A DNA stretch of 64,000 nucleotides from an uncultured Eubacteriales bacterium (GTDB taxonomy: Bacteria; Bacillota; Clostridia; Oscillospirales; Oscillospiraceae). A model generated the notes under the pieces. That model saw only the letters and a program-made list of their open reading frames with translations. It was not told where the DNA came from and made no database searches. A program made the position numbers and the translations under genes. The stretch is from assembly GCA_900317855.1 (NCBI GenBank), contig ONIG01000001.1:1-64000 (forward strand), written 5' to 3'. Below are positions 1 to 64,000 of the stretch, piece after piece (the stretch's first letter is position 1; each line of letters opens with the position of its first letter).

Positions 1-29
1 ATCATGTTGTTTGTCTGAGCAAACTTCAT
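1..29 (-). CDS. 5' end of an unidentified gene running off the left edge
   Basis: Only the first nine codons are inside the window, reading MKFAQTNNM. An AAGGAG ribosome site lies 12 bases upstream of the ATG, a little far, and a near-consensus promoter lies a further 40 bases up, so a leftward gene starts here. The product cannot be named from nine residues. Confidence 0.5.
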
Positions 30-83
30 AATACGACACGTCTCCTTTCGTTAAAAATCACGGTTTCCTGTGGAAACGAGCGC

Positions 84-112
84 AGTATAACGCAGTTTTC
101 CGCGCTTGTCAA
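84..112 (-). promoter_or_regulatory. sigma-A type promoter for the left-edge gene
   Basis: On the minus strand the -35 box TTGACA (107-112) and the -10 box TATACT (84-89) are separated by exactly 17 bases. This is one of the best promoter matches in the window. It reads away from the MBL hydrolase gene, towards the left edge. Confidence 0.75.
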
Positions 113-170
113 CCCCAAAATCCACAAAAGCAGTATGAAACACGCATTAGAAAAAATGAATGTAGCGATT

Positions 171-1013
171 CTAAAATTCGATGGTTTGCGGCTCGATGGC
201 CGGGTCATGGCTGCACAGGGACGCCGCGCAGGCGGGGCTGCGGCTCATCCCGCCGATCCAGTCGAGCGCCTTTTTGGCGCGCACGCTGTTTTCGCAGATG
301 CCGGGCACGGTGCCCTCCGCCCAGGAGCGGGGGCCGGCCGCACCGTCGGCATTGAGCAGCACGTATCGGCTGCCGCTGCGGATGAGCGTGGCGAACATGC
401 CCTCCGTGTGCCCGGCGACGTGCACAAGATGCACCGAGTCGTCCCCGAACAGGTCGTACGAGCGGCTCTCCGGCCCGATGTGGTTCACGCGGTACCAGAA
501 CCGCTCCGGCGGCTCGTCCATCCACAGCCTGCGCGAGGTGTAGCGCAGGTTCACGCGGCACGACCAGAAGTATTCCTCCTCCGCCACAAGCAGCCGCTTT
601 GCGCCCCGCACCTCACTGATACCCGCAATGTGGTCCGGGTCGAGGTGGGAAAAGAGCACATAGTCCAGATCCTGCGGCCGGATGCCGCGTGCGGCCAGCT
701 GCTCGCCGATTGACTGCCCCGGCTCCACGACGCTGTGCACGAGCGTGTACCACCCGCGGCCGAACATGCGCAGCTGCGCTGCGCGGTCCTCGATGCCGGT
801 GGGGCTCACGGTGCGCGGCAGCCCAGCATCCACCAGAAACAGTCCCTTCGGGTGCTCCACCAGATACGCCGACACCGGCAGCCAGATGCGCGCGTCCTTC
901 TTCAAGCGCCGCGCGTCCGCCTTTGCCGGCCAGCGCCACTGGGCGCTTTCCGGCAGGTTTGGCGCCACGCCGATCTTCCCGCAGTGCAGAACATGGATCC
1001 GGATCTGAGCCAT
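171..1013 (-). CDS. MBL-fold metallo-hydrolase, lactonase-like
   Basis: A 280-residue protein of the metallo-beta-lactamase fold. The metal-binding signature SHLDPDHIAG is the HxxxDH variant seen in N-acyl homoserine lactonase-like members, and later metal ligands fit the VAGHTEGM and NADGA segments. It should be a cytoplasmic zinc-type hydrolase; the substrate cannot be read from sequence. The ATG at 1013 is preferred over the longer frame because GAGGAGG lies just upstream and MAQIRIHVLHCG begins the conserved first strand. It is monocistronic, divergent from the flavoprotein gene at 1258, and no clear terminator follows. Quorum quenching is possible but only an analogy. Confidence 0.85.
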   Translation of the reverse strand: MAQIRIHVLHCGKIGVAPNLPESAQWRWPAKADARRLKKDARIWLPVSAYLVEHPKGLFLVDAGLPRTVSPTGIEDRAAQLRMFGRGWYTLVHSVVEPGQSIGEQLAARGIRPQDLDYVLFSHLDPDHIAGISEVRGAKRLLVAEEEYFWSCRVNLRYTSRRLWMDEPPERFWYRVNHIGPESRSYDLFGDDSVHLVHVAGHTEGMFATLIRSGSRYVLLNADGAAGPRSWAEGTVPGICENSVRAKKALDWIGGMSRSPACAASLCSHDPAIEPQTIEF

Positions 1014-1156
1014 CGCCGTTCCCTCCTCGTGAATTTGCAAGATATTGACCAATTGGTTATGAAAAAGCATAGCACCGCCTGTGCAGGATGTCAAGACAGA
1101 CAGGGGAAAACGACCGGGATTTTACAATCTTCAACAATGTGTCGCGCATTTGCATA

Positions 1157-1186
1157 TTGAATTGTACGCGTGAGATGTGCTACAAT
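1157..1186 (+). promoter_or_regulatory. promoter of the flavoprotein-hypA pair
   Basis: TTGAAT (1157-1162) and TACAAT (1181-1186) are 18 bases apart, about 70 bases upstream of the ATG at 1258, which has AAAGGAG in front of it. The fit is good but not perfect. Confidence 0.55.
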
Positions 1187-1257
1187 AGATTGCATATCTA
1201 TTCACAAACCAGGGAATGAAAACAAAACATTTTAAGGAGAAGAAAGGAGCCTGAAAC

Positions 1258-3984
1258 ATGGCAAGAGAACTGATCCTGAAGCTGGGCAAAAAGATCACGG
1301 ACCGCGTGGATGTCAAGCTCGGCATGACCAAGCTCGACGAGGATTCGCCCGAGTATTACGGCCTGGCCAGCGTCGTCACCGACGAGATGGCGGAGCTCGC
1401 ACTCGCGATGGACGTGCGTGTCCCGACCACGCCGGCTGAGATCGGCAAGAAGGTAGGCAAGGACCCCGTCTACGTGGAGCAGCTGTTTGACCAGATGTCC
1501 ATGATCGGCCTGCTCGAGTACAACTGGGAGAACGCCGACCATCACAAGCAGTGGACGCTGCCGATCTTCGTGCCCGGCTCTGCGGAGCTGATGAACATGA
1601 ACCTGCAGCAGGTCGAGGAGCACCCGGAGATCGCGCGGTTTTTCGAGCGCATGTCGTTTCTGCCGCTGACGAAGATCACCTGCATGGTGCCTCCCGGAGG
1701 CGCCGGTGTCGGCATGCACGTCATCCCGGTCGAAAAGGCCATCCCGGCCACGAACGAGTCGGTCGATGTGGAGCACATCTCCCACTGGCTGAAAAAGTAT
1801 GAGGGCCACCTCGGCGTTGGCTACTGCTCCTGCCGCAACGCCATGCGCATTCAGGGCGAGGGCTGCGGCGAGCTGCAGGATGAGCTGTGCATTGCCGTCG
1901 GCCAGTTTGCCGACTACTGCCGCGAGACCGGCAAGGGCCGCGACATTACCTATGAAGAGGCGATGGAGATCCTCCAGCGCGCCGAGGACAACGGCTATGT
2001 CCACCAGATCACGAACATCGACGGCGAGGATAAGATCTTTGCCATCTGCAACTGTGCGCTCGGCTCCTGCTTCGCGCTGAGAACGAGCCAGCTGTTCAAC
2101 ACGCCCAATATGTCCGCCTCCGCTTACCGCGCCCATGTCGACGCCGAAAAGTGCGTCGCCTGCGGCAAGTGCACCGAGGTCTGCCCGGCCGGCGCCGCCA
2201 AGCTCGGCCAGAAGCTGTGCACCAAGAACGGCCCGGTGACGTATCCGAAGCAGCCGCTGCCGGACGATAACCACTGGGGCGAGCACATGTGGAGCCCAAA
2301 CTATAAGGACGACAACCAGAAGCAGTGCCACGAGTCCGGCACCGCCCCCTGCAAGACCGCCTGCCCGGCGCATATTGCCGTGCAGGGCTACATCAATCTG
2401 GCCGCGCAGGGCCGCTATCTGGACGCGCTCAAGCTCATCAAGCAGGATAACCCGTTCCCGGCCGTCTGCGGCAGCATCTGCAACCGCCGCTGCGAGGAAG
2501 TCTGCACCCGCGGCGATGTCGACCGCGCTGTCGCCATCGACGAGATCAAGAAGTTTGTCGCCGAGCAGGAGCTCCAGGCCGACAAGCGCTACATCCCGAA
2601 AGTTATCACCCACCGCGGCATCGCCGATCCGTACCCGGAGAAGATCGCCATCATCGGCGCCGGTCCGGCAGGCCTGTCGTGCGCCTACTATCTGGCGAAC
2701 ATGGGCTATGAAAACGTCACCGTGTTTGATAAAAATGAGGTGCCCGGCGGCATGCTGACCCTCGGCATCCCGAGCTTCCGCCTCGAAAAGGACGTCGTCA
2801 ATGCCGAGATCGAGGTGCTCAAGGAGATGGGCGTCCACTTCCAGTGCGGCGTCGAGATCGGCAAGGATCTCACCATCGACCAGCTGCGCGAGCAGGGCTA
2901 TAAGGGCTTCTACCTTGCCATCGGCGCGCAGAAGAGCGCACCCATCGGCGTGCCCGGCGAGGACCTCTCCGGCGTGTATGGCGGCGTGGACTTCCTGCGC
3001 AAGGTCAACCTCGGCAAGAAGCCGCGCATCGGCAAAAAGTGCGCCGTCATCGGCGGCGGCAATGTCGCCATGGACGTCTGCCGCACGGCCATCCGCCTCG
3101 GCGCGAAGGATACTTACGTCATTTACCGCCGCAGCCAGGCAGAGATGCCGGCAGACGCGGAGGAAGTCGCGGAAGCCATGGAAGAGGGCGTGCAGTTCCG
3201 CTTCCTGAGCGCTCCGGCCGAGATCCTCGGCGAAAACGGCAAGGTCAAGGCCCTCAAGGTTGAGATCATGGAGCTTGGTGAGCCCGACGCGAAGGGCCGC
3301 CGCAAGCCCGTCGGCACCGGCAAGTTCGAGACCATCGAGGTCACGTCCGTCATCGGTGCCATCGGCCAGCGCGTCGACCTTGGCCGCATCGCGCCGGAGG
3401 CCATGGTCTTCAACCGCAACGGCACCGTCCAGGCCGACGGCGTGACGTATCAGACCGCGCAGCCCGACATCTTTGCCGGCGGCGACGTGGTCACCGGCCC
3501 GAAGTTTGCCATCGACGCGATCGCGGCCGGCCGCGAGGGCGCCATCTCCCTGCACCGCTATGTGCATGAGGGCCAGAGCCTGACGCTGGCGCGTGACCCG
3601 CGCGAGTTCTACGAGCTCGACAAGAAGCAGGCCGTCGTGCCCATCGACTGCTTTGACGCCCCGGCGCGCCAGACCGTCGCCCACGACGCGAGCAAGGCCA
3701 AGACGTTCTCGAACGACCGCATCACCTTTACCGAGGCACAGGTCAAGGCGGAGGCGTCCCGCTGCCTCGGCTGCGGCGTGTCCGTCGTCGACCAGAACAA
3801 GTGCATCGGCTGCGGCCTGTGCACCACCCGCTGCGAGTTTGATGCGATCCACCTGCAGCGCGATATGCCGGAGGCCAGCCGTATGTACCGCACCGAGGAC
3901 AAGATGAAGGCCATCCTGCCGCACATGGTCAAGCGCGCAGCCAAGCTCACCATCAAGGACATCAAGGGCAAGCGCGCAAAGTAA
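1258..3984 (+). CDS. multi-cluster FAD/NAD(P) oxidoreductase, GltD/NfnL-like with ferredoxin domains
   Basis: A 908-residue cytoplasmic electron-transfer flavoprotein. Residues 1-270 form a Cys-containing N-terminal region with GYCSCR and ICNCALGSC segments and an HTH-like start. A ferredoxin motif CVACGKCTEVC begins near residue 299. The glutamate-synthase small-subunit module follows: an N-terminal Cys-rich FeS part around 355-430 (CKTACP, CGSICNRRCEEVC), the FAD site IIGAGPAGLSCAYYL near 465 and the NAD(P) site VIGGGNVAMDVCR near 595. A second ferredoxin-like pair (CLGCG, CIGCGLCTTRC) lies at 836-860. No large glutamate synthase subunit is nearby, so glutamate synthesis is unlikely; NADPH-ferredoxin exchange or delivery of electrons to an unknown acceptor fits better. 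It lies 21 bases ahead of a hypA-like gene, suggesting an operon. Confidence 0.85.
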   Translation: MARELILKLGKKITDRVDVKLGMTKLDEDSPEYYGLASVVTDEMAELALAMDVRVPTTPAEIGKKVGKDPVYVEQLFDQMSMIGLLEYNWENADHHKQWTLPIFVPGSAELMNMNLQQVEEHPEIARFFERMSFLPLTKITCMVPPGGAGVGMHVIPVEKAIPATNESVDVEHISHWLKKYEGHLGVGYCSCRNAMRIQGEGCGELQDELCIAVGQFADYCRETGKGRDITYEEAMEILQRAEDNGYVHQITNIDGEDKIFAICNCALGSCFALRTSQLFNTPNMSASAYRAHVDAEKCVACGKCTEVCPAGAAKLGQKLCTKNGPVTYPKQPLPDDNHWGEHMWSPNYKDDNQKQCHESGTAPCKTACPAHIAVQGYINLAAQGRYLDALKLIKQDNPFPAVCGSICNRRCEEVCTRGDVDRAVAIDEIKKFVAEQELQADKRYIPKVITHRGIADPYPEKIAIIGAGPAGLSCAYYLANMGYENVTVFDKNEVPGGMLTLGIPSFRLEKDVVNAEIEVLKEMGVHFQCGVEIGKDLTIDQLREQGYKGFYLAIGAQKSAPIGVPGEDLSGVYGGVDFLRKVNLGKKPRIGKKCAVIGGGNVAMDVCRTAIRLGAKDTYVIYRRSQAEMPADAEEVAEAMEEGVQFRFLSAPAEILGENGKVKALKVEIMELGEPDAKGRRKPVGTGKFETIEVTSVIGAIGQRVDLGRIAPEAMVFNRNGTVQADGVTYQTAQPDIFAGGDVVTGPKFAIDAIAAGREGAISLHRYVHEGQSLTLARDPREFYELDKKQAVVPIDCFDAPARQTVAHDASKAKTFSNDRITFTEAQVKAEASRCLGCGVSVVDQNKCIGCGLCTTRCEFDAIHLQRDMPEASRMYRTEDKMKAILPHMVKRAAKLTIKDIKGKRAK

Positions 3985-4005
3985 GCCGACCGGAGGAACC
4001 ACACG

Positions 4006-4350
4006 ATGCACGAACTGGGAACCGTGTTCTATGTCATCCAGGAGGTCGAAAAGGTCGTCGAGGAAAACCACCTGACCCAGGTCGCCAGCGTCACGCTGGA
4101 GGTCGGCGAGGTCAGCGGCATCATTCCGTACTATCTGACGGACTGCTGGCAGTGGGCGATCCAGAAATCGCAGTATCTGAAAGAGGCGGAGCTGAAGATC
4201 GAGACTGTTCCCGCCGTGACCTTCTGCGAGGACTGCAAGCAGACATACCCCACGGTCAAATACGCCAAGATATGCCCCCACTGCAAGAGTGAGCATACCT
4301 ACCTGCTCAGCGGCAACGAGTACACCATAAAGGAGATCGAAGCCTGCTAG
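4006..4350 (+). CDS. hypA: HypA-like nickel metallochaperone
   Basis: A 114-residue protein with the HypA/HybF features: N-terminal MHE, whose His2 binds nickel in the family, and a zinc site made of two CxxC pairs (CEDC and CPHC) separated by a short loop near residues 74-93. HypA passes nickel to hydrogenase precursors, or to urease in some bacteria. The usual partners hypB-F and hydrogenase structural genes are absent from the window. The gene follows the flavoprotein by 21 bases with GGAGG upstream, so the two are probably co-transcribed. The family call is firm; the client enzyme is unknown. Confidence 0.85.
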   Translation: MHELGTVFYVIQEVEKVVEENHLTQVASVTLEVGEVSGIIPYYLTDCWQWAIQKSQYLKEAELKIETVPAVTFCEDCKQTYPTVKYAKICPHCKSEHTYLLSGNEYTIKEIEAC

Positions 4351-4366
4351 CAGCTGCAAAAACCGC

Positions 4367-4402
4367 ACACGGGGAACGCCGATGGGCGTCCCCCGTGTTT
4401 TC
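4367..4402. terminator. bidirectional terminator between convergent genes
   Basis: A GC-rich hairpin has arms ACACGGGG-AACGCC (4367-4380) and GGGCGT-CCCCCGTGT (4384-4398), followed by TTTTC on the plus strand and, on the minus strand, by GCGGTTTTTGC. It lies between hypA and the leftward SLOG gene and can serve both. Confidence 0.7.
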
Positions 4403-4924
4403 TTATCTTTCCGCCGGTGCGCTGTCGATCGGGATCTGGATGATCTCCAGCCGGCGGCGGGCGGCGTATTCGAGCGTGCGGGCCGTGCCGCCGGGCCGGC
4501 CGTCAAACGCCGCGATGAGGATGCGCGATGCATCGACCATGTAGCGGTTGCGGCGCATCATGCACCCGGGGGTGTAGGCCTCCTGTACGAGCGTCTGATA
4601 GTCGCACTGGCGCAGGTCGTAGGCATAGCGCTCGCGCAGCTCCGGCCGCCAGCGGTCGGCCTGGCCGGAGTAGGGGATGGCCGCCTCGATCGTGACCTCC
4701 GGATGCTGCAGGCGCAGATAGCGCGTGGCGTCGAAAAAATACAGGTCGCAGCCGTTGGCCATGCCGCAGATGAAGTGGCGGATACCGGCGGCGTAGACGG
4801 CGTCCACGGCGTCAAAGAGCTGCTGCTGCAGCTTGCGGCAGCGTGGGTCGTTCTCATCGCTGCCCCAGGGCAGCTTGTATTCCCGGTGGCCGGTGAAGCA
4901 GCAGGTGTTTTCGCGCTCGGGCAT
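4403..4924 (-). CDS. DUF1273 / YpsA-like SLOG-family protein
   Basis: A 173-residue protein starting MPERENTCCFTGHR. The FTGHR segment near the start is the hallmark of the DUF1273/YpsA group of the SLOG nucleotide-binding superfamily, and HFICGMANGCDLYFFDATRYL is the matching second conserved block. YpsA in Bacillus is linked to cell division and stress, but the biochemical role is not settled. The ATG at 4924 is chosen because AGGAGG sits just upstream; the longer open frame would run into the FMN riboswitch region. The gene appears monocistronic and convergent with hypA. Confidence 0.85.
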   Translation of the reverse strand: MPERENTCCFTGHREYKLPWGSDENDPRCRKLQQQLFDAVDAVYAAGIRHFICGMANGCDLYFFDATRYLRLQHPEVTIEAAIPYSGQADRWRPELRERYAYDLRQCDYQTLVQEAYTPGCMMRRNRYMVDASRILIAAFDGRPGGTARTLEYAARRRLEIIQIPIDSAPAER

Positions 4925-5003
4925 GGCGGCAGCCTCCTTTCGGGTGTGGCCTCCATTGTACGCGCCCGAAGTGCGGCTGTCAAACCTTTCCTGAAAAAAG
5001 TGC

Positions 5004-5031
5004 TTGCAATCTTTTCCCGCTGTGTTATAAT
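5004..5031 (+). promoter_or_regulatory. promoter of the FMN riboswitch-ribU transcript
   Basis: TTGCAA (5004-5009) and TATAAT (5026-5031) are separated by 16 bases. The predicted start lies about 20 bases before the first helix of the FMN riboswitch. Confidence 0.7.
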
Positions 5032-5056
5032 GCAGACAGTAAAACAACTGAATCGA

Positions 5057-5169
5057 GATGTCTTCGGGGCAGGGTGTAATTCCCGACCGGCGGTGATAGT
5101 CCGCGAGCCGAGCAAGGTTGAATCGGTGCAATTCCGATACCGACAGTATAGTCTGGATGATAGAAGATG
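5057..5169 (+). promoter_or_regulatory. FMN riboswitch (RFN element)
   Basis: The conserved RFN blocks are all present in order: TCTTCGGGGCAGGGTG, TTCCCGACCGGCGG, TGATAGTCCGCGAGC, GAATCGGTG-ATTCCGATACCGACAG and TATAGTCTGGATGATAGAAG. FMN binding should switch off the riboflavin transporter that follows. The expression platform holds a terminator (5195-5224) and also ACCTCCAT (5176-5183), which can pair with ATGGAGGT (5231-5238) over the ribU ribosome site. Confidence 0.97.
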
Positions 5170-5194
5170 TTACGGACCTCCATAGTTCGCAGCG

Positions 5195-5224
5195 CCTGAA
5201 GGACATGTTCTTTCAGGTGTTTTT
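5195..5224 (+). terminator. riboswitch-controlled terminator
   Basis: Nine-base arms CCTGAAGGA (5195-5203) and TTCTTTCAGG (5209-5217) close a five-base loop and are followed by a T-rich run (5218-5224). It lies between the FMN aptamer and the ribU start and is the expected off-state structure. Confidence 0.8.
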
Positions 5225-5246
5225 CATTCCATGGAGGTGTTTTGTC

Positions 5247-6002
5247 ATGTTGAAAGAAAACCTGTCCTTTGTCGGTATCTGCGTGCTTGTGTTCGCGGCA
5301 TTGCTCGGCCTTGCGTATCTGTTTGAGCGCACGGTCTGCCGCGATCTGCAGCGCCGCAGCCGCAGCCGCAACATCAGCTATGTGGCCATGTTCTCCGCCC
5401 TTGGCGGCGTGCTCATGATGCTGGAGATCCCGCTGTTTTTCGCGCCGGGCTTCTATAAGATCGACCTGAGCGAACTGCCGGTGCTCATGAGCGCGTTTTA
5501 TCTAGGTCCCGTGGCCGGTGTCATCACCGAGCTGCTCAAGGTGCTCATCAAGCTCCTGCTCAAGGGCACGAGCACGGCCTTCGTCGGCGATTTTGCCAAC
5601 TTCGTCGTCGGCTGCACGTTCGTCCTGCCCGCCGCGGTCATTTACCACCACCACAAGACCCGCCGCACCGCCATCGTCGGCATGGCCGTCGGCACCCTGT
5701 GCATGACGGTGTTCGGCAGCGTTTTCAACGGCCTGTACCTGATCCCGAAGTTCGCCGAGCTCTTCGGCCTGCCCATTGAGCAGATTGTCGCCATGGGCAC
5801 GGCCGTCAATAAGAGCATCACCAGCGTGCCGACGCTCGTCATGTTCGCCGTCGTGCCCTTTAACCTCATCAAGGGCGTTGTGGACTCGGCGCTGACGTAT
5901 CTGCTGTACAAGCGTGTGGAGTTTCTGCTCTTCCCGGAGCTGCGCAAGAAGGAGAAAGCACAGCCGCAGGTCCAGTCGAAGGACCCCACCCCGCAGCACT
6001 GA
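5247..6002 (+). CDS. ribU: riboflavin ECF transporter S component RibU
   Basis: A 251-residue integral membrane protein. The substrate-specific (S) subunit of an energy-coupling factor transporter binds riboflavin and docks on a shared EcfAAT module, which is not in this window. The sequence has about six hydrophobic segments and RibU-type stretches such as MFSALGGVLMMLEIPL, FYKIDLSELPVL and GDFANFVVG. An N-terminal extension of about 40 residues carries an extra membrane segment (VGICVLVFAALLGLAYLF). The start at 5247 is set by GGAGGT eight bases upstream; upstream frames overlap the riboswitch. Control by FMN is shown by the upstream aptamer. Confidence 0.93.
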   Translation: MLKENLSFVGICVLVFAALLGLAYLFERTVCRDLQRRSRSRNISYVAMFSALGGVLMMLEIPLFFAPGFYKIDLSELPVLMSAFYLGPVAGVITELLKVLIKLLLKGTSTAFVGDFANFVVGCTFVLPAAVIYHHHKTRRTAIVGMAVGTLCMTVFGSVFNGLYLIPKFAELFGLPIEQIVAMGTAVNKSITSVPTLVMFAVVPFNLIKGVVDSALTYLLYKRVEFLLFPELRKKEKAQPQVQSKDPTPQH

Positions 6003-6016
6003 GATCGTACATAGCA

Positions 6017-6052
6017 AACCGCCTGCAGGCATCAGCCTGCAGGCGGTTTTTC
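6017..6052. terminator. strong bidirectional terminator
   Basis: Perfect 14-base arms AACCGCCTGCAGGC (6017-6030) and GCCTGCAGGCGGTT (6035-6048) with a four-base loop are followed by TTTTT on the plus strand. It ends ribU, and overlaps the last codons of the leftward flippase gene, where it can also act. Confidence 0.85.
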
Positions 6053-7372
6053 ATCTGTGCAGCTGCGGCGCACCGTGCGCAGCAGCAGTGTGAAGCTGAG
6101 CGTGAAGTTCACACACTCGTTGAAATACAAAATGAAGATGTACCCAGCCAGCCCGAACCTCGGCAGCAGCACCCACACGAGCACCACGCCGAGCGTGGCG
6201 TCGAGCACGTTGATGGCCATGCAGCGCGTCTGCTGGCCGAGTCCGCGCAGGCAGCCGTCGGTCACGGTGTCGAGATACATCACCGACACGAGCGGGGCCA
6301 GCAGCCGGATATACCGCCCCGCGTCGTCCGAGTGGTAGATCAGCCGCCCGAGCGGCCCGGAAAACGCCAGCAGCAGCACGGCCGTGCCGCACGCGAACAG
6401 CAGGCACCGATACAGCAGCGTGCGCACCAGCCGCCGGATATCTCCGCACCGGCCGGAGACCTGCGCCGTTGTCAGCTCCGGCACGAGCAGATCCGCCAGC
6501 GCGTACAGCAGGCACGAGGGGAAGAGCACCACCGGCAGCGCCATGCCGTGTACGATGCCATAGCCCGCGAGCGCGCGGTCGGCCGACAGGCCGGAGCTTT
6601 TGAGCCCCCGCGGGATGAGCAGGTGCTCCAGCGTCGTCAGCGATGTGCGCGCATAGGCCGACACGGCCAGCGGCAGCGCCACGGCGAGCATCCGCCGCGT
6701 CAGGTGCGGCACGGTGTCGCCGCCGCGGCGGTATTTGCGCCGGTCGAGTGCGTACACCGCCGTCATCAGCAGCAGCGACACCACGTCCGCGCACGCGCCG
6801 CCCGCCGTGACGGCGGCGCAGCTCTGCTCCAGGTCGCCGGCGGCCGCAAAGGACAAAAACCACATCACGCACGTGATGCTCACCAGCTGTTCGAGCAGGT
6901 GCACGAGCGTCGGCTTCCACACGCGGCCGGAGGCGGTGAAATATCCGTCCATAACCGACGAGAGCGCGATGCACGGCAGGCTGATGCTCGTGATGCGCAG
7001 CGAGCGCACCGTGCGCGCGTCGCCGATCCAGAGAAAGCCCACGGGCTCGGCCAGAAAATACACCATCGTGCCCGCGCACAGGCCGAAAAACAGCGCGTAG
7101 CACGCGCACCGGCGCATTGCCCCCGTGACGCCCGCGCCGCGCTCGAGCCCCATTTCCTCGGAGATCAGGCGCGTGGTGGCAAAGCGGATGCCGGAGATGG
7201 CGAAGGTGGCAAACAGCACGCTCACCGACATGACGAGCTGGTACAGCCCGATGCCGGCCGCGCCGATGCGCCCGACGATCCACGCCTGAAAGATGAGCCC
7301 GATGCAGCGCATCACGATCGACGAGCCGGTCATGAGCGCGGTGTTGACGATGAGCCTGCGATTTGTGTGCAC
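6032..7372 (-). CDS. SpoVB/MATE-like polysaccharide flippase
   Basis: A 446-residue multi-pass membrane protein (about 12-14 segments) of the MOP superfamily, closest in style to the SpoVB/oligosaccharide flippase group: RLIVNTALMTGSSIVMRCIG at the start and paired repeats of the fold. It probably moves a lipid-linked glycan precursor across the membrane. The GTG at 7372 is preferred, because GGGAGG lies eight bases upstream; the longer ATG frame at 7465 would read through the terminator of tagD. It is last in the leftward polymer cluster and may be a separate transcript. The exact substrate, and a sporulation role, cannot be read from sequence. Confidence 0.8.
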   Translation of the reverse strand: MHTNRRLIVNTALMTGSSIVMRCIGLIFQAWIVGRIGAAGIGLYQLVMSVSVLFATFAISGIRFATTRLISEEMGLERGAGVTGAMRRCACYALFFGLCAGTMVYFLAEPVGFLWIGDARTVRSLRITSISLPCIALSSVMDGYFTASGRVWKPTLVHLLEQLVSITCVMWFLSFAAAGDLEQSCAAVTAGGACADVVSLLLMTAVYALDRRKYRRGGDTVPHLTRRMLAVALPLAVSAYARTSLTTLEHLLIPRGLKSSGLSADRALAGYGIVHGMALPVVLFPSCLLYALADLLVPELTTAQVSGRCGDIRRLVRTLLYRCLLFACGTAVLLLAFSGPLGRLIYHSDDAGRYIRLLAPLVSVMYLDTVTDGCLRGLGQQTRCMAINVLDATLGVVLVWVLLPRFGLAGYIFILYFNECVNFTLSFTLLLRTVRRSCTDEKPPAG

Positions 7373-7420
7373 GCGCGCGACCTCCCGACGCAGTTTGTAC
7401 CACTCTATGGCGCGGGAGCA

Positions 7421-7455
7421 GAAAACATGCCGCCCGGTAAATACCAGGCGGCATG
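7421..7455 (-). terminator. terminator after tagD
   Basis: On the minus strand CATGCCGCC and GGCGGCATG arms (7426-7434 and 7447-7455), extended by GGT/ACC, are followed by TTTTC. It lies eleven bases after the tagD stop and would end the polymer operon before the SpoVB-like gene. Confidence 0.75.
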
Positions 7456-7465
7456 CTGTACTCAT

Positions 7466-7855
7466 TCAGGTGTGCAGGTCGGTCTTGATCTTCGTTGTGG
7501 AGATTTCGGGCGTGCGGGGGAGGTAGACAACCTCACATTTGTCCTTCAGGAAGTCGAATTTGCCCTTCCAGTCGTCGCCCATGACGAACACGTCCACGTG
7601 GTATTTGTCCACGTCGGTGACTTTCTGGTCCCAGCTCTCCTCCGGGATGACGAGGTCAACGTAGCGGATGGCCTCGAGCATCCGCTTGCGGTCCTCGTAG
7701 GAGAAGTAGCTCTTTTTTTGCTTTTCGTTCCAGTTGAACTCGTCCGTGCTCAGGGCCACGATCAGGTAATCGCCCTGTTCCTTGGCGCGGCGCAGGAGGT
7801 TGATGTGCCCGTAGTGCAGCAGGTCAAAGGTGCCGTAAGTGATGACACGTCTCAT
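7466..7855 (-). CDS. tagD: glycerol-3-phosphate cytidylyltransferase
   Basis: A 129-residue cytoplasmic enzyme, the normal TagD length. It makes CDP-glycerol from CTP and glycerol 3-phosphate for teichoic-acid-type polymers. The nucleotidyltransferase HxGH motif is HYGH at residues 14-17, with GTFDLLHYGH intact, and the RTPEISTT signature begins at residue 114. The start overlaps the stop of the upstream glycerophosphotransferase by four bases (ATGA), typical of translational coupling. It supplies the donor used by that neighbour. Confidence 0.95.
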   Translation of the reverse strand: MRRVITYGTFDLLHYGHINLLRRAKEQGDYLIVALSTDEFNWNEKQKKSYFSYEDRKRMLEAIRYVDLVIPEESWDQKVTDVDKYHVDVFVMGDDWKGKFDFLKDKCEVVYLPRTPEISTTKIKTDLHT

Positions 7856-9000
7856 GTGTGCTCCCTTTCCCGGAGGCGCTCGGCCAGAAACGCGGCGACG
7901 CGCTCGGCGGAGTGTCCGTCTGTGTATTGGTTGGTCAGCATCGTGAGCTGCAGGCGCTTGGCCCGCAGCGGATCATCGCCCGCGGCGAGCTGCTCGAAAA
8001 ACGTGCGGAAATCGTCCGGCGTGTCGAGCAGGGCCGCGCTCTCGCGCAGCGGCTGTGGGTCGATGGCAAAGCCCGGCTGCTTGGCGTAGGCGTCAATGTC
8101 CTCGAACGTCAGCCCCACGGGCTTGCCCGTGAGCAGATAGTCAAACAGCACGGAGGAATAGTCCGTGATGAGGGCATCCGTGCAGGCGAGAAATTCATAG
8201 GACGTGATGCCGTGCGCGGCGAAGAGCCCGTCATCGATGAAGCGGAGGTGGCTCAGCTCCAGCGCGCGGATGTGCGACAGGTCCTGCGCCGGGTGGGGCT
8301 TGACGATCACGAGCGTGTTCGTCGCCCGCGCGGCCTCGTTCACGGCCGCGGCCGCCGCCGGGTCATGGATGACGGGGACGGAGATGTCCGTCGTCGCAAC
8401 GAGGTTGTTCTTGTGCTGGCGGTACGTGGGATACCAGACGACGAAGCGGTCAAACTCCGCGCCGAAGATGTCCTTCAGGTCGCATTTGTGCGTGAACAGG
8501 TCGTCGTTGCGCGGGAAGCCGAGCGTGACGAGCTTTTCCGGCGGGATGTGAAATTCATAGCTGTTCACGGCGTCAAAAAACGGGGCCTGACTCAGCGCCC
8601 AGTCGGTCGTCGGGTCGCAGAAATAGTAGTCGTGCACGCTCTTGAGCGGGCTGCCGTGCGTCAGGTACAGGTGCACGGTCTCCGGCCGGAGCTTCTGGAG
8701 CTGGCCGTTGCAGTCCACGATGGCAGCGGCGCGGGCGCGCAGCCAGAACAGCCGCAGCAGCGCCCATGTTCCCCGCGTGCCGGCAAAGGACACGTTCTTT
8801 TCATGCACGTCCCGGAAAACGGCCGGATCCGGCACGACCCACACGAGCCGGTACCGGTCGTTCCAGCCCTGGGCCAGCAGCGTCCGGTACAGGGCGCCGG
8901 TATTGTCGCCGAGGGGCGGCGCGCTCTCGAGCAGGATGACCGGCTTGCCGGGCAGCAGGTTCATCAGCCGCACGAGCAGACGTTTCAAGCGTTGTTTCAT
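7852..9000 (-). CDS. CDP-glycerol glycerophosphotransferase family protein (TagB/TagF-like)
   Basis: A 382-residue enzyme of the Glyphos_transf family, which transfers glycerol phosphate from CDP-glycerol to a lipid-linked or growing polymer at the inner membrane face. Family marks are LTHGSPLKSV, the VIVKPHP segment and TDYSSVLFDYLLTGKPV near the C-terminus. The length fits a TagB-like primase or a compact TagF lacking an N-terminal domain. It overlaps tagD by four bases and the flippase upstream by four bases, so all three are in one operon. Whether it primes or polymerises is open. Confidence 0.9.
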   Translation of the reverse strand: MKQRLKRLLVRLMNLLPGKPVILLESAPPLGDNTGALYRTLLAQGWNDRYRLVWVVPDPAVFRDVHEKNVSFAGTRGTWALLRLFWLRARAAAIVDCNGQLQKLRPETVHLYLTHGSPLKSVHDYYFCDPTTDWALSQAPFFDAVNSYEFHIPPEKLVTLGFPRNDDLFTHKCDLKDIFGAEFDRFVVWYPTYRQHKNNLVATTDISVPVIHDPAAAAAVNEAARATNTLVIVKPHPAQDLSHIRALELSHLRFIDDGLFAAHGITSYEFLACTDALITDYSSVLFDYLLTGKPVGLTFEDIDAYAKQPGFAIDPQPLRESAALLDTPDDFRTFFEQLAAGDDPLRAKRLQLTMLTNQYTDGHSAERVAAFLAERLREREHT

Positions 9001-10529
9001 TTTCTCAGCACCTTTCGCACCATACCGCCGACGAGGGCCTTTTCATATCCGTTCATGGACAGCAGCCACACGGAGGCACAGTAGATCGCTGTGTAGACGA
9101 CGATGCCGCCGAGCAGCATCGGAATCCTGTAGAGGTTTACAAACAGCATCATCAGCACGCCGCACGCGGCGGGCGGCAGCAGGCCGAGCGCCATGCGGCC
9201 GATGTTCTTCCAGAACACGGTCACGTCGATGTTCAGCCGCCGCTGATAGAAGATGTTCATCACGAGTCCGTTTGCCAGCGCGACGGCGACGGCCGTGCCG
9301 ATCGCGCAGCCGATCGCACCGAGGTACTGGCACAGCCAGATGCTGATGGCGAGGTTGCCGATGGCCATCGCCCCGTAGATGATCGAGCGGTACTTGTGCA
9401 GATTCTGCGCGCGCTGCATCTCGATGCCGAGGTTTTGCGTCAGCGGCACCATGCCGGGGATGATGAGCAGCAGCACGATGATATACGCATCGTCATAGCC
9501 CGGTCCGGCCCAGAAATAGATAAACGGCTTGCCGAAGAAGATGATGCCCGTGCACACGAGCGATAGGATCAGAAACTGGATGCGCCCCACGCGCACGAAC
9601 AGCTCCGTGAGCACGGTGCGCAGGCGCGCTTTGTCGTCCTTGTTGTCCTGCACGAGCTGATGGATGCGCGGCGTGAACACGGACGACACCGCCGTCGAAA
9701 ACGAGATGAAGTACGTGTGCAGCTGCTGGCCGACGGCGTAGACCGCCGTGGCGGCCGTGCCGCAGTAGCGCGTGATGATGAGCTTGTCGAGGTTGTTGTT
9801 GACCTGGTCGACGACCATGTTGATGGCGATGAAGCCCGAGAACACGGCGATGTCCTTGAGCACGGCGCCGTCAAAGTTCCGGAACGAGACCCGAATGTGC
9901 AGCTTGCCGAAGCAGTAGATCAGCCGCAGCACGTCCACGAATACGGAGATCGTTACCGTGACGACGACCATGCCGATCGAGCCGTAGCCCGCCAGCAGCA
10001 CCGGCAGCGTCACGAGCGGGGACACGACCGTGCGCAGGATCTCCGTCGCCTTCAGGAACACGAACTGCTCCTGCGCGCTGATGATGTTGCTGAACACGCT
10101 CATCGGGAAGCTCACGGCGAGGTTCGCCGTCAGCAGCAGCATGAGGATGCGCGCCGTGTGGTACTCGGCGTCCGTCAGGCCGGTCTTGAACACCATCTCC
10201 AGATGGAACGTCAGGTACAGTCCGCACGCGAGCGCGATCAGACCGATGACGGAAAACACGATCAGGAACAGGCCGTTGAGCCGCGCGATCTTATCGTCCG
10301 CCTTTTCCTTGCGGTAGAGGATGTAATAGCGCACGTAGCTGCCGCCGAAGCCGAGACTGAGCACCGACAAAATGGCGATCGTCGAAGCGACGGTGGAGTA
10401 CAGGCCGTACTCGCTCTTGCCGAGGATGCGCAGCATGAACGGCGTGTAGGCGATGGAGACGATGATGTTGAGCGTCATCTGCACATACGTGAGCAGAGAG
10501 CCGGAACGCAGTTGATTGTGATGCTTCAT
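8997..10529 (-). CDS. Wzx-like polysaccharide flippase
   Basis: A 510-residue membrane protein with 12-14 hydrophobic segments, of the oligosaccharide flippase part of the MOP superfamily. The N-terminal LRSGSLLTYVQMTLNIIVSIAYTPFMLR and GKSEYGLYSTVAS segments are typical of this family. It probably flips a lipid-linked repeat unit assembled by the neighbouring glycosyltransferases. It lies four bases after the first GT2 gene and overlaps the next gene by four bases. It is distinct from the MurJ-like (15705-17243) and SpoVB-like (6032-7372) proteins of the same cluster. Confidence 0.88.
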   Translation of the reverse strand: MKHHNQLRSGSLLTYVQMTLNIIVSIAYTPFMLRILGKSEYGLYSTVASTIAILSVLSLGFGGSYVRYYILYRKEKADDKIARLNGLFLIVFSVIGLIALACGLYLTFHLEMVFKTGLTDAEYHTARILMLLLTANLAVSFPMSVFSNIISAQEQFVFLKATEILRTVVSPLVTLPVLLAGYGSIGMVVVTVTISVFVDVLRLIYCFGKLHIRVSFRNFDGAVLKDIAVFSGFIAINMVVDQVNNNLDKLIITRYCGTAATAVYAVGQQLHTYFISFSTAVSSVFTPRIHQLVQDNKDDKARLRTVLTELFVRVGRIQFLILSLVCTGIIFFGKPFIYFWAGPGYDDAYIIVLLLIIPGMVPLTQNLGIEMQRAQNLHKYRSIIYGAMAIGNLAISIWLCQYLGAIGCAIGTAVAVALANGLVMNIFYQRRLNIDVTVFWKNIGRMALGLLPPAACGVLMMLFVNLYRIPMLLGGIVVYTAIYCASVWLLSMNGYEKALVGGMVRKVLRK

Positions 10530-10533
10530 AGCG

Positions 10534-11502
10534 TCAGTTCCCGGCGGCGAACAGCAGATGCACGGCCCGGTATTGCTTTTTGCCGAGCAGGGACAGCACC
10601 AGCCTCTTGCGTGCCGGATAGCCTTTCAGATAGGGATTGTGCCGGTAGTCGGGGAAGCGCGCAGCGGTAAAGTCCAGCAGCTGCGGCAGCAGCGGGTGCG
10701 CGCTCTGCACCTTGAGGATGCGCACGGACGCATCATAGAGCACATTGTCCACGCAGAGCTTGCCGAGCTCGTTTTCGTACTGCTCGAACAGGCCGCGCGC
10801 CTGATACCACGTCAGCACGTCGTCGATCGCGTCCATGATTTCGGCGTTGGCGTCGAGCGCGCGCTTGGTCACGGAGCCCTCGTGCTGCCGGTAGAGGTAA
10901 AGCACGTCCGGCAGGATCACGACGGACTGCGCCGCCGTGAGCATCTTGCGCGTCATGCACAGGTCCTCGCCCCAGCCGCGGGCGCGAAAGCGGATGTCCG
11001 TATCCGTGAACAGCGTGCGCCGCCACGCGGCGATGCAAGCCGACGGGCGGTTGAGCAGCAGGGCAGGCGTCTCCTGAAGTGTCAGCGGCGTATGCAGCGG
11101 CAGGTCGTCGGTGAACACCGCGCCGTCGTTGTCGCCGGTCATGCGCAGGCCGAAATAGCACACGTCGGCCTGCGTCTCGTCCAGTGCGGCGGCCAGCACG
11201 GCGAACGCCTCCGGCGTGTAGCTGTCATCGCTGTCGAGAAAGAGCACATAGTCGCCCTGCGCGAGCGGGAGCGCCGCGTTGCGCGCGTCGCCTGCGCCGC
11301 CGTTGGGCTTGTGCAGCACACGGATGCACTCCGGGTGCTCGCGCGCGAGCGTGTCGCACAGCGCGCCGCTCTTGCCGTCGGTCGAGCCGTCGTCCACGAG
11401 CAGGATCTCAAAGTCCGCGCCGGTCTGCGCCAGCACGGAGTCCACGCCCTCGCGCAGGTATTCCCAGCCGTTGTAGACCGGGATGATGACACTGAATTTC
11501 AT
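10534..11502 (-). CDS. family 2 glycosyltransferase, copy A
   Basis: A 322-residue GT-A fold glycosyltransferase. The N-terminus MKFSVIIPVYNGWEYL and the GDYVLFLDSDD segment, which carries the DxD-type metal site, define family GT2. A downstream RGWGEDLCMTRKM block holds the likely catalytic acidic residue. It is a clear paralogue of the next gene upstream, sharing VDDGSTDG, HKPNGG and DARN blocks. It probably adds a sugar to a lipid-linked intermediate at the cytoplasmic face; the sugar is unknown. It is preceded by a GGAGG-like site and lies 21 bases behind its paralogue. Confidence 0.92.
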   Translation of the reverse strand: MKFSVIIPVYNGWEYLREGVDSVLAQTGADFEILLVDDGSTDGKSGALCDTLAREHPECIRVLHKPNGGAGDARNAALPLAQGDYVLFLDSDDSYTPEAFAVLAAALDETQADVCYFGLRMTGDNDGAVFTDDLPLHTPLTLQETPALLLNRPSACIAAWRRTLFTDTDIRFRARGWGEDLCMTRKMLTAAQSVVILPDVLYLYRQHEGSVTKRALDANAEIMDAIDDVLTWYQARGLFEQYENELGKLCVDNVLYDASVRILKVQSAHPLLPQLLDFTAARFPDYRHNPYLKGYPARKRLVLSLLGKKQYRAVHLLFAAGN

Positions 11503-11523
11503 AGCTTCCTCCAGTCCGGGCGC

Positions 11524-12507
11524 TCAGCCGAGCTTGTCCTTCACGGCGAAGAGCATCCGCACGGTGCGGTATTTGCGCTGCCGCAGCAGGCGCAGGATCA
11601 GCTTGTGGCTGCGCGAGAGCGTCTGCAGGTACGGGTTTTCCAGATAGTCCGGGAACTGTGCCTGCACGTAGTCCTGAAACCGGTCGAGCAGCTCGCTCTC
11701 CGGGTCCACGCGCAGCACGCGCACCGAGGCCGCGAGCAGCACATGGTCCACGGCCAGGCGCGACAGCTCATTGTAGTAGCGCTTGAACAGGCCGTTTTCG
11801 CGGTACCAGCCGAGCAGGTTGTCAAACGCAGTGAACAGTTCTGCGTTGCGCGCCGTGTTCGTGTTGCGTGTGATGGAGTTGGTGCGGTCCACGTAGTAAT
11901 ACAGAATGTCCGGCACAAAGGCGGCGCTTTTGGCCAATGCCAGCAGCTTCACGGATGTGCACAGATCCTCATACCAGATGCGCGCCGGGTAGCGCACGCC
12001 GGAATCCAGAAACAGGCTGCGCCGCCAGATGCGGCTCCAGGGGGAGGGCATGGTCTGCATCAGCTCGGGCGTGTCGGCAAGCGTAAAGGTGCGGTCGGTC
12101 GGCAGGGGATCCACAAGCTCCTTGACCACGACGCCGTCTGCCTCGAGCGCCGCGCCGAAGCCGATGATGTCGCTCCCGAAGCGAGCGACGGCGTCGGCCA
12201 GTACGCGGAACATGTTGGGGGCGATGTAGTCGTCACTGTCGATGAAGATCAGATACTCGCCCTGCGCCGCCTCGATGCCGACGTTGCGCGCCTCACCCAC
12301 ACCGCCGTTCGGCTTGTGGATGGCGCGGATGCGCTCCGGGTGCGCCGCAGCATAGCGGTCGCAGATCGCGCCGCTCTCGCCGTCGGTCGAGCCGTCGTCG
12401 ATGAGGATGACCTCGTAGTCTTCAAAATCCTGCGCCAGCACGGAGTCAATGCACTTGGGCAGGTAGTCCTTGACGTTGTAGACCGGGATGACAACACTGA
12501 AAATCAT
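11524..12507 (-). CDS. family 2 glycosyltransferase, copy B
   Basis: A 327-residue GT2 enzyme beginning MIFSVVIPVYNVKDYL, with IDDGSTDGESGAICDRY, HKPNGGVGEARNVGIE and the metal-site block LIFIDSDDY. It parallels copy A block for block, so the pair arose by duplication. The ATG at 12507 is chosen because AGAGGAG lies upstream and the first strand begins there; this start overlaps the stop of the ligase gene by four bases. Donor and acceptor sugars cannot be predicted. The two copies probably add successive sugars of one repeat unit. Confidence 0.92.
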   Translation of the reverse strand: MIFSVVIPVYNVKDYLPKCIDSVLAQDFEDYEVILIDDGSTDGESGAICDRYAAAHPERIRAIHKPNGGVGEARNVGIEAAQGEYLIFIDSDDYIAPNMFRVLADAVARFGSDIIGFGAALEADGVVVKELVDPLPTDRTFTLADTPELMQTMPSPWSRIWRRSLFLDSGVRYPARIWYEDLCTSVKLLALAKSAAFVPDILYYYVDRTNSITRNTNTARNAELFTAFDNLLGWYRENGLFKRYYNELSRLAVDHVLLAASVRVLRVDPESELLDRFQDYVQAQFPDYLENPYLQTLSRSHKLILRLLRQRKYRTVRMLFAVKDKLG

Positions 12508-13973
12508 GTGCGTTTCTCCTCTCCGTCCGGCAGTGCGTCCGGCTGCTCGCTGCGCATCTGCGTCAGGTAATAGACCGCGGCCAGCAGCACCGACATGTAA
12601 ATCGAGGCGTTCGGCCGCCGCAGCACGCCGGCAGTGAAGTAGGCGTACACCAGACACAGGCACAGCGCGATGCCGAAGGCGCCGGCCTCCACCGTGAAGT
12701 ATTTGCGGAAATCTTTGATCAGGCACTTGACGATCAGGTACAGGAAATAGCCGATGAAGGCGACCATCATGGCCAGGCCGACCCAGCCGTAGAGGAAACA
12801 GATGCCGTGGAAATCGTTCTCCACGTCATAAATCTCGCCGTCAAAGGCCATGCGGCCGAGCTCCATGCCGAACAGGCGGGAAGTGAACGGCTGCTCGTCG
12901 AGCAGCATCTCACAAAAGACGATCTTGCGGTGGCGGGTCGCCGTGATGTCCGTGACCTGATCGGAATAGCCGTAGGCGGACATGACGCGCGCCGTGCCAA
13001 AGCGCTGGCACATGTTCGGGGAGTAGAAATTATAGATCGTGCACAGGGCGTGGTAGCGCTCCTCGGGCGTGACGGTGGAAGTGCCGTCTTTGTTGCCCTC
13101 GGCGCGCTTGATCATGCGCTCGGCGTCGTTCTGCTTGTAGCTCATGGCCTCATTGTAGCGGTTCTGGTTGATATACATGGGCGACTGCTTGTAGGTTGCA
13201 CAGCATGCGATGAGGATGAGCACCAGCACGGCAATGTAGCGCTTGGAGGTGCGGGCCTTGCCAGTCAGCACCAGCACGATCGGCACGCCCAGCGCGGCCA
13301 CGGCGATCGAGAAGAATGCCAGACGCGTGCCCATGAGATAGAGCTGCGCCAGCGCGGCGACGCTTGTGACCGTGAACAGCAGGAAGTTCTTTCTGCGGTA
13401 GCACAGCAGGATGACGATGGGCGCGAGAATGCTCATGATCGCGCTCTGTGCATTGCCGAACGAGTACCAGCCGAGAATGCCCACATTGGTGGACTGATAG
13501 GTCGCCGAGGAGGTGTGTGTGAGCACGCTCACGACGACCGAGGCCGTGATGATCCAGAAGTCGAGCATCAGGCCGGTCTCAAACGCGCGGTAGCACTTGT
13601 TGTTCGCCCGCAGAAACGAGATGAAGCACAGCACGAACAGCGGCATCTGCACGACGCGCACAAAGTTGGTCAGGTCGTAGACGATGCGCTGGTAGCCGAC
13701 GATAAAGCAGGAGATGCAGTGTCCGACGAGCAGAAAGGCACAGGCGGCGATGGCGATGCCGTAGACCTTTTTGCGCGACGAGGTCACAAACCCGAGCACG
13801 CACACAACGGCGAATACGGCGAAGCGCAGCAGTAGCGTGATTGTATTGCTCATACCGAGCCGGTCCGTCCAGAAGGACAGGATGTCCATCAGCGGCTGGA
13901 TCGCCATGAGGACGATAAGGAACGTGGGCAGATGGCGCGCGAGCGCGCCGGAAGCGTGTGTTTCTTGACTCAT
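12504..13973 (-). CDS. O-antigen ligase/polymerase-like membrane protein, copy B
   Basis: A 489-residue membrane protein with about 10-12 segments and a large extracytoplasmic loop in the second half, as in O-antigen ligase or Wzy-like polymerases. In a Gram-positive it would polymerise or attach a surface polysaccharide. It shares striking blocks with the gene at 17240-18649: QSPMY, a TSRLFGMEL versus TSRLFGFEL block, DVENDFHG versus DAENDFHG and GVLRRPNAS versus SVLRRPNAS. The Arg, His and acidic residues of these loop blocks are candidates for function. It overlaps GT2 copy B by four bases. Confidence 0.8.
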   Translation of the reverse strand: MSQETHASGALARHLPTFLIVLMAIQPLMDILSFWTDRLGMSNTITLLLRFAVFAVVCVLGFVTSSRKKVYGIAIAACAFLLVGHCISCFIVGYQRIVYDLTNFVRVVQMPLFVLCFISFLRANNKCYRAFETGLMLDFWIITASVVVSVLTHTSSATYQSTNVGILGWYSFGNAQSAIMSILAPIVILLCYRRKNFLLFTVTSVAALAQLYLMGTRLAFFSIAVAALGVPIVLVLTGKARTSKRYIAVLVLILIACCATYKQSPMYINQNRYNEAMSYKQNDAERMIKRAEGNKDGTSTVTPEERYHALCTIYNFYSPNMCQRFGTARVMSAYGYSDQVTDITATRHRKIVFCEMLLDEQPFTSRLFGMELGRMAFDGEIYDVENDFHGICFLYGWVGLAMMVAFIGYFLYLIVKCLIKDFRKYFTVEAGAFGIALCLCLVYAYFTAGVLRRPNASIYMSVLLAAVYYLTQMRSEQPDALPDGEEKRT

Positions 13974-13977
13974 GAAT

Positions 13978-15702
13978 TTACTCCTTTGTTTGTGTGCTGC
14001 CGGAGGGGGTGGGCCAGCAGGCGCGCAGGATCAGCAGCACGATCGCGCCGAGCACGAGGCCGAGCACGAGGCCGATGCCGGTGCGCAGCAGCGAAACGAG
14101 AAAGTGCGCGCGGATGTGGCAGAATGTGTTGGCAACGGAGGCAAAGCCGATCGCGCCGAAGACACCGAACAGCCACGCCGTCAGGCGGCTGCGGTGCGTG
14201 GCACAGCAGTACGCCGCGGCGATGGCGGGGTAGGCGATGAGAAATTCTTTTGTGCGCGGGCGAAACAGCAGAACGCGCTCCAGCCAGTTGCGCACGCGCT
14301 GCTCGCCGACGGAGACGGACAGCATCCCGTCGCCGGTGCGCAGGATGTACACCGTACCGACGGCGGCGAGGATCAGCACCAGGCACAGGAGCTTCCGCCG
14401 CCAGTGCCGGCTGTTTTCGCGCCGCAGCGTCTCGAGATCCTCGCGCAGCGTGCAGCCGTGCGTGTGCAGCAGCGCCGCCGCCAGCAGCACCATGGCCACG
14501 GCGTACACGGCCAGCTGGCTGAGCTTCACGCCGCGGAACAGCCGCAGCACGAGCAGATATTCCGAGCTGCTGAGGATCGCGCCGATGTAGCAGCAGCCCC
14601 AGAGCGTGATGGCGGCGCCCAGCGCCGTCATGCCCGCGTAGCGGGCCACGGTCGGACGCGTCCCGGCGCTTTCCTTCAGCTCTACGGCCAGCATGGCGGC
14701 CGCCAGGCACGGAAACACGATAGCGGCCAGCAGCGCGAGCGCGGTGCACTGCAGCTCCGGCGCCAGAAAGGCACCGCCTGCGCTCTCCGCACAGCCGAGC
14801 GCGAACAGCAGCACGCGCAGCCAGCGGGCGCGCAGCGGCACGATGATACCCAGCAGCACGATCGCCGCGGCGAACACGCCGATGCCGCACACTGCCAGCA
14901 GCACGGGGCTGACGGTTCTGGTCTCGATGGCGGTGAGGCCGCCGTAGCGATACCCCGCCGGGGCGAGCCGCTGCGCCAGCTGCTGCAGCAGCTGCGTGTA
15001 CACGGCCGGCTCCGCGACGGTCTCGCCTGCGGCGTCCGTCAGCGGCGTGAGCCACAGCACAGTCATGCCGCGGTCCACAACCGCGCGGTAAAGCATGTTG
15101 ACAATCTCCTCCGCACCGCTGTAGCCGAGCGTCTGGTAGCGCGCGCGGAATGTCTGGTTGAGCCAGAAGCCCTTGACCATGCCGCCGGTATATCCGTCGA
15201 GCGTGTAGCCGTCCGGCAGGACGCAGCCGGTCTGGTTCTTGTCCTCGATGAGCACGAGCGTGCTGCCGCTTTCGCGCAGCGCGTCGAGCACCTGCGCCTG
15301 CGGCAGCGGCTCCGTGTCGGTGTCGACGCCGGTCTGCCCTGCGGCGGCGAGCGTGTCATACTGTGCGGCGAAGAAGTAAGTCCCGCCCTGAGCAAGTCCG
15401 CCGACCTGTGCCAGTGTTAGCCCCGCGTCCTGCGCGGCGCGCACGATGTCGGGTTCGGCCTGCTCTGCCGGTGTGACCAGCAGCTCGCGCACACCGGCGC
15501 CGGCCAGCTGTGTCAGCCATTCCTGCACCGGCACGCCGGAAGCGTCCGCCAGCCGGACGGTGTCCTCATAGCTGATGACCACGTCGACCTGCTGCTGCGT
15601 CTGTTCGACCCCGATGCGGGCACCGAGCAGCCAGAAGGCCGCCAGAGTGCAGATGGCTGCTACCATCAGCAGCAGACGATAAGAGTGAAGGTGTTGTTTC
15701 AT
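13978..15702 (-). CDS. DUF5693-like polytopic membrane protein
   Basis: A 574-residue protein with an N-terminal anchor (YRLLLMVAAICTLAAFWLLG), an extracellular domain of about 300 residues (to near 315) and then about eight or nine membrane segments. This architecture and the GLTLAQVGG and VLIEDKNQTGC stretches match the DUF5693 family of Clostridia, which I recall beside surface-polymer and csaB genes; no biochemical role is established. The ATG at 15702 directly follows the stop of the MurJ-like gene. The extracellular part could sense or process polymer, which is inference. The GC-rich C-terminal half is rich in Ala and Leu. Confidence 0.65.
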   Translation of the reverse strand: MKQHLHSYRLLLMVAAICTLAAFWLLGARIGVEQTQQQVDVVISYEDTVRLADASGVPVQEWLTQLAGAGVRELLVTPAEQAEPDIVRAAQDAGLTLAQVGGLAQGGTYFFAAQYDTLAAAGQTGVDTDTEPLPQAQVLDALRESGSTLVLIEDKNQTGCVLPDGYTLDGYTGGMVKGFWLNQTFRARYQTLGYSGAEEIVNMLYRAVVDRGMTVLWLTPLTDAAGETVAEPAVYTQLLQQLAQRLAPAGYRYGGLTAIETRTVSPVLLAVCGIGVFAAAIVLLGIIVPLRARWLRVLLFALGCAESAGGAFLAPELQCTALALLAAIVFPCLAAAMLAVELKESAGTRPTVARYAGMTALGAAITLWGCCYIGAILSSSEYLLVLRLFRGVKLSQLAVYAVAMVLLAAALLHTHGCTLREDLETLRRENSRHWRRKLLCLVLILAAVGTVYILRTGDGMLSVSVGEQRVRNWLERVLLFRPRTKEFLIAYPAIAAAYCCATHRSRLTAWLFGVFGAIGFASVANTFCHIRAHFLVSLLRTGIGLVLGLVLGAIVLLILRACWPTPSGSTQTKE

Positions 15703-15704
15703 AA

Positions 15705-17243
15705 TCACGCACGCTTTCTGAATTTTTGCACGATCATCTGCAGCGCCTCCCGCTCGCGCAGCAGCCAGCAGATGCCGGCGTACAGCCCGATGCCGACCAG
15801 GCCGAGCGCGCAGAATTCCAGCAGGGTCAGGAGCTTGCTCAGTCCCGGCCGGTACAGCAGGCTCTCGCACGCCCACATCGCCATGCCGGTCAGCACGGCG
15901 GCGGCGAGGTTTTTGAGCAGCTTGCCGGTGCGCAGACTGCCGCGGGTATCGCGGAAGAAGCAGATGAGCGCGATGACGCCGCCGACGGTCAGCGACACGG
16001 CGGTCGTCCGTGCGATCAGGCCGCAGCTCTGGCTGCGCCGGAACACGAGGTTGAGCACGATGTTCAGCGCCAGCACCACCGCGTTGATGAGCAGCGGTGT
16101 CAGCGTCTTATGCATGGTGTAGTACGCCTTGTTGATCAGGTCCAGCACGCAGAAGCCCGCCATGCCTAGTGCGTACATGGCAAACACGCTGCTGGTCATC
16201 TGGGTGGATACGGCGTTGAAGTTCCCGCTCTCGAACAGGACGTGGATGACCGGTACGGCGAAGGCGGAAAACAGCGCCGAAAACGGCAGGATGACAAACA
16301 GGGTGTTTTCCACCGAGCTGCCGACGTAGCGCTTGTATTCCTGCGCGTTCACCTGCGAATAGGTCAGATTGTATTTCGGAAACAGCACGACGCTGATGCT
16401 GTAGATCAGCGTGGTGGCGACGGGGGTGAAGAGCTTGTCCGCGTAGTACACGGCGCTCACGGCACCGCTGCCGAACGAGGACACAGTGTTGGAGTCCGCC
16501 AGATAGCACAGCAGGAAGATGGACGTGGTGAACACCGTCACGACCGTCGTGCGGGCGAACAGCTTCAGGTCGGGGTCGCGGAAGTGCAGCCCCGGGATCA
16601 GCTGGAACTTTTCCCGCACGATGCACGGGATCGTCATGGCAAACTGCAGCAGCCAGGCAAAGCAGATGACCAGCACGTACTCGAGCACGCGCTCGCTGCT
16701 GGAAAACAGCACGAGAAACACGATCAGCAGCACATTATACGGCAGGCTCAGGCTGCCCTGCAGCGTATAGTGCTCCATGGACTGAAACACGGCGACCAGC
16801 AGGTAGATGACCACGATAAGCGGCAGCGTCAGCACGCAGATCTGCAGGTACATCCGCAGCGTCGGCAGGTCGGCGTCGCTCACGCCGAGCCAGTGACCGA
16901 CGGGCGCAAAATGGATCACGACCGAGGCGAGCCCGACGACCAGCGCGCTCACGAGCACGCTCACGCAGATCAGGTTCCCGGCCACGGCAAAGGCCTTGTT
17001 CCGGTCCTCGGCGAGGTGCCGCGAGATCACAGGCACGGCCGCGATGCACAGGGCGTAGGCGACGGTCGTGAAGATATAGATCGTATAGTTATAGGAGATC
17101 GTATAGAGGTCGAAGACCGTCTGCGTGCCGAACACGCCGGCCTGCAGCGCCTCGCGCACGATGCCGAGGATCTTGGTCAGCAGCGTGACCGCCACGACCA
17201 GACCGATGGTGCGCAGCGTTCGTTTGTTCTGATTCTGGTTCAT
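15705..17243 (-). CDS. MurJ-like lipid II flippase family protein
   Basis: A 512-residue protein with about 14 membrane segments. The N-terminal TLLTKILGIVREALQAGVFG contains the GxxREaxxa-type segment that marks the MurJ/MviN branch of the MOP superfamily, and YADKLFTPVATTLIYSISVVLFPKYN is the second family block. MurJ flips lipid II; paralogues inside polysaccharide clusters may flip other undecaprenyl-linked units. Because it sits in a polymer operon between a ligase-like gene (overlap four bases) and DUF5693, a polymer-specific role is plausible and the housekeeping murJ may be elsewhere. Confidence 0.9.
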   Translation of the reverse strand: MNQNQNKRTLRTIGLVVAVTLLTKILGIVREALQAGVFGTQTVFDLYTISYNYTIYIFTTVAYALCIAAVPVISRHLAEDRNKAFAVAGNLICVSVLVSALVVGLASVVIHFAPVGHWLGVSDADLPTLRMYLQICVLTLPLIVVIYLLVAVFQSMEHYTLQGSLSLPYNVLLIVFLVLFSSSERVLEYVLVICFAWLLQFAMTIPCIVREKFQLIPGLHFRDPDLKLFARTTVVTVFTTSIFLLCYLADSNTVSSFGSGAVSAVYYADKLFTPVATTLIYSISVVLFPKYNLTYSQVNAQEYKRYVGSSVENTLFVILPFSALFSAFAVPVIHVLFESGNFNAVSTQMTSSVFAMYALGMAGFCVLDLINKAYYTMHKTLTPLLINAVVLALNIVLNLVFRRSQSCGLIARTTAVSLTVGGVIALICFFRDTRGSLRTGKLLKNLAAAVLTGMAMWACESLLYRPGLSKLLTLLEFCALGLVGIGLYAGICWLLREREALQMIVQKFRKRA

Positions 17244-18649
17244 GACGCGGACACCTCGTTTTCGGACGGGTCGGCGCCGTCATGTACCGTCAGGCAGTAG
17301 AGTGCAGCCAGCGCAGCGGAGAGGTAGAACGAGGCATTCGGCCGCCGGAGAACGCTGGCAGAGAAGTAGGCGTTGACGATCAGGATCACTGCCGCCATGC
17401 CGAACGCGCACACCGGCAGCGTGAGGTACCGGTGCGGTTCGCGCACCATGCGCCACAGCGCACGCCCGGCGAAAAACAGCAAAAATCCGGCCAGCAGCAC
17501 CAGCCCCGTCAGCCCGTAGAGGTAATACACGCCGTGGAAATCGTTCTCCGCGTCGAAGATGGCACCCTGGCAGCGCGTCGCGTCCAGCTCGAAGCCGAAC
17601 AGGCGGCTGGTGACCGGCAGCTCCGCCATGAGCAGCCGGCAGTAGACGAGCTTTGTCAGGCGGATATCGCCGATGACGGAGATGTCCGTGGAATCGTGAA
17701 AGGCGTGCTCCACGTTTTCCAGACCGAAGCGCTCGACGGCCACGCGCTGATACTTCCAATACAGCGCATCGCGCGTCTCCTGTTCGGAGGCGCCCAGATC
17801 CTCGGCCGCCTGCTGCTGCTCGCTCACGCTCTCGGCATAGGCCTGGCGGTTGCGGTACATGGGGCTCTGGTGATACAGTCCGCCGCACAAAGCGGCGCAC
17901 AGCAGCACAACGGCCAGCGCGCGCACGTTCCACTGCCGGGTCAGCGCCATGCTCAGGCACACGCCGGCGGCGATACCGAAGATCTCGGCATAGGCCAGCC
18001 GCGTGCCCAGCAGAAACAGCAGCGCAAAGCCGACGATGCAGTGCATCACGGCGGCGGGCAGCTTCCCGCGGCGCACGGCCGCAAGCAGGGCGATCACGGT
18101 GAGCACGCCGAGGATGGCACTCTGCGAATTGGGCAGCCAGAACCAGCCGCACCAGCCGATGCGGAACTTCGCATACGTGGGCATGCACGTCCCGGTCAGG
18201 ACGGACACGAGTGTGACCGCCGCGATCAGGTACAGGTTGATCGTGCACACGTCCTCGAGCACGTCCAGAAAGCGCGGCGTGCGCCGAAAGAGCGTGATCA
18301 GGCTGAACGTATAGACCGGCAGCTGCGCAACGCGGATAAAGTTTGTCAGGTCGGAGACCGGGTCTGCATAGCCCACGCGGCGGCAGGCAAGCATGTGTGC
18401 CCCCCAGAACACGGCGAGCACGCCGCACAGGATCAGATACGCGCGCTTGCGGTCCGAGAGTACGAACGCCAGCACCGCGGCAGCCGCCAGCAAAAGCATC
18501 CGCAGCGCAAGCGAAATGCTCGTGCCGCGGCCAAGCGTCTGCGTCCAGAACGACAGCACGTCCAGCAGCGGCTGCGCCGCGCACAGGCCGACAAGCACGC
18601 CGGGCAGCCAGTGCGGATAGGCCCTTTCCTGCGGCGATAACGATTGCAT
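17240..18649 (-). CDS. O-antigen ligase/polymerase-like membrane protein, copy A
   Basis: A 469-residue, roughly 11-segment membrane protein, paralogous to the protein at 12504-13973. Shared blocks include GTRLAYAE, QSPMYRNRQAYAES, TSRLFGFELD, DAENDFHGVYYLYG and SVLRRPNASFYLS. It is the promoter-proximal gene of the leftward polymer operon: a strong promoter ends about 40 bases upstream. The ATG at 18649 is preceded by AGAGGA; an in-frame ATG further up would lie on the promoter. Two copies in one operon may polymerise or ligate two different glycans, or one may have changed role. Confidence 0.8.
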   Translation of the reverse strand: MQSLSPQERAYPHWLPGVLVGLCAAQPLLDVLSFWTQTLGRGTSISLALRMLLLAAAAVLAFVLSDRKRAYLILCGVLAVFWGAHMLACRRVGYADPVSDLTNFIRVAQLPVYTFSLITLFRRTPRFLDVLEDVCTINLYLIAAVTLVSVLTGTCMPTYAKFRIGWCGWFWLPNSQSAILGVLTVIALLAAVRRGKLPAAVMHCIVGFALLFLLGTRLAYAEIFGIAAGVCLSMALTRQWNVRALAVVLLCAALCGGLYHQSPMYRNRQAYAESVSEQQQAAEDLGASEQETRDALYWKYQRVAVERFGLENVEHAFHDSTDISVIGDIRLTKLVYCRLLMAELPVTSRLFGFELDATRCQGAIFDAENDFHGVYYLYGLTGLVLLAGFLLFFAGRALWRMVREPHRYLTLPVCAFGMAAVILIVNAYFSASVLRRPNASFYLSAALAALYCLTVHDGADPSENEVSAS

Positions 18650-18686
18650 AGTTTTTCCTCTTTTTCTCTCAGGATAGTTACACTCA

Positions 18687-18715
18687 ATCATACGCTTTTT
18701 TCGCGGGCAGGTCAA
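18687..18715 (-). promoter_or_regulatory. promoter of the surface-polymer operon
   Basis: On the minus strand TTGACC (18710-18715) and TATGAT (18687-18692) are 17 bases apart, giving a start near 18680, some 30 bases before the first gene. It can drive the run of nine tightly spaced genes down to tagD. Confidence 0.75.
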
Positions 18716-18762
18716 CCGGCGCGGCCGTTTGTTCATATATTTTTAGAATATGGTATGCAAAT

Positions 18763-18795
18763 ACCCCCGGTCGGAGAAAGCCTCCGTCCGGGGGT
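18763..18795 (-). terminator. terminator after the HTH regulator
   Basis: Arms ACCCCCGG and CCGGGGGT (18763-18770, 18788-18795), extended by CGGAG/CTCCG, form a strong hairpin followed on the minus strand by ATTTGC. It separates the regulator gene from the polymer-operon promoter. Confidence 0.6.
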
Positions 18796-18810
18796 GTCAG
18801 TCGTGCCGGG

Positions 18811-19272
18811 TCACAGCAGCTTGTCCGCCTCGCGCGCATAGCTGCAGATGAGCCTGTCGAGCAGGCGCTGCAGGTCGGCAGCCTTCGGGTCCGTGACGGC
18901 CTGCGCATGCAGACGGTGCAGGCCATCGATGGCCTCCTGGCTCAGGCCGAGGGAGCTGTAGACGTCGCTCTCGCCGGCGCGCTGCGCATCGGCGTCGTCG
19001 GCCGCCTCGTCAAAGCCGAGCAGGAAGTTTGGCGTCGTGCGGAAATACCGCGCGATGCGGCTCACGACCAGTGCCGACGGCACCGTGACCTCGCGCCGGT
19101 CGTTCGGCTTGAGGTACTTGCGCACGGCCGGGCGGCTGATGTCGATCTCATCGGCCAGATCCTGCGTGTTGACGGGCTTACCGTACACGTTGTTGCCGTT
19201 CATCAGATAGGTCAGCCGGTCGCGGAACACATTGCCGAAACCGCCGGCGGCCTCGTCGTTGTCTTTGCCCAC
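18811..19272 (-). CDS. small HTH regulator (XRE-like)
   Basis: A 153-residue protein with a helix-turn-helix near residues 25-75: VNTQDLADEIDISRPAVRKYL followed by VPSALVVSRIARYFRTTPNFLLGFDE, which resembles XRE/Cro-type regulators including the FLLG end of the domain. The C-terminal half is helical and may dimerise. The GTG at 19272 is favoured since GGAGG lies exactly eight bases upstream; the ATG at 19278 has only two bases spacing and a TTG at 19311 has no site. It diverges from the TIM-barrel gene, and a large inverted repeat covers the shared promoter, suggesting autoregulation. Confidence 0.75.
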   Translation of the reverse strand: MGKDNDEAAGGFGNVFRDRLTYLMNGNNVYGKPVNTQDLADEIDISRPAVRKYLKPNDRREVTVPSALVVSRIARYFRTTPNFLLGFDEAADDADAQRAGESDVYSSLGLSQEAIDGLHRLHAQAVTDPKAADLQRLLDRLICSYAREADKLL

Positions 19273-19329
19273 GAACATGACCTCCCATTCCAGAAAGCAA
19301 AATTTTTTCAAACTTTTTTCGGAAAAGGC

Positions 19330-19358
19330 TTGACAAACCCGTAGAAATGGTTTATACC
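19330..19358 (+). promoter_or_regulatory. promoter of the TIM-barrel gene
   Basis: TTGACA (19330-19335) and TATACC (19353-19358) are 17 bases apart. The last bases of the -10 box are already part of the inverted repeat at 19357-19389. Confidence 0.75.
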
Positions 19359-19389
19359 AAAGTTACGTTAATCAAAAACGAAACTTTGG
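19357..19389. promoter_or_regulatory. inverted repeat, candidate operator of the HTH regulator
   Basis: Thirteen-base arms CCAAAGTTACGTT (19357-19369) and AACGAAACTTTGG (19377-19389) match at 12 of 13 positions around a seven-base centre. It covers the end of the -10 box and the transcription start of the TIM-barrel gene. A repressor bound here would block transcription. Alternatively it forms a hairpin in the leader. Confidence 0.6.
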
Positions 19390-19490
19390 TTTCTATCCAC
19401 GGGCCAAATCAAACTTTTCTAACCCTCAGTAAAGCACAACCGCCTGCAAAAGTCAAGGCATACTCCCCAAAATAACAAGGAGGTATTACC

Positions 19491-20324
19491 ATGAGCAAAG
19501 ATCGTGATCTCATTTTTGATATGACCGAGGACCCGGAGGTCCTGAGCTATCCCGCCGCCGACAACGAGCCGCTGCAGCTCGGCGGTGTGGGCGACGATGC
19601 GTCCGCCGCTGCCGACCGCCAGGTGACGACGCCGGGGGACGTGCACGTCGCGCCGCAGATGCCCACACCGATCGATGGCACGCTGCGCCAGTTCGCGCTG
19701 CGTGTGCCGAGCGTGATCGACGAGTGCAGCGGCATCATGGTGTTCGGCAAGCGCATCAAGTCGCTCGTGTTCTCGACAGACCTCTGCATCATCCGCAATG
19801 TCAACGCCGACGCGGTGTTCGCGGTCTATCCGTTCACGCCGCAACCGGTCATCACGCAGGCGCTGCTCATGGCGAGCGACCTGCCGGTGTTCGTCGGCGT
19901 CGGCGGCGGACTGACGACGGGCAAGCGCGTCGTGAACCTTGCCATGTACGCCGAGATGCAGGGCGCGACCGGCGTGGTTGTCAATGCGCCGACGCCGGGC
20001 CGCATCCTCAACCGCATCCGCAGCAGCGTCGACGTGCCGGTCGTGGTCACGGTGGCCAATTCCGACACGAACTACCGCCACCGCATCGAGGACGGCGCCG
20101 CGATTCTGAACGTGGCCGCCGGCGCGCAGACGCCGGAGATCGTGGCCGAGATCCGTGAGCGTTTCCCGGACTATCCCATCATTGCGACCGGCGGGGCGGA
20201 CGAGGACAGCATCCGCGCCACCATCCGCGCCGGCGCCAACGCCATCATCTGGACGCCGCCGACGAACGGCGAGCTGTTTCGCGATGTCATGAAAAACTAC
20301 CGCGAGGGCAAGCCGCATCCATGA
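19491..20324 (+). CDS. TIM-barrel-like protein of unknown function
   Basis: A 277-residue soluble protein. The middle and C-terminal parts alternate short strands and helices (LPVFVGVGGGLTTGKRV, ATGVVVNAPTP, VPVVVTVANSD, PIIATGGADEDSIRATIRAG), with the IIATGG-(x)n-AGANAIIW ending typical of phosphate-binding TIM barrels such as ThiG, NanE or PdxS relatives. No exact family was recognised. The first 60 residues are acidic and look like an added extension. GGAGG precedes the ATG. The gene is divergent from the HTH regulator, whose candidate operator lies on its promoter, so it is probably that regulator's target. Confidence 0.6.
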   Translation: MSKDRDLIFDMTEDPEVLSYPAADNEPLQLGGVGDDASAAADRQVTTPGDVHVAPQMPTPIDGTLRQFALRVPSVIDECSGIMVFGKRIKSLVFSTDLCIIRNVNADAVFAVYPFTPQPVITQALLMASDLPVFVGVGGGLTTGKRVVNLAMYAEMQGATGVVVNAPTPGRILNRIRSSVDVPVVVTVANSDTNYRHRIEDGAAILNVAAGAQTPEIVAEIRERFPDYPIIATGGADEDSIRATIRAGANAIIWTPPTNGELFRDVMKNYREGKPHP

Positions 20325-20370
20325 TCCGATACCTCTTCTTTTTTGCTTTCTCTTCCTGTTATCCAAGCGG

Positions 20371-20400
20371 AAGGACGCATCCATACGGATGCGTCCTTTT
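20371..20400 (+). terminator. terminator after the TIM-barrel gene
   Basis: AAGGACGCATCC (20371-20382) and GGATGCGTCC (20387-20396) pair around ATAC and are followed by TTTTGTTG. The hairpin may also stop the leftward lipase transcript coming from 20419. Confidence 0.85.
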
Positions 20401-20418
20401 GTTGTCCTGTTTGGCACC

Positions 20419-22305
20419 TCAGAGCAGGCAGAGCATGACGCACGCCTGTTCGCGGGTCGCGGTGTCGCGCGGGCGGAAGCTGCCGTCCGGCATACCGCTG
20501 ATCACGCCGGCGCGCTGCAGCGCCTCCACGGCGGGCAGGGCATAGCCGGCGATGTCGGCTTCATCCGTGAACGTGATGGCCGGATTGCCGGTGCCGAGCT
20601 GGATGCCGAACTGCCCGGCGTAGCGGTAGAGCATCACAGCCATATCCTGCCGGGTGATCTCGGCATCCGGCGCGAATTCGGTGTCCGAGATGCCGTAGAC
20701 GACGCCGTTGTCGGCCGCCCAGTTGACGTAGGGCGCGTACCAGGCGTTCGCCGGAACGTCAGAGAACTTGCCCGACGTATATGCGGACACATCCGCACCC
20801 TGCAGCCCGGCCAGCATGGTCACGAACTGCGCGCGCGTCACGACTGCCGTCGGCTCGAAGGTCGTGGCGCTCGTGCCGGAGACGACGCCCGCATCATAGA
20901 GCTCCTTGATGTACGGATAGCTCCAGCGGCTCTCGGGCACGTCCGTGAACGGGAACGGTGTTTCCGTCGGCTGCACGGAGCCGTAGGTGCTGTAGATATC
21001 GTCCATCAGGTTCCGATAGAACAGGTGCGTCTCGATGACGCTCTTGTTGGCGATGCCGCCGACAAACTGCATATGGTCGGCGCGCGTGACGGGCATGACG
21101 TACCAGATGCCGGGCCGGAAGGTGATGTCGGAATAGCCGTCATAGTTGACCCAGCCCTGCGTGCCGTCGCGCTTGAGGCACTCGGTGGTGTTTTTGTCCG
21201 TCGTGGTCGGGTAGAGGGCGGAGACGGTGTTCACGAGGCCGTCGTTCGGCAGCCAGCTCTGATCGATGCAGATGCCGCCGGCGGTGTACTTGTCATAGTA
21301 CTTGCCCATGTTGACGGAGCCGGGCATCATCAGCGCGCACATGCCGTTCGACGGGATGACCGACACGGTGGGGTAGTGGTTGCCGGTGAGCGGATCGGTC
21401 GAGGTCTGGTCGCCCGCATAGGAGAAGTAGTAGACGTTCGGCTGGATCTCGATGCCCTTGTTGATCTCGAGCGATTTGTCGATCGTCAGGTCGAGGAACG
21501 CGTTGTCGTTGTGCGACAGGAAGTCGGATCTCAGCACGCGGTCGAGCGCCTGGGCAAACGTCTCGTTGTCGTCCTTGCGGATGCCGAACTGGTCGAGCTG
21601 GAAGTCGTACACGCCCTTGAGCGACGACAGGCCCAGCGCCTTGGCGGCGGCCGTGGTCAGGTCGGCGGCGAGCTTGGTAAAGTCGCTGTTTGCCTCAATG
21701 AACGTCGTGCCGTTGTGCGGCGCGGCGATGGCGGTCAGCGAGTGGACCCAGCCGCCCTTGCCGCCGAGGAAGAACGGGCTCGGCTCCACACCGGCGGCCT
21801 TGGCCGCGGCGACTTCCTCCGGGCAGCCGTTGGTGAGAATCTCGAGGAACAGGCGCGTCGTCGCGCCGCCGAAGCTGTGGCCGACGAGGTTCACGGCGCG
21901 CTCCGTGCCCCAGCCGTCGAACAGCGGCGTCTCATAGTCGATGCCGTAGCGCTCGTGGCCGAAGTCCTGCGCGTGCTTGACGCCGTAGTCTGTGCGTGCG
22001 CCGACGAGCTGTGCGTACAGCTCGCATGCGCGGTCCCACGCGCTCGAGAGCGGGCCGACGGAGGCGGCATAGGTCTCATAGCCCTGCGTGGCCAGATAAT
22101 CCGGCAGGCTGCCGGTGGTCATGCCCCAGTAGGGCATGATGCGGAAGATCTTGTCGCGCTGCCCCCAGCCGAACAGACCGTGCACGAACACGACCGGGTC
22201 GTCCGAGCGGGTCTGGTCATCGGCCGCAGCGGCCGGGATGACGCACAGGCTCAGCGCCAGCACCAGCGTCAGCAGCAGACATAAAAATCGACGTGTCTTT
22301 TTCAT
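20419..22305 (-). CDS. secreted triacylglycerol lipase with three SLH repeats, copy 1
   Basis: A 628-residue surface lipase. Residues 1-28 are a signal peptide ending AAAADD. The alpha/beta-hydrolase lipase domain has VFVHGLFGW near 39, the nucleophile Ser144 in GHSFGG, and by family comparison Asp355 (LPNDGLVNTVS) and His411 (DHMQF), the triad layout of the staphylococcal/Geobacillus family I.5-I.6 lipases. Three SLH repeats fill about 451-628 and should bind pyruvylated wall polysaccharide. MKK at 22305 is the start since it begins the signal peptide and GGGGG lies upstream. It has its own promoter and is one of three paralogues within 8.3 kb. Confidence 0.93.
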   Translation of the reverse strand: MKKTRRFLCLLLTLVLALSLCVIPAAAADDQTRSDDPVVFVHGLFGWGQRDKIFRIMPYWGMTTGSLPDYLATQGYETYAASVGPLSSAWDRACELYAQLVGARTDYGVKHAQDFGHERYGIDYETPLFDGWGTERAVNLVGHSFGGATTRLFLEILTNGCPEEVAAAKAAGVEPSPFFLGGKGGWVHSLTAIAAPHNGTTFIEANSDFTKLAADLTTAAAKALGLSSLKGVYDFQLDQFGIRKDDNETFAQALDRVLRSDFLSHNDNAFLDLTIDKSLEINKGIEIQPNVYYFSYAGDQTSTDPLTGNHYPTVSVIPSNGMCALMMPGSVNMGKYYDKYTAGGICIDQSWLPNDGLVNTVSALYPTTTDKNTTECLKRDGTQGWVNYDGYSDITFRPGIWYVMPVTRADHMQFVGGIANKSVIETHLFYRNLMDDIYSTYGSVQPTETPFPFTDVPESRWSYPYIKELYDAGVVSGTSATTFEPTAVVTRAQFVTMLAGLQGADVSAYTSGKFSDVPANAWYAPYVNWAADNGVVYGISDTEFAPDAEITRQDMAVMLYRYAGQFGIQLGTGNPAITFTDEADIAGYALPAVEALQRAGVISGMPDGSFRPRDTATREQACVMLCLL

Positions 22306-22369
22306 GGTTTCCCCCTGTCTCATAGATTCACATTGCTTTTCTTCTTGTAAAAACCGGCGATATGCCTAT

Positions 22370-22398
22370 ATTATACCTGCTGCATATGTTGATTGCAA
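22370..22398 (-). promoter_or_regulatory. promoter of lipase copy 1
   Basis: Minus-strand TTGCAA (22393-22398) and TATAAT (22370-22375) are 17 bases apart. The lipase copy 2 gene has the same two hexamers at the same spacing. Confidence 0.75.
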
Positions 22399-22436
22399 GA
22401 CGTTTTGACGAGAATCTGTCGCGCACCTGCGCAGAA

Positions 22437-22464
22437 AGATCCCCGCGCCGCGGCGCGGGGATCT
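22437..22464 (-). terminator. terminator after the pseudouridine synthase gene
   Basis: A near-perfect palindrome AGATCCCCGCGCC-GCGGCGCGGGGATCT begins at the stop codon and is followed on the minus strand by TTTCTG. The T run is weak, so read-through towards lipase copy 1 is possible. Confidence 0.6.
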
Positions 22465-23102
22465 TAGTCTGCAAACAGGTTCCATGGGAAAATATCCGGC
22501 GGCTGCTGCTCAAAATAGAGCACCTCGCCGGTGTCGGGGTGGGCAAAGTGCAGGCAGTGCGACCAGAGCGCAATCGGCCCGTCGTCGGGCAGCGTGCTGT
22601 ATTTTTTGTCGCCCCAGAGCGGCAGACCACGTGACGAGAACTGGCAGCGGATCTGGTGCGTGCGCCCGGTCTGCAGATAGATGCGCACGAGCGAGAGCTC
22701 CGCGCGCGTGCCGAGCACGTCGTAGTCGAGCACGGCCTCCTGCACGCCCTTGGCCATTTTATCCGTGACGTAGGTCTTACGCTCGTTCGGGTCACGCCGC
22801 AGCAGGTCGCGGTACGTGCCCTGCAGCGCGTCCAGCTCCCCGTGCACGACGGCGAGATACGTCTTGCCGAAGTCGTGCTCGCGGATCTGCGCCGAGAGCT
22901 TCGACGCGGCCGCCGGAGTGCGCGCAAGCACCATCAGCCCGCTGACCACACGGTCGAGCCGGTGCACGGTGCGCACGCAGGCCTTCGGGTCACCGAGCGC
23001 CTGCCGCACCAGTTCGGGCACGCCGCCCGGCTCGTCCGTGGACAGCACGCCCGCCGGCTTGATGCACACGAGGATGCTGTTGTCCTGATAGAGAATGTCC
23101 AT
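22464..23102 (-). CDS. RluA-family RNA pseudouridine synthase
   Basis: A 212-residue protein of the RluA family, which turns uridine into pseudouridine in rRNA or tRNA. The catalytic motif HRLDR (near residues 46-50, with its Asp) is intact in VRTVHRLDRVVSGLMVLAR, and GRTHQIRCQF is the second conserved block. There is no S4 domain, so it is the short form. The ATG at 23102 follows GAGG by seven bases and a promoter ends about 30 bases before it. It sits alone between two lipase genes, with no evident link to them. The RNA target cannot be predicted. Confidence 0.93.
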   Translation of the reverse strand: MDILYQDNSILVCIKPAGVLSTDEPGGVPELVRQALGDPKACVRTVHRLDRVVSGLMVLARTPAAASKLSAQIREHDFGKTYLAVVHGELDALQGTYRDLLRRDPNERKTYVTDKMAKGVQEAVLDYDVLGTRAELSLVRIYLQTGRTHQIRCQFSSRGLPLWGDKKYSTLPDDGPIALWSHCLHFAHPDTGEVLYFEQQPPDIFPWNLFAD

Positions 23103-23131
23103 GTTGTCGCCTCGTTTCGGTGTCTGCCGTG

Positions 23132-23160
23132 AGTATACCACACCGGCGGCGCGCGGGCAA
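23132..23160 (-). promoter_or_regulatory. promoter of the pseudouridine synthase gene
   Basis: Minus-strand TTGCCC (23155-23160) and TATACT (23132-23137) are 17 bases apart. The -10 region and early transcript (GTGGTATACTCACGGCAGAC) are nearly identical to those at 53131-53151, where TATGCT replaces TATACT. Confidence 0.7.
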
Positions 23161-23162
23161 CG

Positions 23163-23189
23163 AAAAAGGGCGGCGCAAAAGCGCCGCCC
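23163..23189 (-). terminator. terminator after the amino-acid permease gene
   Basis: GGGCGGCGC and GCGCCGCCC arms (23168-23176, 23181-23189) close a four-base loop and are followed on the minus strand by TTTTT (23163-23167). It abuts the promoter of the next leftward gene. Confidence 0.9.
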
Positions 23190-23205
23190 TCGAAAACGCG
23201 GAGCG

Positions 23206-24567
23206 TCAGGTCTTTTCTTTCCCCTGACGGTAAAACGGGATGGCCAGCGCCATGATGACCGCGAACACGATCAGATAGTAGAGCACGGCCTTGCCGTGCG
23301 ACACAACGGCCGCGACGCAGAAGAAGATGCAGCACACGATCGATAGCACCGGCATGACGTAGCGGTGAAAAGCGTTCAGCTCTTTTTCCCGGCGCATGAC
23401 GTTGAGGAACATTGGAATATAGAGCGCGTAGAGCGTGATGATCGGCAGCTCGGACGAGTCAAAGCAAAACGGGCCGAACCAGCCCTCGGTGAGGTTGGCG
23501 CCGTAGAAATATGTCAGCCAGACGGCGCACATGAGCACGCCCACGATGGCGGAGTTTGCCGGCATGTTCGTGTATTGGTCGATGCCGAGGAATGCCTCCG
23601 GCTTCGGGCCGTTGCCGCGCGCGGCGACGGAGTAGAGGCTGCGCGTCGCGGCGAGCATGAGCCCGTTGAGCGTGCCGAGGCACGACACGACGACCAGCAC
23701 GAACAGACCCACGCCGGCGGCCCGGCCGAAGATCTTCTCGAAGGCGAGCTTGGCGCCGGTCTCGCCTCCGGCCATGATCTCCGCATTCGAGACGCTGCCG
23801 GACAGGCCAATGTAGTAGAGGATGTACGTCAGGGCCACGATGAGCGTGCCGATGACAAGCGCAATCGGCAGGTTGCGCCGGGCATCCTTGAGCTCGGCGT
23901 TGATGCTCGTGGCGATGATCCAGCCCTCGTATGCAAAGGCCGTTGCCGCCACGGCGGTGAACAGCGCGTGGCCGTTGCCGCCCTCGACGGTTGTGACGAC
24001 GGTGGTGAAGTTTTCGATCGTTGTGCCGTTGGCAAGGCCGACGATCGTGCCGACGATGCCCATGAGCAGCAGCGGGATGAGCTTGATGACCGTGGTCGCC
24101 ACCTGAAACTTGCCCGCCAGGATCGGAGACAGGGCGTTGACCGCGTAGCTGCCGACGAGGAACAGGCACGCAAGGACCATGACCGGGCCGCCCGTGATGT
24201 CAAACCCGCACAGCACGCCGAGATACCGTGCGCTGACCCAGGCCAACACGGACGTCATGGCCGGGAAATAGATAAACGTTGTGAACCAGCCCATGTAATA
24301 GGCGTAGCGCTTGCCCATGAGCGCCTCGGCGTAGTCTACGAGCCCGTTGACGTGCGCATAACGTGTGGCGAGGATGGAGAACATGTACGCGCAGATGATC
24401 ATGATCAGGCCGCCGATCGCCCAGGCGAGGATGCCGAGCGGCAGGTTGCCGCCGGTCGCGGTGAGGATCTTCTCGGCTTTGAAGAACACGCCGCTGCCGA
24501 TGACGATGCCGATGACGAGTGCGATCGCCGTCGGCAGGCCATACTTTTTCTTCAGTTCATTGTCCAT
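23206..24567 (-). CDS. APC-family amino-acid permease
   Basis: A 453-residue membrane transporter with about 12 segments. The start MDNELKKKYGLPTAIALVIGIVIGSGVFFKAEKIL has the conserved GIVIGSGVF unwound-helix motif of the amino acid-polyamine-organocation superfamily, close to the LAT/SteT-like exchangers. Further family blocks are FAYEGWIIATSINAELKDARRNLP and the LNGLMLAATR segment. The substrate is probably an amino acid, not specified further. The ATG at 24567 has AAAGGA upstream and fits the family start. It has its own promoter and terminator, so it is a single-gene unit inserted among the lipases. Confidence 0.9.
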   Translation of the reverse strand: MDNELKKKYGLPTAIALVIGIVIGSGVFFKAEKILTATGGNLPLGILAWAIGGLIMIICAYMFSILATRYAHVNGLVDYAEALMGKRYAYYMGWFTTFIYFPAMTSVLAWVSARYLGVLCGFDITGGPVMVLACLFLVGSYAVNALSPILAGKFQVATTVIKLIPLLLMGIVGTIVGLANGTTIENFTTVVTTVEGGNGHALFTAVAATAFAYEGWIIATSINAELKDARRNLPIALVIGTLIVALTYILYYIGLSGSVSNAEIMAGGETGAKLAFEKIFGRAAGVGLFVLVVVSCLGTLNGLMLAATRSLYSVAARGNGPKPEAFLGIDQYTNMPANSAIVGVLMCAVWLTYFYGANLTEGWFGPFCFDSSELPIITLYALYIPMFLNVMRREKELNAFHRYVMPVLSIVCCIFFCVAAVVSHGKAVLYYLIVFAVIMALAIPFYRQGKEKT

Positions 24568-24646
24568 AAATCCTTTTCTTCTTTCCCCCAGATTTTTTGC
24601 CGCCAATTTCACGCTTAAAATCGCTAAATCAACAGCTGCAAGATAT

Positions 24647-24675
24647 ATTGTACATGACGGCGGCGGAAATTACAA
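24647..24675 (-). promoter_or_regulatory. promoter of the permease gene
   Basis: Minus-strand TTGTAA (24670-24675) and TACAAT (24647-24652) are 17 bases apart, about 80 bases upstream of the start codon. Confidence 0.65.
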
Positions 24676-24698
24676 GGAAAGGTTGTACAAAGCGTGCA

Positions 24699-24729
24699 AA
24701 AATGCCCTCCCGGACGGCTCCGGGAGGGC
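24699..24729 (-). terminator. terminator after lipase copy 2
   Basis: GCCCTCCCGGA and TCCGGGAGGGC arms (24704-24714, 24719-24729) around a four-base loop are followed on the minus strand by ATTTTTGC. Confidence 0.9.
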
Positions 24730-24755
24730 AATGCTGTGGATTTTGAAATACTGCC

Positions 24756-26642
24756 TTACAGCTCGCACAGCACCACGCAGGCCTGTTCGCGGGTCGCGGT
24801 GGCATACGGCTGGAAGCTGCCGTCCGGCATGCCGCTGAAGACGCCGGCGCTGTGCAGCGCCTGCACGGCGGGCAGGGCGTAGGCGGCGATGCTGCTCTCG
24901 TCCGTGAAGGCGGCGACCGCCGTCTGGTCGAGCTGCACGCCGTACTGCTGCGTGTAGTTATAGAGCATGACGGCCATGTCCTGACGCGAGATCGTCGCGT
25001 TCGGGTCGAACGTCGTGGCGCTCGTGCCGCTGACGATGTTGTTGGCAGCCGCCCAGTTGACGTAGGGCGCGTACCAGCTGCCTGCCTGCACATCGGTGAA
25101 CGGGCCGGATGCATAGCCGGACACGTCCGCACCGGCGAGCCCGGCGATCATGGTCACGAACTGTGCGCGCGTGACGTTTGCAGTCGGCTCAAAGGTCGTG
25201 GCGCTCGTGCCGCTCACGACGCCGGCTTCATACATTTCCTTGATGTACGGATAGCTCCAGCGGTCGGCCGGCACATCCGTGAACGGCAGGCCGGCGGGCT
25301 GTGTCGGCGTGACCGGCGTGGCCGGGGTCGAGGTCACGTGGGAGAGATTGTCCATCAGACTCAGGTAGAACTGCCGCAGGGTCACCGTGCTCTGCGAGGA
25401 CAGATCCGCCACCGGCATGCCGGCGATGAAGTTGCCGTGGTCATAGTGGCGCACGGGCATCACGTTCCACACGCCGGGGTGATAGCTGACGTTGGAGTAG
25501 CCGTCCTGCTGGATGTAGCCGATCTTTTCGCTCTTGGTCAGGCACCGGCCGGCGCTGTCGGTCGGGTACAGGGCGGAGACGGTGTTCACGAGGCCGTCGT
25601 TCGGGGCCCAGCTCTTGTCGATCCGGAAGCCGCCGGCGGTTGTCTGGTCATAATAGCCGCACATCTGGTTTGCAAACGGCACGAACAGCGGTGTCATGTC
25701 GACGGCCGACGTGCGCTCGCCGGTGATCGCGCTCTGGCGCGTTTTGTCGCCGGCATAGGAGAAGTAGTACACGTTGGGCTGAATCTCAATGTCGTCGTTG
25801 AGCTCCAGCGCACGGTCGATCGTCAGGTCGCGGAACACGTTGTCGTTGTGCGACAGGAAGTCCGAGTGCAGCACACGGTCGAGCGCCTCGAGCACAGTCT
25901 CGCCGTCCTTGCGGTAGAAGCCGAACTGCTCGAGCTGGAAGTCATACACGCCCTTGAAGTCCGAGATGCCGAGCAGCTTTGCCATGGTGGTCGAGATCTC
26001 AGCGGCGAACTGCGTCATGTCGCCGCAGCACTCGAGGAAGGTCGTGCCGTTGTGCGGGGCAGCCAGCGTCGTCAGGGAGTAGACCCAGTCGGCCTTGCCG
26101 CCCTGGAAGAACGGGGAGACCTCCGTGCCGGCGGCCCTGGCCGCAGCCTGCTCCTCCGCGGAGCCGTCGGCCAGAATATCCAGGAACAGGCGGATCGTTG
26201 CGCCGCCGAAGCTGTGGCCGACGAGGTTGATCTTCTTGTCCGCGCTCCAGCCTTCAAACAGCGGCTTGTCATACGTCACGCCGTAGCGCGCGTGGCCGTA
26301 CTCGGCGGCGTGAGCCGCGCCGTAGTCCACGGTCGTGCCGGTGAGCTGGGCGTAGAGCTCACACGCGCGGTCCCACGCGCTCGAGAGCGGGCCGACGGAG
26401 GCGGCGTAGCTCTCATAGCCCTTGCCCGTCAGATACGGCATCAGGTCGCTCGTCAGGCCCCAGTACGGGGTCACGGCGTAGATCTGGTCGTGTTCGCCCC
26501 AGCCCATCAGGCCGTGGACGTAAATGGTCGGGTAGCGTTCGGCACCGGACTGCGTGTTCGCGGCGGCAGCCGGCAGGAGCAGCAGGCTCCCGGCCATCAC
26601 CAGCGCGAGCAGCAGACACAGAAACTTTTTGCTCTTTTTCAT
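24756..26642 (-). CDS. secreted triacylglycerol lipase with three SLH repeats, copy 2
   Basis: A 628-residue paralogue of copy 1 with a signal peptide ending PAAAANT, the nucleophile Ser144 in GHSFGG, and putative Asp349 (APNDGLVNT) and His402 (YDHGNF). Three SLH repeats follow a Thr/Pro linker (VTSTPATPVTPTQ) and fill about 445-628. The ATG at 26642 begins the MKKSKKF signal peptide shared by the family; a GTG four codons earlier overlaps the ribosome site and is less likely. It differs from copies 1 and 3 in the loop before the catalytic Asp, where the MGKYYDKYTAGG block becomes MCGYYDQTTAGG. It has its own promoter and terminator. Confidence 0.93.
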   Translation of the reverse strand: MKKSKKFLCLLLALVMAGSLLLLPAAAANTQSGAERYPTIYVHGLMGWGEHDQIYAVTPYWGLTSDLMPYLTGKGYESYAASVGPLSSAWDRACELYAQLTGTTVDYGAAHAAEYGHARYGVTYDKPLFEGWSADKKINLVGHSFGGATIRLFLDILADGSAEEQAAARAAGTEVSPFFQGGKADWVYSLTTLAAPHNGTTFLECCGDMTQFAAEISTTMAKLLGISDFKGVYDFQLEQFGFYRKDGETVLEALDRVLHSDFLSHNDNVFRDLTIDRALELNDDIEIQPNVYYFSYAGDKTRQSAITGERTSAVDMTPLFVPFANQMCGYYDQTTAGGFRIDKSWAPNDGLVNTVSALYPTDSAGRCLTKSEKIGYIQQDGYSNVSYHPGVWNVMPVRHYDHGNFIAGMPVADLSSQSTVTLRQFYLSLMDNLSHVTSTPATPVTPTQPAGLPFTDVPADRWSYPYIKEMYEAGVVSGTSATTFEPTANVTRAQFVTMIAGLAGADVSGYASGPFTDVQAGSWYAPYVNWAAANNIVSGTSATTFDPNATISRQDMAVMLYNYTQQYGVQLDQTAVAAFTDESSIAAYALPAVQALHSAGVFSGMPDGSFQPYATATREQACVVLCEL

Positions 26643-26696
26643 GGTGTTGTGCACATTCCTTTCCGGCGCGCCGCAGCGCGCTTCTATTTTTTGAGT

Positions 26697-26725
26697 ATTA
26701 TAATTCCGGCCGCGCCGGTTTGCAA
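26697..26725 (-). promoter_or_regulatory. promoter of lipase copy 2
   Basis: Minus-strand TTGCAA (26720-26725) and TATAAT (26697-26702) are 17 bases apart. Its hexamers and spacing equal those of the lipase copy 1 promoter, though the spacer differs. Confidence 0.75.
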
Positions 26726-26831
26726 TCCGGATAACGCAGAAGATTTTGTATCAGATTCGGCTGTGTGTGAGGTTTTTTGGACATATGGCCGCATCTGTCG
26801 CACAGCCGCGCGGACACCTGTGCACGCGCGC

Positions 26832-26866
26832 AAAAAACGTCCCCCGGCCGGGGGCCGGGAGACGTT
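26832..26866 (-). terminator. terminator after lipase copy 3
   Basis: AACGTC-CCCGGCC and its complement form a long GC hairpin (about 26837-26866), followed on the minus strand by TTTTTTG. Confidence 0.85.
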
Positions 26867-26880
26867 TGCAAAGCGGGGAT

Positions 26881-28740
26881 TTACAGCATGCACAGCACGG
26901 TGCAGGCCTGTTCGCGGGTCGCGGTGGCGTACGGCTGGAAGCTGCCGTCCGGCATGCCGCTGATAACGCCGGCGCGGTGCAGCGCCTGCACGGCGGACAG
27001 CGCATAGTCTGCAATGGTGCTCTCGTCCGTGAAGGGCGTCACGGTCTGCTCGTTGAGGGTGACGTCATACCGCTGTGCGTAGTTATAGAGCATGACGGCC
27101 ATATCCTGGCGCGAGATCGTCGCGTTCGGATCGAAGGTCGCAGCGCTCGTGCCGCTGACGATGTGGTTGGCGGCCGCCCAGTTGACGTAGGGCGCGTACC
27201 AGGCGTCTGCGGGCACGTCGCTGAACGGACCGTACTGGTAAGCGGACACGTTCACACCGGCGAGACCGGCCAGCATGGTCACAAACTGCGCGCGGGTCAC
27301 GCTGCCGGTGGGCTCGAAGGTCGTGGCGCTCGTGCCGCTGACTACGCCGGCCTCATACAGCTCCTTGATGTACGGATAGCTCCAGCGGCTTTCCGGCACA
27401 TCCGTGAACGGGAACACGGTGCCGGTCGGCGCGGTGGTATAGGTGCTGTAGATATCCTCCATGACGCCGCGGTAGAGCGCGTGCATCTTGACAAGGCTGC
27501 CGTTGAGCATGCCGCCGACGAACTGGATGTGGTCAAACGACTGCACGGGCATGACATACCAGATGCCGGGCTTGAAATTGATGTTGGAGTAGCCGTCGTA
27601 ATTCGTCCAGCCCTGCTTGCCGTCCTTCGTCAGGCAGGTGCCGTCGCTGTGGATGGGGTAGAAGGCGGACACGGTGTTGACCATGCCGTCGTTCGGGCGC
27701 CAGCTCTTGTCGATGTAGAAGCCGCCGGCGGTGTACTTGTCATAGTACTTGCCCATGTTGATCGCGCCGGGGTAGAACAGCGTCCACATCTTGGCCGACG
27801 GGATGTAGTTGCCGGAGACCGGGTCCTGCACGGTCTGGTTGCCGGCGTAAGAGAAGTAGTAGACGTTCGGCTCGATGCCGATGCCGTCGTTGATCTCGAG
27901 CGACTTGTCGATCGTCAGGTCGAGAAATGCGTTGTCGTTGTGCGACATGAAGTCGGTGCTGAACACGCGCTGCAGCGTCTCAAGCACGGTCTCGTTCGGA
28001 TCCTTGTAGATGCCGAACTGCTCAAGCTGGAAGTCATAGAGATTCTTGATCTCCGTGATGCCGAAGCCCTTGGCGAGCGTCTCGGACAGATTCGTTGCCA
28101 CGTCCATGATCGTGCCGTTGGACTCGATGAAGGTCGTGCCGTTGTGCGGCGCGGCGATCTCGGTCATGGAGTGCACCCAGCTGCTCTTGCCGCCGGTGAA
28201 CAGCGGGCTCGGCGTGGTGCCGGCGGCCTTGGCCGCGGCAACTTCCTCGGCGCTGCCGTTGGCCATCAGCTCGAGGAACTGGCGCGTGGTCGCGCCGCCG
28301 AAGCTGTGGCCGACGAGGTTGACGGCGCGCTTCGTGCCCCAGCCGGAGAAGAGCGGCTGGTCATAGGTGATGCCGTAGCGCGCGTGGTCGTGCGCCGCAG
28401 CGTGCGCCGCGCCGTAGTCGACCGTCGTGCCGGTCAGCTGGGCATAGAGCTCGCACGCGCGGTCCCATGCGCTGGAGATCGGGCCGACGGTGGCCGAGTA
28501 CGTCTCATAGCCGAGCGAGTTGAGGTAGCTTGTCAGGCTGCCGGTGGTCATGCCCCAGTAGGGCAGCACGGCATTGATGCCGGCGCGCTGGCCCCAGCCC
28601 ATCAGGCCGTGCACGAACACGACCGGGTCGTCTTTGCTGCTCGGGCAGGTCCGGTCTGCGGCTGCTGCCGGGAAGACGCACAGGCTCGCGGCCAGAATGA
28701 GCGTCAGCAGCAGGCACAGAAATCGTTTGCTGTGTTTCAT
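26881..28740 (-). CDS. secreted triacylglycerol lipase with three SLH repeats, copy 3
   Basis: A 619-residue paralogue. The signal peptide (MKHSKRFLCLLLTL to AAAADR) is followed by the lipase domain with Ser146 (GHSFGG), putative Asp351 (PNDGMVNTVS) and His404 (FDHIQF), and three SLH repeats from about 440. The repeats contain SYPYIKELYEAGVVSGTSAT, APYVNWAAANHIVSGTSAAT and a final GVISGMPDGSFQPYATATRE. The ATG at 28740 has GGGAGGGG upstream. It is the first of the leftward lipases and has a GC terminator after it. Secretion and wall anchoring are read from sequence; lipid substrate is family knowledge. Confidence 0.93.
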   Translation of the reverse strand: MKHSKRFLCLLLTLILAASLCVFPAAAADRTCPSSKDDPVVFVHGLMGWGQRAGINAVLPYWGMTTGSLTSYLNSLGYETYSATVGPISSAWDRACELYAQLTGTTVDYGAAHAAAHDHARYGITYDQPLFSGWGTKRAVNLVGHSFGGATTRQFLELMANGSAEEVAAAKAAGTTPSPLFTGGKSSWVHSMTEIAAPHNGTTFIESNGTIMDVATNLSETLAKGFGITEIKNLYDFQLEQFGIYKDPNETVLETLQRVFSTDFMSHNDNAFLDLTIDKSLEINDGIGIEPNVYYFSYAGNQTVQDPVSGNYIPSAKMWTLFYPGAINMGKYYDKYTAGGFYIDKSWRPNDGMVNTVSAFYPIHSDGTCLTKDGKQGWTNYDGYSNINFKPGIWYVMPVQSFDHIQFVGGMLNGSLVKMHALYRGVMEDIYSTYTTAPTGTVFPFTDVPESRWSYPYIKELYEAGVVSGTSATTFEPTGSVTRAQFVTMLAGLAGVNVSAYQYGPFSDVPADAWYAPYVNWAAANHIVSGTSAATFDPNATISRQDMAVMLYNYAQRYDVTLNEQTVTPFTDESTIADYALSAVQALHRAGVISGMPDGSFQPYATATREQACTVLCML

Positions 28741-29100
28741 GGTGATCCCCTCCCTGATGATAAACGGTGCTTGTGACAGCAGTTATATCGCATGCGGCCT
28801 GAAAAAATTGCCAAACCGTGTCATCGGCCGGAGGCTGCGGGAGGGAAAAACAGCGGATGCCGTTTTGCATTTTTGTCCGTCATCATTCACAAAAATCCAT
28901 AAATTCTGTATTTGGTTTCGGAAAATTCTACGAATATGGGCATAATCTTGCAAACTGCATAAAAACCACTTTCGGATATTGTGAAGATTTGGACGGCTTT
29001 GCGCACATTCATTCTGGCGGGGGCGGGCCGGCTTTGCTATAATATAAACGAGAAGGAACCGCAAAGAACCAGAACAGCCAGAACAGATGGAGGTAATGGA
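28741..29100. other. divergent intergenic region between lipase copy 3 and ppdK
   Basis: This 360-base gap has an A+T-rich middle (28870-28980). On the plus strand an extended -10 element TGCTATAAT occurs near its end. On the minus strand GATATAAC lies about 45 bases before lipase copy 3, with no good -35 box at normal spacing. No gene, repeat or leader RNA was recognised in it. Confidence 0.5.
29036..29043 (+). promoter_or_regulatory. extended -10 promoter of ppdK
   Basis: TGC immediately before TATAAT (29038-29043) makes an extended -10 box. No convincing -35 box is seen 17 bases upstream, where the DNA is very GC-rich. A second option is TTCGGA/CATAAT about 90 bases upstream. Confidence 0.5.
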
Positions 29101-31764
<2,664 letters not shown>

Positions 31765-31815
31765 TTCTCGGTGCGCCCGCGCACAAAAGATAAGAAAATC
31801 GACCCATGACCCAAT

Positions 31816-31856
31816 CCGGGCACACAGGTTCCAACCTGTGTGCCCGGTCGTTTTTT
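31816..31856 (+). terminator. terminator after ppdK
   Basis: Perfect 15-base arms CCGGGCACACAGGTT and AACCTGTGTGCCCGG (31816-31830, 31833-31847) are followed by TCGTTTTTT. Confidence 0.95.
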
Positions 31857-31887
31857 GCCTACTTTATCACCGAATTCGCTGCATTTT

Positions 31888-31921
31888 GCCCCTGTTTCTG
31901 CGTTTGGAAACAGGGGCTTTT
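31888..31921 (+). terminator. second terminator downstream of ppdK
   Basis: GCCCCTGTTTC and GAAACAGGGGC (31888-31898, 31907-31917) pair around an eight-base loop and are followed by TTTTATC. Two stops in series insulate ppdK from the small A+T-rich island that follows. Confidence 0.8.
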
Positions 31922-31990
31922 ATCTGCTTTGAGGCAGTGAAAATCAAAATCAATTTACAGGGAAATAGTAGCAGAAACAGAGACGCAATC

Positions 31991-32019
31991 TTGATGTTGC
32001 GGCAATGCCGCGCTATCAT
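31991..32019 (+). promoter_or_regulatory. possible promoter in the A+T-rich island
   Basis: TTGATG (31991-31996) and TATCAT (32014-32019) are 17 bases apart, and the spacer contains a small GCGGCAATGCCGC dyad. It points to the small open frame at 32159. Confidence 0.4.
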
Positions 32020-32158
32020 ATACCATATCATGTTCTTTTTTGTTAAAGAGAGAATAGGAGAACCTGATTTTTAAATTTCCTATCGTTATCTCTGCTGCAA
32101 TTTTGGCGATGTGTGATGCAGTAGATGCGGATGTGATCCTAGAAAACGAGGATGTCAT

Positions 32159-32341
32159 ATGGGCTTCTCGCAGCAATTGGAATATAGATACTTACGTGAG
32201 GAATACAATTTGCATGCCGACCTGAGCGTGCGGGTGTTTGCGGCGTCCAACGATCTGCCGGAGCTGGTCCTCCCGGACGGCAGCGTCGCCTTTTGGGCGT
32301 CCGTGGGAGCAACGGTCAGCTTTGACTTTTATCTCGATTAA
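32159..32341 (+). CDS. small hypothetical protein or gene remnant
   Basis: A 60-codon frame starting MGFSQQLEYRYLREEY and ending VGATVSFDFYLD. A GAGGAT site lies five bases before the ATG. The first 20 codons are A+T-rich like the DNA upstream, whereas from about 32215 the base use returns to that of normal genes here, which suggests the 3' end of an older gene joined to foreign or decayed DNA. An alternative frame just upstream (IFKFPIVISAAILAMCDAV) also looks signal-peptide-like but has no good start codon. No family was recognised. Confidence 0.35.
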   Translation: MGFSQQLEYRYLREEYNLHADLSVRVFAASNDLPELVLPDGSVAFWASVGATVSFDFYLD

Positions 32342-32344
32342 CAA

Positions 32345-32388
32345 AACCCCCACGCGCTGTTCGGGCTTCCGAACGGTGCGTGGGGGTT
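32345..32388 (-). terminator. terminator after the cupin gene
   Basis: AACCCCCACGC and GCGTGGGGGTT (32345-32355, 32378-32388) with an inner GTTCGG/CCGAAC helix form a long stem. On the minus strand it is followed by TTTGTT. It ends the leftward trpB-cupin pair. Confidence 0.85.
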
Positions 32389-32409
32389 CCTGTTTGGGAA
32401 TATTTCGCG

Positions 32410-32736
32410 TTACACGATCACGGTCAGCAGCATCTTAAAGCGCGTCTGCCCATAGACCGCGTGCGGCACGTGCGCCGGCATGACGATGCTCTCTCCGGCG
32501 GAGACGAGGTGCGCCTCGCCGTCGATGGTGAAGCGGCCCGTGCCGTCGAGCACGGTGACGAGCGCGTCGCCGTCGGCGGTGTGCGTGCTGATCTCCTCGT
32601 CCTGCTCGAAGGCGAAGAGCGTCATGCTCAGGGCGCGGTTTTGCGCGAGCGTCTTGCTCACGATCTGCCCCGGCTGGTATTCGACCTCGTCACCGAGGCG
32701 CAGCACCTGTGCTTTTTCGATGTTTTTCAGACCCAT
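32410..32736 (-). CDS. small cupin-domain protein
   Basis: A 108-residue single cupin barrel. The first cupin motif appears as ISTHTADGDALVTVLDGTGRFTIDGE and the second as PAHVPHAV, giving a partial set of metal ligands (His in STHTADGD, His in PAHVPHAV). Proteins of this size often bind small ligands or act as isomerase-like enzymes or sensors; the role is unknown. AAAGGAG lies upstream of the ATG. It follows trpB by 66 bases in the same direction, so it may be covered by the tryptophan T-box, although a small GC hairpin lies in the gap. Confidence 0.85.
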   Translation of the reverse strand: MGLKNIEKAQVLRLGDEVEYQPGQIVSKTLAQNRALSMTLFAFEQDEEISTHTADGDALVTVLDGTGRFTIDGEAHLVSAGESIVMPAHVPHAVYGQTRFKMLLTVIV

Positions 32737-32802
32737 GATCCGATCTCCTTTGTTCTTGACTGTTGAAATTTTACCCGCCGTGCGGCGGTCGTATACGTTC
32801 GT

Positions 32803-34188
32803 TCAGTCGTCGAGGCCCGGCACCTGCGGCAGGGTCGCAAAGCTCTCGGCGAGCTGCGCGTCGGTGGGGATGAAGTCACGCATCTCGCCGTTGTGGAACT
32901 TCTCATAGGCGACCATGTCGAAGTAGCCGGTGCCGGTCAGGCCGAAGACGATGGTCTTGGCCTCGCCGGTCTCGCGGCACTTAATGGCCTCGTCGATGGC
33001 GACGCGGATGGCGTGGCTGGATTCCGGCGCGGGCAGGATGCCCTCAATGCGTGCGAACTGCTCGGCCGCCTCGAACACCTTCGTCTGCTCGACGGAGCGG
33101 GCCTCCATGTAGCCATCGTGATACAGCTGCGAGACGATGGAGCTCATGCCGTGGTAGCGCAGGCCGCCGGCGTGGTTCGGCGAGGGGATGAAGCCGCTGC
33201 CGAGCGTGTACATCTTGGCCAGCGGGCAGACTTTGCCGGTGTCGCAGAAGTCGTAGGCGAACCTGCCGCGCGTGAGGCTCGGGCAGGAGGCGGGCTCGAC
33301 GGCGATGAACCGATAGTCGCGCTCGCCGCGCAGCTTCTCGCCCATGAACGGGGAGATGAGGCCGCCGAGGTTGCTGCCGCCGCCGGCGCAGCCGATGATG
33401 ATGTCCGGCACGACACCGTATTTGTCGAGGGCCGTTTTCGTCTCCAGACCGATGACCGACTGGTGCAGAAGCACCTGATTGAGCACGCTGCCGAGCACGT
33501 AGCGGTAGCCGGGGGTCGAGGTGGCGACCTCGACGGCCTCGCTGATCGCGCAGCCGAGCGAGCCGGTCGTGCCGGGGTGCTCGGCGAGGATGCGCCGGCC
33601 GATCTCCGTCTCCGTGGACGGGCTCGGCGTCACGGACGCGCCGTAGGTGCGCATGACCTCGCGGCGGAAGGGCTTCTGCTCATACGAGCACTTGACCATA
33701 TAGACCTTGCAGTCGAGCCCGAGGTAGGCGCAGGCCATCGACAGGGCCGTGCCCCACTGGCCGGCGCCGGTCTCGGTCGTGACGCCGCGCAGTCCCTGCT
33801 GCTTGGCGTAGTACGCCTGCGCGATGGCGCTGTTGAGCTTGTGCGAGCCGGAGGTGTTGTTGCCCTCAAACTTGTAATAGATCTTCGCCGGGGTCTGCAG
33901 CTGCTTTTCCAGGCAGTAGGCGCGCACGAGCGGCGAGGGACGGTACATTTTGTAAAAATCGCGGATCTCGTCCGGGATGGGGATCTCGCGGTCGTCGTTG
34001 TCGAGCTCCTGACGGATCAGCTCGTCGCAGAACACGGGGCGCAGATCGTCGAACGTCATCGGCGCGCCGGTGGCGGGATTGCGCAGCGGGGCGGGCTTGA
34101 CCTTCATGTCGGCGCGGACATTGTACCACGTGCGCGGCATTTCGTCCTCGGACAGATAGATCTTGTAGGGAATGCTTTCGTTTGCCAT
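32803..34188 (-). CDS. trpB: TrpB2-type tryptophan synthase beta chain
   Basis: A 461-residue PLP enzyme of the TrpB2 branch, longer at the N-terminus than TrpB1. It makes tryptophan from indole and serine. The PLP lysine is Lys117 in NNTSGSHKLNSA, the phosphate loop is GCAGGGSNLGG, and ETGAGQWGTALSMAC is the family's active-site block. No trpA or other trp genes are nearby, so the enzyme could salvage free indole. The ATG at 34188 has AAAGGAG upstream. A T-box leader with a UGG specifier precedes it, which confirms tryptophan control. A cupin gene follows in the same direction. Confidence 0.93.
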   Translation of the reverse strand: MANESIPYKIYLSEDEMPRTWYNVRADMKVKPAPLRNPATGAPMTFDDLRPVFCDELIRQELDNDDREIPIPDEIRDFYKMYRPSPLVRAYCLEKQLQTPAKIYYKFEGNNTSGSHKLNSAIAQAYYAKQQGLRGVTTETGAGQWGTALSMACAYLGLDCKVYMVKCSYEQKPFRREVMRTYGASVTPSPSTETEIGRRILAEHPGTTGSLGCAISEAVEVATSTPGYRYVLGSVLNQVLLHQSVIGLETKTALDKYGVVPDIIIGCAGGGSNLGGLISPFMGEKLRGERDYRFIAVEPASCPSLTRGRFAYDFCDTGKVCPLAKMYTLGSGFIPSPNHAGGLRYHGMSSIVSQLYHDGYMEARSVEQTKVFEAAEQFARIEGILPAPESSHAIRVAIDEAIKCRETGEAKTIVFGLTGTGYFDMVAYEKFHNGEMRDFIPTDAQLAESFATLPQVPGLDD

Positions 34189-34226
34189 GGTGTTAGCTCC
34201 TTTCGACCGGGGCCTTTCCGGGCAAG

Positions 34227-34532
34227 AAAAAACGACCCTTGTCCACGGAAAGACCAAAAGTGAATTTGATCCTTGGGACAAAAGCCGGAAAACTTCTGCG
34301 GTGCCACCCAAATTGGCGCAAGTGCGCCCGCTCGGCGACGTGCCATCACACGTCTTTCCCTGGTAACGGGGGAAAAGCCCGTCGGACTTTACCGCCTCAC
34401 GGCGTCTCGTCCGCCCTCCGCAGTCCATTCAGCGAGACCGTCTCTGCTGCCATCACACCAACCGGCAGCTCTCTGGGAAAGACGCAAACCCTCGCTTACT
34501 CCTCTGCATCTGTGGTTTGCTGCTTTGAACTT
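34227..34532 (-). promoter_or_regulatory. tryptophan T-box leader
   Basis: The T-box antiterminator core GGGTGGCACCGC lies at 34298-34309 on the minus strand. Upstream, stem I features AGAGAG, GGTTGGTG and the specifier in TGAATGGACT are visible, with UGG (Trp) at 34425-34427. A terminator with CTTTTGTCC/GGACAAGGG arms (34276-34284, 34236-34244) and TTTTTT follows. Uncharged tRNA-Trp should let transcription continue into trpB. Confidence 0.92.
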
Positions 34533-34538
34533 GGCGCA

Positions 34539-34568
34539 AGCATACGCCTCGGACAGGCCGTTTGTCAA
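34539..34568 (-). promoter_or_regulatory. promoter of the T-box-trpB transcript
   Basis: Minus-strand TTGACA (34563-34568) and TATGCT (34539-34544) are 18 bases apart; the start falls at the 5' end of the T-box. Confidence 0.75.
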
Positions 34569-34685
34569 GCGGGCAAATGCACTTTTTCCGCTTTCCACAA
34601 ACGCGGGCGGTCATGCGCAAGAATATTTCGCCATTTAAACACAAAAAGGCGAAAAGAAACCGAAAAATTCGGGTGCTTCTCACAC

Positions 34686-34714
34686 TTTACATTCGCAAAG
34701 CGGCGGCTTATACT
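34686..34714 (+). promoter_or_regulatory. promoter of the small CxxC protein gene
   Basis: TTTACA (34686-34691) and TATACT (34709-34714) are 17 bases apart, about 55 bases before the GTG start at 34769. Confidence 0.7.
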
Positions 34715-34768
34715 GAGCTTAACCGGGGTTGGGTCCGAAACCGACAACTGAGAATGGGAGTGATTTCT

Positions 34769-35098
34769 GTGGCGGAAAACAAGACATTATGCATTGCCTG
34801 CAAGTACAAATTCCACGACCGGGATCTGCAGCCGTGCGCGGACTGCCTGCGAGCCACGCAGCTGGTGCAGCGGGGCGTCGACCGGTATCAGAAGGCGGCG
34901 GAGCCGCAGCCCGGGACGCCTGTCCCGGAGACGCGCCGGGCACATCCGTCGGCCAAAACGCTGTGCTTTGCCTGTAAGTATATGTACTGCGACTGGGACG
35001 CCGAGCCCTGCCGGACGTGCCTGCGGCACAGTCTGGCGGAAGCGGGGCAGGCGGACGCCTTCGAGCCGGAGACGGCGTCGAAAGCGAACGATTTATGA
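34769..35098 (+). CDS. small protein with two copies of a CxxC-CxxC module
   Basis: A 109-residue protein made of two similar zinc-ribbon-like modules: LCIACKYKFHDRDLQPCADC (residues 7-26) and LCFACKYMYCDWDAEPCRTC (about 69-88), each CxxC-x(12)-CxxC, joined by a polar Pro-rich linker. The GTG at 34769 is preferred because GGGAG ends eight bases upstream; an ATG five codons earlier overlaps that site. It has its own promoter. Two CxxC pairs per module could bind zinc or be redox active. No family was recognised, and a role in RNA or protein binding is only a guess. A weak GC hairpin follows near 35140. Confidence 0.7.
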   Translation: MAENKTLCIACKYKFHDRDLQPCADCLRATQLVQRGVDRYQKAAEPQPGTPVPETRRAHPSAKTLCFACKYMYCDWDAEPCRTCLRHSLAEAGQADAFEPETASKANDL

Positions 35099-35150
35099 AT
35101 TTCGCTAAAGATATCGTTCAAAAAAACTAATAGTTTGGCGGTTATCGCCG

Positions 35151-35180
35151 TTGATTTCCGTTCGGGATTTCCGCTATAAT
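35151..35180 (+). promoter_or_regulatory. promoter of the liv operon
   Basis: TTGATT (35151-35156) and TATAAT (35175-35180) are 18 bases apart. Transcription would start near 35187, directly at the base of a terminator hairpin. Confidence 0.65.
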
Positions 35181-35189
35181 AAAAGCGTG

Positions 35190-35239
35190 CAAGGGAGCAC
35201 ATCTTCGAAAAGCGAAGGTGCGCTCCCTTGTCTTTTTTT
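35190..35239 (+). terminator. leader terminator (attenuator-like) before livK
   Basis: CAAGGGAGC and GCTCCCTTG (35190-35198, 35222-35230) extended by an inner CTTCG/CGAAG helix are followed by TCTTTTTTTA. It lies between the only good promoter and the livK start, so a mechanism for read-through is expected, or the unit makes a 50-base RNA. Confidence 0.8.
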
Positions 35240-35333
35240 ATTTCCTTCGCCCACAAAAAACGGAAAAAATACAAAAACCGGTAAACGGACCCACCGGCGC
35301 GGGCGAAAAAATCAAGAACAGGAGGATATGAAC

Positions 35334-36518
35334 ATGAAACTGAAACGACTGACGGCACTGCTGCTTTCTGTGATGATGGTGCTTTCTCTGGCCGCATGCG
35401 GAGGCGGCGGTGATACAAAAGATGATTCGGCGTCCGGCGACCTGTCGGGCAAGGAGATCATCATCGGCAACATTACCCCGGTGACCGGCGCGCAGGCGGC
35501 CTACGGCCTGGCCATCACGAACTCCATTCAGCTGGCGATCGACGAGATCAACGCTGCCGGCGGCATCCTCGGCGCGACCGTGAAGCTCTCCACCAAGGAC
35601 GACCAGGGCACCCCGGCCGAGGCCGTTTCCGGCTTCAACTCGCTGCTCGGCGAGGGCGCGTCGGCAATCATCGGCGCAACGCTCTCGAGCTGCACGTCCG
35701 CGATCACGAGCCTGGCCGACGATGAGGGCATCGTGCTCGTGACGCCGAGCTCCACGGCAGACTCCATCACCACCAAGGACGATTACGTTTTCCGTTCCTG
35801 CTTCAAGGACAGCTTCCAGGGTGAGATGGTCGCGGCCTATGCCAAGGATCAGGGCTGGACGAAAGCCGCTGTGCTGTATGCGACCGGCGACACCTACTCC
35901 TCCGGCCTGCACGATTCGTTCGTGAAGGCGGCCGAGAAATACGGCATCGAGATCGTCTGCGAGCAGTCCTCGTCCGACACCGGCGCCGTGGACTTCTCCT
36001 CGCAGCTGGCGACCATCGCCGCCTCCGGCGCGGACATGCTCTTCGCTCCGTACTACTACGATGCAGTCGGCCCGAAAATCATCCCGCAGGCACGCGAGGC
36101 CGGCTTCAAGGGCGCGATCATGGGCTGCGACGGCTTTGACGGCACGCAGGACTACACCACCGGCGACCTGAGCGCTTATGAAAACGTCTACTTCACCAAC
36201 CACTACTCTCCGGAGGACAGCTCCGAGATTGTCCAGAACTACGTCAAGAACTACACCGCCAAGTACGGCTCCGAATCCATGAACGCGCTCGGCGCGCTGG
36301 CCTATGACGCCATGTACATGGTCAAGCAGGCCATTGAGAAGGCCGGCAGCATCGACCACGACGCCATCCGCGACGCGATGAGCGGCATGCACTATGTCGG
36401 CGTCACCGGCGACATGACCCTCGACGAGACCGGCACGCCGGAAAAGAGCGTGGCCATCCTGACCTTCACGCCCTCCGACGGCAAGCTCGTGCAGAAGTTC
36501 GTCAAGACGCAGAGCTGA
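35334..36518 (+). CDS. livK: branched-chain amino-acid-type ABC transporter, binding lipoprotein
   Basis: A 394-residue extracellular binding protein. The signal peptide ends in the lipobox LAAC, so the mature N-terminus is lipid-anchored at Cys23. The mature part is a type I periplasmic-binding fold (IIIGNITPVTGAQAAYGLAITNSIQLAIDEINAAGG at the start, VLYATGDTYSSGLHDSFVKA in the middle), typical of LivJ/LivK. Ligand may be a branched-chain amino acid or a related compound. GGAGG lies eight bases before ATG 35334; an ATG six bases earlier is too close. It heads livKHMGF and is followed by a 14-base-pair hairpin without a T run. Confidence 0.93.
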   Translation: MKLKRLTALLLSVMMVLSLAACGGGGDTKDDSASGDLSGKEIIIGNITPVTGAQAAYGLAITNSIQLAIDEINAAGGILGATVKLSTKDDQGTPAEAVSGFNSLLGEGASAIIGATLSSCTSAITSLADDEGIVLVTPSSTADSITTKDDYVFRSCFKDSFQGEMVAAYAKDQGWTKAAVLYATGDTYSSGLHDSFVKAAEKYGIEIVCEQSSSDTGAVDFSSQLATIAASGADMLFAPYYYDAVGPKIIPQAREAGFKGAIMGCDGFDGTQDYTTGDLSAYENVYFTNHYSPEDSSEIVQNYVKNYTAKYGSESMNALGALAYDAMYMVKQAIEKAGSIDHDAIRDAMSGMHYVGVTGDMTLDETGTPEKSVAILTFTPSDGKLVQKFVKTQS

Positions 36519-36568
36519 TCTGCCCCGGCTGTGCAGCCGGAACCGGACAAAACCAAAAGCAATGCCTC

Positions 36569-36600
36569 CGCGCGAAAGCGCCGCCCGGCGCTTTCGCGCG
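36569..36600 (+). repeat. stable intra-operon hairpin between livK and livH
   Basis: Perfect 14-base arms CGCGCGAAAGCGCC and GGCGCTTTCGCGCG (36569-36582, 36587-36600) close a GCCC loop with no T run after. Such a hairpin can protect the upstream binding-protein mRNA from 3' decay and raise its level over the permeases. Confidence 0.75.
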
Positions 36601-36654
36601 CAATCATTCCGGCGCGGCTGGCCTGCGCGTGAACCAGAAAGGCAGGGAGAGAAT

Positions 36655-37557
36655 ATGACTGACTTTTTACAGCAACTGATCATCGGGCTCCGCCTCGGCA
36701 GCGTCTATGCGCTCGTGGCGCTGGGCTACACGATGGTTTACGGTATCATCAGACTTATCAACTTTGCACACGGCGACTTCATCATGGTCGGCGGCTATAC
36801 GCTGTATTTCACCGTGCCGATCCTGCTGCACAGCATGGGCCTGCCGGCGTGGACGGGCGTGATCGCGGCCATCGTGATCTGCGCGCTCGTGGGTGTTTTG
36901 GTCGAGCTGGTGGCCTACCGGCCCGTGCGCCGCAAGGGCACGAGTATGTCGGCCCTCATCACGGCCATCGCCATGAGCCTGCTGCTGGAAAACCTCGCGC
37001 AGGCCATTCCGGCCATGGGCCCGAACCCGCGTGTGATCTCCGATGAGATCTTCAGCACGGCGCCGATGTCCCTCGGCGGCGTGTCCGTGAACATGGCGGC
37101 CGTGATCACGATCGTCATCGCGGCCGTTGTCATGGCGGCGCTGCAGATCTTCGTGCAGAAGACGAAGCTCGGCCGCGCCATGCGCGCCGTGTCCGAGAAT
37201 AAGGAGGCGTCCACGCTCGTGGGCATCAACGTCAACCGCACGATCGTGACGACGTTCGCCATCGGCTCCGGCCTCGCGGCCATCGCGGCGCTGATGTACT
37301 GCGCGCAGTACCACACCGTGACGACGACGATGGGCTCCATGCTGGGCCTCAAGGCGTTCGTGGCGGCGGTCATGGGCGGCATCGGCCTGATCCCGGGCGC
37401 CATGCTCGGCGGCATCGTCGTCGGCATCATCGAAGCGCTCGTGACGGCCTACATCAGCTCGTCGCTCGCCAACGCTGTTGTGTTTCTGATCCTGATCGTG
37501 ATGCTGCTGGTCAAGCCGGCCGGCATCCTCGGAAAGAATGTAGGTGAGAAGGTATGA
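36655..37557 (+). CDS. livH: branched-chain amino-acid-type ABC transporter permease LivH
   Basis: A 300-residue inner-membrane permease with about eight segments. LRLGSVYALVALGYTMVYGIIRLINFAHGDFIMVGGY is the classic LivH start, and the coupling-helix region ENKEASTLVGINVNRTI is conserved. It forms the channel with LivM and binds LivG/LivF. GGGAGAG precedes ATG 36655. The stop overlaps the livM start by four bases. Length is normal for the family. Confidence 0.95.
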   Translation: MTDFLQQLIIGLRLGSVYALVALGYTMVYGIIRLINFAHGDFIMVGGYTLYFTVPILLHSMGLPAWTGVIAAIVICALVGVLVELVAYRPVRRKGTSMSALITAIAMSLLLENLAQAIPAMGPNPRVISDEIFSTAPMSLGGVSVNMAAVITIVIAAVVMAALQIFVQKTKLGRAMRAVSENKEASTLVGINVNRTIVTTFAIGSGLAAIAALMYCAQYHTVTTTMGSMLGLKAFVAAVMGGIGLIPGAMLGGIVVGIIEALVTAYISSSLANAVVFLILIVMLLVKPAGILGKNVGEKV

Positions 37558-38702
37558 ATACGCTGCAAAAAACGAAACTGCGCGGTACCGGCATCAACTG
37601 CGGCCTGATCGTGCTGCTCTTTGCTGTGGTGCTGCTGCTCGGTCAGGTGCTCCCGGAAAATACCTACCGCCGCGTGCTGGTCCCGATCATCTGGCAGATG
37701 TGCATTTTTATCCTGCTCGGCACATCGCTCAATCTTACGCTTGGCTACCTTGGCCAGCTCACGCTGGGCCACATGGGTTTTGCCGGCGTCGGCGCCTACA
37801 CCGCTGCGCTGACCTCGCTTGCGCTCGAACGCGCGGGCCTGTTCGAGGCGTCGGAAGCAGCCCCCGGCCAGCTCATTCTGGTCATTCTCGGCTGCTGCCT
37901 GCTCGGTGCCATTTTCGCAGGGCTGCTCGGCCTGCTCGTGGGCATCCCGGCGCTGCGCCTGCGCGGTGACTATCTGGCCATCGTGACGCTCGGCTTCGGC
38001 CTCATCGTCGAAAACGTCATTGCGAACCTGCCCTTCGCCGGCGGCGAGGGCCTTGCAAACGGCACGGCGAGCTCTTCGCTCTACGCCAACGGGCTCGGTC
38101 TGTCGACCTCACTGCAGGCAAAGTATGTGTGGCTCGTGCTGGGCATCACCATTTTGTGCATTGCGATCATGTGCATGTTCATCCGCTCGAAATACGGCCG
38201 CGCCATCGAGGCCATCCGCGACGATGAGATCGCCGCGTCCGCTTCCGGCGTGAACACGACGTATTACAAGATCCTCACGTTCGTCATCTCGGCGTTCTTT
38301 GCGGGCCTTGCCGGCGGACTGTATGCCACGTGCTTTTCCTCGCTCACGACGGCGAGCTTCACGTTCACCAGCGCTTCGATCTGGAATTCGACGTTCATCG
38401 TCGTCATCGTGGTCCTCGGCGGCATGGGCTCCATGACCGGTTCGGTGCTGGCCGCCATCGCCATGTACCTGCTCAACTATGAGATCAAAAACGGCGGATG
38501 GGTCTCGGCGCTGCCGGGCTTCGTGCAGTCGCTGTTCCAGTTCCCGATGCTGATCTATGCGCTCGTGCTGCTGGTCATCATCATTTTCCGCCCCAGAGGC
38601 ATTCTGGGCACCTACGAGTTTTCGCTCGACCGGCTGCTGTTTGACGGCCGCCTGGCCGAGAAGAGAAAGGCCAAGGCCAGGAAGGGAGGCGCCGACGCAT
38701 GA
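37554..38702 (+). CDS. livM: branched-chain amino-acid-type ABC transporter permease LivM
   Basis: A 382-residue permease with about ten segments, partner of LivH. LTLGYLGQLTLGHMGFAGVGAYTAAL is the LivM signature, and YGRAIEAIRDDEIAASASGVNTTYYKILTF is the coupling-helix region. The long N-terminus and a polar, basic C-terminal tail (EKRKAKARKGGADA) are within family variation. It overlaps both livH and livG by four bases, indicating translational coupling throughout the operon. Confidence 0.95.
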   Translation: MNTLQKTKLRGTGINCGLIVLLFAVVLLLGQVLPENTYRRVLVPIIWQMCIFILLGTSLNLTLGYLGQLTLGHMGFAGVGAYTAALTSLALERAGLFEASEAAPGQLILVILGCCLLGAIFAGLLGLLVGIPALRLRGDYLAIVTLGFGLIVENVIANLPFAGGEGLANGTASSSLYANGLGLSTSLQAKYVWLVLGITILCIAIMCMFIRSKYGRAIEAIRDDEIAASASGVNTTYYKILTFVISAFFAGLAGGLYATCFSSLTTASFTFTSASIWNSTFIVVIVVLGGMGSMTGSVLAAIAMYLLNYEIKNGGWVSALPGFVQSLFQFPMLIYALVLLVIIIFRPRGILGTYEFSLDRLLFDGRLAEKRKAKARKGGADA

Positions 38703-39499
38703 CCGATACCAGACCCGTTGTGCTCAAAGCGGAGCACCTCGGCATTACGTTCGGCGGCCTGAAGGCCGTGTCGGACTTCAACATGGAGATCCATGAGGGT
38801 GAGCTCATGGGCCTCATCGGCCCGAACGGCGCCGGCAAGACCACGGTCTTCAACCTGCTCACCGGCGTGTATGTGCCGACGGAGGGCGCGTTTTATCTCT
38901 GCGGGCAGAAGCTCAACGGCAAGCAGACCTATCAGGTCGTGGAGGCCGGCATCGCCCGCACGTTCCAGAACATCCGCCTGTTCAAGGCCATGACGGTGCT
39001 CGATAACGTGAAGATCGCCTTCACGAAGGACATTCACTACAACCTCGCCGACAGCCTCCTGCGCACGAAAAAGTACTGGAACACGGAGCAGGAGCTGACC
39101 GAAAAGGCCATGGAATACCTGCGCATCGTCCATCTGGACGACAAGGCCGGGCAGCTCGCATCCAGCCTGCCCTACGGCCAGCAGCGCAAGCTGGAGATCG
39201 CCCGCGCGCTGGCAACGAACATGAAGCTGCTGCTGCTCGACGAGCCGGCGGCCGGCATGAACCCGACCGAGACGGCGGAGCTGCTCTCGTGCATCCATAC
39301 CATCCGCGATACGTTCCATGTGGCCATCCTGCTCATTGAGCACGATATGAGCCTGGTCATGCGCGTCTGTGAGCGCATTCAGGTCATCAACTTCGGTCAG
39401 ACGATCGCCGCCGGGCTTCCGGAGGAGATCGCGAGCAACCAGGAGGTCATCGAGGCGTATCTCGGCGAAGAGGAGGCGGACGACGATGCTGAAGATTGA
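38699..39499 (+). CDS. livG: branched-chain amino-acid-type ABC transporter ATPase LivG
   Basis: A 266-residue cytoplasmic ATPase. Walker A is GPNGAGKTT near residue 41, the signature block appears as LPYGQQRKLEIARAL, and Walker B as LLLLDEPAAGMNP. The long C-terminal end (VCERIQVINFGQTIAAGLPEEI) is typical of LivG. It pairs with LivF. The C-terminal tail is strongly acidic (EEEADDDAED). It overlaps livM by four bases and livF by 14 bases. Confidence 0.95.
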   Translation: MTDTRPVVLKAEHLGITFGGLKAVSDFNMEIHEGELMGLIGPNGAGKTTVFNLLTGVYVPTEGAFYLCGQKLNGKQTYQVVEAGIARTFQNIRLFKAMTVLDNVKIAFTKDIHYNLADSLLRTKKYWNTEQELTEKAMEYLRIVHLDDKAGQLASSLPYGQQRKLEIARALATNMKLLLLDEPAAGMNPTETAELLSCIHTIRDTFHVAILLIEHDMSLVMRVCERIQVINFGQTIAAGLPEEIASNQEVIEAYLGEEEADDDAED

Positions 39500-40190
39500 A
39501 GATCTGGAGGTGTCCTACGGCGCCGTGCAGGCGCTGCGCGGCATCAGCATGGAGGTCAACGACGGCGAGATCGTCTCGCTCATCGGCGCCAACGGCGCTG
39601 GCAAGACCACCACGTTGCACGCCATCACCGGCCTTGTGCCCATTAAAAGCGGCTCCGTGATCTACGACGGGCACGACCTGCGCAAGACAGACCCCAGCCG
39701 CATTGTCACCATGGGCCTCGCGCATGTGCCGGAGGGGCGGCAGGTATTCACGCGCATGACCGTGGCGGAAAACCTTGCCATGGGCGCGTACTTCCGCAAG
39801 GACAAAAAAGCGATCGCGGAGGACCTCGAGCGGGTCTATGCGCGCTTCCCGCGCCTGAAAGAGCGCGCCAAGCAGCTCGCGGGCACGCTCTCCGGCGGCG
39901 AGCAGCAGATGCTGGCCATGGGCCGTGCCATCATGAGCGCGCCGAAGCTCATCGTCATGGACGAGCCGTCCATGGGCCTGTCGCCCGTGCTCGTGCAGGA
40001 GGTATTTTCGATCATCGAGACCATGCACGAGCTGGGCATCACGATCCTGCTCGTGGAGCAGAATGCGAAGATGGCGCTCGCCATCGCCGACCGGGCCTAT
40101 GTGCTCGAAAACGGCCGGATCACCATGTCCGGCGGCGCACACGATCTGCTGCACGACGACAAGGTCCGCAAGGCCTATCTCGGCGCGTGA
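39486..40190 (+). CDS. livF: branched-chain amino-acid-type ABC transporter ATPase LivF
   Basis: A 234-residue ATPase, second of the pair. Walker A is GANGAGKTT, the signature LSGGEQQMLAMGRAI and Walker B LIVMDEPSMGLSP are intact, and VPEGRQVFTRMTV is the LivF-type block before the signature. The ATG at 39486 lies inside the end of livG, with GGAGG nine bases upstream. A perfect terminator follows about ten bases after the stop, closing the operon. Confidence 0.95.
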   Translation: MLKIEDLEVSYGAVQALRGISMEVNDGEIVSLIGANGAGKTTTLHAITGLVPIKSGSVIYDGHDLRKTDPSRIVTMGLAHVPEGRQVFTRMTVAENLAMGAYFRKDKKAIAEDLERVYARFPRLKERAKQLAGTLSGGEQQMLAMGRAIMSAPKLIVMDEPSMGLSPVLVQEVFSIIETMHELGITILLVEQNAKMALAIADRAYVLENGRITMSGGAHDLLHDDKVRKAYLGA

Positions 40191-40201
40191 ACGCAGACAG
40201 C

Positions 40202-40237
40202 AAAAGCGCACACACCCGCGGGTGTGTGCGCTTTTTT
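40202..40237 (+). terminator. terminator of the liv operon
   Basis: A fully palindromic hairpin AAAAGCGCACACACCC with its complement (40202-40234) ends in TTTTTT. It reads well on both strands. Confidence 0.95.
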
Positions 40238-40299
40238 ACGCCGGAGCCGCCCTATAGGAGACGCTTTTTGCAAAATTTCCGGAAAAGGGGAAATAAATA

Positions 40300-40328
40300 T
40301 TCCGCTTTGCGCATTTATCTGATATAAT
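40300..40328 (+). promoter_or_regulatory. possible promoter of the LRR/SLH gene
   Basis: A perfect TATAAT (40323-40328) is preceded at 17 bases by the weak box TTCCGC (40300-40305). The leader to the ATG at 40410 is about 75 bases. Confidence 0.5.
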
Positions 40329-40409
40329 CGACACAAAAGGAGATACGATTCATAATTGAACACAGGATCAATCTTTAGAAAGGAAGGATGCTTGCATTCG
40401 TAAAGTGCC

Positions 40410-43400
40410 ATGAAACGAAGACTGTTTTCCCTGCTGCTGACGCTGGCCATGCTGCTGTCGCTGTTGCCGGCGGCACATGCCCTCGGGGAAGAGAAGCTGC
40501 CGGACGAGGCGGGCTACGGCTTTACTTACGCATTCGTCTCACCAACGACCATTGAGATCACCGCTTACTACGGCTACGAGGCGGAGGTCACCGTCCCCTC
40601 GACCATCGACGGATATACCGTCGTCGGCATCCAGAACTTCCACGCGACTGAGGGTTACAGCGACCCCAATGTCGTTGTGCGCAAGGTCACGCTCCCGGAC
40701 ACCGTGACCTACATTGCAGACGACGCGTTCTACGACAGCGACGACTGGAGCGCCAAGACGCACTCCGCGCTGCGCGAGATCGTCCTGCCGCAGAGCCTGA
40801 AAACCATCGGCGAGCGGGCGTTTTACCACAACTACTATCTGGAAAAGATCACGATTCCTGCGAGCGTGACGGAGATCGGCAGCGGCGCGTTTGCAGCGTG
40901 CACGAATCTGTCCGACATCACCATCCAGGGCGAGCATACGCTCCTGCACGGCGGGGCATTCGGTGCGCGGACGTCCTACAGCGTCGGCACCTTTGCCGGG
41001 CAGCTCAGCGCGCTTTACAATGATTGGCTTTATGACGACAGTGCGTCGGACTTCTTCATCTGGAACGGGCAGCTGCTCGCCTATAAGGGCGAGAGCAAGA
41101 CGCCCGTCATTCCCGACACCGTGCAGACCATCGGTGCCGACGCCTTCTGGCGCACGGACATCACCGGCGTGACCATTCCGGCGGGCGTGCGGGAGATCGG
41201 CCCCTCCGCGTTTTATGAGTCCACGGCGCTGACCGCCGTGGACATTCCCGGCAGCGTTGAGCGCATTGACAACAACGCCTTCTGCGGCTGCACCGGCATG
41301 ACCTCCGTCGAGCTGAACAAGGGGCTGAAGGTCATCGGCGAGGGCGGCTTCAACGACTGCGAGGGCCTGACGAGCCTGGACCTGCCCGACGGCCTGACCA
41401 CGCTGGAGGACACCGCGCTTTACGACTGCGCGAACATCGAGCGCTTCACCTTCCCGGCGTCGCTGAGCGATATGGAACTGTCCAGCATTGATACCTCCAA
41501 GTGGTATGAGGGGCTTGCCGACGGGGCGGAGCTCTACTGCGGCGGCGTGTTTCTTGGCTGCAAGGGCAGGGAGTACCCCGCCAAGCTGACCGTCCGCCCC
41601 GGCACGAAGATGGTGCGCATTGAGGACTATCTGGACGGCGTGAACGAACTGATCCTGCCCGACGGGCTGGAGTCGCTCATCATCACGCCCGAAGGCGTCT
41701 CGGACGAATGCGGCATCACCACGCTCACCGTGCCGGAGAGCGTTGATTACATTGATCTGCGCAATTTCCCCAAGCTGACCGACATCACCCTGCCGGAGAC
41801 GGCGGTTCTGGCCGAGGGGTGCTTTAGTGGCTGCTATCAGATCGAGGACCTGACCATCCCGAAGGGCAATCAGACCCTGTACGGCGTCTGCGTCGGCCGC
41901 ACGGCACACGTGGTCCTGCCCGACGACGTGCTGGAAGTGCGCGGCCCGATCTCCAACGGCGACCCCTTCCGCTACAACACCGAGAGCGGCAACTCCAGCC
42001 TGAAATCGATTGACCTCGGCAGCGTCCGGGTCCTCACGGACGGGGCACTCAGCGATTGCGTCGCGCTCGAGCGCGTCACGCTGCCCGATTCCCTGATAGA
42101 ACTCGGCGACGGTGTGTTCAGCGGCTGCGCGCAGCTGCGCTCCGTCCAGGGCGGCGGGAATGTTCGGCAGATCGGCAATTCCTGCTTCTCCGCCTGCCCC
42201 GCGCTGACCGACTTCGGGGATCTGACGGCGAACGTGACCCGCGTCGGCTCGCTGGCCTTTTTCAATACCGGCTGGTTCCACGACCAGCCGAACGGCGTGG
42301 TCTATTTCGGTAATGTTGCTTATGCCTACAAGGGCACCATGCCGGAGGGCACCATTCTCGACATCAGGGACGGCACCGTTTCCGTTACCTACAAGTTCCT
42401 CGCGGGGCAGACGGAGCTCAACCCCAGCTTCGACCAGCCGAATCTGGCCGGGCTGATCCTCCCGCAGAGCTGCAAATACGTAGATGCCTACGCCTTCGCC
42501 GGTGCGAAGAATATGAAGTTCATCGACCTCGGCGGCGTGCAGTACATCGGGCGCGAGGCATTCAACAACAGCGCCTGCGAGAGCATTGTCCTGCCGGACT
42601 CCGTGCGCTATGTCGGCAGCAACGCCTTTTCCGCGCCGAATATCCGTGCCATCCACCTCAACGACGGCCTGCGCGCGCTGGACGAGGGGGCCTTCTTTAC
42701 CTACGGCAAGGGCAGCGGCGTGACGATCCCCGCCAGCGTCACCTACATCGGCGCGCAGGCGTTTGGCTACTGCCCGATCGATCCGGACGACCCGTTCGCG
42801 GGCCTGACGCGGATCGACGGCTTTGCCGTCACCGGCACGGCCGGGAGCGCCGCGCAGACCTACGCCGAGGAAAACGAATTCACCTTCCGCACGGATGCTG
42901 CCTGCACTGCGCACGACTACGTGACCGAGACCGTGGCGGCGACCTGCCGGGACGGCGGCTTCACGCGCCGGACCTGCGCCGTCTGCGGTGACGTGACGGT
43001 CACTGCGCGCGGCAGTGCGGCGGCGCACACCGCGGTCGCAAATGACGACATTGCCGCCACCTGTGACCGGCCGGGCTCCACCGGCGGCACGCACTGCGGC
43101 TTCTGCGGACAGGCCCTGACGGCTCCGACCGAGGTCGCTGCACTGGGCCATGACTGGGTCGTTGCCGTCGAGGAATATGAGCACTCCGCCTATTACGGCA
43201 TGACCTGCCACTACTGCCGCCGCTGCGCGCTCAAGTGGTACGATAACGGCAGCGCACATACACACGATTACAGCTATCAGGTGTCCGTCAAGTACCCGAC
43301 CTGCACCGCGCAGGGCTACACCACGCACACCTGCGCCTGCGGCGACAGTTACCGCGACAGCTACGTCGGCGCGCTGGGCCACGATTATGTGGGCGGCGTC

Positions 43401-44039
43401 TGCACCCGCTGCGGCGCGAAAGCGTCGGCCCCGCAGCCGGGCACGCAGCCGTGCGACGGCGGCGCGCAGTGTCCGGGCAGAGACTTTTCCGATATGCCCG
43501 GCCCGGCCGACTGGTCGCACGAGGGCATTGACTATGCCGTCGCGCACGGTCTGTTCGTCGGCACGTCCGACACCACGTTTTCTCCCACCGGGGCGATGAC
43601 GCGCGCCATGCTCGTGAGCGTGCTCTGGCGCATGGAGGGCGAGCCTGCGCACACGGACCGGAACCCCTTCACGGACGTCGGCACGGACTGGTATACCGAC
43701 GGTGTCCTCTGGGCAGCGGAGCATGATATTGTCGCTGGCATCGGAGACGGTCGATTCGACCCGAACGGCGATGTGACGCGCGAGCAGATCGCGGCGATCC
43801 TCTGCCGCTACACGCTCTGGAAGGGGCGCAGCGCGGATGCGCGCGCGGATCTGAGCGTGTTCCCGGATGCAGGCGATGTGAGCGGCTGGGCATACGATTC
43901 CCTCGCGTGGGCAAATGCCGAGGATCTCATCTCCGGCTGCATGATCGGCAGCATTTCCTATCTCAAACCGCTTGATAATGCCACCCGCGCCCAGGTGGCG
44001 GCGATCCTTATGCGCTATCAGCAGAGCATCGGAGCCTGA
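40410..44039 (+). CDS. large surface protein with leucine-rich repeats, Cys-rich repeats and SLH domains
   Basis: A 1209-residue secreted protein. Residues 1-25 are a signal peptide (MKRRLFSLLLTLAMLLSLLP to AHA). Residues about 45-820 hold many BspA/LRR_5-type repeats such as VTIPAGVREIGPSAFYESTAL and VTLPDSLIELGDGVFSGCAQL, which commonly bind host or other bacterial surfaces. Residues about 828-1010 form repeated Cys-pair modules (TCRDGGFTRRTCAVCG, CACGDSYRDSYVGALGHDY, GVCTRCGAK). Three SLH repeats fill about 1023-1209 and should bind wall polysaccharide. No good ribosome site precedes the ATG; AAGGAAGG lies 22 bases up, in front of another frame. Monocistronic with a terminator after it. 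Confidence 0.93.
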   Translation: MKRRLFSLLLTLAMLLSLLPAAHALGEEKLPDEAGYGFTYAFVSPTTIEITAYYGYEAEVTVPSTIDGYTVVGIQNFHATEGYSDPNVVVRKVTLPDTVTYIADDAFYDSDDWSAKTHSALREIVLPQSLKTIGERAFYHNYYLEKITIPASVTEIGSGAFAACTNLSDITIQGEHTLLHGGAFGARTSYSVGTFAGQLSALYNDWLYDDSASDFFIWNGQLLAYKGESKTPVIPDTVQTIGADAFWRTDITGVTIPAGVREIGPSAFYESTALTAVDIPGSVERIDNNAFCGCTGMTSVELNKGLKVIGEGGFNDCEGLTSLDLPDGLTTLEDTALYDCANIERFTFPASLSDMELSSIDTSKWYEGLADGAELYCGGVFLGCKGREYPAKLTVRPGTKMVRIEDYLDGVNELILPDGLESLIITPEGVSDECGITTLTVPESVDYIDLRNFPKLTDITLPETAVLAEGCFSGCYQIEDLTIPKGNQTLYGVCVGRTAHVVLPDDVLEVRGPISNGDPFRYNTESGNSSLKSIDLGSVRVLTDGALSDCVALERVTLPDSLIELGDGVFSGCAQLRSVQGGGNVRQIGNSCFSACPALTDFGDLTANVTRVGSLAFFNTGWFHDQPNGVVYFGNVAYAYKGTMPEGTILDIRDGTVSVTYKFLAGQTELNPSFDQPNLAGLILPQSCKYVDAYAFAGAKNMKFIDLGGVQYIGREAFNNSACESIVLPDSVRYVGSNAFSAPNIRAIHLNDGLRALDEGAFFTYGKGSGVTIPASVTYIGAQAFGYCPIDPDDPFAGLTRIDGFAVTGTAGSAAQTYAEENEFTFRTDAACTAHDYVTETVAATCRDGGFTRRTCAVCGDVTVTARGSAAAHTAVANDDIAATCDRPGSTGGTHCGFCGQALTAPTEVAALGHDWVVAVEEYEHSAYYGMTCHYCRRCALKWYDNGSAHTHDYSYQVSVKYPTCTAQGYTTHTCACGDSYRDSYVGALGHDYVGGVCTRCGAKASAPQPGTQPCDGGAQCPGRDFSDMPGPADWSHEGIDYAVAHGLFVGTSDTTFSPTGAMTRAMLVSVLWRMEGEPAHTDRNPFTDVGTDWYTDGVLWAAEHDIVAGIGDGRFDPNGDVTREQIAAILCRYTLWKGRSADARADLSVFPDAGDVSGWAYDSLAWANAEDLISGCMIGSISYLKPLDNATRAQVAAILMRYQQSIGA

Positions 44040-44050
44040 ACGGATCCAAA

Positions 44051-44087
44051 AAACATGCGCGTACCCGCTTTGGGTACGCGCATGTTT
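44051..44087. terminator. bidirectional terminator
   Basis: Perfect 16-base arms AAACATGCGCGTACCC and complement (44051-44066, 44072-44087) lie between convergent genes, with TTTTTTGG on the minus strand and GTTTGCGTTTG on the plus strand. Confidence 0.9.
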
Positions 44088-44094
44088 GCGTTTG

Positions 44095-45480
44095 TTACGG
44101 TTGCGATTTTGCCGCGGCGCGGGCCGCGAACCGGCGCGACGGCCGGTAGACGAGCAGTGCAATGAAGATGAGCACGGCCGTGGTCGCAAGGCTGATCGGA
44201 TACACGAGCATGATCGACCGGAATGTGTGGTGCAGTGGGAACACGGTGTTGATCCAGATGATGCGCACGCCGCACACGCCGAAGAGCGTCAGGATTGCCG
44301 GCACGAGCGAGATGCCGAAGCCGCGCAGGTAGCCGGACAGAATCTCATACGTCAGGCTGAAGATATACGACCCGAAGAGAATGAGCAGTCGGCTGTAGCC
44401 GATCTCGATGACCTGCGGGTCGTTGTTGAAGACGGCCAGCAGATACTTGCCCGTCAGCAGCACGAGCACGATGGCGATGGCCGAGGCAATGATGTCCTCG
44501 CCAAGGCACAGGAGCATGGTTTTCTTGCAGCGGTCGATCTTTCCGGCGCCGTAGTTCTGGCCGACGAAGGTCGCGCACGCCTGACTGAAGGAATTAAGCA
44601 CGTCGTAGGCGATGATCTCGATGTTGAACGCGGCGCTCGAGGCGGCCATGACGACGGTGCCGAGGCTGTTGATGGCCGACTGGATGATGATGTTCGACAC
44701 CGAGAAGATCGCGCCCTGGATACCGGCCGGCAGACCGATGCGCATGATCTTGCGGAAGATGGCGGGGTCAATGCGCAGCTGCTTTAGCTCCACGCGCACC
44801 AGATCGCCGTGCAGCAGACGGCGCAGCAGCAGCACGGAACTGACCGCGTTGGAGAGCACTGTCGCGATGGCGACGCCGTTGACGTTCATCTTGAGCACGA
44901 TGACGAAAAACAGGTTGAGGATCACATTCAGAACGCCGGAGACCGTCAGCGCGATGAGCGGCACCTTCGTGTCGCCGACGCTGCGGAAGATGGCGGCCTC
45001 GAAGTTATACAGCAAAATGACCGGCATGCCCAGCAGGTAGATGCGCAGATACGCGAGCGCGAGCGGGTACACATCGTCCGGCACGTTGAGCAGGCCCATG
45101 AGTCCGGCCGCGATGAACTGGCCGAAGACCGCCACGAGCACGCCGCCGATGAGCGCCGTGACGATGGAGGTATGCACGGCGCGGTGCACGGTCTCGCGGT
45201 CTCCGCGGCCGATGGCGTTGGCGATGACGACGTTCGCACCGAGCGCGATGCCGATGAACAGATTCAGCAGCAGGCCGATGACCGGGCTGTTGGCGCCGAC
45301 GGCAGCCACGGCGGCCGTGCGCATATCGCCCGTGAAGTTGCCGACGACGGCGATGTCGGCCGCGTTGAACAGCTGCCCGAGGATGCCGGTCGCGGCGACG
45401 GGCAGGGCATAGCGCGGGAGTTTGTTCCAGATCGGGCCGTTGAGCATGTCCAGATGCTGCGGCTGGGTCGCTGACTGCAT
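44095..45480 (-). CDS. MATE-family efflux transporter
   Basis: A 461-residue membrane protein with 12 segments in two homologous halves. LPVAATGILGQLFNAADIAVVGNF starts the first half and MRIGLPAGIQGAIFSVSNIIIQSAINSLG the second, the standard MATE (NorM/DinF-like) pattern. It would export small organic cations or drugs in exchange for Na+ or H+. The ATG at 45480 has GGTGAGG upstream; the longer frame overlaps the promoter. It is monocistronic. Substrate is unknown. Confidence 0.92.
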   Translation of the reverse strand: MQSATQPQHLDMLNGPIWNKLPRYALPVAATGILGQLFNAADIAVVGNFTGDMRTAAVAAVGANSPVIGLLLNLFIGIALGANVVIANAIGRGDRETVHRAVHTSIVTALIGGVLVAVFGQFIAAGLMGLLNVPDDVYPLALAYLRIYLLGMPVILLYNFEAAIFRSVGDTKVPLIALTVSGVLNVILNLFFVIVLKMNVNGVAIATVLSNAVSSVLLLRRLLHGDLVRVELKQLRIDPAIFRKIMRIGLPAGIQGAIFSVSNIIIQSAINSLGTVVMAASSAAFNIEIIAYDVLNSFSQACATFVGQNYGAGKIDRCKKTMLLCLGEDIIASAIAIVLVLLTGKYLLAVFNNDPQVIEIGYSRLLILFGSYIFSLTYEILSGYLRGFGISLVPAILTLFGVCGVRIIWINTVFPLHHTFRSIMLVYPISLATTAVLIFIALLVYRPSRRFAARAAAKSQP

Positions 45481-45525
45481 AATTTCCTCACCTTTTGTTC
45501 GAAATGCGTAAAAATCCAAAGACAT

Positions 45526-45554
45526 ATCATAAGTGAAGCGCAGCCGGGAATCAA
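45526..45554 (-). promoter_or_regulatory. promoter of the MATE gene
   Basis: Minus-strand TTGATT (45549-45554) and TATGAT (45526-45531) are 17 bases apart, 45 bases before the start codon. Confidence 0.7.
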
Positions 45555-45665
45555 GGCCAAATTTGTATAATTTCCTATCAGTTTGCAGAAAACCTCATTG
45601 CATTTGCGCGCGCAGCTGCAAAAGCGTGTTCTCCCGGCAAAAAGGAAGACCCTTTTGATAGTCCG

Positions 45666-45694
45666 AACCCCGCTCCGGGTACCGGAGCGGGGTT
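45666..45694 (-). terminator. hairpin after the pot operon
   Basis: AACCCCGCTCCGG and CCGGAGCGGGGTT (45666-45678, 45682-45694) form a strong hairpin 12 bases after the potCD stop. It has no T run on the minus strand, so it may be a processing or stability element. Confidence 0.5.
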
Positions 45695-45705
45695 GAACGC
45701 GGTGT

Positions 45706-47679
45706 TTAATTGATCTTCAACGTCTCCCAGAGCGTGTTGACGTAGGTCAGCGTGTCCTGGTCGAGGTTGCGGTAGGCGCTGCGGTTGTATGCGTCGCGGA
45801 ACGAGCCGATGTCGGGGTAGAGGATGGCCATCGTATCCTCGCCCATGTCGTCGATATACTCCGGGTCGTCGTACACGAGCCGGTTCGGCGAGGCGTAGTA
45901 GATATACTCGGCGTTGGCCACGGCGGCCTCGCGGCTGAGCATGAAGTTGATGAAGCACTCGGCCAGCTCCTGATCCCGGCAGCTCGTCGGGATGCACATG
46001 GCGTCGATGAAGTAGTTCGTGTTCTCGGGGTAGTAAAACTGCAGATCCACGCTGTCGGCCTGCGCGTCGCACATCGTGAAGTAGTCGCCCGCGTAGTAGG
46101 CGGACACGGCGGCCTCGCCGGACTCCATCATGTTGTAGATCTCGTCCATGACGTAGCTCTTGACGAGCGGGCGCTGGTCGATGAGCGCCTGCAGCGCCTG
46201 CTGCCAGTCGTTGCGGTCGGTGGTGTTGACGTCGATGCCGGCGCGGTACATGGCCGTGCCGAGCGCGTCGCGCGCGTTGTTGAACTGCAGGATGTTGCCG
46301 GCGTACTTCGGGTTCCACATCAGGTCCCAGTCGCCGGCGTCGGCGGCGTCGACGACGTTGGCGTTGTAGATCACACCCACGATGCCGTAGGTATACGGCA
46401 CGGTGTAGGTGTCGTCCGGGTCATAGTACAGGCCGCGGAAGTCCTCGGAGATATACTGATAGTTCGGGATGTTGTCGTAATTGAGCGGCAGGAGCATGTC
46501 CTCGCTCTCCATGCGCGCGATCATGTAGTCCGACGGGATGACCACGTCGTAGCTCACGGCGCCGCTCTTGAGCTTGGCGTACATGTCCTCGTTGCTGGCG
46601 TAGGTGTCGTAGTTGACCTTGACGGGCACGCCGTAGGTCGCCTTGTACCAGTCCTCGAATGCGGCGATGGTGTCGAGCGAATCGTCCGAACCGTCGGAGA
46701 TGTACTCGCCCCAGTTGTAGACATTGAGCACGCGTGTTTCCTGCCGGCTGCTGTAGATGCTGATGCCGGCAATGAGCAGTGCGGCGGCGGTGAGGATGCC
46801 CACGGCGGCGCGCACGGGGCGGCGGCTCTTGCCGCTGCGGGCGGCACGCGCGGGCTTACCCTCGCGCTTGGCGCGGCGGGCGTCGCGGATGCGCTGCGTG
46901 TCGTCCTCATCGACGAGGTTTGTCAGCAGCAGCAGCGCCAGAATGACAAAGAAAATGATCGTTGCCAGCGCGTACATCTTCGGCGTGACGGTTTTTTTCG
47001 TCATGTTGTAGATGCGGATCGGAAGCGTCTGGAAGCCGCTGCCCTGCGTGAAGTAGCTGATGACGAAGTCGTCGAGTGAGAGCGTGAAGGCCATGATCAT
47101 GCCGGTGATGATGCCGGGCAGGATCTCCGGCACCTCCACGCGGAAGAACGCGCGCACCGGCGTGCAGCCGAGATCCATCGCGGCCTCGGGCAGCGCGCGG
47201 TCCATCTGCTGCAGCTTCGGCAGCACCTGCATGATGACATACGGCAGGCAGAACGTGATGTGCGCCGCGAGCATCGACCAGAAGCCAAGGCTCGTGGACG
47301 AGCCGAGCAGCCGGCCGAAGAACACGAACATGAGCATCAGCGAGATGCCGGTGATGATGTCCGGATTCATCATGGGAATGTCGGTCGCCGTGTCGAGCGC
47401 AGCGCGCAGATATTTGTTGCGCAGCTTGTTCATGCCCACGGCGGCGGCCGTGCCCATCGCGGTCGAGACGACCGAGGCAATCACGGCGAGGATGAGCGTG
47501 TTTTTGAGCGCGTTGAGTGTTTCCCCGTCGCGGAACAGCTCCTGATACCATTTAAATGAGAAGCCGGAGAGCACCGACAGGCTCTTTGCCTCGTTGAACG
47601 AGAACACCAGCAGGATCGCGATCGGCGCGAACAGGAACACGAAGATGAGGGCGGTGTAGATTTTTGCAGCTCGTTTCAT
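45706..47679 (-). CDS. potCD: PotC permease fused to PotD binding protein
   Basis: A 657-residue fusion. Residues 1-270 are the spermidine/putrescine-type permease PotC with six segments and the coupling block EAAMDLGCTPVRAFFRVEVPEILPG. A basic linker (about 271-300) leads to one extra membrane segment (VGILTAAALLIAGISIYSS), after which residues about 325-657 are the PotD binding protein, starting LNVYNWGEYISDGS and containing VVIPSDYMIARM and the PYTYGIVGVIYN strand. The binding domain is thus tethered outside by its own anchor. GGAGG lies eight bases before ATG 47679. One base separates it from potB. Confidence 0.94.
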   Translation of the reverse strand: MKRAAKIYTALIFVFLFAPIAILLVFSFNEAKSLSVLSGFSFKWYQELFRDGETLNALKNTLILAVIASVVSTAMGTAAAVGMNKLRNKYLRAALDTATDIPMMNPDIITGISLMLMFVFFGRLLGSSTSLGFWSMLAAHITFCLPYVIMQVLPKLQQMDRALPEAAMDLGCTPVRAFFRVEVPEILPGIITGMIMAFTLSLDDFVISYFTQGSGFQTLPIRIYNMTKKTVTPKMYALATIIFFVILALLLLTNLVDEDDTQRIRDARRAKREGKPARAARSGKSRRPVRAAVGILTAAALLIAGISIYSSRQETRVLNVYNWGEYISDGSDDSLDTIAAFEDWYKATYGVPVKVNYDTYASNEDMYAKLKSGAVSYDVVIPSDYMIARMESEDMLLPLNYDNIPNYQYISEDFRGLYYDPDDTYTVPYTYGIVGVIYNANVVDAADAGDWDLMWNPKYAGNILQFNNARDALGTAMYRAGIDVNTTDRNDWQQALQALIDQRPLVKSYVMDEIYNMMESGEAAVSAYYAGDYFTMCDAQADSVDLQFYYPENTNYFIDAMCIPTSCRDQELAECFINFMLSREAAVANAEYIYYASPNRLVYDDPEYIDDMGEDTMAILYPDIGSFRDAYNRSAYRNLDQDTLTYVNTLWETLKIN

Positions 47680-47680
47680 G

Positions 47681-48574
47681 TCACACACCTCCGTAGACGC
47701 GCTTGTTCGTGCCGCGCTTCATCAGGGCCATGGCGGCCAGCAGGATCAGCATGAGGATGAAGGCGATGGCGGCGGCAAAGTGCAGGTTGTTGGCCACGTA
47801 CTGCCCCTCGATCGCGTCGCCGATGAGGAAGAACTTGCCGTTGCCGAGCTTCTGCGAGATATAAAAGGTGCTGATTGACGGGATGAGCACCATCGTGATG
47901 CCGGACACGACGCCCGGCAGGCTCAGCGGGAAGATGACCCGCCGCAGCACGCCGAGACTGTTGCAGCCAAGGTCACGCGCGGCCTCGATCAGGCGCGTGT
48001 CCATCTTGGCCATGACCGAGTAGATCGGCAGGATCATATACGGGAAGTAGTCGTACACCATGCCGACGACGACGGCGCCCTCGGTGCCGATGATGTGCGC
48101 CTGGCCGAGGTGCAGCGCGGAAAAGAGCATGTTGAGCAGGCCAGTGTCCTGCAGGATGGTCATCCACGCGTAGGTGCGGATGAGGAAGTTCATCCACATT
48201 GGGATCATGATGAGCGTGATGATCGTCTTCTGCGTGCGCGGGGCGGCGCGGGCGATGATATATGCAATGGGGTAGCCCATGAGCAGGCAGATGGCCGTGG
48301 AGATGACGGCCAGCTTCACCGAGCGCCAGAAGATGAGCAGGTACGTGTGCACCTCGCGCGTGGCGCCGCTGTCGTCGGTGATCGTGCTCACGGCGGTGAA
48401 AAATTTCGTCAGATTTTCGGTCGTGAACCGGAAGCTCTCGTCCGTGAACGCATAGTAGGCCACGAACACGAGCGGCACAGCCACGAAGATGACCGCCCAC
48501 ACGGAATACGGTGCGAGCGCCAGACGCTGCGCCAGCGAGGCGCGGCGGTTTTCGGTACGGATACGGCTGCTCAT
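47681..48574 (-). CDS. potB: spermidine/putrescine-type ABC permease PotB
   Basis: A 297-residue permease with six main segments. [29 protein letters not shown] is the usual start, [16 protein letters not shown] is a PotB mark, and [26 protein letters not shown] is the coupling block that meets PotA. It forms the channel with the permease half of PotCD. The ATG at 48574 overlaps the potA stop by four bases. The long extracellular loop between segments 1 and 2 is typical. Confidence 0.94.
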
Positions 48575-49689
48575 TCGTCCGGCTCGCTTTCCGCGTCCGA
48601 GAGCTCGTCCAGCTCGTTGCTGAACGAGGAGTAGTCGCCGTACATGCCCGAATATTCGGACTTTTTCATGATGTGGATGGCGTCGGGCTCGATATACAGG
48701 CCGACTTCCGCGCCCTCGTCGACGTAGTCCGTCGTCTGGATCATCCACTTGAAGCCGTTGATGTCGATGATGATCTCATAGTGCACGCCCATGAACGTGA
48801 CGGACGTGACCGTGCCGTGCAGCATGCCCTTTTCGATGGGCACGATGTCCACGTCCTCGGGACGGATGACGACGTCCACGTTCTCGTTTTTGGCAAAGCC
48901 CTTGTCCACGCACGTGAACGTGTGGCCCGAGAACGTTACGCGGAAGTCCTGGCGCATAATGCCGTCGACAATGTTGCTCTCGCCGATAAAATCGGCCACG
49001 AAAGCATTCTGCGGTTCATTATAAATATCAAGCGGCGTGCCGATCTGCTGGATCTTGCCCTCGGACATGACGACGATCGTGTCGGACATGCTCAGCGCTT
49101 CTTCCTGATCGTGCGTGACGAACACGAACGTGATGCCGGTGGCCTTCTGGATGTTTTTGAGCTCCTGCTGCATGTCCTTGCGCAGCTTCAGGTCGAGCGC
49201 GGCGAGCGGCTCGTCGAGCAGCAGTACGCGCGGACGGCTCACGAGCGCACGCGCAATGGCGACGCGCTGCTGCTGTCCGCCGGACAGACGCGTGACGTTG
49301 CGGCGCTCGAAGCCCGTGAGCTTGACGAGCGCGAGCATCTCGTTGACCTTCTGCTCGATCTCGTCGCGCGGCAGCTTCTGCTCGCGCAGCGGAAACGCCA
49401 CGTTTTCGAACACGTTCAGGTGGGGGAAGAGGGCGTAGCGCTGAAAGACGGTGTTGATATTGCGCTTGTGCGGCGGAATGTCGTTGATGCGCTCACCGAG
49501 GAAGAGAATGTCGCCCTGGTCCGGCGTTTCAAAGCCGCCGATCATGCGCAGCGTCGTGGTCTTGCCGCAGCCGGACGGGCCGAGCAGCGTCAGAAATTCG
49601 TTGTCGTAAATGTCGAGATTGATGCTGTCGAGAACGGTCTCGCCGTCAAATTGCTTGCTGACGTTCCGGAGTTCAATGACTTTTTTCAT
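48571..49689 (-). CDS. potA: spermidine/putrescine-type ABC transporter ATPase PotA
   Basis: A 372-residue ATPase. Walker A is GPSGCGKTT (about 38-46), the signature is [15 protein letters not shown], and Walker B is [11 protein letters not shown]. The C-terminal 130 residues are the TOBE domain common in PotA, with [11 protein letters not shown]. The acidic C-terminal end ([14 protein letters not shown]) is unusual but short. The start at 49689 has GGGGG ten bases upstream. It is first of potA-potB-potCD, behind a terminator-like leader. Confidence 0.94.
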
Positions 49690-49713
49690 GGCTGTGTTTC
49701 CCCCTTCGTGCAC

Positions 49714-49746
49714 AAAAAACGCCGCTGCAGATCAGCAGCGGCGTTT
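49714..49746 (-). terminator. leader terminator just before potA
   Basis: CGCCGCTGC and GCAGCGGCG arms (49735-49743, 49720-49728) with TTTTTT after them on the minus strand (49714-49719) end 25 bases before the potA start. With no promoter after it, read-through must be regulated or partial. Confidence 0.8.
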
Positions 49747-49828
49747 GTGAAGCGAAAACATATACCATTGGGCGCGCAGCAGCCGTCCGCGGCCCGTGCG
49801 CACCGTTCCCAACAGAATGTCGTGTCTT

Positions 49829-50520
49829 GAGAGTCTATATAGCAAAGATTACTTTTACTACTCTTATTGACCATTTCACAAGTTTGGATGCTGAAAGCAG
49901 CCTGGTTTTAAGTGACCAACTTATAAAACTTGAGCTTTTAACTCAATCAATAAGGCAACAGAAGTTGCCACCGCACACGGTGCGGTTTGCGGCATTCGAC
50001 CCGGCTGTCCGTATGGCCTTGGCCGGCGTGCGGGGCACGGCGGCGGTCGCATCCTGCTTCGGAAAGACTCTGTACATCATTCCAATTGAGACGCCTCATT
50101 CTAGCAAGATTTGTCCGACATGTCAATCATTTTTCGACGAAATTCTTGCCTCTCAACACGGCAAAAATTCACGCTTTGCGCATGGTTTACATAATGATGA
50201 GCAAAACAGAAGAGAAGTTCGTCAATTTCGTGACTCACAAATGTTTTTGCTGAAAAATCATGAGATTGCGTTTCCCACCGGACTTGTATGATTTAAACGA
50301 AATCAGTTTACATAACTGCTGATCTTTCGGCGCTTTTGTGCAATGCTTATGAAAAGTCGACAAAAAAGAAAGCGGATATTTGTCATTCTTTTCACTTGAA
50401 AGATTCTGGTGTGCGCGCTATCATAACCTTAGCAATACGTTTACACTTTGTTCTTGGTTTGTTCATGAACTCCATGAAAACATACTATGAAAATTTTGCA
50501 TCGAACAGGGAGGACGGCGT
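49829..50520. other. A+T-rich intergenic region between pot and cstA operons
   Basis: This 690-base gap is much richer in A+T than its neighbours. At the left, TGCTATATA on the minus strand (49836-49844) is a possible extended -10 for the pot operon. At the right, TTGTTC/TACTAT (50459-50464, 50483-50488, 18 apart) may be the promoter of the gene at 50521. A 154-codon frame across it (49827-50291) starts with TTG, has no ribosome site and was not accepted as a gene. No known RNA was recognised. Confidence 0.5.
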
Positions 50521-51039
50521 ATGACCCGCGAGGAAGCGCTCGACAAACTGTGTCACAGTTATTCGGGATATTTTGATGTTGTGCGCTACGAGGAACCGAA
50601 GGGTTATCTCGTCGCAGAGGCCGGTCTGCACATCCACTCCGAGAAGTATGTGCTGGTCAAGTCCGCCAAACTCTGGGAAGCGGACAACAACGAATATGTC
50701 TACATTTTCTCGGTTCCCGTGCTCACGAAGGAGATCTTCGAGCAGTGCCGCGAGCAGGCGCGTGTCGACGGCCTGCGGCAGATCGAGCCGGGTCCGAATC
50801 ATATGTGCTCTTATATCACGGCGATCTTCTTGTGTGACACCTGTGAGCCGGATGCGCTGCGCGCTTTGCGCCGCACACGTATTTATAAGAGCTTCAAGCT
50901 CGCGTTCCACGGCTGGATGGATTATCATACCGGCGTTGTGGAGCTCAGCACCGGGCAAACGGCTGCCAATGGCAGCGGACGCAGTACAGCACAGTTGTTG
51001 AAGACAACACTGTTTAAGAATATGAAAGAAGGGAGTTAA
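50521..51039 (+). CDS. conserved-looking hypothetical protein upstream of cstA
   Basis: A 172-residue soluble protein. It has alternating strands and helices with acidic and aromatic residues: SYSGYFDVVRYEEPKGYLVAEAGLHIHSEKYVL in the first part and SYITAIFLCDTCEPDALRALRRTRIYKSFKLAFHGWMDYHTGVVEL in the second. There is no signal peptide and no membrane segment. GGAGG lies seven bases before ATG 50521. It ends four bases before the cstA start region, so the two are an operon. No family was recognised; a role tied to CstA activity or its control is inferred from position only. Confidence 0.75.
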   Translation: MTREEALDKLCHSYSGYFDVVRYEEPKGYLVAEAGLHIHSEKYVLVKSAKLWEADNNEYVYIFSVPVLTKEIFEQCREQARVDGLRQIEPGPNHMCSYITAIFLCDTCEPDALRALRRTRIYKSFKLAFHGWMDYHTGVVELSTGQTAANGSGRSTAQLLKTTLFKNMKEGS

Positions 51040-51043
51040 TTCA

Positions 51044-52774
51044 ATGAATGCTGCTGTAATTCTGATTGTTGGCATTGCCATTCTCGCCTGTGGTTACATT
51101 TTCTACGGCGGATGGCTGTCCAAACAGTGGGGCATCGACCCGTCCCGCCCGACGCCGGCTCACGAGCTGGAAGACGGCATGGACTACTGCCCTGCAAAGG
51201 CCCCTGTTCTGATGGGTCACCACTTCTCCTCCATCGCGGGCGCCGGCCCGATCAACGGCCCGATCCAGGCCGCTGTTTTCGGCTGGGTTCCGGTGCTGCT
51301 GTGGGTTCTCATCGGCGGCATCTTCTTCGGTGGTGTGCATGACTACGGCGCACTGTTTGCCTCTGTCCGCAATGACGGCCAGTCCATCGGTACCGTTGTT
51401 GAGACCAGCATCAGCAAGAAGGCCAAGCGCCTGTTCCTCATCTTCTCTTACCTGACCCTGATCCTGGTCGTGGCCGCGTTCGCGTCCATCGTTGCCAATA
51501 CGTTCAAGGCCACCTATGTGGACGGTGTTGTGGATGTGGCGGCTTCTGCGGCCAACGCCACGACGGCCATCATCTCGCTGCTGTTCATCGTTCTGGCCAT
51601 CTTCTTCGGCTTCTTCGTGTACCGCAGAAATGCGCCGATCGGCGTGTCCACGGTCATCGGTGTTGTCTGCATCGCTCTGATCATGTGGCTCGGCATCAAG
51701 TGGCATCCGATCTATCTGAGCTACCAGACCTGGATGATCATCTGCGGCCTCTACATTTTGGTCGCTTCCGTCACGCCTGTGTGGATCCTGCTCCAGCCGC
51801 GTGACTACCTCAGCTCGTTCCTGCTGTATGCGATGATGATCCTCGCGGTCATCGGCGTCATTGGCTGCCACCCGACGCTGGATATGCCTGCGTTCACCGG
51901 CTTCAAAGACACCATCGCCCCGACGGGCAGCTCCCTTGGCTATATGTTCCCGGCTCTGTTCGTCACCATTGCCTGCGGCGCCATCTCCGGCTTCCACTCC
52001 CTCGTTGGTTCCGGCACGACGGCCAAGCAGCTCAACAATGAGAAAGACGCGCAGCCCATCGCCTACGGCGGCATGCTCATTGAGTGTGTGCTCGCGATCG
52101 TTTCCCTGTGCGCGGTTGCGTACATCTGGCAGGATTACAAAGCCGGCACGACCGTCACCCCGACCGTCGTGTTCGCAACCGGCCTGTCCCAGATGCTCGG
52201 TAAGGTCTTCGGTTCCGGCGCCGTGTCCATCACCTACACGCTGATGGTCCTGGCCGTGTCCGTGTTCTGCCTGACCTCTCTGGATACCGCGACCCGTCTG
52301 GCTCGCTACATGTTCCAGGAATTCTGGCTCAAGCCCGGTGAGAAGGCCGGCGATGCGACCGTTACCGGCGCTCGCAAGGTCCTCTGCAATCCGTACGTCT
52401 CCACCGCGATCACCGTCGTGCTCGGCATTGCCCTCGGCATGACCGGTTACGCAAAGATCTGGCCCCTGTTCGGCGCTGCCAACCAGCTCCTGGCCGGCCT
52501 CGGCCTGCTGGCCGTCGCCGCATGGCTCGGCAAGATGGGCAGAAACAACAAGATGTTCTACTTCCCGATGATCTTCATGATCCTCGTGACGCTGACGTCT
52601 CTGGTCTTCACCATCAAGTCCCAGATCACCGGTATCATCGCCGGCGGCGCTGGTGTTGCCTGGTGCTACATCCGCGCGATCCTGGCCATCCTGCTGGTCA
52701 TCCTTGCTATCGACCTCGTCGTCGAGGGCAGCAAGGCGCTCGCAGCGCAGGCCAAGGCCAAGAAGGCTGCCTGA
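51044..52774 (+). CDS. cstA: CstA-family carbon starvation / pyruvate transporter
   Basis: A 576-residue membrane protein with about 15 segments. The family start GYIFYGGWLSKQWGIDPSRPTPA and the block VLMGHHFSSIAGAGPINGPIQAAVFGW are classic CstA, as are GVHDYGALFASVRNDGQSIG and SLDTATRLARYMFQE. CstA/BtsT proteins import pyruvate or peptides; this one is shorter than E. coli CstA, as usual in Firmicutes. GGGAG precedes ATG 51044. It follows the hypothetical gene by four bases. A cUUCGg hairpin terminates it. Confidence 0.96.
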   Translation: MNAAVILIVGIAILACGYIFYGGWLSKQWGIDPSRPTPAHELEDGMDYCPAKAPVLMGHHFSSIAGAGPINGPIQAAVFGWVPVLLWVLIGGIFFGGVHDYGALFASVRNDGQSIGTVVETSISKKAKRLFLIFSYLTLILVVAAFASIVANTFKATYVDGVVDVAASAANATTAIISLLFIVLAIFFGFFVYRRNAPIGVSTVIGVVCIALIMWLGIKWHPIYLSYQTWMIICGLYILVASVTPVWILLQPRDYLSSFLLYAMMILAVIGVIGCHPTLDMPAFTGFKDTIAPTGSSLGYMFPALFVTIACGAISGFHSLVGSGTTAKQLNNEKDAQPIAYGGMLIECVLAIVSLCAVAYIWQDYKAGTTVTPTVVFATGLSQMLGKVFGSGAVSITYTLMVLAVSVFCLTSLDTATRLARYMFQEFWLKPGEKAGDATVTGARKVLCNPYVSTAITVVLGIALGMTGYAKIWPLFGAANQLLAGLGLLAVAAWLGKMGRNNKMFYFPMIFMILVTLTSLVFTIKSQITGIIAGGAGVAWCYIRAILAILLVILAIDLVVEGSKALAAQAKAKKAA

Positions 52775-52807
52775 TCCGGCTTCCTTCGGCCAAAACGCAA
52801 ACCAAAC

Positions 52808-52841
52808 AAAGAGCCCTCTGCTTCGGCAGAGGGCTCTTTTG
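52808..52841 (+). terminator. terminator after cstA
   Basis: Perfect 14-base arms AAAGAGCCCTCTGC and complement close a TTCG tetraloop (52808-52839) and end in TTTT. Confidence 0.95.
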
Positions 52842-52844
52842 AGC

Positions 52845-52877
52845 TTGTCGGAAAACCCTATATGGGTTTTCCGACAA
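52845..52877. repeat. perfect inverted repeat after cstA
   Basis: Arms TTGTCGGAAAACCC and GGGTTTTCCGACAA (52845-52858, 52864-52877) are exact complements with a TATAT centre. It lies directly behind the cstA terminator and has no T run on the plus strand. It may be a backup terminator, an operator or a small repeat element. Confidence 0.6.
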
Positions 52878-53012
52878 AAGGATTGCAGTCTGCTGCGCGC
52901 ATAATTTGCGCGCTCTCGGCGCACAAATTCCACACTTGCAGCCTGAGAAGTATTTTCTCTCACGCACATGCCTCGCCAGAAAAGGGGGATTGCGGCGTGT
53001 GAGGACGGAGGG

Positions 53013-53035
53013 GGGGGCAAGGCCCGCCTCGAATG
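53013..53035 (+). repeat. intergenic repeat, copy 1
   Basis: The 23 bases GGGGGCAAGGCCCG-CCTCGAATG recur exactly at 57000-57022. Both copies lie in gaps between genes and hold a short GGGC/GCCC dyad. See also the paired feature at 57000. Confidence 0.8.
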
Positions 53036-53041
53036 TGATCT

Positions 53042-53082
53042 GGTCTTTTTTATGGCGGGTGAAATCGGTCATAAAAAAGACC
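53042..53082. repeat. inverted repeat flanking the end of the short-RNA candidate
   Basis: GGTCTTTTTTATG (53042-53054) and CATAAAAAAGACC (53070-53082) are perfect 13-base inverted repeats separated by 15 bases. The right arm carries the T run of the minus-strand terminator. Confidence 0.7.
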
Positions 53083-53138
53083 CCGACGCAGGTCGGGGTC
53101 AAGACATCCGCTCCGGCGGGGAGGAATCTCTCTGTCTG
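53073..53138 (-). ncRNA. candidate short RNA of about 65 bases
   Basis: On the minus strand a promoter (53144-53172) is followed within 65 bases by a strong terminator (GACCCCGAC/GTCGGGGTC, 53079-53100, then TTTTTT). No open frame fits between them. The early transcript CACGGCAGACA equals that of the pseudouridine synthase gene at 23102. It is divergent from the tetR-like gene. It could be a regulatory RNA or an idle transcription unit. Confidence 0.4.
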
Positions 53139-53143
53139 CCGTG

Positions 53144-53172
53144 AGCATACCACGCTGCGCCGCGCCGTGCAA
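53144..53172 (-). promoter_or_regulatory. promoter of the short-RNA candidate
   Basis: Minus-strand TTGCAC (53167-53172) and TATGCT (53144-53149) are 17 bases apart. Confidence 0.6.
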
Positions 53173-53204
53173 GGCACAAATGTTTCCACCCGGTGGATTT
53201 GCGG

Positions 53205-53233
53205 TTGCAAACGGCGCGCAAACATGGCATACT
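53205..53233 (+). promoter_or_regulatory. promoter of the TetR-family gene
   Basis: TTGCAA (53205-53210) and CATACT (53228-53233) are 17 bases apart; the start falls just before the ribosome site of the gene at 53265. Confidence 0.65.
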
Positions 53234-53264
53234 GTAAGCAACTTTGCGCAGGGAGGTGCAGACT

Positions 53265-53915
53265 GTGAAACGCAGTGAGGAACGCGAACGGAATATTCGG
53301 CGGGTGATCCACACGGCGCAGACGCTGTTCATCGCCGATGGCATCGCTGCGACACCCATCAGCCGCATTGCCGAGGCGGCCGGCCTGACGCCGACGTCAC
53401 TGTACCGCTATTTCCGTAACAAGGATGCGCTCGTGTTTGCCGCCTGGCGCGACGCACTGGCCACGTTTTTTACCGATTTCATGGAGCAGTATACGCGCGA
53501 GTCCGCCGCATGCACGACGGGGTATGAGAAGTTCGTCGTCTGCATGCACATTTACTTCCGCATCTATGATGACCAGCCGGAGTGGTATGCCTACACGCGC
53601 GAGATGTTTTCGGCCTACTCCGAGAAAAACACCGGCAGCGACGTCAACAATGTGTTCTGGAAGTACTATGACAAGGAGATCCCCGTCCCGGCGCTCAAGG
53701 CCCTGCGCGAGGGCGTGGCCGACGGCTCGATCCGTCCGGACGTGAATATTTACGCGGTGTATCAGTGTCTGCTCAACGCCTATACCGGCACGACGATCTA
53801 TGAAAATGTGTCGTTCGGTGTCTCGCCGGTCGATATTGTCCAGTTCACCGGGGAACTGCTCGTGAATTATATCAAAAATGAACCGGAAGCTCTGGCACTG
53901 TGCAATAAAAACTGA
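53265..53915 (+). CDS. TetR/AcrR-family transcriptional regulator
   Basis: A 216-residue repressor-type protein. The N-terminal domain (residues about 5-55) has the TetR helix-turn-helix: RRVIHTAQTLFIADGIAATPISRIAEAAGLTPTSLYRYFRNKDAL. The C-terminal part is an all-helical ligand domain with many aromatic residues (EWYAYTREMFSAYSEKN). Start is GTG 53265, set by GGAGG eight bases upstream. TetR proteins near fatty-acid genes often sense acyl-CoA or fatty acids; here the oleate hydratase gene is 1.2 kb away, so that is a reasonable guess but not shown. Confidence 0.9.
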   Translation: MKRSEERERNIRRVIHTAQTLFIADGIAATPISRIAEAAGLTPTSLYRYFRNKDALVFAAWRDALATFFTDFMEQYTRESAACTTGYEKFVVCMHIYFRIYDDQPEWYAYTREMFSAYSEKNTGSDVNNVFWKYYDKEIPVPALKALREGVADGSIRPDVNIYAVYQCLLNAYTGTTIYENVSFGVSPVDIVQFTGELLVNYIKNEPEALALCNKN

Positions 53916-54011
53916 AAAGCACGGATATATGTAACAAATGATACGGTACGAGCGTGCCAGTTTGTTAAGATAATTACAGAATTGCGGGGTATTTCTTTTT
54001 TTGCGCAAATA

Positions 54012-54034
54012 TGTTAGTGCAACTAACATATAAT
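54012..54034 (+). promoter_or_regulatory. TGTTA-N7-TAACA operator and -10 box upstream of the Crp/Fnr gene
   Basis: TGTTA (54012-54016) and TAACA (54024-54028) are a perfect dyad inside a longer TATGTTAGT/ACTAACATA palindrome. TATAAT (54029-54034) follows at once, so the dyad fills the promoter spacer. The same motif with the same spacing lies before oleate hydratase (55023-55039). Confidence 0.7.
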
Positions 54035-54049
54035 TGAAAAGCGGCGGAG

Positions 54050-54742
54050 GTGAGCAGCACGGATAAAAGCAAACGTTCTTATGACTTTACGGTGTGTCTG
54101 CCGTTCTGGAGCATGTTGACGGGCTCCCAGCAGCAGATGCTGCGCCTGAATACGATCGTCCGTTCATACCGCGCGGGGGACGATGTGATCTTTTCCATGC
54201 CGGAAAAAAACGGCCTGTTTCTCGTGCTCTCCGGCGGATTGCGCGTGTTTATTGCGACGGATACCGGCCGCGAGATCACGCTCATGTCGGTCGTCAGCGG
54301 CGGATGCTGCATGCTCAATACGCTCGACAGCGCAGCGCCGGGTGACACGGTCCCCATCCTGCAGGCGAGCAGCGACGCCGTGTTCGCCTACATCAACATT
54401 GTGGCCCTGCGCCCGCTGTGCGCGGAATCGCCGGTCGTGCAGCAGTTTTTGCAGTGCACGCAGGCGCGCAACGTCCAGACGGTGCTCAATAACATAGAGT
54501 ATTATTTTTTCCATCCTCTGCGCAGCTGCATCGCCCGCGTCGTGCTCGAAAAGGCCGACGCCCACCCCGAGGATGGCTTTGCGCGCATCACCCACGAAGA
54601 GATCTCCCACCACCTCGGCACGACGCGCGAGGTCATCAGCCGGGAGCTGGAGGGGATGCGCCAGATGGGCCTTCTGCGCACCGGCCGCGGCAAGATCTAT
54701 GTGCTCGATCGCCCTGCGCTGGAGGGCATGGCCAACTTGTAG
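54050..54742 (+). CDS. Crp/Fnr-family transcriptional regulator
   Basis: A 230-residue regulator. Residues about 20-140 are the cyclic-nucleotide-binding-like beta barrel (VRSYRAGDDVIFSMPEKNGLFLVLSGGLRVFI), then a long dimer helix and a C-terminal winged helix with FARITHEEISHHLGTTREVISRELEGMRQMGLL. Cys residues are not arranged as in FNR, so the signal is unknown. The GTG at 54050 overlaps the AGGAGG site; an ACG lies exactly eight bases after it, so initiation needs care. A TGTTA-N7-TAACA dyad covers its own promoter. An 18-base inverted repeat terminator follows. Confidence 0.88.
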   Translation: MSSTDKSKRSYDFTVCLPFWSMLTGSQQQMLRLNTIVRSYRAGDDVIFSMPEKNGLFLVLSGGLRVFIATDTGREITLMSVVSGGCCMLNTLDSAAPGDTVPILQASSDAVFAYINIVALRPLCAESPVVQQFLQCTQARNVQTVLNNIEYYFFHPLRSCIARVVLEKADAHPEDGFARITHEEISHHLGTTREVISRELEGMRQMGLLRTGRGKIYVLDRPALEGMANL

Positions 54743-54775
54743 GGTGCGTTTGACAACCGGATATATCCAATTTTG

Positions 54776-54819
54776 AAGCTGTCAAAAAGCAAAATTTGCT
54801 TTTTGACAGCTTTCTTTTG
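54776..54819 (+). terminator. terminator after the Crp/Fnr gene
   Basis: Perfect 18-base arms (54776-54793 and 54795-54812), beginning AAGCTGTCAAAAAGC, are followed by TCTTTTG. Confidence 0.8.
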
Positions 54820-55022
54820 TGCTATATGACACATTTTGATTTGGCATTCGGCGAAAAACGGTCAAAATGCACAATAACAAATCGTCAATTTGGTGACATT
54901 CAACGAAACCAAGTGGTTATGTTTAATTATCGCCATTTACGTAACAAATGGTGCAGTAAAGACGGCGAAATGCGCTATATTGATAATTGTCAAACGAAGT
55001 TGTTTCTTTTTTTGGAGACAAG

Positions 55023-55039
55023 TGTTAGTGACCATAACA
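55023..55039 (+). promoter_or_regulatory. TGTTA-N7-TAACA operator upstream of oleate hydratase
   Basis: TGTTA (55023-55027) and TAACA (55035-55039) have seven bases between them, as in the Crp/Fnr promoter; both copies share TGTTAGTG. The dyad lies about 70 bases before the ATG at 55107, where an activator or repressor could act. The core promoter of the hydratase was not certain. Confidence 0.65.
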
Positions 55040-55106
55040 GAAGAAACTCGTGCAGCGGACTGCACAAGAAATACGGAAAACACATCATGAATGGGAGGTA
55101 CACAGA

Positions 55107-56882
55107 ATGTATTACAGCAGCGGTAACTATGAGGCGTTTGCAACGCCGAAAAAACCCGAAGGCATCGACAACAAGTCGGCTTATGTCGTCGGCACCGGCC
55201 TGGCCGGTCTGGCGGCGGCCTGCTTCCTGATCCGCGATGCGCAGATGCCCGGCGAGCACATCACGCTCTTTGAGCACCTGCCGGTGGCCGGCGGCTCCTG
55301 CGACGGCATCTACGATGCGACCAAGGGCTTCATCATGCGCGGCGGCCGCGAGATGGATAACCACTTCGAGTGCATGTGGGATCTGTTCAAGTCCATCCCG
55401 TCGATCGTGAACCCGGGCGAGACGATCTTCTCCGAGTACTACTACCTCAACAAGGAAGACCCGAACTTCTCCCTGTGCCGTGTCACCGAGAAGCAGGGCC
55501 AGGACGCCCACACCGACCGCAAGTACGGCCTGACGCCCGGCGCTGCCACCCAGCTGCTGAAGCTGTTCATGGCGACCAACAAGTCCCTCGAGGACAAAAC
55601 CATCGACGACGTGTTCGACGATGAGTTCTACGCCACGAACTTCTGGACCTACTGGCAGACCATGTTCGCGTTCGAGAAGTGGCACAGCGCCCTTGAGATG
55701 AAGCTCTACCTGCAGCGCTACATCCACCACATCGACGGCCTGCCGGATCTGAGCGCACTGCGTTTCACCCGCTACAACCAGTACGAGTCCATGATCCTCC
55801 CGATGTGCAAATACATCACCGACCACGGCGGAAAGGTCCTCTTCGACACCACGGTCACGAACATCGTCTGCGACTGCACCGAGGACAAGAAGGTCGCCAA
55901 GAAGATCGAGTACACCCAGGGCGGCGTGGAAAAGGTCATCGAGCTGACCGAGAACGATCTCGTCATCTGCACCAACGGCTGCCAGGGCGACGCGTCCGCT
56001 TACGGCGACAACACCCACGCGCCGGTCGTGACGGTCAAGAACGGCGAAGGCCCGTCCGTCGAGATGTGGAAGAAGCTCGCCGCGCAGGATCCGGCGTTCG
56101 GCCGTCCCGAGAAGTTCTTCAAGGACATCAAGGAGACCAGCTGGGAGTCCTGGACCGTTGACACGGCCAACAAACAGATCCTCGACGCCATCCAGAAGAT
56201 CTGCAAACGCGACCCGCTGTCCGGCAAGGTCGTCACCGGCGGCATCGTCACCTGCCGCGATTCGAGCTGGCTCATCAGCTGGACCATCAACCGTCAGGGC
56301 CAGTTCCAGGAGCAGCCGAAGGATCACTGCCTGATCTGGGTCTACGGCCTCAACTGCTGGGACGACAAGGGCGACTTCATCAAGAAGAATATGTGCGACT
56401 GCACCGGCATCGAGCTGGCGGCAGAGTGGCTGTACCACATCGGCATCCCCGAGGATCAGATCATGGATCTGGCCACGAACGAATGCAATACCACGCCGTG
56501 CATGATGCCTTACGTCACCACGTTCTTTGAGCCCAGAGCCGAAGGCGACCGCCCGAAGGTCGTGCCCGATGGTTCGGTCAACCTCGCGTTCGTCGGCCAG
56601 TTCGCCGACACCCCGCGCGACACCGTGTTCACCACCGAGTACTCCATCCGCACCGCGATGGAAGCGGTCTACACGCTCTGCAACGTCGACCGCGGCGTGC
56701 CGGAAGTCTGGGGCAGCGTGTATGATATCCGCGACCTGCTCTACGCGACCAGCAAGCTGCTCGACGGCAAGAAGCCGCTGGAGTTCCTGCTCCCGTCGGT
56801 CCTGCCGCTGCTCGACCTCGTCAAGGAGCCGCTGCTCAACAACGTTGTGGTGGATCTGCTCAAGAAGTATAATATCGTCTGA
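55107..56882 (+). CDS. ohyA: oleate hydratase
   Basis: A 591-residue FAD enzyme that adds water across the cis-9 double bond of unsaturated fatty acids, giving 10-hydroxy acids; formerly named myosin-cross-reactive antigen. The dinucleotide site is VVGTGLAGLAAACFL (residues 27-41), followed by MRGGREMDNHFECMWD with the conserved acidic residue, then AFEKWHSALEMKLYLQRYIHHI and, near the end, the FVGQFADTPRDTVFTTEYSIRTAMEA block. GGGAGG lies eight bases before ATG 55107. It is single, with a terminator after it. A TGTTA-N7-TAACA dyad is upstream. It can detoxify or modify fatty acids, for example those freed by the lipases. Confidence 0.97.
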   Translation: MYYSSGNYEAFATPKKPEGIDNKSAYVVGTGLAGLAAACFLIRDAQMPGEHITLFEHLPVAGGSCDGIYDATKGFIMRGGREMDNHFECMWDLFKSIPSIVNPGETIFSEYYYLNKEDPNFSLCRVTEKQGQDAHTDRKYGLTPGAATQLLKLFMATNKSLEDKTIDDVFDDEFYATNFWTYWQTMFAFEKWHSALEMKLYLQRYIHHIDGLPDLSALRFTRYNQYESMILPMCKYITDHGGKVLFDTTVTNIVCDCTEDKKVAKKIEYTQGGVEKVIELTENDLVICTNGCQGDASAYGDNTHAPVVTVKNGEGPSVEMWKKLAAQDPAFGRPEKFFKDIKETSWESWTVDTANKQILDAIQKICKRDPLSGKVVTGGIVTCRDSSWLISWTINRQGQFQEQPKDHCLIWVYGLNCWDDKGDFIKKNMCDCTGIELAAEWLYHIGIPEDQIMDLATNECNTTPCMMPYVTTFFEPRAEGDRPKVVPDGSVNLAFVGQFADTPRDTVFTTEYSIRTAMEAVYTLCNVDRGVPEVWGSVYDIRDLLYATSKLLDGKKPLEFLLPSVLPLLDLVKEPLLNNVVVDLLKKYNIV

Positions 56883-56916
56883 CGTACCATCCCGTTAGAT
56901 GTCGCATCCCCCTTTG

Positions 56917-56950
56917 CCCCGGCAGCGAGAGCTGCCGGGGCATTTTGCGC
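56917..56950 (+). terminator. terminator after oleate hydratase, first of a duplicated pair
   Basis: CCCCGGCAGC and GCTGCCGGGG close a GAGA loop and are followed by CATTTTGCGC. The whole 34-base element recurs exactly at 57060-57093. Confidence 0.85.
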
Positions 56951-56999
56951 GGCGAGAACAGGGTGCTGCGTACTGTGATCGAGCAGCGGGGGAGCTCGA

Positions 57000-57022
57000 G
57001 GGGGCAAGGCCCGCCTCGAATG
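57000..57022 (+). repeat. intergenic repeat, copy 2
   Basis: Exact copy of the 23 bases at 53013-53035. Here it lies between the two copies of the duplicated hairpin and inside a longer TCGAGG/CCTCGA dyad. Confidence 0.8.
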
Positions 57023-57030
57023 AGATTTCA

Positions 57031-57060
57031 GGAAAAGGTTGGACGTGTCCAGCCTTTTCC
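57031..57060. repeat. inverted repeat between duplicated hairpins
   Basis: GGAAAAGGTTGGAC and GTCCAGCCTTTTCC (57031-57044, 57047-57060) pair with one wobble around GT. With its neighbours it makes a run of several hairpins in 180 bases. Confidence 0.65.
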
Positions 57061-57093
57061 CCCGGCAGCGAGAGCTGCCGGGGCATTTTGCGC
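57060..57093 (+). repeat. second copy of the 34-base hairpin
   Basis: Exact duplicate of 56917-56950. On the plus strand it is a second terminator-like hairpin; on the minus strand it lacks a T run, so it is a poor stop for the leftward kinase operon. Confidence 0.8.
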
Positions 57094-57137
57094 ACAAAAA
57101 TCCAGCGTCGCTGTTTGCGGCGCCGGATTTCAGTCGG

Positions 57138-58151
57138 TTATTCTTCTACGACCGGGAACGTGACCCGCACCTCGAACCCCGCCCCCCAGTCGGACGCGGC
57201 GGTGAGCGTGAGGCCCAGGTCCTTTGCGACCTCGCGCGCGAGGTAGAGCCCCATGCCGGTGGCCTTGTTCTTCTCGTGGCCGGAGTCTCCGGTGAAGCCC
57301 TTTTCAAACACGTACGGCAGGTCGCACGCGCGCACGCCCGGCCCGTTGTCGCGGACGGACAGGACGGTCGCTGCATCGCCGCTTTCCAGGGAAAAGGTCA
57401 GCACCGGCTTTTCGAGCGCATACTTCACGCTGTTGCTCACGACCTGCCCAAGCAGAAAACACAGCCCGCGCCGGTCAGCAAAGACCGTCTCGTCCGCGAG
57501 CCGGATCTCGACCCGGAAGCCCTTTTCCTCCAGCAGCGGGCGGTAATCGTCGAGCACCTCGTCGATGCAGCCGCGCAGCGTCAGCCGCTCAAAGCGATAG
57601 TCGCGCCGCGCACCGCGCAGGCGGGCGTAGTAGAGCATCTGATCGATGAACGCCTGCATCCGGTTGCGCACGTAGTCGAGCTTGAAGCCCACGGCCTCCG
57701 GTAGCGTGTCGCGTCGGTTGTCGAGCACGAGCGTCAGCAGCGCCAGCGGCGTTTTCACCTCGTGCGCCCAGAGCTCCACGTAGTTTTCGTAGTCGTCCAT
57801 CTGCGTCTGTAACTGCGCGATGGCCTGCTGCTGCGCGCGCAGCGTCTCGCCGAGCAGGTGCACGCTCTGCGCCTCGTTTGCCGAGAGCAGGCGGCACAGC
57901 GCCTGCTCGTGTTCTGCGTCCGGTGCGGTCAGAAAGGTCATAAAGGCCTGCTCCCGCCGCTTCGAGCGCGCGCAGAGCACCGCGCACACGCCGGCGAACA
58001 GAAACACCGTCGCCAGCACGATCACGGCCGTCATGGCGACGAACGCCCGCGCGTCCGCCAGCCAGAGCAGCAGTGCGGCGAGCGCGTCCACACCCAGCAG
58101 CAGGCCCAGCCACGGCAGGTACTGCCGCAGATAGCTTCCGTTACGCTTCAT
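57138..58151 (-). CDS. Bce-like intramembrane-sensing histidine kinase
   Basis: A 337-residue kinase with only two N-terminal membrane segments (about 11-31 and 38-60) and almost no extracellular loop, the BceS-type pattern that senses through its ABC permease. The phosphate acceptor is His130 in LWAHEVKTPLALL. ATP-binding boxes are SNSVKYAL, VRDNGPGV and GMGLYLAREVAKDLG. GGAGG lies six bases before ATG 58151. It overlaps the regulator by 11 bases and ends the bceAB-RS order. It probably controls the upstream ABC genes. Confidence 0.92.
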   Translation of the reverse strand: MKRNGSYLRQYLPWLGLLLGVDALAALLLWLADARAFVAMTAVIVLATVFLFAGVCAVLCARSKRREQAFMTFLTAPDAEHEQALCRLLSANEAQSVHLLGETLRAQQQAIAQLQTQMDDYENYVELWAHEVKTPLALLTLVLDNRRDTLPEAVGFKLDYVRNRMQAFIDQMLYYARLRGARRDYRFERLTLRGCIDEVLDDYRPLLEEKGFRVEIRLADETVFADRRGLCFLLGQVVSNSVKYALEKPVLTFSLESGDAATVLSVRDNGPGVRACDLPYVFEKGFTGDSGHEKNKATGMGLYLAREVAKDLGLTLTAASDWGAGFEVRVTFPVVEE

Positions 58152-58818
58152 GCGCCACCTCCAACCGGTAGCCGACGCCGCGCACGGACACGAGCTGCTG
58201 GCACATGCCAAGGGACGCCATCGTCTTTTTCAGCCGCGTGAGGTTGACCTGCAGCGCATTTTCGTCGATGAATTCCGTCGTGCCCCAGAGTGCGCGGCTC
58301 AGGTCGTCTTTCGTGACGGTCTGCCCGCCGTGCGCCAGCAGCGTTTCGAGCAGCTTGCCCTGATTCGGCGGCAGGACGACGGACTGATTGTGGATGAAGA
58401 GCGTGTAGGTCTGCCGGTCGAGCAGAAAGTCCGCCCCCTCGAGCAGGTTCGGCCGCCCCTCGTAGCGCTTGAGGACGTTTCCGATGCGCGCGAGCAGCCG
58501 CTCTTTCCGATAGGGTTTGGTGAGGTATTCGTCCGCGCCGAGCTCGAGCGCGTGCACCTCGTCGCGCAGTTGGTCGCGCGAGGTCAGCACGAGCACGGGC
58601 AGGGCGCTGCGCTGCTTGAGATCGCGGCAGATCTGAAACCCGCTCACTTCCGGCAGGTTCAGATCCAGCAGCACCAGATCGGGGGCGAGCGCGAGTATCT
58701 GCCCGGTCACGTCCGCAAAGTCCGTGACCTCCGTGACGGCGTAGCCCGCCCGGCGCAGCATATCTGCCAGTTCCTCGCGCATGAGCGCCTCGTCTTCCAC
58801 GACGGCGATGTGTTTCAT
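58141..58818 (-). CDS. Bce-like OmpR-family response regulator
   Basis: A 225-residue regulator. The receiver domain has the acidic pocket VEDE, the phospho-acceptor Asp52 in VLLDLNLPE and Lys102 or so in LTKPY. The C-terminal winged helix includes NLTRLKKTMASLG and VRGVGYRLE. The start MKHIAVVEDEAL is conserved, with GAAAGGGGG upstream. It pairs with the kinase, overlapping it by 11 bases. A target could be the bceAB promoter region, where a GCTGTC/GACAGC dyad is present. Confidence 0.94.
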   Translation of the reverse strand: MKHIAVVEDEALMREELADMLRRAGYAVTEVTDFADVTGQILALAPDLVLLDLNLPEVSGFQICRDLKQRSALPVLVLTSRDQLRDEVHALELGADEYLTKPYRKERLLARIGNVLKRYEGRPNLLEGADFLLDRQTYTLFIHNQSVVLPPNQGKLLETLLAHGGQTVTKDDLSRALWGTTEFIDENALQVNLTRLKKTMASLGMCQQLVSVRGVGYRLEVAHEA

Positions 58819-58842
58819 CGCGCCGCCCCCTTTCCGTGTGCG

Positions 58843-60897
58843 TTATTCTTCGCGTTCCGGCGCCATCAGCCCCAGCAGATACCGGCTGCTGGACCGCTTG
58901 ACGGCCGCCATGTACAGCCATTCTACCACACACAGCAGCAAAATCATAGCACCGGCGGCGATCATCATTTCCGTCATGCCGTTTTGTGCGCTCACAGAGA
59001 GAATGCCGGAAAAGAGCGCGCGCACGCCGAACAGGCTGCTGACCGCCGCCACGCCGACCGGCAGACCGAAGTACCAGTTGATCTGCGCCTTTGCCGCGCG
59101 GCAGAGCGTGTCGTGCTCTGCGCCGAGGCGCACGAGCGTCCGGTAGCGGCGCGCGGCCTTTTGCTGGCCCATGAGAAACTGCACGCCGATGATGGTGTTG
59201 GCCACGACGAGGAAGATGATGGCGAGGTAGATGGTCAGGTAGCTTGCCGCGACAATGTAAAACAGCTCGCGGCCGAGGTTCTGCAGGTAGCTCTCGTACG
59301 GCAGGCCGAGCGGGTCGAGAAGCGCGTTCATGTCCGCGATGGCGTTCATGAGGCTCTTGCCCTCCGTCATGGACGGGGCGAGCACGCCGTCGAGGTAGAC
59401 GTCATAGTCGCCCTGCGTGTAGTGGTCGAACACCGCGTCCGGCACGATGAGCGCGAACGACATCGTGATCGACCGGTCGGTGACGACGCTCACCGACTGC
59501 ACCTGCCCGCGGAGCGTGAACGGCGCGCCGTCGATCGTGATGGCAGAGCCCTCCGCGATCAGGCGGTTGAGCAGCGCCGTGCGGCTGGCGAGAGAGACCT
59601 CGCTGTCGCAGTAGACGGCGGCCTCGTTGTCCGCGAGCGTCAGCTCCGGCTGACCGGCTGCGGCCAGCAGGTGGTTGTAGCCGCTGAGCGCGATCAGGTG
59701 CGGATAGCCCACAGCCTCCAGCATGTATTGCAGCTGCTGGCGCTCATCGGCGTCAGGAATCGTGTCCGCAGCGCGCTCCAGCGCTTCATACCGGACGGCG
59801 TGGTCGCGGTCCTCCGTCGTGCGGATGTAGCCGATGCGCATCTCGAAGAGATCGGAAAATGCGCCGTCGAGCCCGTGCGCAGTCAGCGTCTCGCGCACAG
59901 TGTCGCTGTCCTCGCTGTCGGTGGGGAAGGTGTAGTCGAGCGTGTGCGTCTCGGCGCGGGACGTGCGCGCGGTCGCCACGCCTGCGCCGAAGCAGCACAG
60001 CGCGGCCAGAATCAGCAGCGAGCAGATCGCCAGCGCGCCGGAGCGGTGGATGACCGTCTCCTCGACCTGACGGAAGTTGAACACCCGCAGCCTGCCCACG
60101 CGGCCTTCGCGCCGGGCCAGCCGGTCGATGATGACGCGCAGCCCGTAAAACAGCAGCAGCGTGCCCGCGACGCCGAGCGCGAGCGTGCCCGCCATGTACC
60201 GCAGGTCGCTCCACGCGCGCCCGCCAATGGCGAGCGTGTAAGCAGCGGCAAGCAGCGCGATGCCCAGCACGAGCGCCGCAGCGTAGACGGCGGCGGGGCG
60301 CTGCTTTTTCGTGCCCTCCGGTGCATCTGTGAGCAGTGCGCCGATCTCCTCGCGCACGATCTTCCCGCTGAGGATGAGCGAGGCCAGCAGCTTGATCAGA
60401 AGAAAGCCCACGGCCGTCCACACGATGGCGGACAGGGAGAGTGTGAACTGATGCCCCACGATGCCGAGTCCGACGAGCCGCGCCGTGACGAGGCTGATGA
60501 CCTCCGAGATCAGCAGCGCCGCCGGCAGGCCGATGGCCAGCGCGATGAGGCTCGAGCGCAGATCCTCCGCCAGCAGCATGCCGAAGAGCTTGCGCCGCTG
60601 CATGCCCAGCATGAGGTAGACACCGAATTCATGCCGCCGCCGCGTGAGCTGAAAGCGGTTGGCATAGTACACGAGGAAAAACAGGATGAACAGCGTCAGT
60701 CCATACAGCACCGGGATGAGCGACAGCAGCCGGTCCACGGCGTTGCTCTCCATGCGCTGCAAAAACACCATCACATCCTGATGCGACAGGGAGAGGATGA
60801 TGTAAAACGCGATGATCGAGATGACCAGCGATGTGAAAAACAGCCCGTTTTCCCGGCGGCTGCGGCGGCTGTTGCGCGCGACAAGTTCAGAGAACAT
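58843..60897 (-). CDS. Bce-like ABC transporter permease
   Basis: A 684-residue FtsX/MacB-type permease with about ten segments and one large extracellular domain (about residues 310-520), the BceB layout. The N-terminal LTRRRHEFGVYLMLGMQRRKLFGML block is typical, and LYRAAKAQINWYFGLP-like text (LCRAAKAQINWYFGLPVG) lies in the C-terminal part. Such modules remove cell-wall-acting peptides and signal their presence to the kinase. The ATG at 60897 follows GGAGGAGG by eight bases and overlaps the ATPase gene by 11 bases. Confidence 0.92.
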   Translation of the reverse strand: MFSELVARNSRRSRRENGLFFTSLVISIIAFYIILSLSHQDVMVFLQRMESNAVDRLLSLIPVLYGLTLFILFFLVYYANRFQLTRRRHEFGVYLMLGMQRRKLFGMLLAEDLRSSLIALAIGLPAALLISEVISLVTARLVGLGIVGHQFTLSLSAIVWTAVGFLLIKLLASLILSGKIVREEIGALLTDAPEGTKKQRPAAVYAAALVLGIALLAAAYTLAIGGRAWSDLRYMAGTLALGVAGTLLLFYGLRVIIDRLARREGRVGRLRVFNFRQVEETVIHRSGALAICSLLILAALCCFGAGVATARTSRAETHTLDYTFPTDSEDSDTVRETLTAHGLDGAFSDLFEMRIGYIRTTEDRDHAVRYEALERAADTIPDADERQQLQYMLEAVGYPHLIALSGYNHLLAAAGQPELTLADNEAAVYCDSEVSLASRTALLNRLIAEGSAITIDGAPFTLRGQVQSVSVVTDRSITMSFALIVPDAVFDHYTQGDYDVYLDGVLAPSMTEGKSLMNAIADMNALLDPLGLPYESYLQNLGRELFYIVAASYLTIYLAIIFLVVANTIIGVQFLMGQQKAARRYRTLVRLGAEHDTLCRAAKAQINWYFGLPVGVAAVSSLFGVRALFSGILSVSAQNGMTEMMIAAGAMILLLCVVEWLYMAAVKRSSSRYLLGLMAPEREE

Positions 60898-61660
60898 TCG
60901 CACTGCCTCCTCCCAGCTGCGCCATGACGGCCAGAATGCGCCCGTAAAACGCCTGCTGCGTCTCGTCCGGCACGTCGCGCCGCAGCTCGTGGAAGAGCAC
61001 GCCGTCCTGGATGAAGAGGATGCGCTTGCAGTAGCTCGCGGCGTTGCAGTCGTGCGTGACCATGAGGATCGTCGTGCCGGCATCCGCGTTCAGGCCGGAG
61101 AGCTTTTCCATGAGCGAGCGCGCATTTTTCGAGTCGAGCGCGCCCGTTGGCTCGTCGGCCAGCACGATCTCGGGGTCGAGGATGAGCGCGCGCGCCGCCG
61201 CGATGCGCTGCTTCTGCCCGCCGGACATCTGTGCCGGAAACTTGTCGAGCACGTCCGTCACTTCCAGATAGTCTGCGAGCTTTGTCAGCCGCTCGCGGCT
61301 CTCGGCCTCGGACACACCGTGCAGCGACAGCGGCAGGAGAATGTTCTCCCGGCCGGTGAGGTTGTCGATGAGCTCAAAGTTCTGGAACAGGTAGCCGATC
61401 TCCTTGCCGCGGTAGTCGGCGAGCTCCTTGCCGTGCAGCGTCGTGATGCACTTGCCGTGCAGGGCGACGGCGCCGCTGCTCGGCGCGATGACGGTCGCAA
61501 TGCAGTTGAGCAGCGTCGATTTGCCCGAACCGCTGCTGCCCATGATGCCGAGAAACTCGCCCGGCATGACCTGAAACGAGATGCCGTCGAGCGCGCGGGT
61601 CAGATTCGGCTCCTTGCCGTAATATTTTTTCAGGGCTGCAATTTCGAGAATGGGTTCCAT
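60887..61660 (-). CDS. Bce-like ABC transporter ATPase
   Basis: A 257-residue ATPase of the MacB/LolD/BceA type. Walker A is GSSGSGKST (41-49), the signature is MSGGQKQRIAAARAL, and Walker B is IVLADEPTGALD. The GYLFQNFELIDNLTG Q-loop is typical. The ATG at 61660 is set by GGAGG eight bases upstream. It leads bceA-B-R-S in the leftward direction. A promoter was not clear, but a GCTGTC/GACAGC dyad lies about 80-100 bases upstream. Confidence 0.94.
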   Translation of the reverse strand: MEPILEIAALKKYYGKEPNLTRALDGISFQVMPGEFLGIMGSSGSGKSTLLNCIATVIAPSSGAVALHGKCITTLHGKELADYRGKEIGYLFQNFELIDNLTGRENILLPLSLHGVSEAESRERLTKLADYLEVTDVLDKFPAQMSGGQKQRIAAARALILDPEIVLADEPTGALDSKNARSLMEKLSGLNADAGTTILMVTHDCNAASYCKRILFIQDGVLFHELRRDVPDETQQAFYGRILAVMAQLGGGSANVL

Positions 61661-61741
61661 TGCATATACCTCCTTTGCTTTCTGCTGCCATGGTACAACA
61701 CCCGGCGCGCAAAATCCACTTACAGTGCCTGAAAGGTTTTT

Positions 61742-61759
61742 GCTGTCCGGCTTGACAGC
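61742..61759. promoter_or_regulatory. dyad upstream of the bce-like operon
   Basis: GCTGTC (61742-61747) and GACAGC (61754-61759) are perfect 6-base arms with six bases between. It could be a binding site for the OmpR-type regulator, in the gap between the ATPase gene and the divergent XRE gene. Confidence 0.4.
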
Positions 61760-61912
61760 CGCGCGGCGGCAGGATATGCTGAAACTATTGAAATCATAGC
61801 CCCGCAACCGCCGGTTGACACATTTGACAGTCGCCTTGGTGGCGCGCAACCGGCCGATCTGGTATCCTGTTCACAGTCAGAAACGGAAAATCCACACGGG
61901 AGGAAGCTACGT

Positions 61913-62893
61913 ATGCGATTGGCAGATAAGATCGTGACCCTGCGCAAACGCGCCGGTTGGTCGCAGGAGGAACTGGCGGCGCAGCTGGGCGTGTCGCGCC
62001 AGTCGGTGTCGAAATGGGAGGGCGCGCAGTCCGTGCCCGATCTGCAGAAGGTCGTGCAGATGAGCCGCCTGTTCGGCGTCACGACCGATTACTTATTAAA
62101 AGAAGAGCTCGGCGAGCCGGAACCCGCCCCGGCCGAGCCGGACGCGCCGCTGCGCTGCGTGACCATGGAGCAGGCGGCGGACTATCTGGCGCTGCGGCAG
62201 GCGGCTGCGCCGAAGCTCGCGGCGGCGACGCTGCTGTGCGTGCTCTCGCCGGTGGCGCTGCTTTTGCTCGCCGCGCTCAGTGACCGGCCGGGCGCGGCCA
62301 TTTCGGAACATGCGGCGGCAGGCATCGGCCTGTGCGTGCTGCTGGTGCTGGTGGCGGCCGCGGTGGCGGTGTTCATCACGTGTGCCGCGCAGGTGAAAGC
62401 ATACGCTTTTCTGGAGACCGAACCGTTTGCGACGGCTTCCGGCGTGTCCGACATGGTGCGCGAGCGCCGGGCGGCGTTTGCGCCGCGCCACACACGCGGC
62501 AAGGTCGCGGGCACGGTGCTGTGCATCCTGTCGGCAGTGCCGCTGTTCATTGCCGTCTGCCTCAATGGGCCGGACCTGCTGTATGTCGGGGCGGTCTGCC
62601 TGCTGCTTGTGCTGGCGGGCATCGGCAGCGCGGTGTTTGTCCATGGCGGCGTGTACTGGGCGGCGATGGACCGCCTGCTCGAAGAGGGCGATTATGTCCG
62701 GCCGCGCAAGCGGCAAAACGGCGTCGTCGGCGCGGTCAGCGGCATCTACTGGCTCGTGGCCACGGCGGTATATCTGCTCTGGACGTTCGGTCCGTGGTGG
62801 GACGCGCAGCCGCAGGACACCTGGATTCTCTGGGCGGTCGCGGGCGTGCTCTACGGCGCGGTCATGGCGCTCGTGCGCGTGCTCCGGAAATGA
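61913..62893 (+). CDS. XRE-family regulator with membrane segments
   Basis: A 326-residue protein. Residues 1-65 are an XRE helix-turn-helix (LADKIVTLRKRAGWSQEELAAQLGVSRQSVSKWEGAQSVPDLQKVVQMSRLFGVTTDYLL), followed after an acidic linker by about six hydrophobic segments in two groups. HTH proteins with a membrane tail are common in Clostridia, often near ABC transporters. GGAGG lies nine bases before ATG 61913. It is divergent from the bce-like operon, so it may regulate it or sense the same stress. Function beyond DNA binding is unknown. Confidence 0.85.
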   Translation: MRLADKIVTLRKRAGWSQEELAAQLGVSRQSVSKWEGAQSVPDLQKVVQMSRLFGVTTDYLLKEELGEPEPAPAEPDAPLRCVTMEQAADYLALRQAAAPKLAAATLLCVLSPVALLLLAALSDRPGAAISEHAAAGIGLCVLLVLVAAAVAVFITCAAQVKAYAFLETEPFATASGVSDMVRERRAAFAPRHTRGKVAGTVLCILSAVPLFIAVCLNGPDLLYVGAVCLLLVLAGIGSAVFVHGGVYWAAMDRLLEEGDYVRPRKRQNGVVGAVSGIYWLVATAVYLLWTFGPWWDAQPQDTWILWAVAGVLYGAVMALVRVLRK

Positions 62894-62899
62894 ACATCA

Positions 62900-62934
62900 C
62901 ACAGGCCGGCAGCCCAACGGGCTGCCGGCCTGTG
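62900..62934. terminator. bidirectional hairpin between convergent genes
   Basis: Perfect 16-base arms CACAGGCCGGCAGCCC and complement (62900-62915, 62919-62934) around AAC lie between the convergent genes. There is no T run on either side, so stopping may be weak. Confidence 0.6.
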
Positions 62935-62939
62935 CCATA

Positions 62940-63755
62940 TCATCGCCGCTCGTAGGCCGCGCGGTCGCTCTCGCAGACGAGGATCGTGCGGCCTGCCTGC
63001 GTCAGGCGCAGGTGCACATAGGCATCGCAGCTCTCGCGGATGGTCTCGGTCATGCTGCCGCGCTGCGGCGCGCGCAGCGGATGCCCGCCGTCCAGCGGGC
63101 GCATCGTCAGCTCCAGCAGCAGATCCCCCTGCCGGAGGCGGACGGTGTCGTCCGTCAGCGTCAGGATGCGCACGCCGCGGTAGGTGGCGAGGCGGTATTC
63201 GCGCCCCGCGAACATGAGCGCGCAGATGCAGCCGGTGAACGCGCCGCCGAGAAACGGGATGTGCGCGATGGAGAGCATCAGCGCGCACGGCGGGGAGAAA
63301 TCGTTGCACTGCAGCCACAGGTAGGCCTTTGGAAACGAGCGGCCGGCGTCCTTTTCCGCGTAGCCGCTCCCGCCGTCGAACACGTGCGTGCGCCCGTCCA
63401 CGGTCACGCGGCCGTGCACGCTGTGGCGCATGCTCACCACGCCGTGGCGGCACTGCATCGGCAGGTGGGCAAACGGGCCCATGATGTCCGAGCGCAGCGG
63501 CGTCCGGCCGTCATAGCGCAGGTCGCCGGTCACGCCGGGCAGCCGGATGCGCAGCCCGGCGGGGGAGAACACGCACCCGCCGGTGCGCACCGTGTCGCCC
63601 CGGACGTGAAAGTCCGGCATGGCAAAGCGCCGCGTGCCGTTCGAGTCGATCATCTGCACGAACGGGCCGTCGGCGGCGCGGCCGGGGATGAACGCGAGCA
63701 TATAGTCGCCCGTGCGCTGCTTGTAGTACCAGCCCTCGAATCGTCCGTCAGACAT
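62940..63755 (-). CDS. tocopherol cyclase-like family protein
   Basis: A 271-residue soluble protein, almost wholly beta-strand. It starts MSDGRFEGWYYKQRTGDYMLAFIPG, where the FEGWYYK signature marks the tocopherol-cyclase-like family of lipocalin-like folds; HGRVTVDGRTHVFDGGSGYAEKDAGRSFP and YLWLQCNDF are further blocks. In bacteria that lack tocopherol the role is unknown, perhaps binding of a hydrophobic ligand. It overlaps the Rieske gene by eight bases, indicating co-expression. The start is the in-frame ATG at 63755. Confidence 0.85.
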   Translation of the reverse strand: MSDGRFEGWYYKQRTGDYMLAFIPGRAADGPFVQMIDSNGTRRFAMPDFHVRGDTVRTGGCVFSPAGLRIRLPGVTGDLRYDGRTPLRSDIMGPFAHLPMQCRHGVVSMRHSVHGRVTVDGRTHVFDGGSGYAEKDAGRSFPKAYLWLQCNDFSPPCALMLSIAHIPFLGGAFTGCICALMFAGREYRLATYRGVRILTLTDDTVRLRQGDLLLELTMRPLDGGHPLRAPQRGSMTETIRESCDAYVHLRLTQAGRTILVCESDRAAYERR

Positions 63756-64000
63756 GGGCGTCCCTCATGGCGGGGTTGTCGATCAGTTCCCCGTCCGGGC
63801 CGAAGCGCGAGCCGTGGCACGGGCAGTCCCAGCTGCGCTCGGCGGCGTTCCAGCGCAGCGCGCAGCCGAGGTGCGGGCAGCGCTTTGCCGTCGGGATCAC
63901 GAAGTCCGCGAGCGTCGCGCCGAGGTTGCAAAACAGCTGCGGGTGCAGCATGCGCCGGTCGGGGGCGAACACCGGCGCGCAGGGGTGTTCCCGGCCCATG
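63748..64000 (-). CDS. C-terminal part of a Rieske [2Fe-2S] protein, cut by the window edge
   Basis: About 84 codons are visible, ending in a Rieske motif: CPHLGC and CPCHGSRF provide the two Cys-x-His pairs that hold a [2Fe-2S] cluster. The visible N-terminal text (CAPVFAPDRRMLHPQLFCNLGATLADFVIPTAKR) looks like the linker of the FAD-dependent oxidoreductases that carry a Rieske domain at their end, so the gene probably continues to the right beyond 64000. The in-frame ATG at 63999 need not be its start. It overlaps the tocopherol-cyclase-like gene by eight bases. Confidence 0.8.
   Translation of the reverse strand, partial: MGREHPCAPVFAPDRRMLHPQLFCNLGATLADFVIPTAKRCPHLGCALRWNAAERSWDCPCHGSRFGPDGELIDNPAMRDAHV

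Follow-up and report, generated by a model that had tools for sequence, protein, structure and literature searches.

The window analysed here is a 64,000-nucleotide stretch from an uncultured Oscillospiraceae bacterium. Its forward strand carries, in this order, a cstA-like gene (51044-52774), a TetR-family regulator gene (tetR, 53265-53915), a Crp/Fnr-superfamily regulator gene (crp, 54050-54742) and an oleate hydratase gene (ohyA, 55107-56882). A preliminary description of the locus had named the last two and left the tetR directly upstream unmentioned. The 591-aa OhyA matched the NCBIfam oleate hydratase equivalog NF010584 (849 bits versus 567, E = 1.4e-255) as well as PF06100 (8e-212), and the 216-aa TetR protein carries a TetR_N domain (PF00440, E = 1.7e-13; 50.5 bits, cut-off 24). 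The Crp/Fnr protein (230 aa from an uncertain GTG start) has a C-terminal Crp-type HTH (PF13545, E = 3.2e-13; 49.9 bits, cut-off 27), and its cNMP_binding domain (PF00027) scored 24.2 bits, slightly below the cut-off of 27.5, with 30.1 bits for the L105 orthologue. It belongs neither with FNR, the 4Fe-4S oxygen sensor, as no cysteine was invariant among nine homologues, nor with CRP, the cAMP receptor (35.5 bits versus 266 for NCBIfam CRP). A probable crp terminator lies at 54776-54818 (+ strand), where a T-rich run comes after a perfect inverted repeat of 18 bp, and ohyA has its own promoter in this genome.

Both crp and ohyA are preceded by a dyad, TGTTA-N7-TAACA, of which the 1.96 Mb assembly holds exactly two exact copies. 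One lies in the crp leader (TGTTAGTGCAACTAACA, 54012-54028, + strand, about +35 to +51) and the other in the ohyA leader (TGTTAGTGACCATAACA, 55023-55039, + strand); we propose both as TetR operators. The preliminary description had placed the two correctly, with the same half-sites and spacing, and the further shared sequence that it reported, TGTTAGTG, indeed occurs at both dyads and nowhere else in the window. When one mismatch was allowed, the window gave 3 matches versus 0.20 ± 0.43 in shuffles, and dinucleotide shuffling of each promoter regenerated the dyad in 0.09% (P1, crp) and 0.11% (P2, ohyA) of trials. A reversed control pattern matched once in the assembly, so about one chance match per genome is normal and two in adjacent promoters are not. 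A search for a wider regulon at one mismatch added no further dyad site in the window's genome, and single-mismatch matches in other genomes stayed at about the control level.

The similarity of the two promoters, noted correctly in the preliminary description, had been understated. They can be aligned over about 105 bp with a local score of 47 (the maximum in 2000 mononucleotide shuffles was 39), and they share a T7 tract and a second element that had been missed, GTAACAAATGRTRC, found at 53931 and 54941, about 80 bp before each dyad. Only two copies of GTAACAAANGNTRC exist in the genome, both at the crp and ohyA promoters, and the degenerate form GTRAC-N4-GRTRC likewise has only two copies in the window. 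The look-alike stretches, 53925-54030 and 54935-55041, each combine the shared element, the T7 tract and the dyad; they suggest a promoter duplication in the lineage of G000 and G001, two members of the window's genus, with a single such promoter in a third, G005.

We aligned the crp promoter with those of relatives, which have TTTGATAAAAT, and read a predicted extended -10 at 53960-53975 (TTTGTTAAGATAAT, + strand); a predicted -10 of the ohyA promoter, TATATT at 54976-54981 (+ strand), was likewise read from the sequence and the alignment. The upstream element is then centred at about -40.5 both at crp (GTAACAAATGATAC, 53931-53944, + strand), as a candidate class II Crp/Fnr site, and at ohyA, measured from TATATT (GTAACAAATGGTGC, 54941-54954, + strand), as a candidate Crp/Fnr site. 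In most promoters of the module the element reads GTRAC-N4-GNTRC, with the variants GTAACAAAAGGCGC in G176 and GTACCATTTCGCAC, in reverse orientation, in G005. With starts predicted from the extended -10, which is TTTGATAAAAT in most of them, 10 of 12 promoters have its centre at -40.5 or -41.5; for P2 of G000 and G001 the automatically chosen -10 gave -48.5, and -40.5 is obtained with TATATT, a better hexamer lying 8 nt upstream. Sites of class II Crp/Fnr activators are centred near -41.5, a position that the upstream element takes at these predicted starts and the dyad does not. The dyads lie at +28 to +60, downstream of the predicted start, and their odd 12-bp half-site spacing differs from that of the GTGA-N6-TCAC sites that precede paralogous Crp/Fnr genes in the genus. 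The 14-bp geometry of these sites is similar to that of the upstream element.

We searched 300 genomes of the family Oscillospiraceae for oleate hydratase. Conservation in related genomes, on which the preliminary description had staked its proposal, was found: the dyad is kept in all nine tetR-crp-ohyA loci (nine genomes), as TGTTAGT-N5-TAACA, the relevant core, invariant across 11 sites. The layout is tetR-[dyad]-crp-ohyA, in some with a short ferredoxin-like ORF before ohyA, and every ohyA module with the dyad also has crp. Among ten genomes of the window's genus, TetR and TGTTAGT-N5-TAACA occurred only in the three with ohyA (G000, G001 and G005). The sister genus g102 has the same arrangement in three of four ohyA genomes, and the MAGs L105, L106 and L111 combine the same gene order and the dyad with a divergent ohyA (57% identity). 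The crp-ohyA gap is below 80 bp in G005 and G176, so one promoter probably serves both genes there. None of the 34 remaining ohyA loci in the family (282 kb; L089 with only 200 bp of upstream sequence) had a dyad, TGTTAGTG or a gene with a Crp-type HTH; about four have a divergent TetR-like gene immediately before ohyA. A Fisher value calculated in the analysis counts related genomes as if they were independent, and it is not to be taken as a probability.

The g102 exception, G110, kept crp and ohyA behind a different upstream gene. No such TetR turned up in a search of its genome (97% complete), and in the aligned promoters the dyad is gone and the upstream element and the -10 are kept, as the element is in the other relatives. 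That tetR and the dyad were lost together is a single natural instance, and it illustrates how a single gene loss can tell apart the sites of two neighbouring regulators. Retention in G110, together with the class II position, makes the upstream element the better candidate for the Crp/Fnr site.

Two features of these loci were seen in passing. Three g102 genomes (L110, L108 and G110, the last at L062) have between crp and ohyA a short ORF in which we read two 4Fe-4S ferredoxin motifs; it is absent from the window. Inverted repeats ending in a T7 tract flank the predicted crp -10 in L110 (6660-6780), L109 (5160-5250), and L105 and L111 (both 6680-6760), so that the end of the tetR transcription unit and the start of the crp one, terminator and promoter, seem to overlap; in the window these repeats are weak.

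We also found sites of this kind with TetR homologues that lack a neighbouring crp. In L112 to L115 (L112 and L113 also bear the labels L191 and L192), a homologue of 28-31% identity lies directly before a DegV gene of the FakB-like fatty-acid-binding family (PF02645). The homologues' own promoters contain TGTTATAATNACTAACA, with a second copy, CACTAACA, in L114 and L115; as the left half overlaps the extended -10 (TGNTATAAT), independent evidence comes here only from the right half and from the repeats. A closer homologue in G138 (48% identity) precedes an AMP-binding gene, whose promoter region holds a 34-bp perfect palindrome, CTGTTATAATGTTAGTGCACTAACATTATAACAG (L193:1760-1793), with TATAAT embedded in it. 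Near fatty-acid genes, where the preliminary description had suggested looking, the dyad or its half-sites thus occur at DegV/FakB-like and acyl-CoA-synthetase-like genes, each with a TetR homologue. The TetR of G662 (44% identity) had no clear dyad, only a degenerate version, that of G198 (46% identity) had a half-site only, and 22 more distant TetR-like loci all lacked a dyad close to the gene. No dyad lies in the promoter of the window tetR itself, so autoregulation is not evident. The tetR-degV pairs, with ACTAACA or CACTAACA half-sites at the -10 (L112 5960-7500, L113, L114 and L115), are likely a group of fatty-acid uptake regulators in Oscillospiraceae.

FadR-type TetRs bind palindromic operators at fatty-acid genes, and the window TetR resembles them in fold and, weakly, in sequence. 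FadR is its best NCBIfam match, but at 38.2 bits versus 200 it falls far below the cut-off of the Bacillus FadR equivalog (NF053878). Acyl-CoA-binding FadR-type TetRs are among its nearest described relatives, FadR and KstR2 among its PDB and fold neighbours, and FadR with stearoyl-CoA or dodecyl-CoA among the nearest solved structures. The structure model, of medium confidence (mean pLDDT 75), has among its top matches the FadR proteins of Bacillus subtilis (with stearoyl-CoA), B. halodurans and Thermus thermophilus; all TetR folds being alike, the match hints only weakly at the ligand. Unlike FadR of Bacillus and Thermus, the window TetR would act on crp and ohyA, and through a different operator, TGTTAGT-N5-TAACA; a further likeness is that its homologues adjoin DegV and AMP-binding genes. 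Three kinds of fatty-acid gene beside one TetR group would point to a fatty acid or an acyl derivative as ligand, and by analogy with FadR-type TetRs such a ligand probably releases this one.

The computation establishes the sites, that they are unique and conserved, and which genes accompany them; from this we infer which protein binds where, in which direction it acts and to what it responds. Loss of the dyad together with tetR in G110 and its presence with crp-less TetR homologues led us to assign it to TetR and not to Crp/Fnr. We regard a three-gene oleate-hydration switch, with TetR on the dyads and Crp/Fnr on the upstream element, as quite likely on this reading of the sequences. TetR would bind TGTTAGT-N5-TAACA in the crp and ohyA leaders, at about +35, and block transcription, and a fatty acid or acyl derivative would release it and so derepress both genes. 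The Crp/Fnr protein would activate crp and ohyA from the 14-bp GTRAC-N4-GNTRC at about -41, which amounts to positive autoregulation plus activation of ohyA, and the outcome would be a fatty-acid-gated switch boosted by Crp/Fnr. Co-regulation of crp and ohyA, as first proposed, is likely, the promoters being linked by shared, phylogenetically conserved sites; control by Crp/Fnr of its own gene and of ohyA may hold too, through GTRAC-N4-GNTRC and not through the dyad.

That the Crp/Fnr protein itself binds TGTTA-N7-TAACA, and thereby controls itself and ohyA, was the claim of the preliminary description. The dyads do stand before these two genes, and no ohyA module with a dyad is without crp, but G110 has crp with neither dyad nor tetR, and dyads accompany TetR homologues without a neighbouring crp. 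The odd spacing and the place downstream of the predicted start also speak against it, a better Crp-type element is at hand at -41, and paralogous Crp genes have GTGA-N6-TCAC before them instead. This obvious guess is thus unsupported and probably wrong, and both the pattern of co-occurrence and the geometry led us to reject it as the main model and to judge it improbable. The recognition helices of both proteins are conserved, and comparing them does not discriminate between the two. Doubt attaches more readily to the other half of the assignment, as nothing ties the Crp protein directly to the upstream element. With TetR still on the dyads, the element could be the site of a third regulator or set promoter strength, crp being just one of TetR's targets and acting elsewhere, and the element's varying sequence (GTGAC or GTAAC, reversed in G005) would suit this. 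However, its 14-bp, weakly two-fold symmetric shape and its position at -40.5 or -41.5 fit class II Crp/Fnr sites, it was kept with crp in G110, and one more, dyad-less promoter in G176 has it. We hold this alternative to be unlikely, if a serious one.

The dyad might also act as RNA, since the predicted 5' leader contains it (at +28 to +60) and it could pair into a hairpin. Invariant half-sites and the lack of covarying pairs are what we expect of a DNA operator and not of an RNA hairpin; in addition, the inner positions are often unpaired, the dyad overlaps the -10 in the homologues and so precedes the transcript, and there was no Rfam match. We rejected the hairpin, with neither covariation nor an Rfam match, as very improbable. 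Hardly credible at all is that the dyads have no function and are similar merely because the ohyA promoter duplicates that of crp. The alignment over about 105 bp and the single promoter region of the operon in G005 and G176 speak for a duplicate, but the dyad is kept across genera and in the divergent ohyA lineage and the flanking DNA is not.

A connection of TetR with ohyA and one of Crp/Fnr with ohyA each have precedents, and the combined module is a new variation on them. In Lactobacillus, cis-9 unsaturated fatty acids induce ohyA together with a tetR; that TetR adjoins the efflux gene farE, unlike ours, and the excerpted text of the report mentions no Crp/Fnr partner or operator (PMC11429459). 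In Bradyrhizobium diazoefficiens, the Crp/Fnr-type FixK2 controls the oleate hydratase gene blr1289 (PMC9104804, PMC6515984), so the pairing of such a regulator with oleate hydratase, thought undescribed in the preliminary description, is already on record. It resembles our locus in having a 14-bp dyad near the promoter, and differs in its box, TTGATCCAGCGCAA, its microoxic signal, the absence of a reported TetR and its unrelated host (PMC9104804). The literature searched contained no combination of TetR, Crp/Fnr and ohyA with defined sites, nothing relevant on the operator string or on TetR-DegV-fatty acid kinase links, and no description of the switch that induces oleate hydratases in these mostly uncultured Clostridia.

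Hydroxy fatty acids from gut bacterial oleate hydratases reach the host, and the analysis yields a specific, testable assignment of operator and regulator. We lean towards the broader reading that, in gut Clostridia, TetR and a self-activating Crp/Fnr protein jointly gate oleate hydratase as a two-input switch. If so, fatty-acid hydration would depend on two signals, one from fatty acids and another that is possibly redox, and relatives would have put the same TetR-operator pair to further use at their FakB-like and acyl-CoA-synthetase-like genes.

The dyad-less promoter of G176 lies at L109:357-400, where GTAACAAAAGTTGC and TTTGATAAAAT recur in the layout of the module promoters. It is followed, within L109:350-480, by a strong hairpin and a T run, and this stretch is possibly a Crp/Fnr-dependent small RNA or an attenuated leader.
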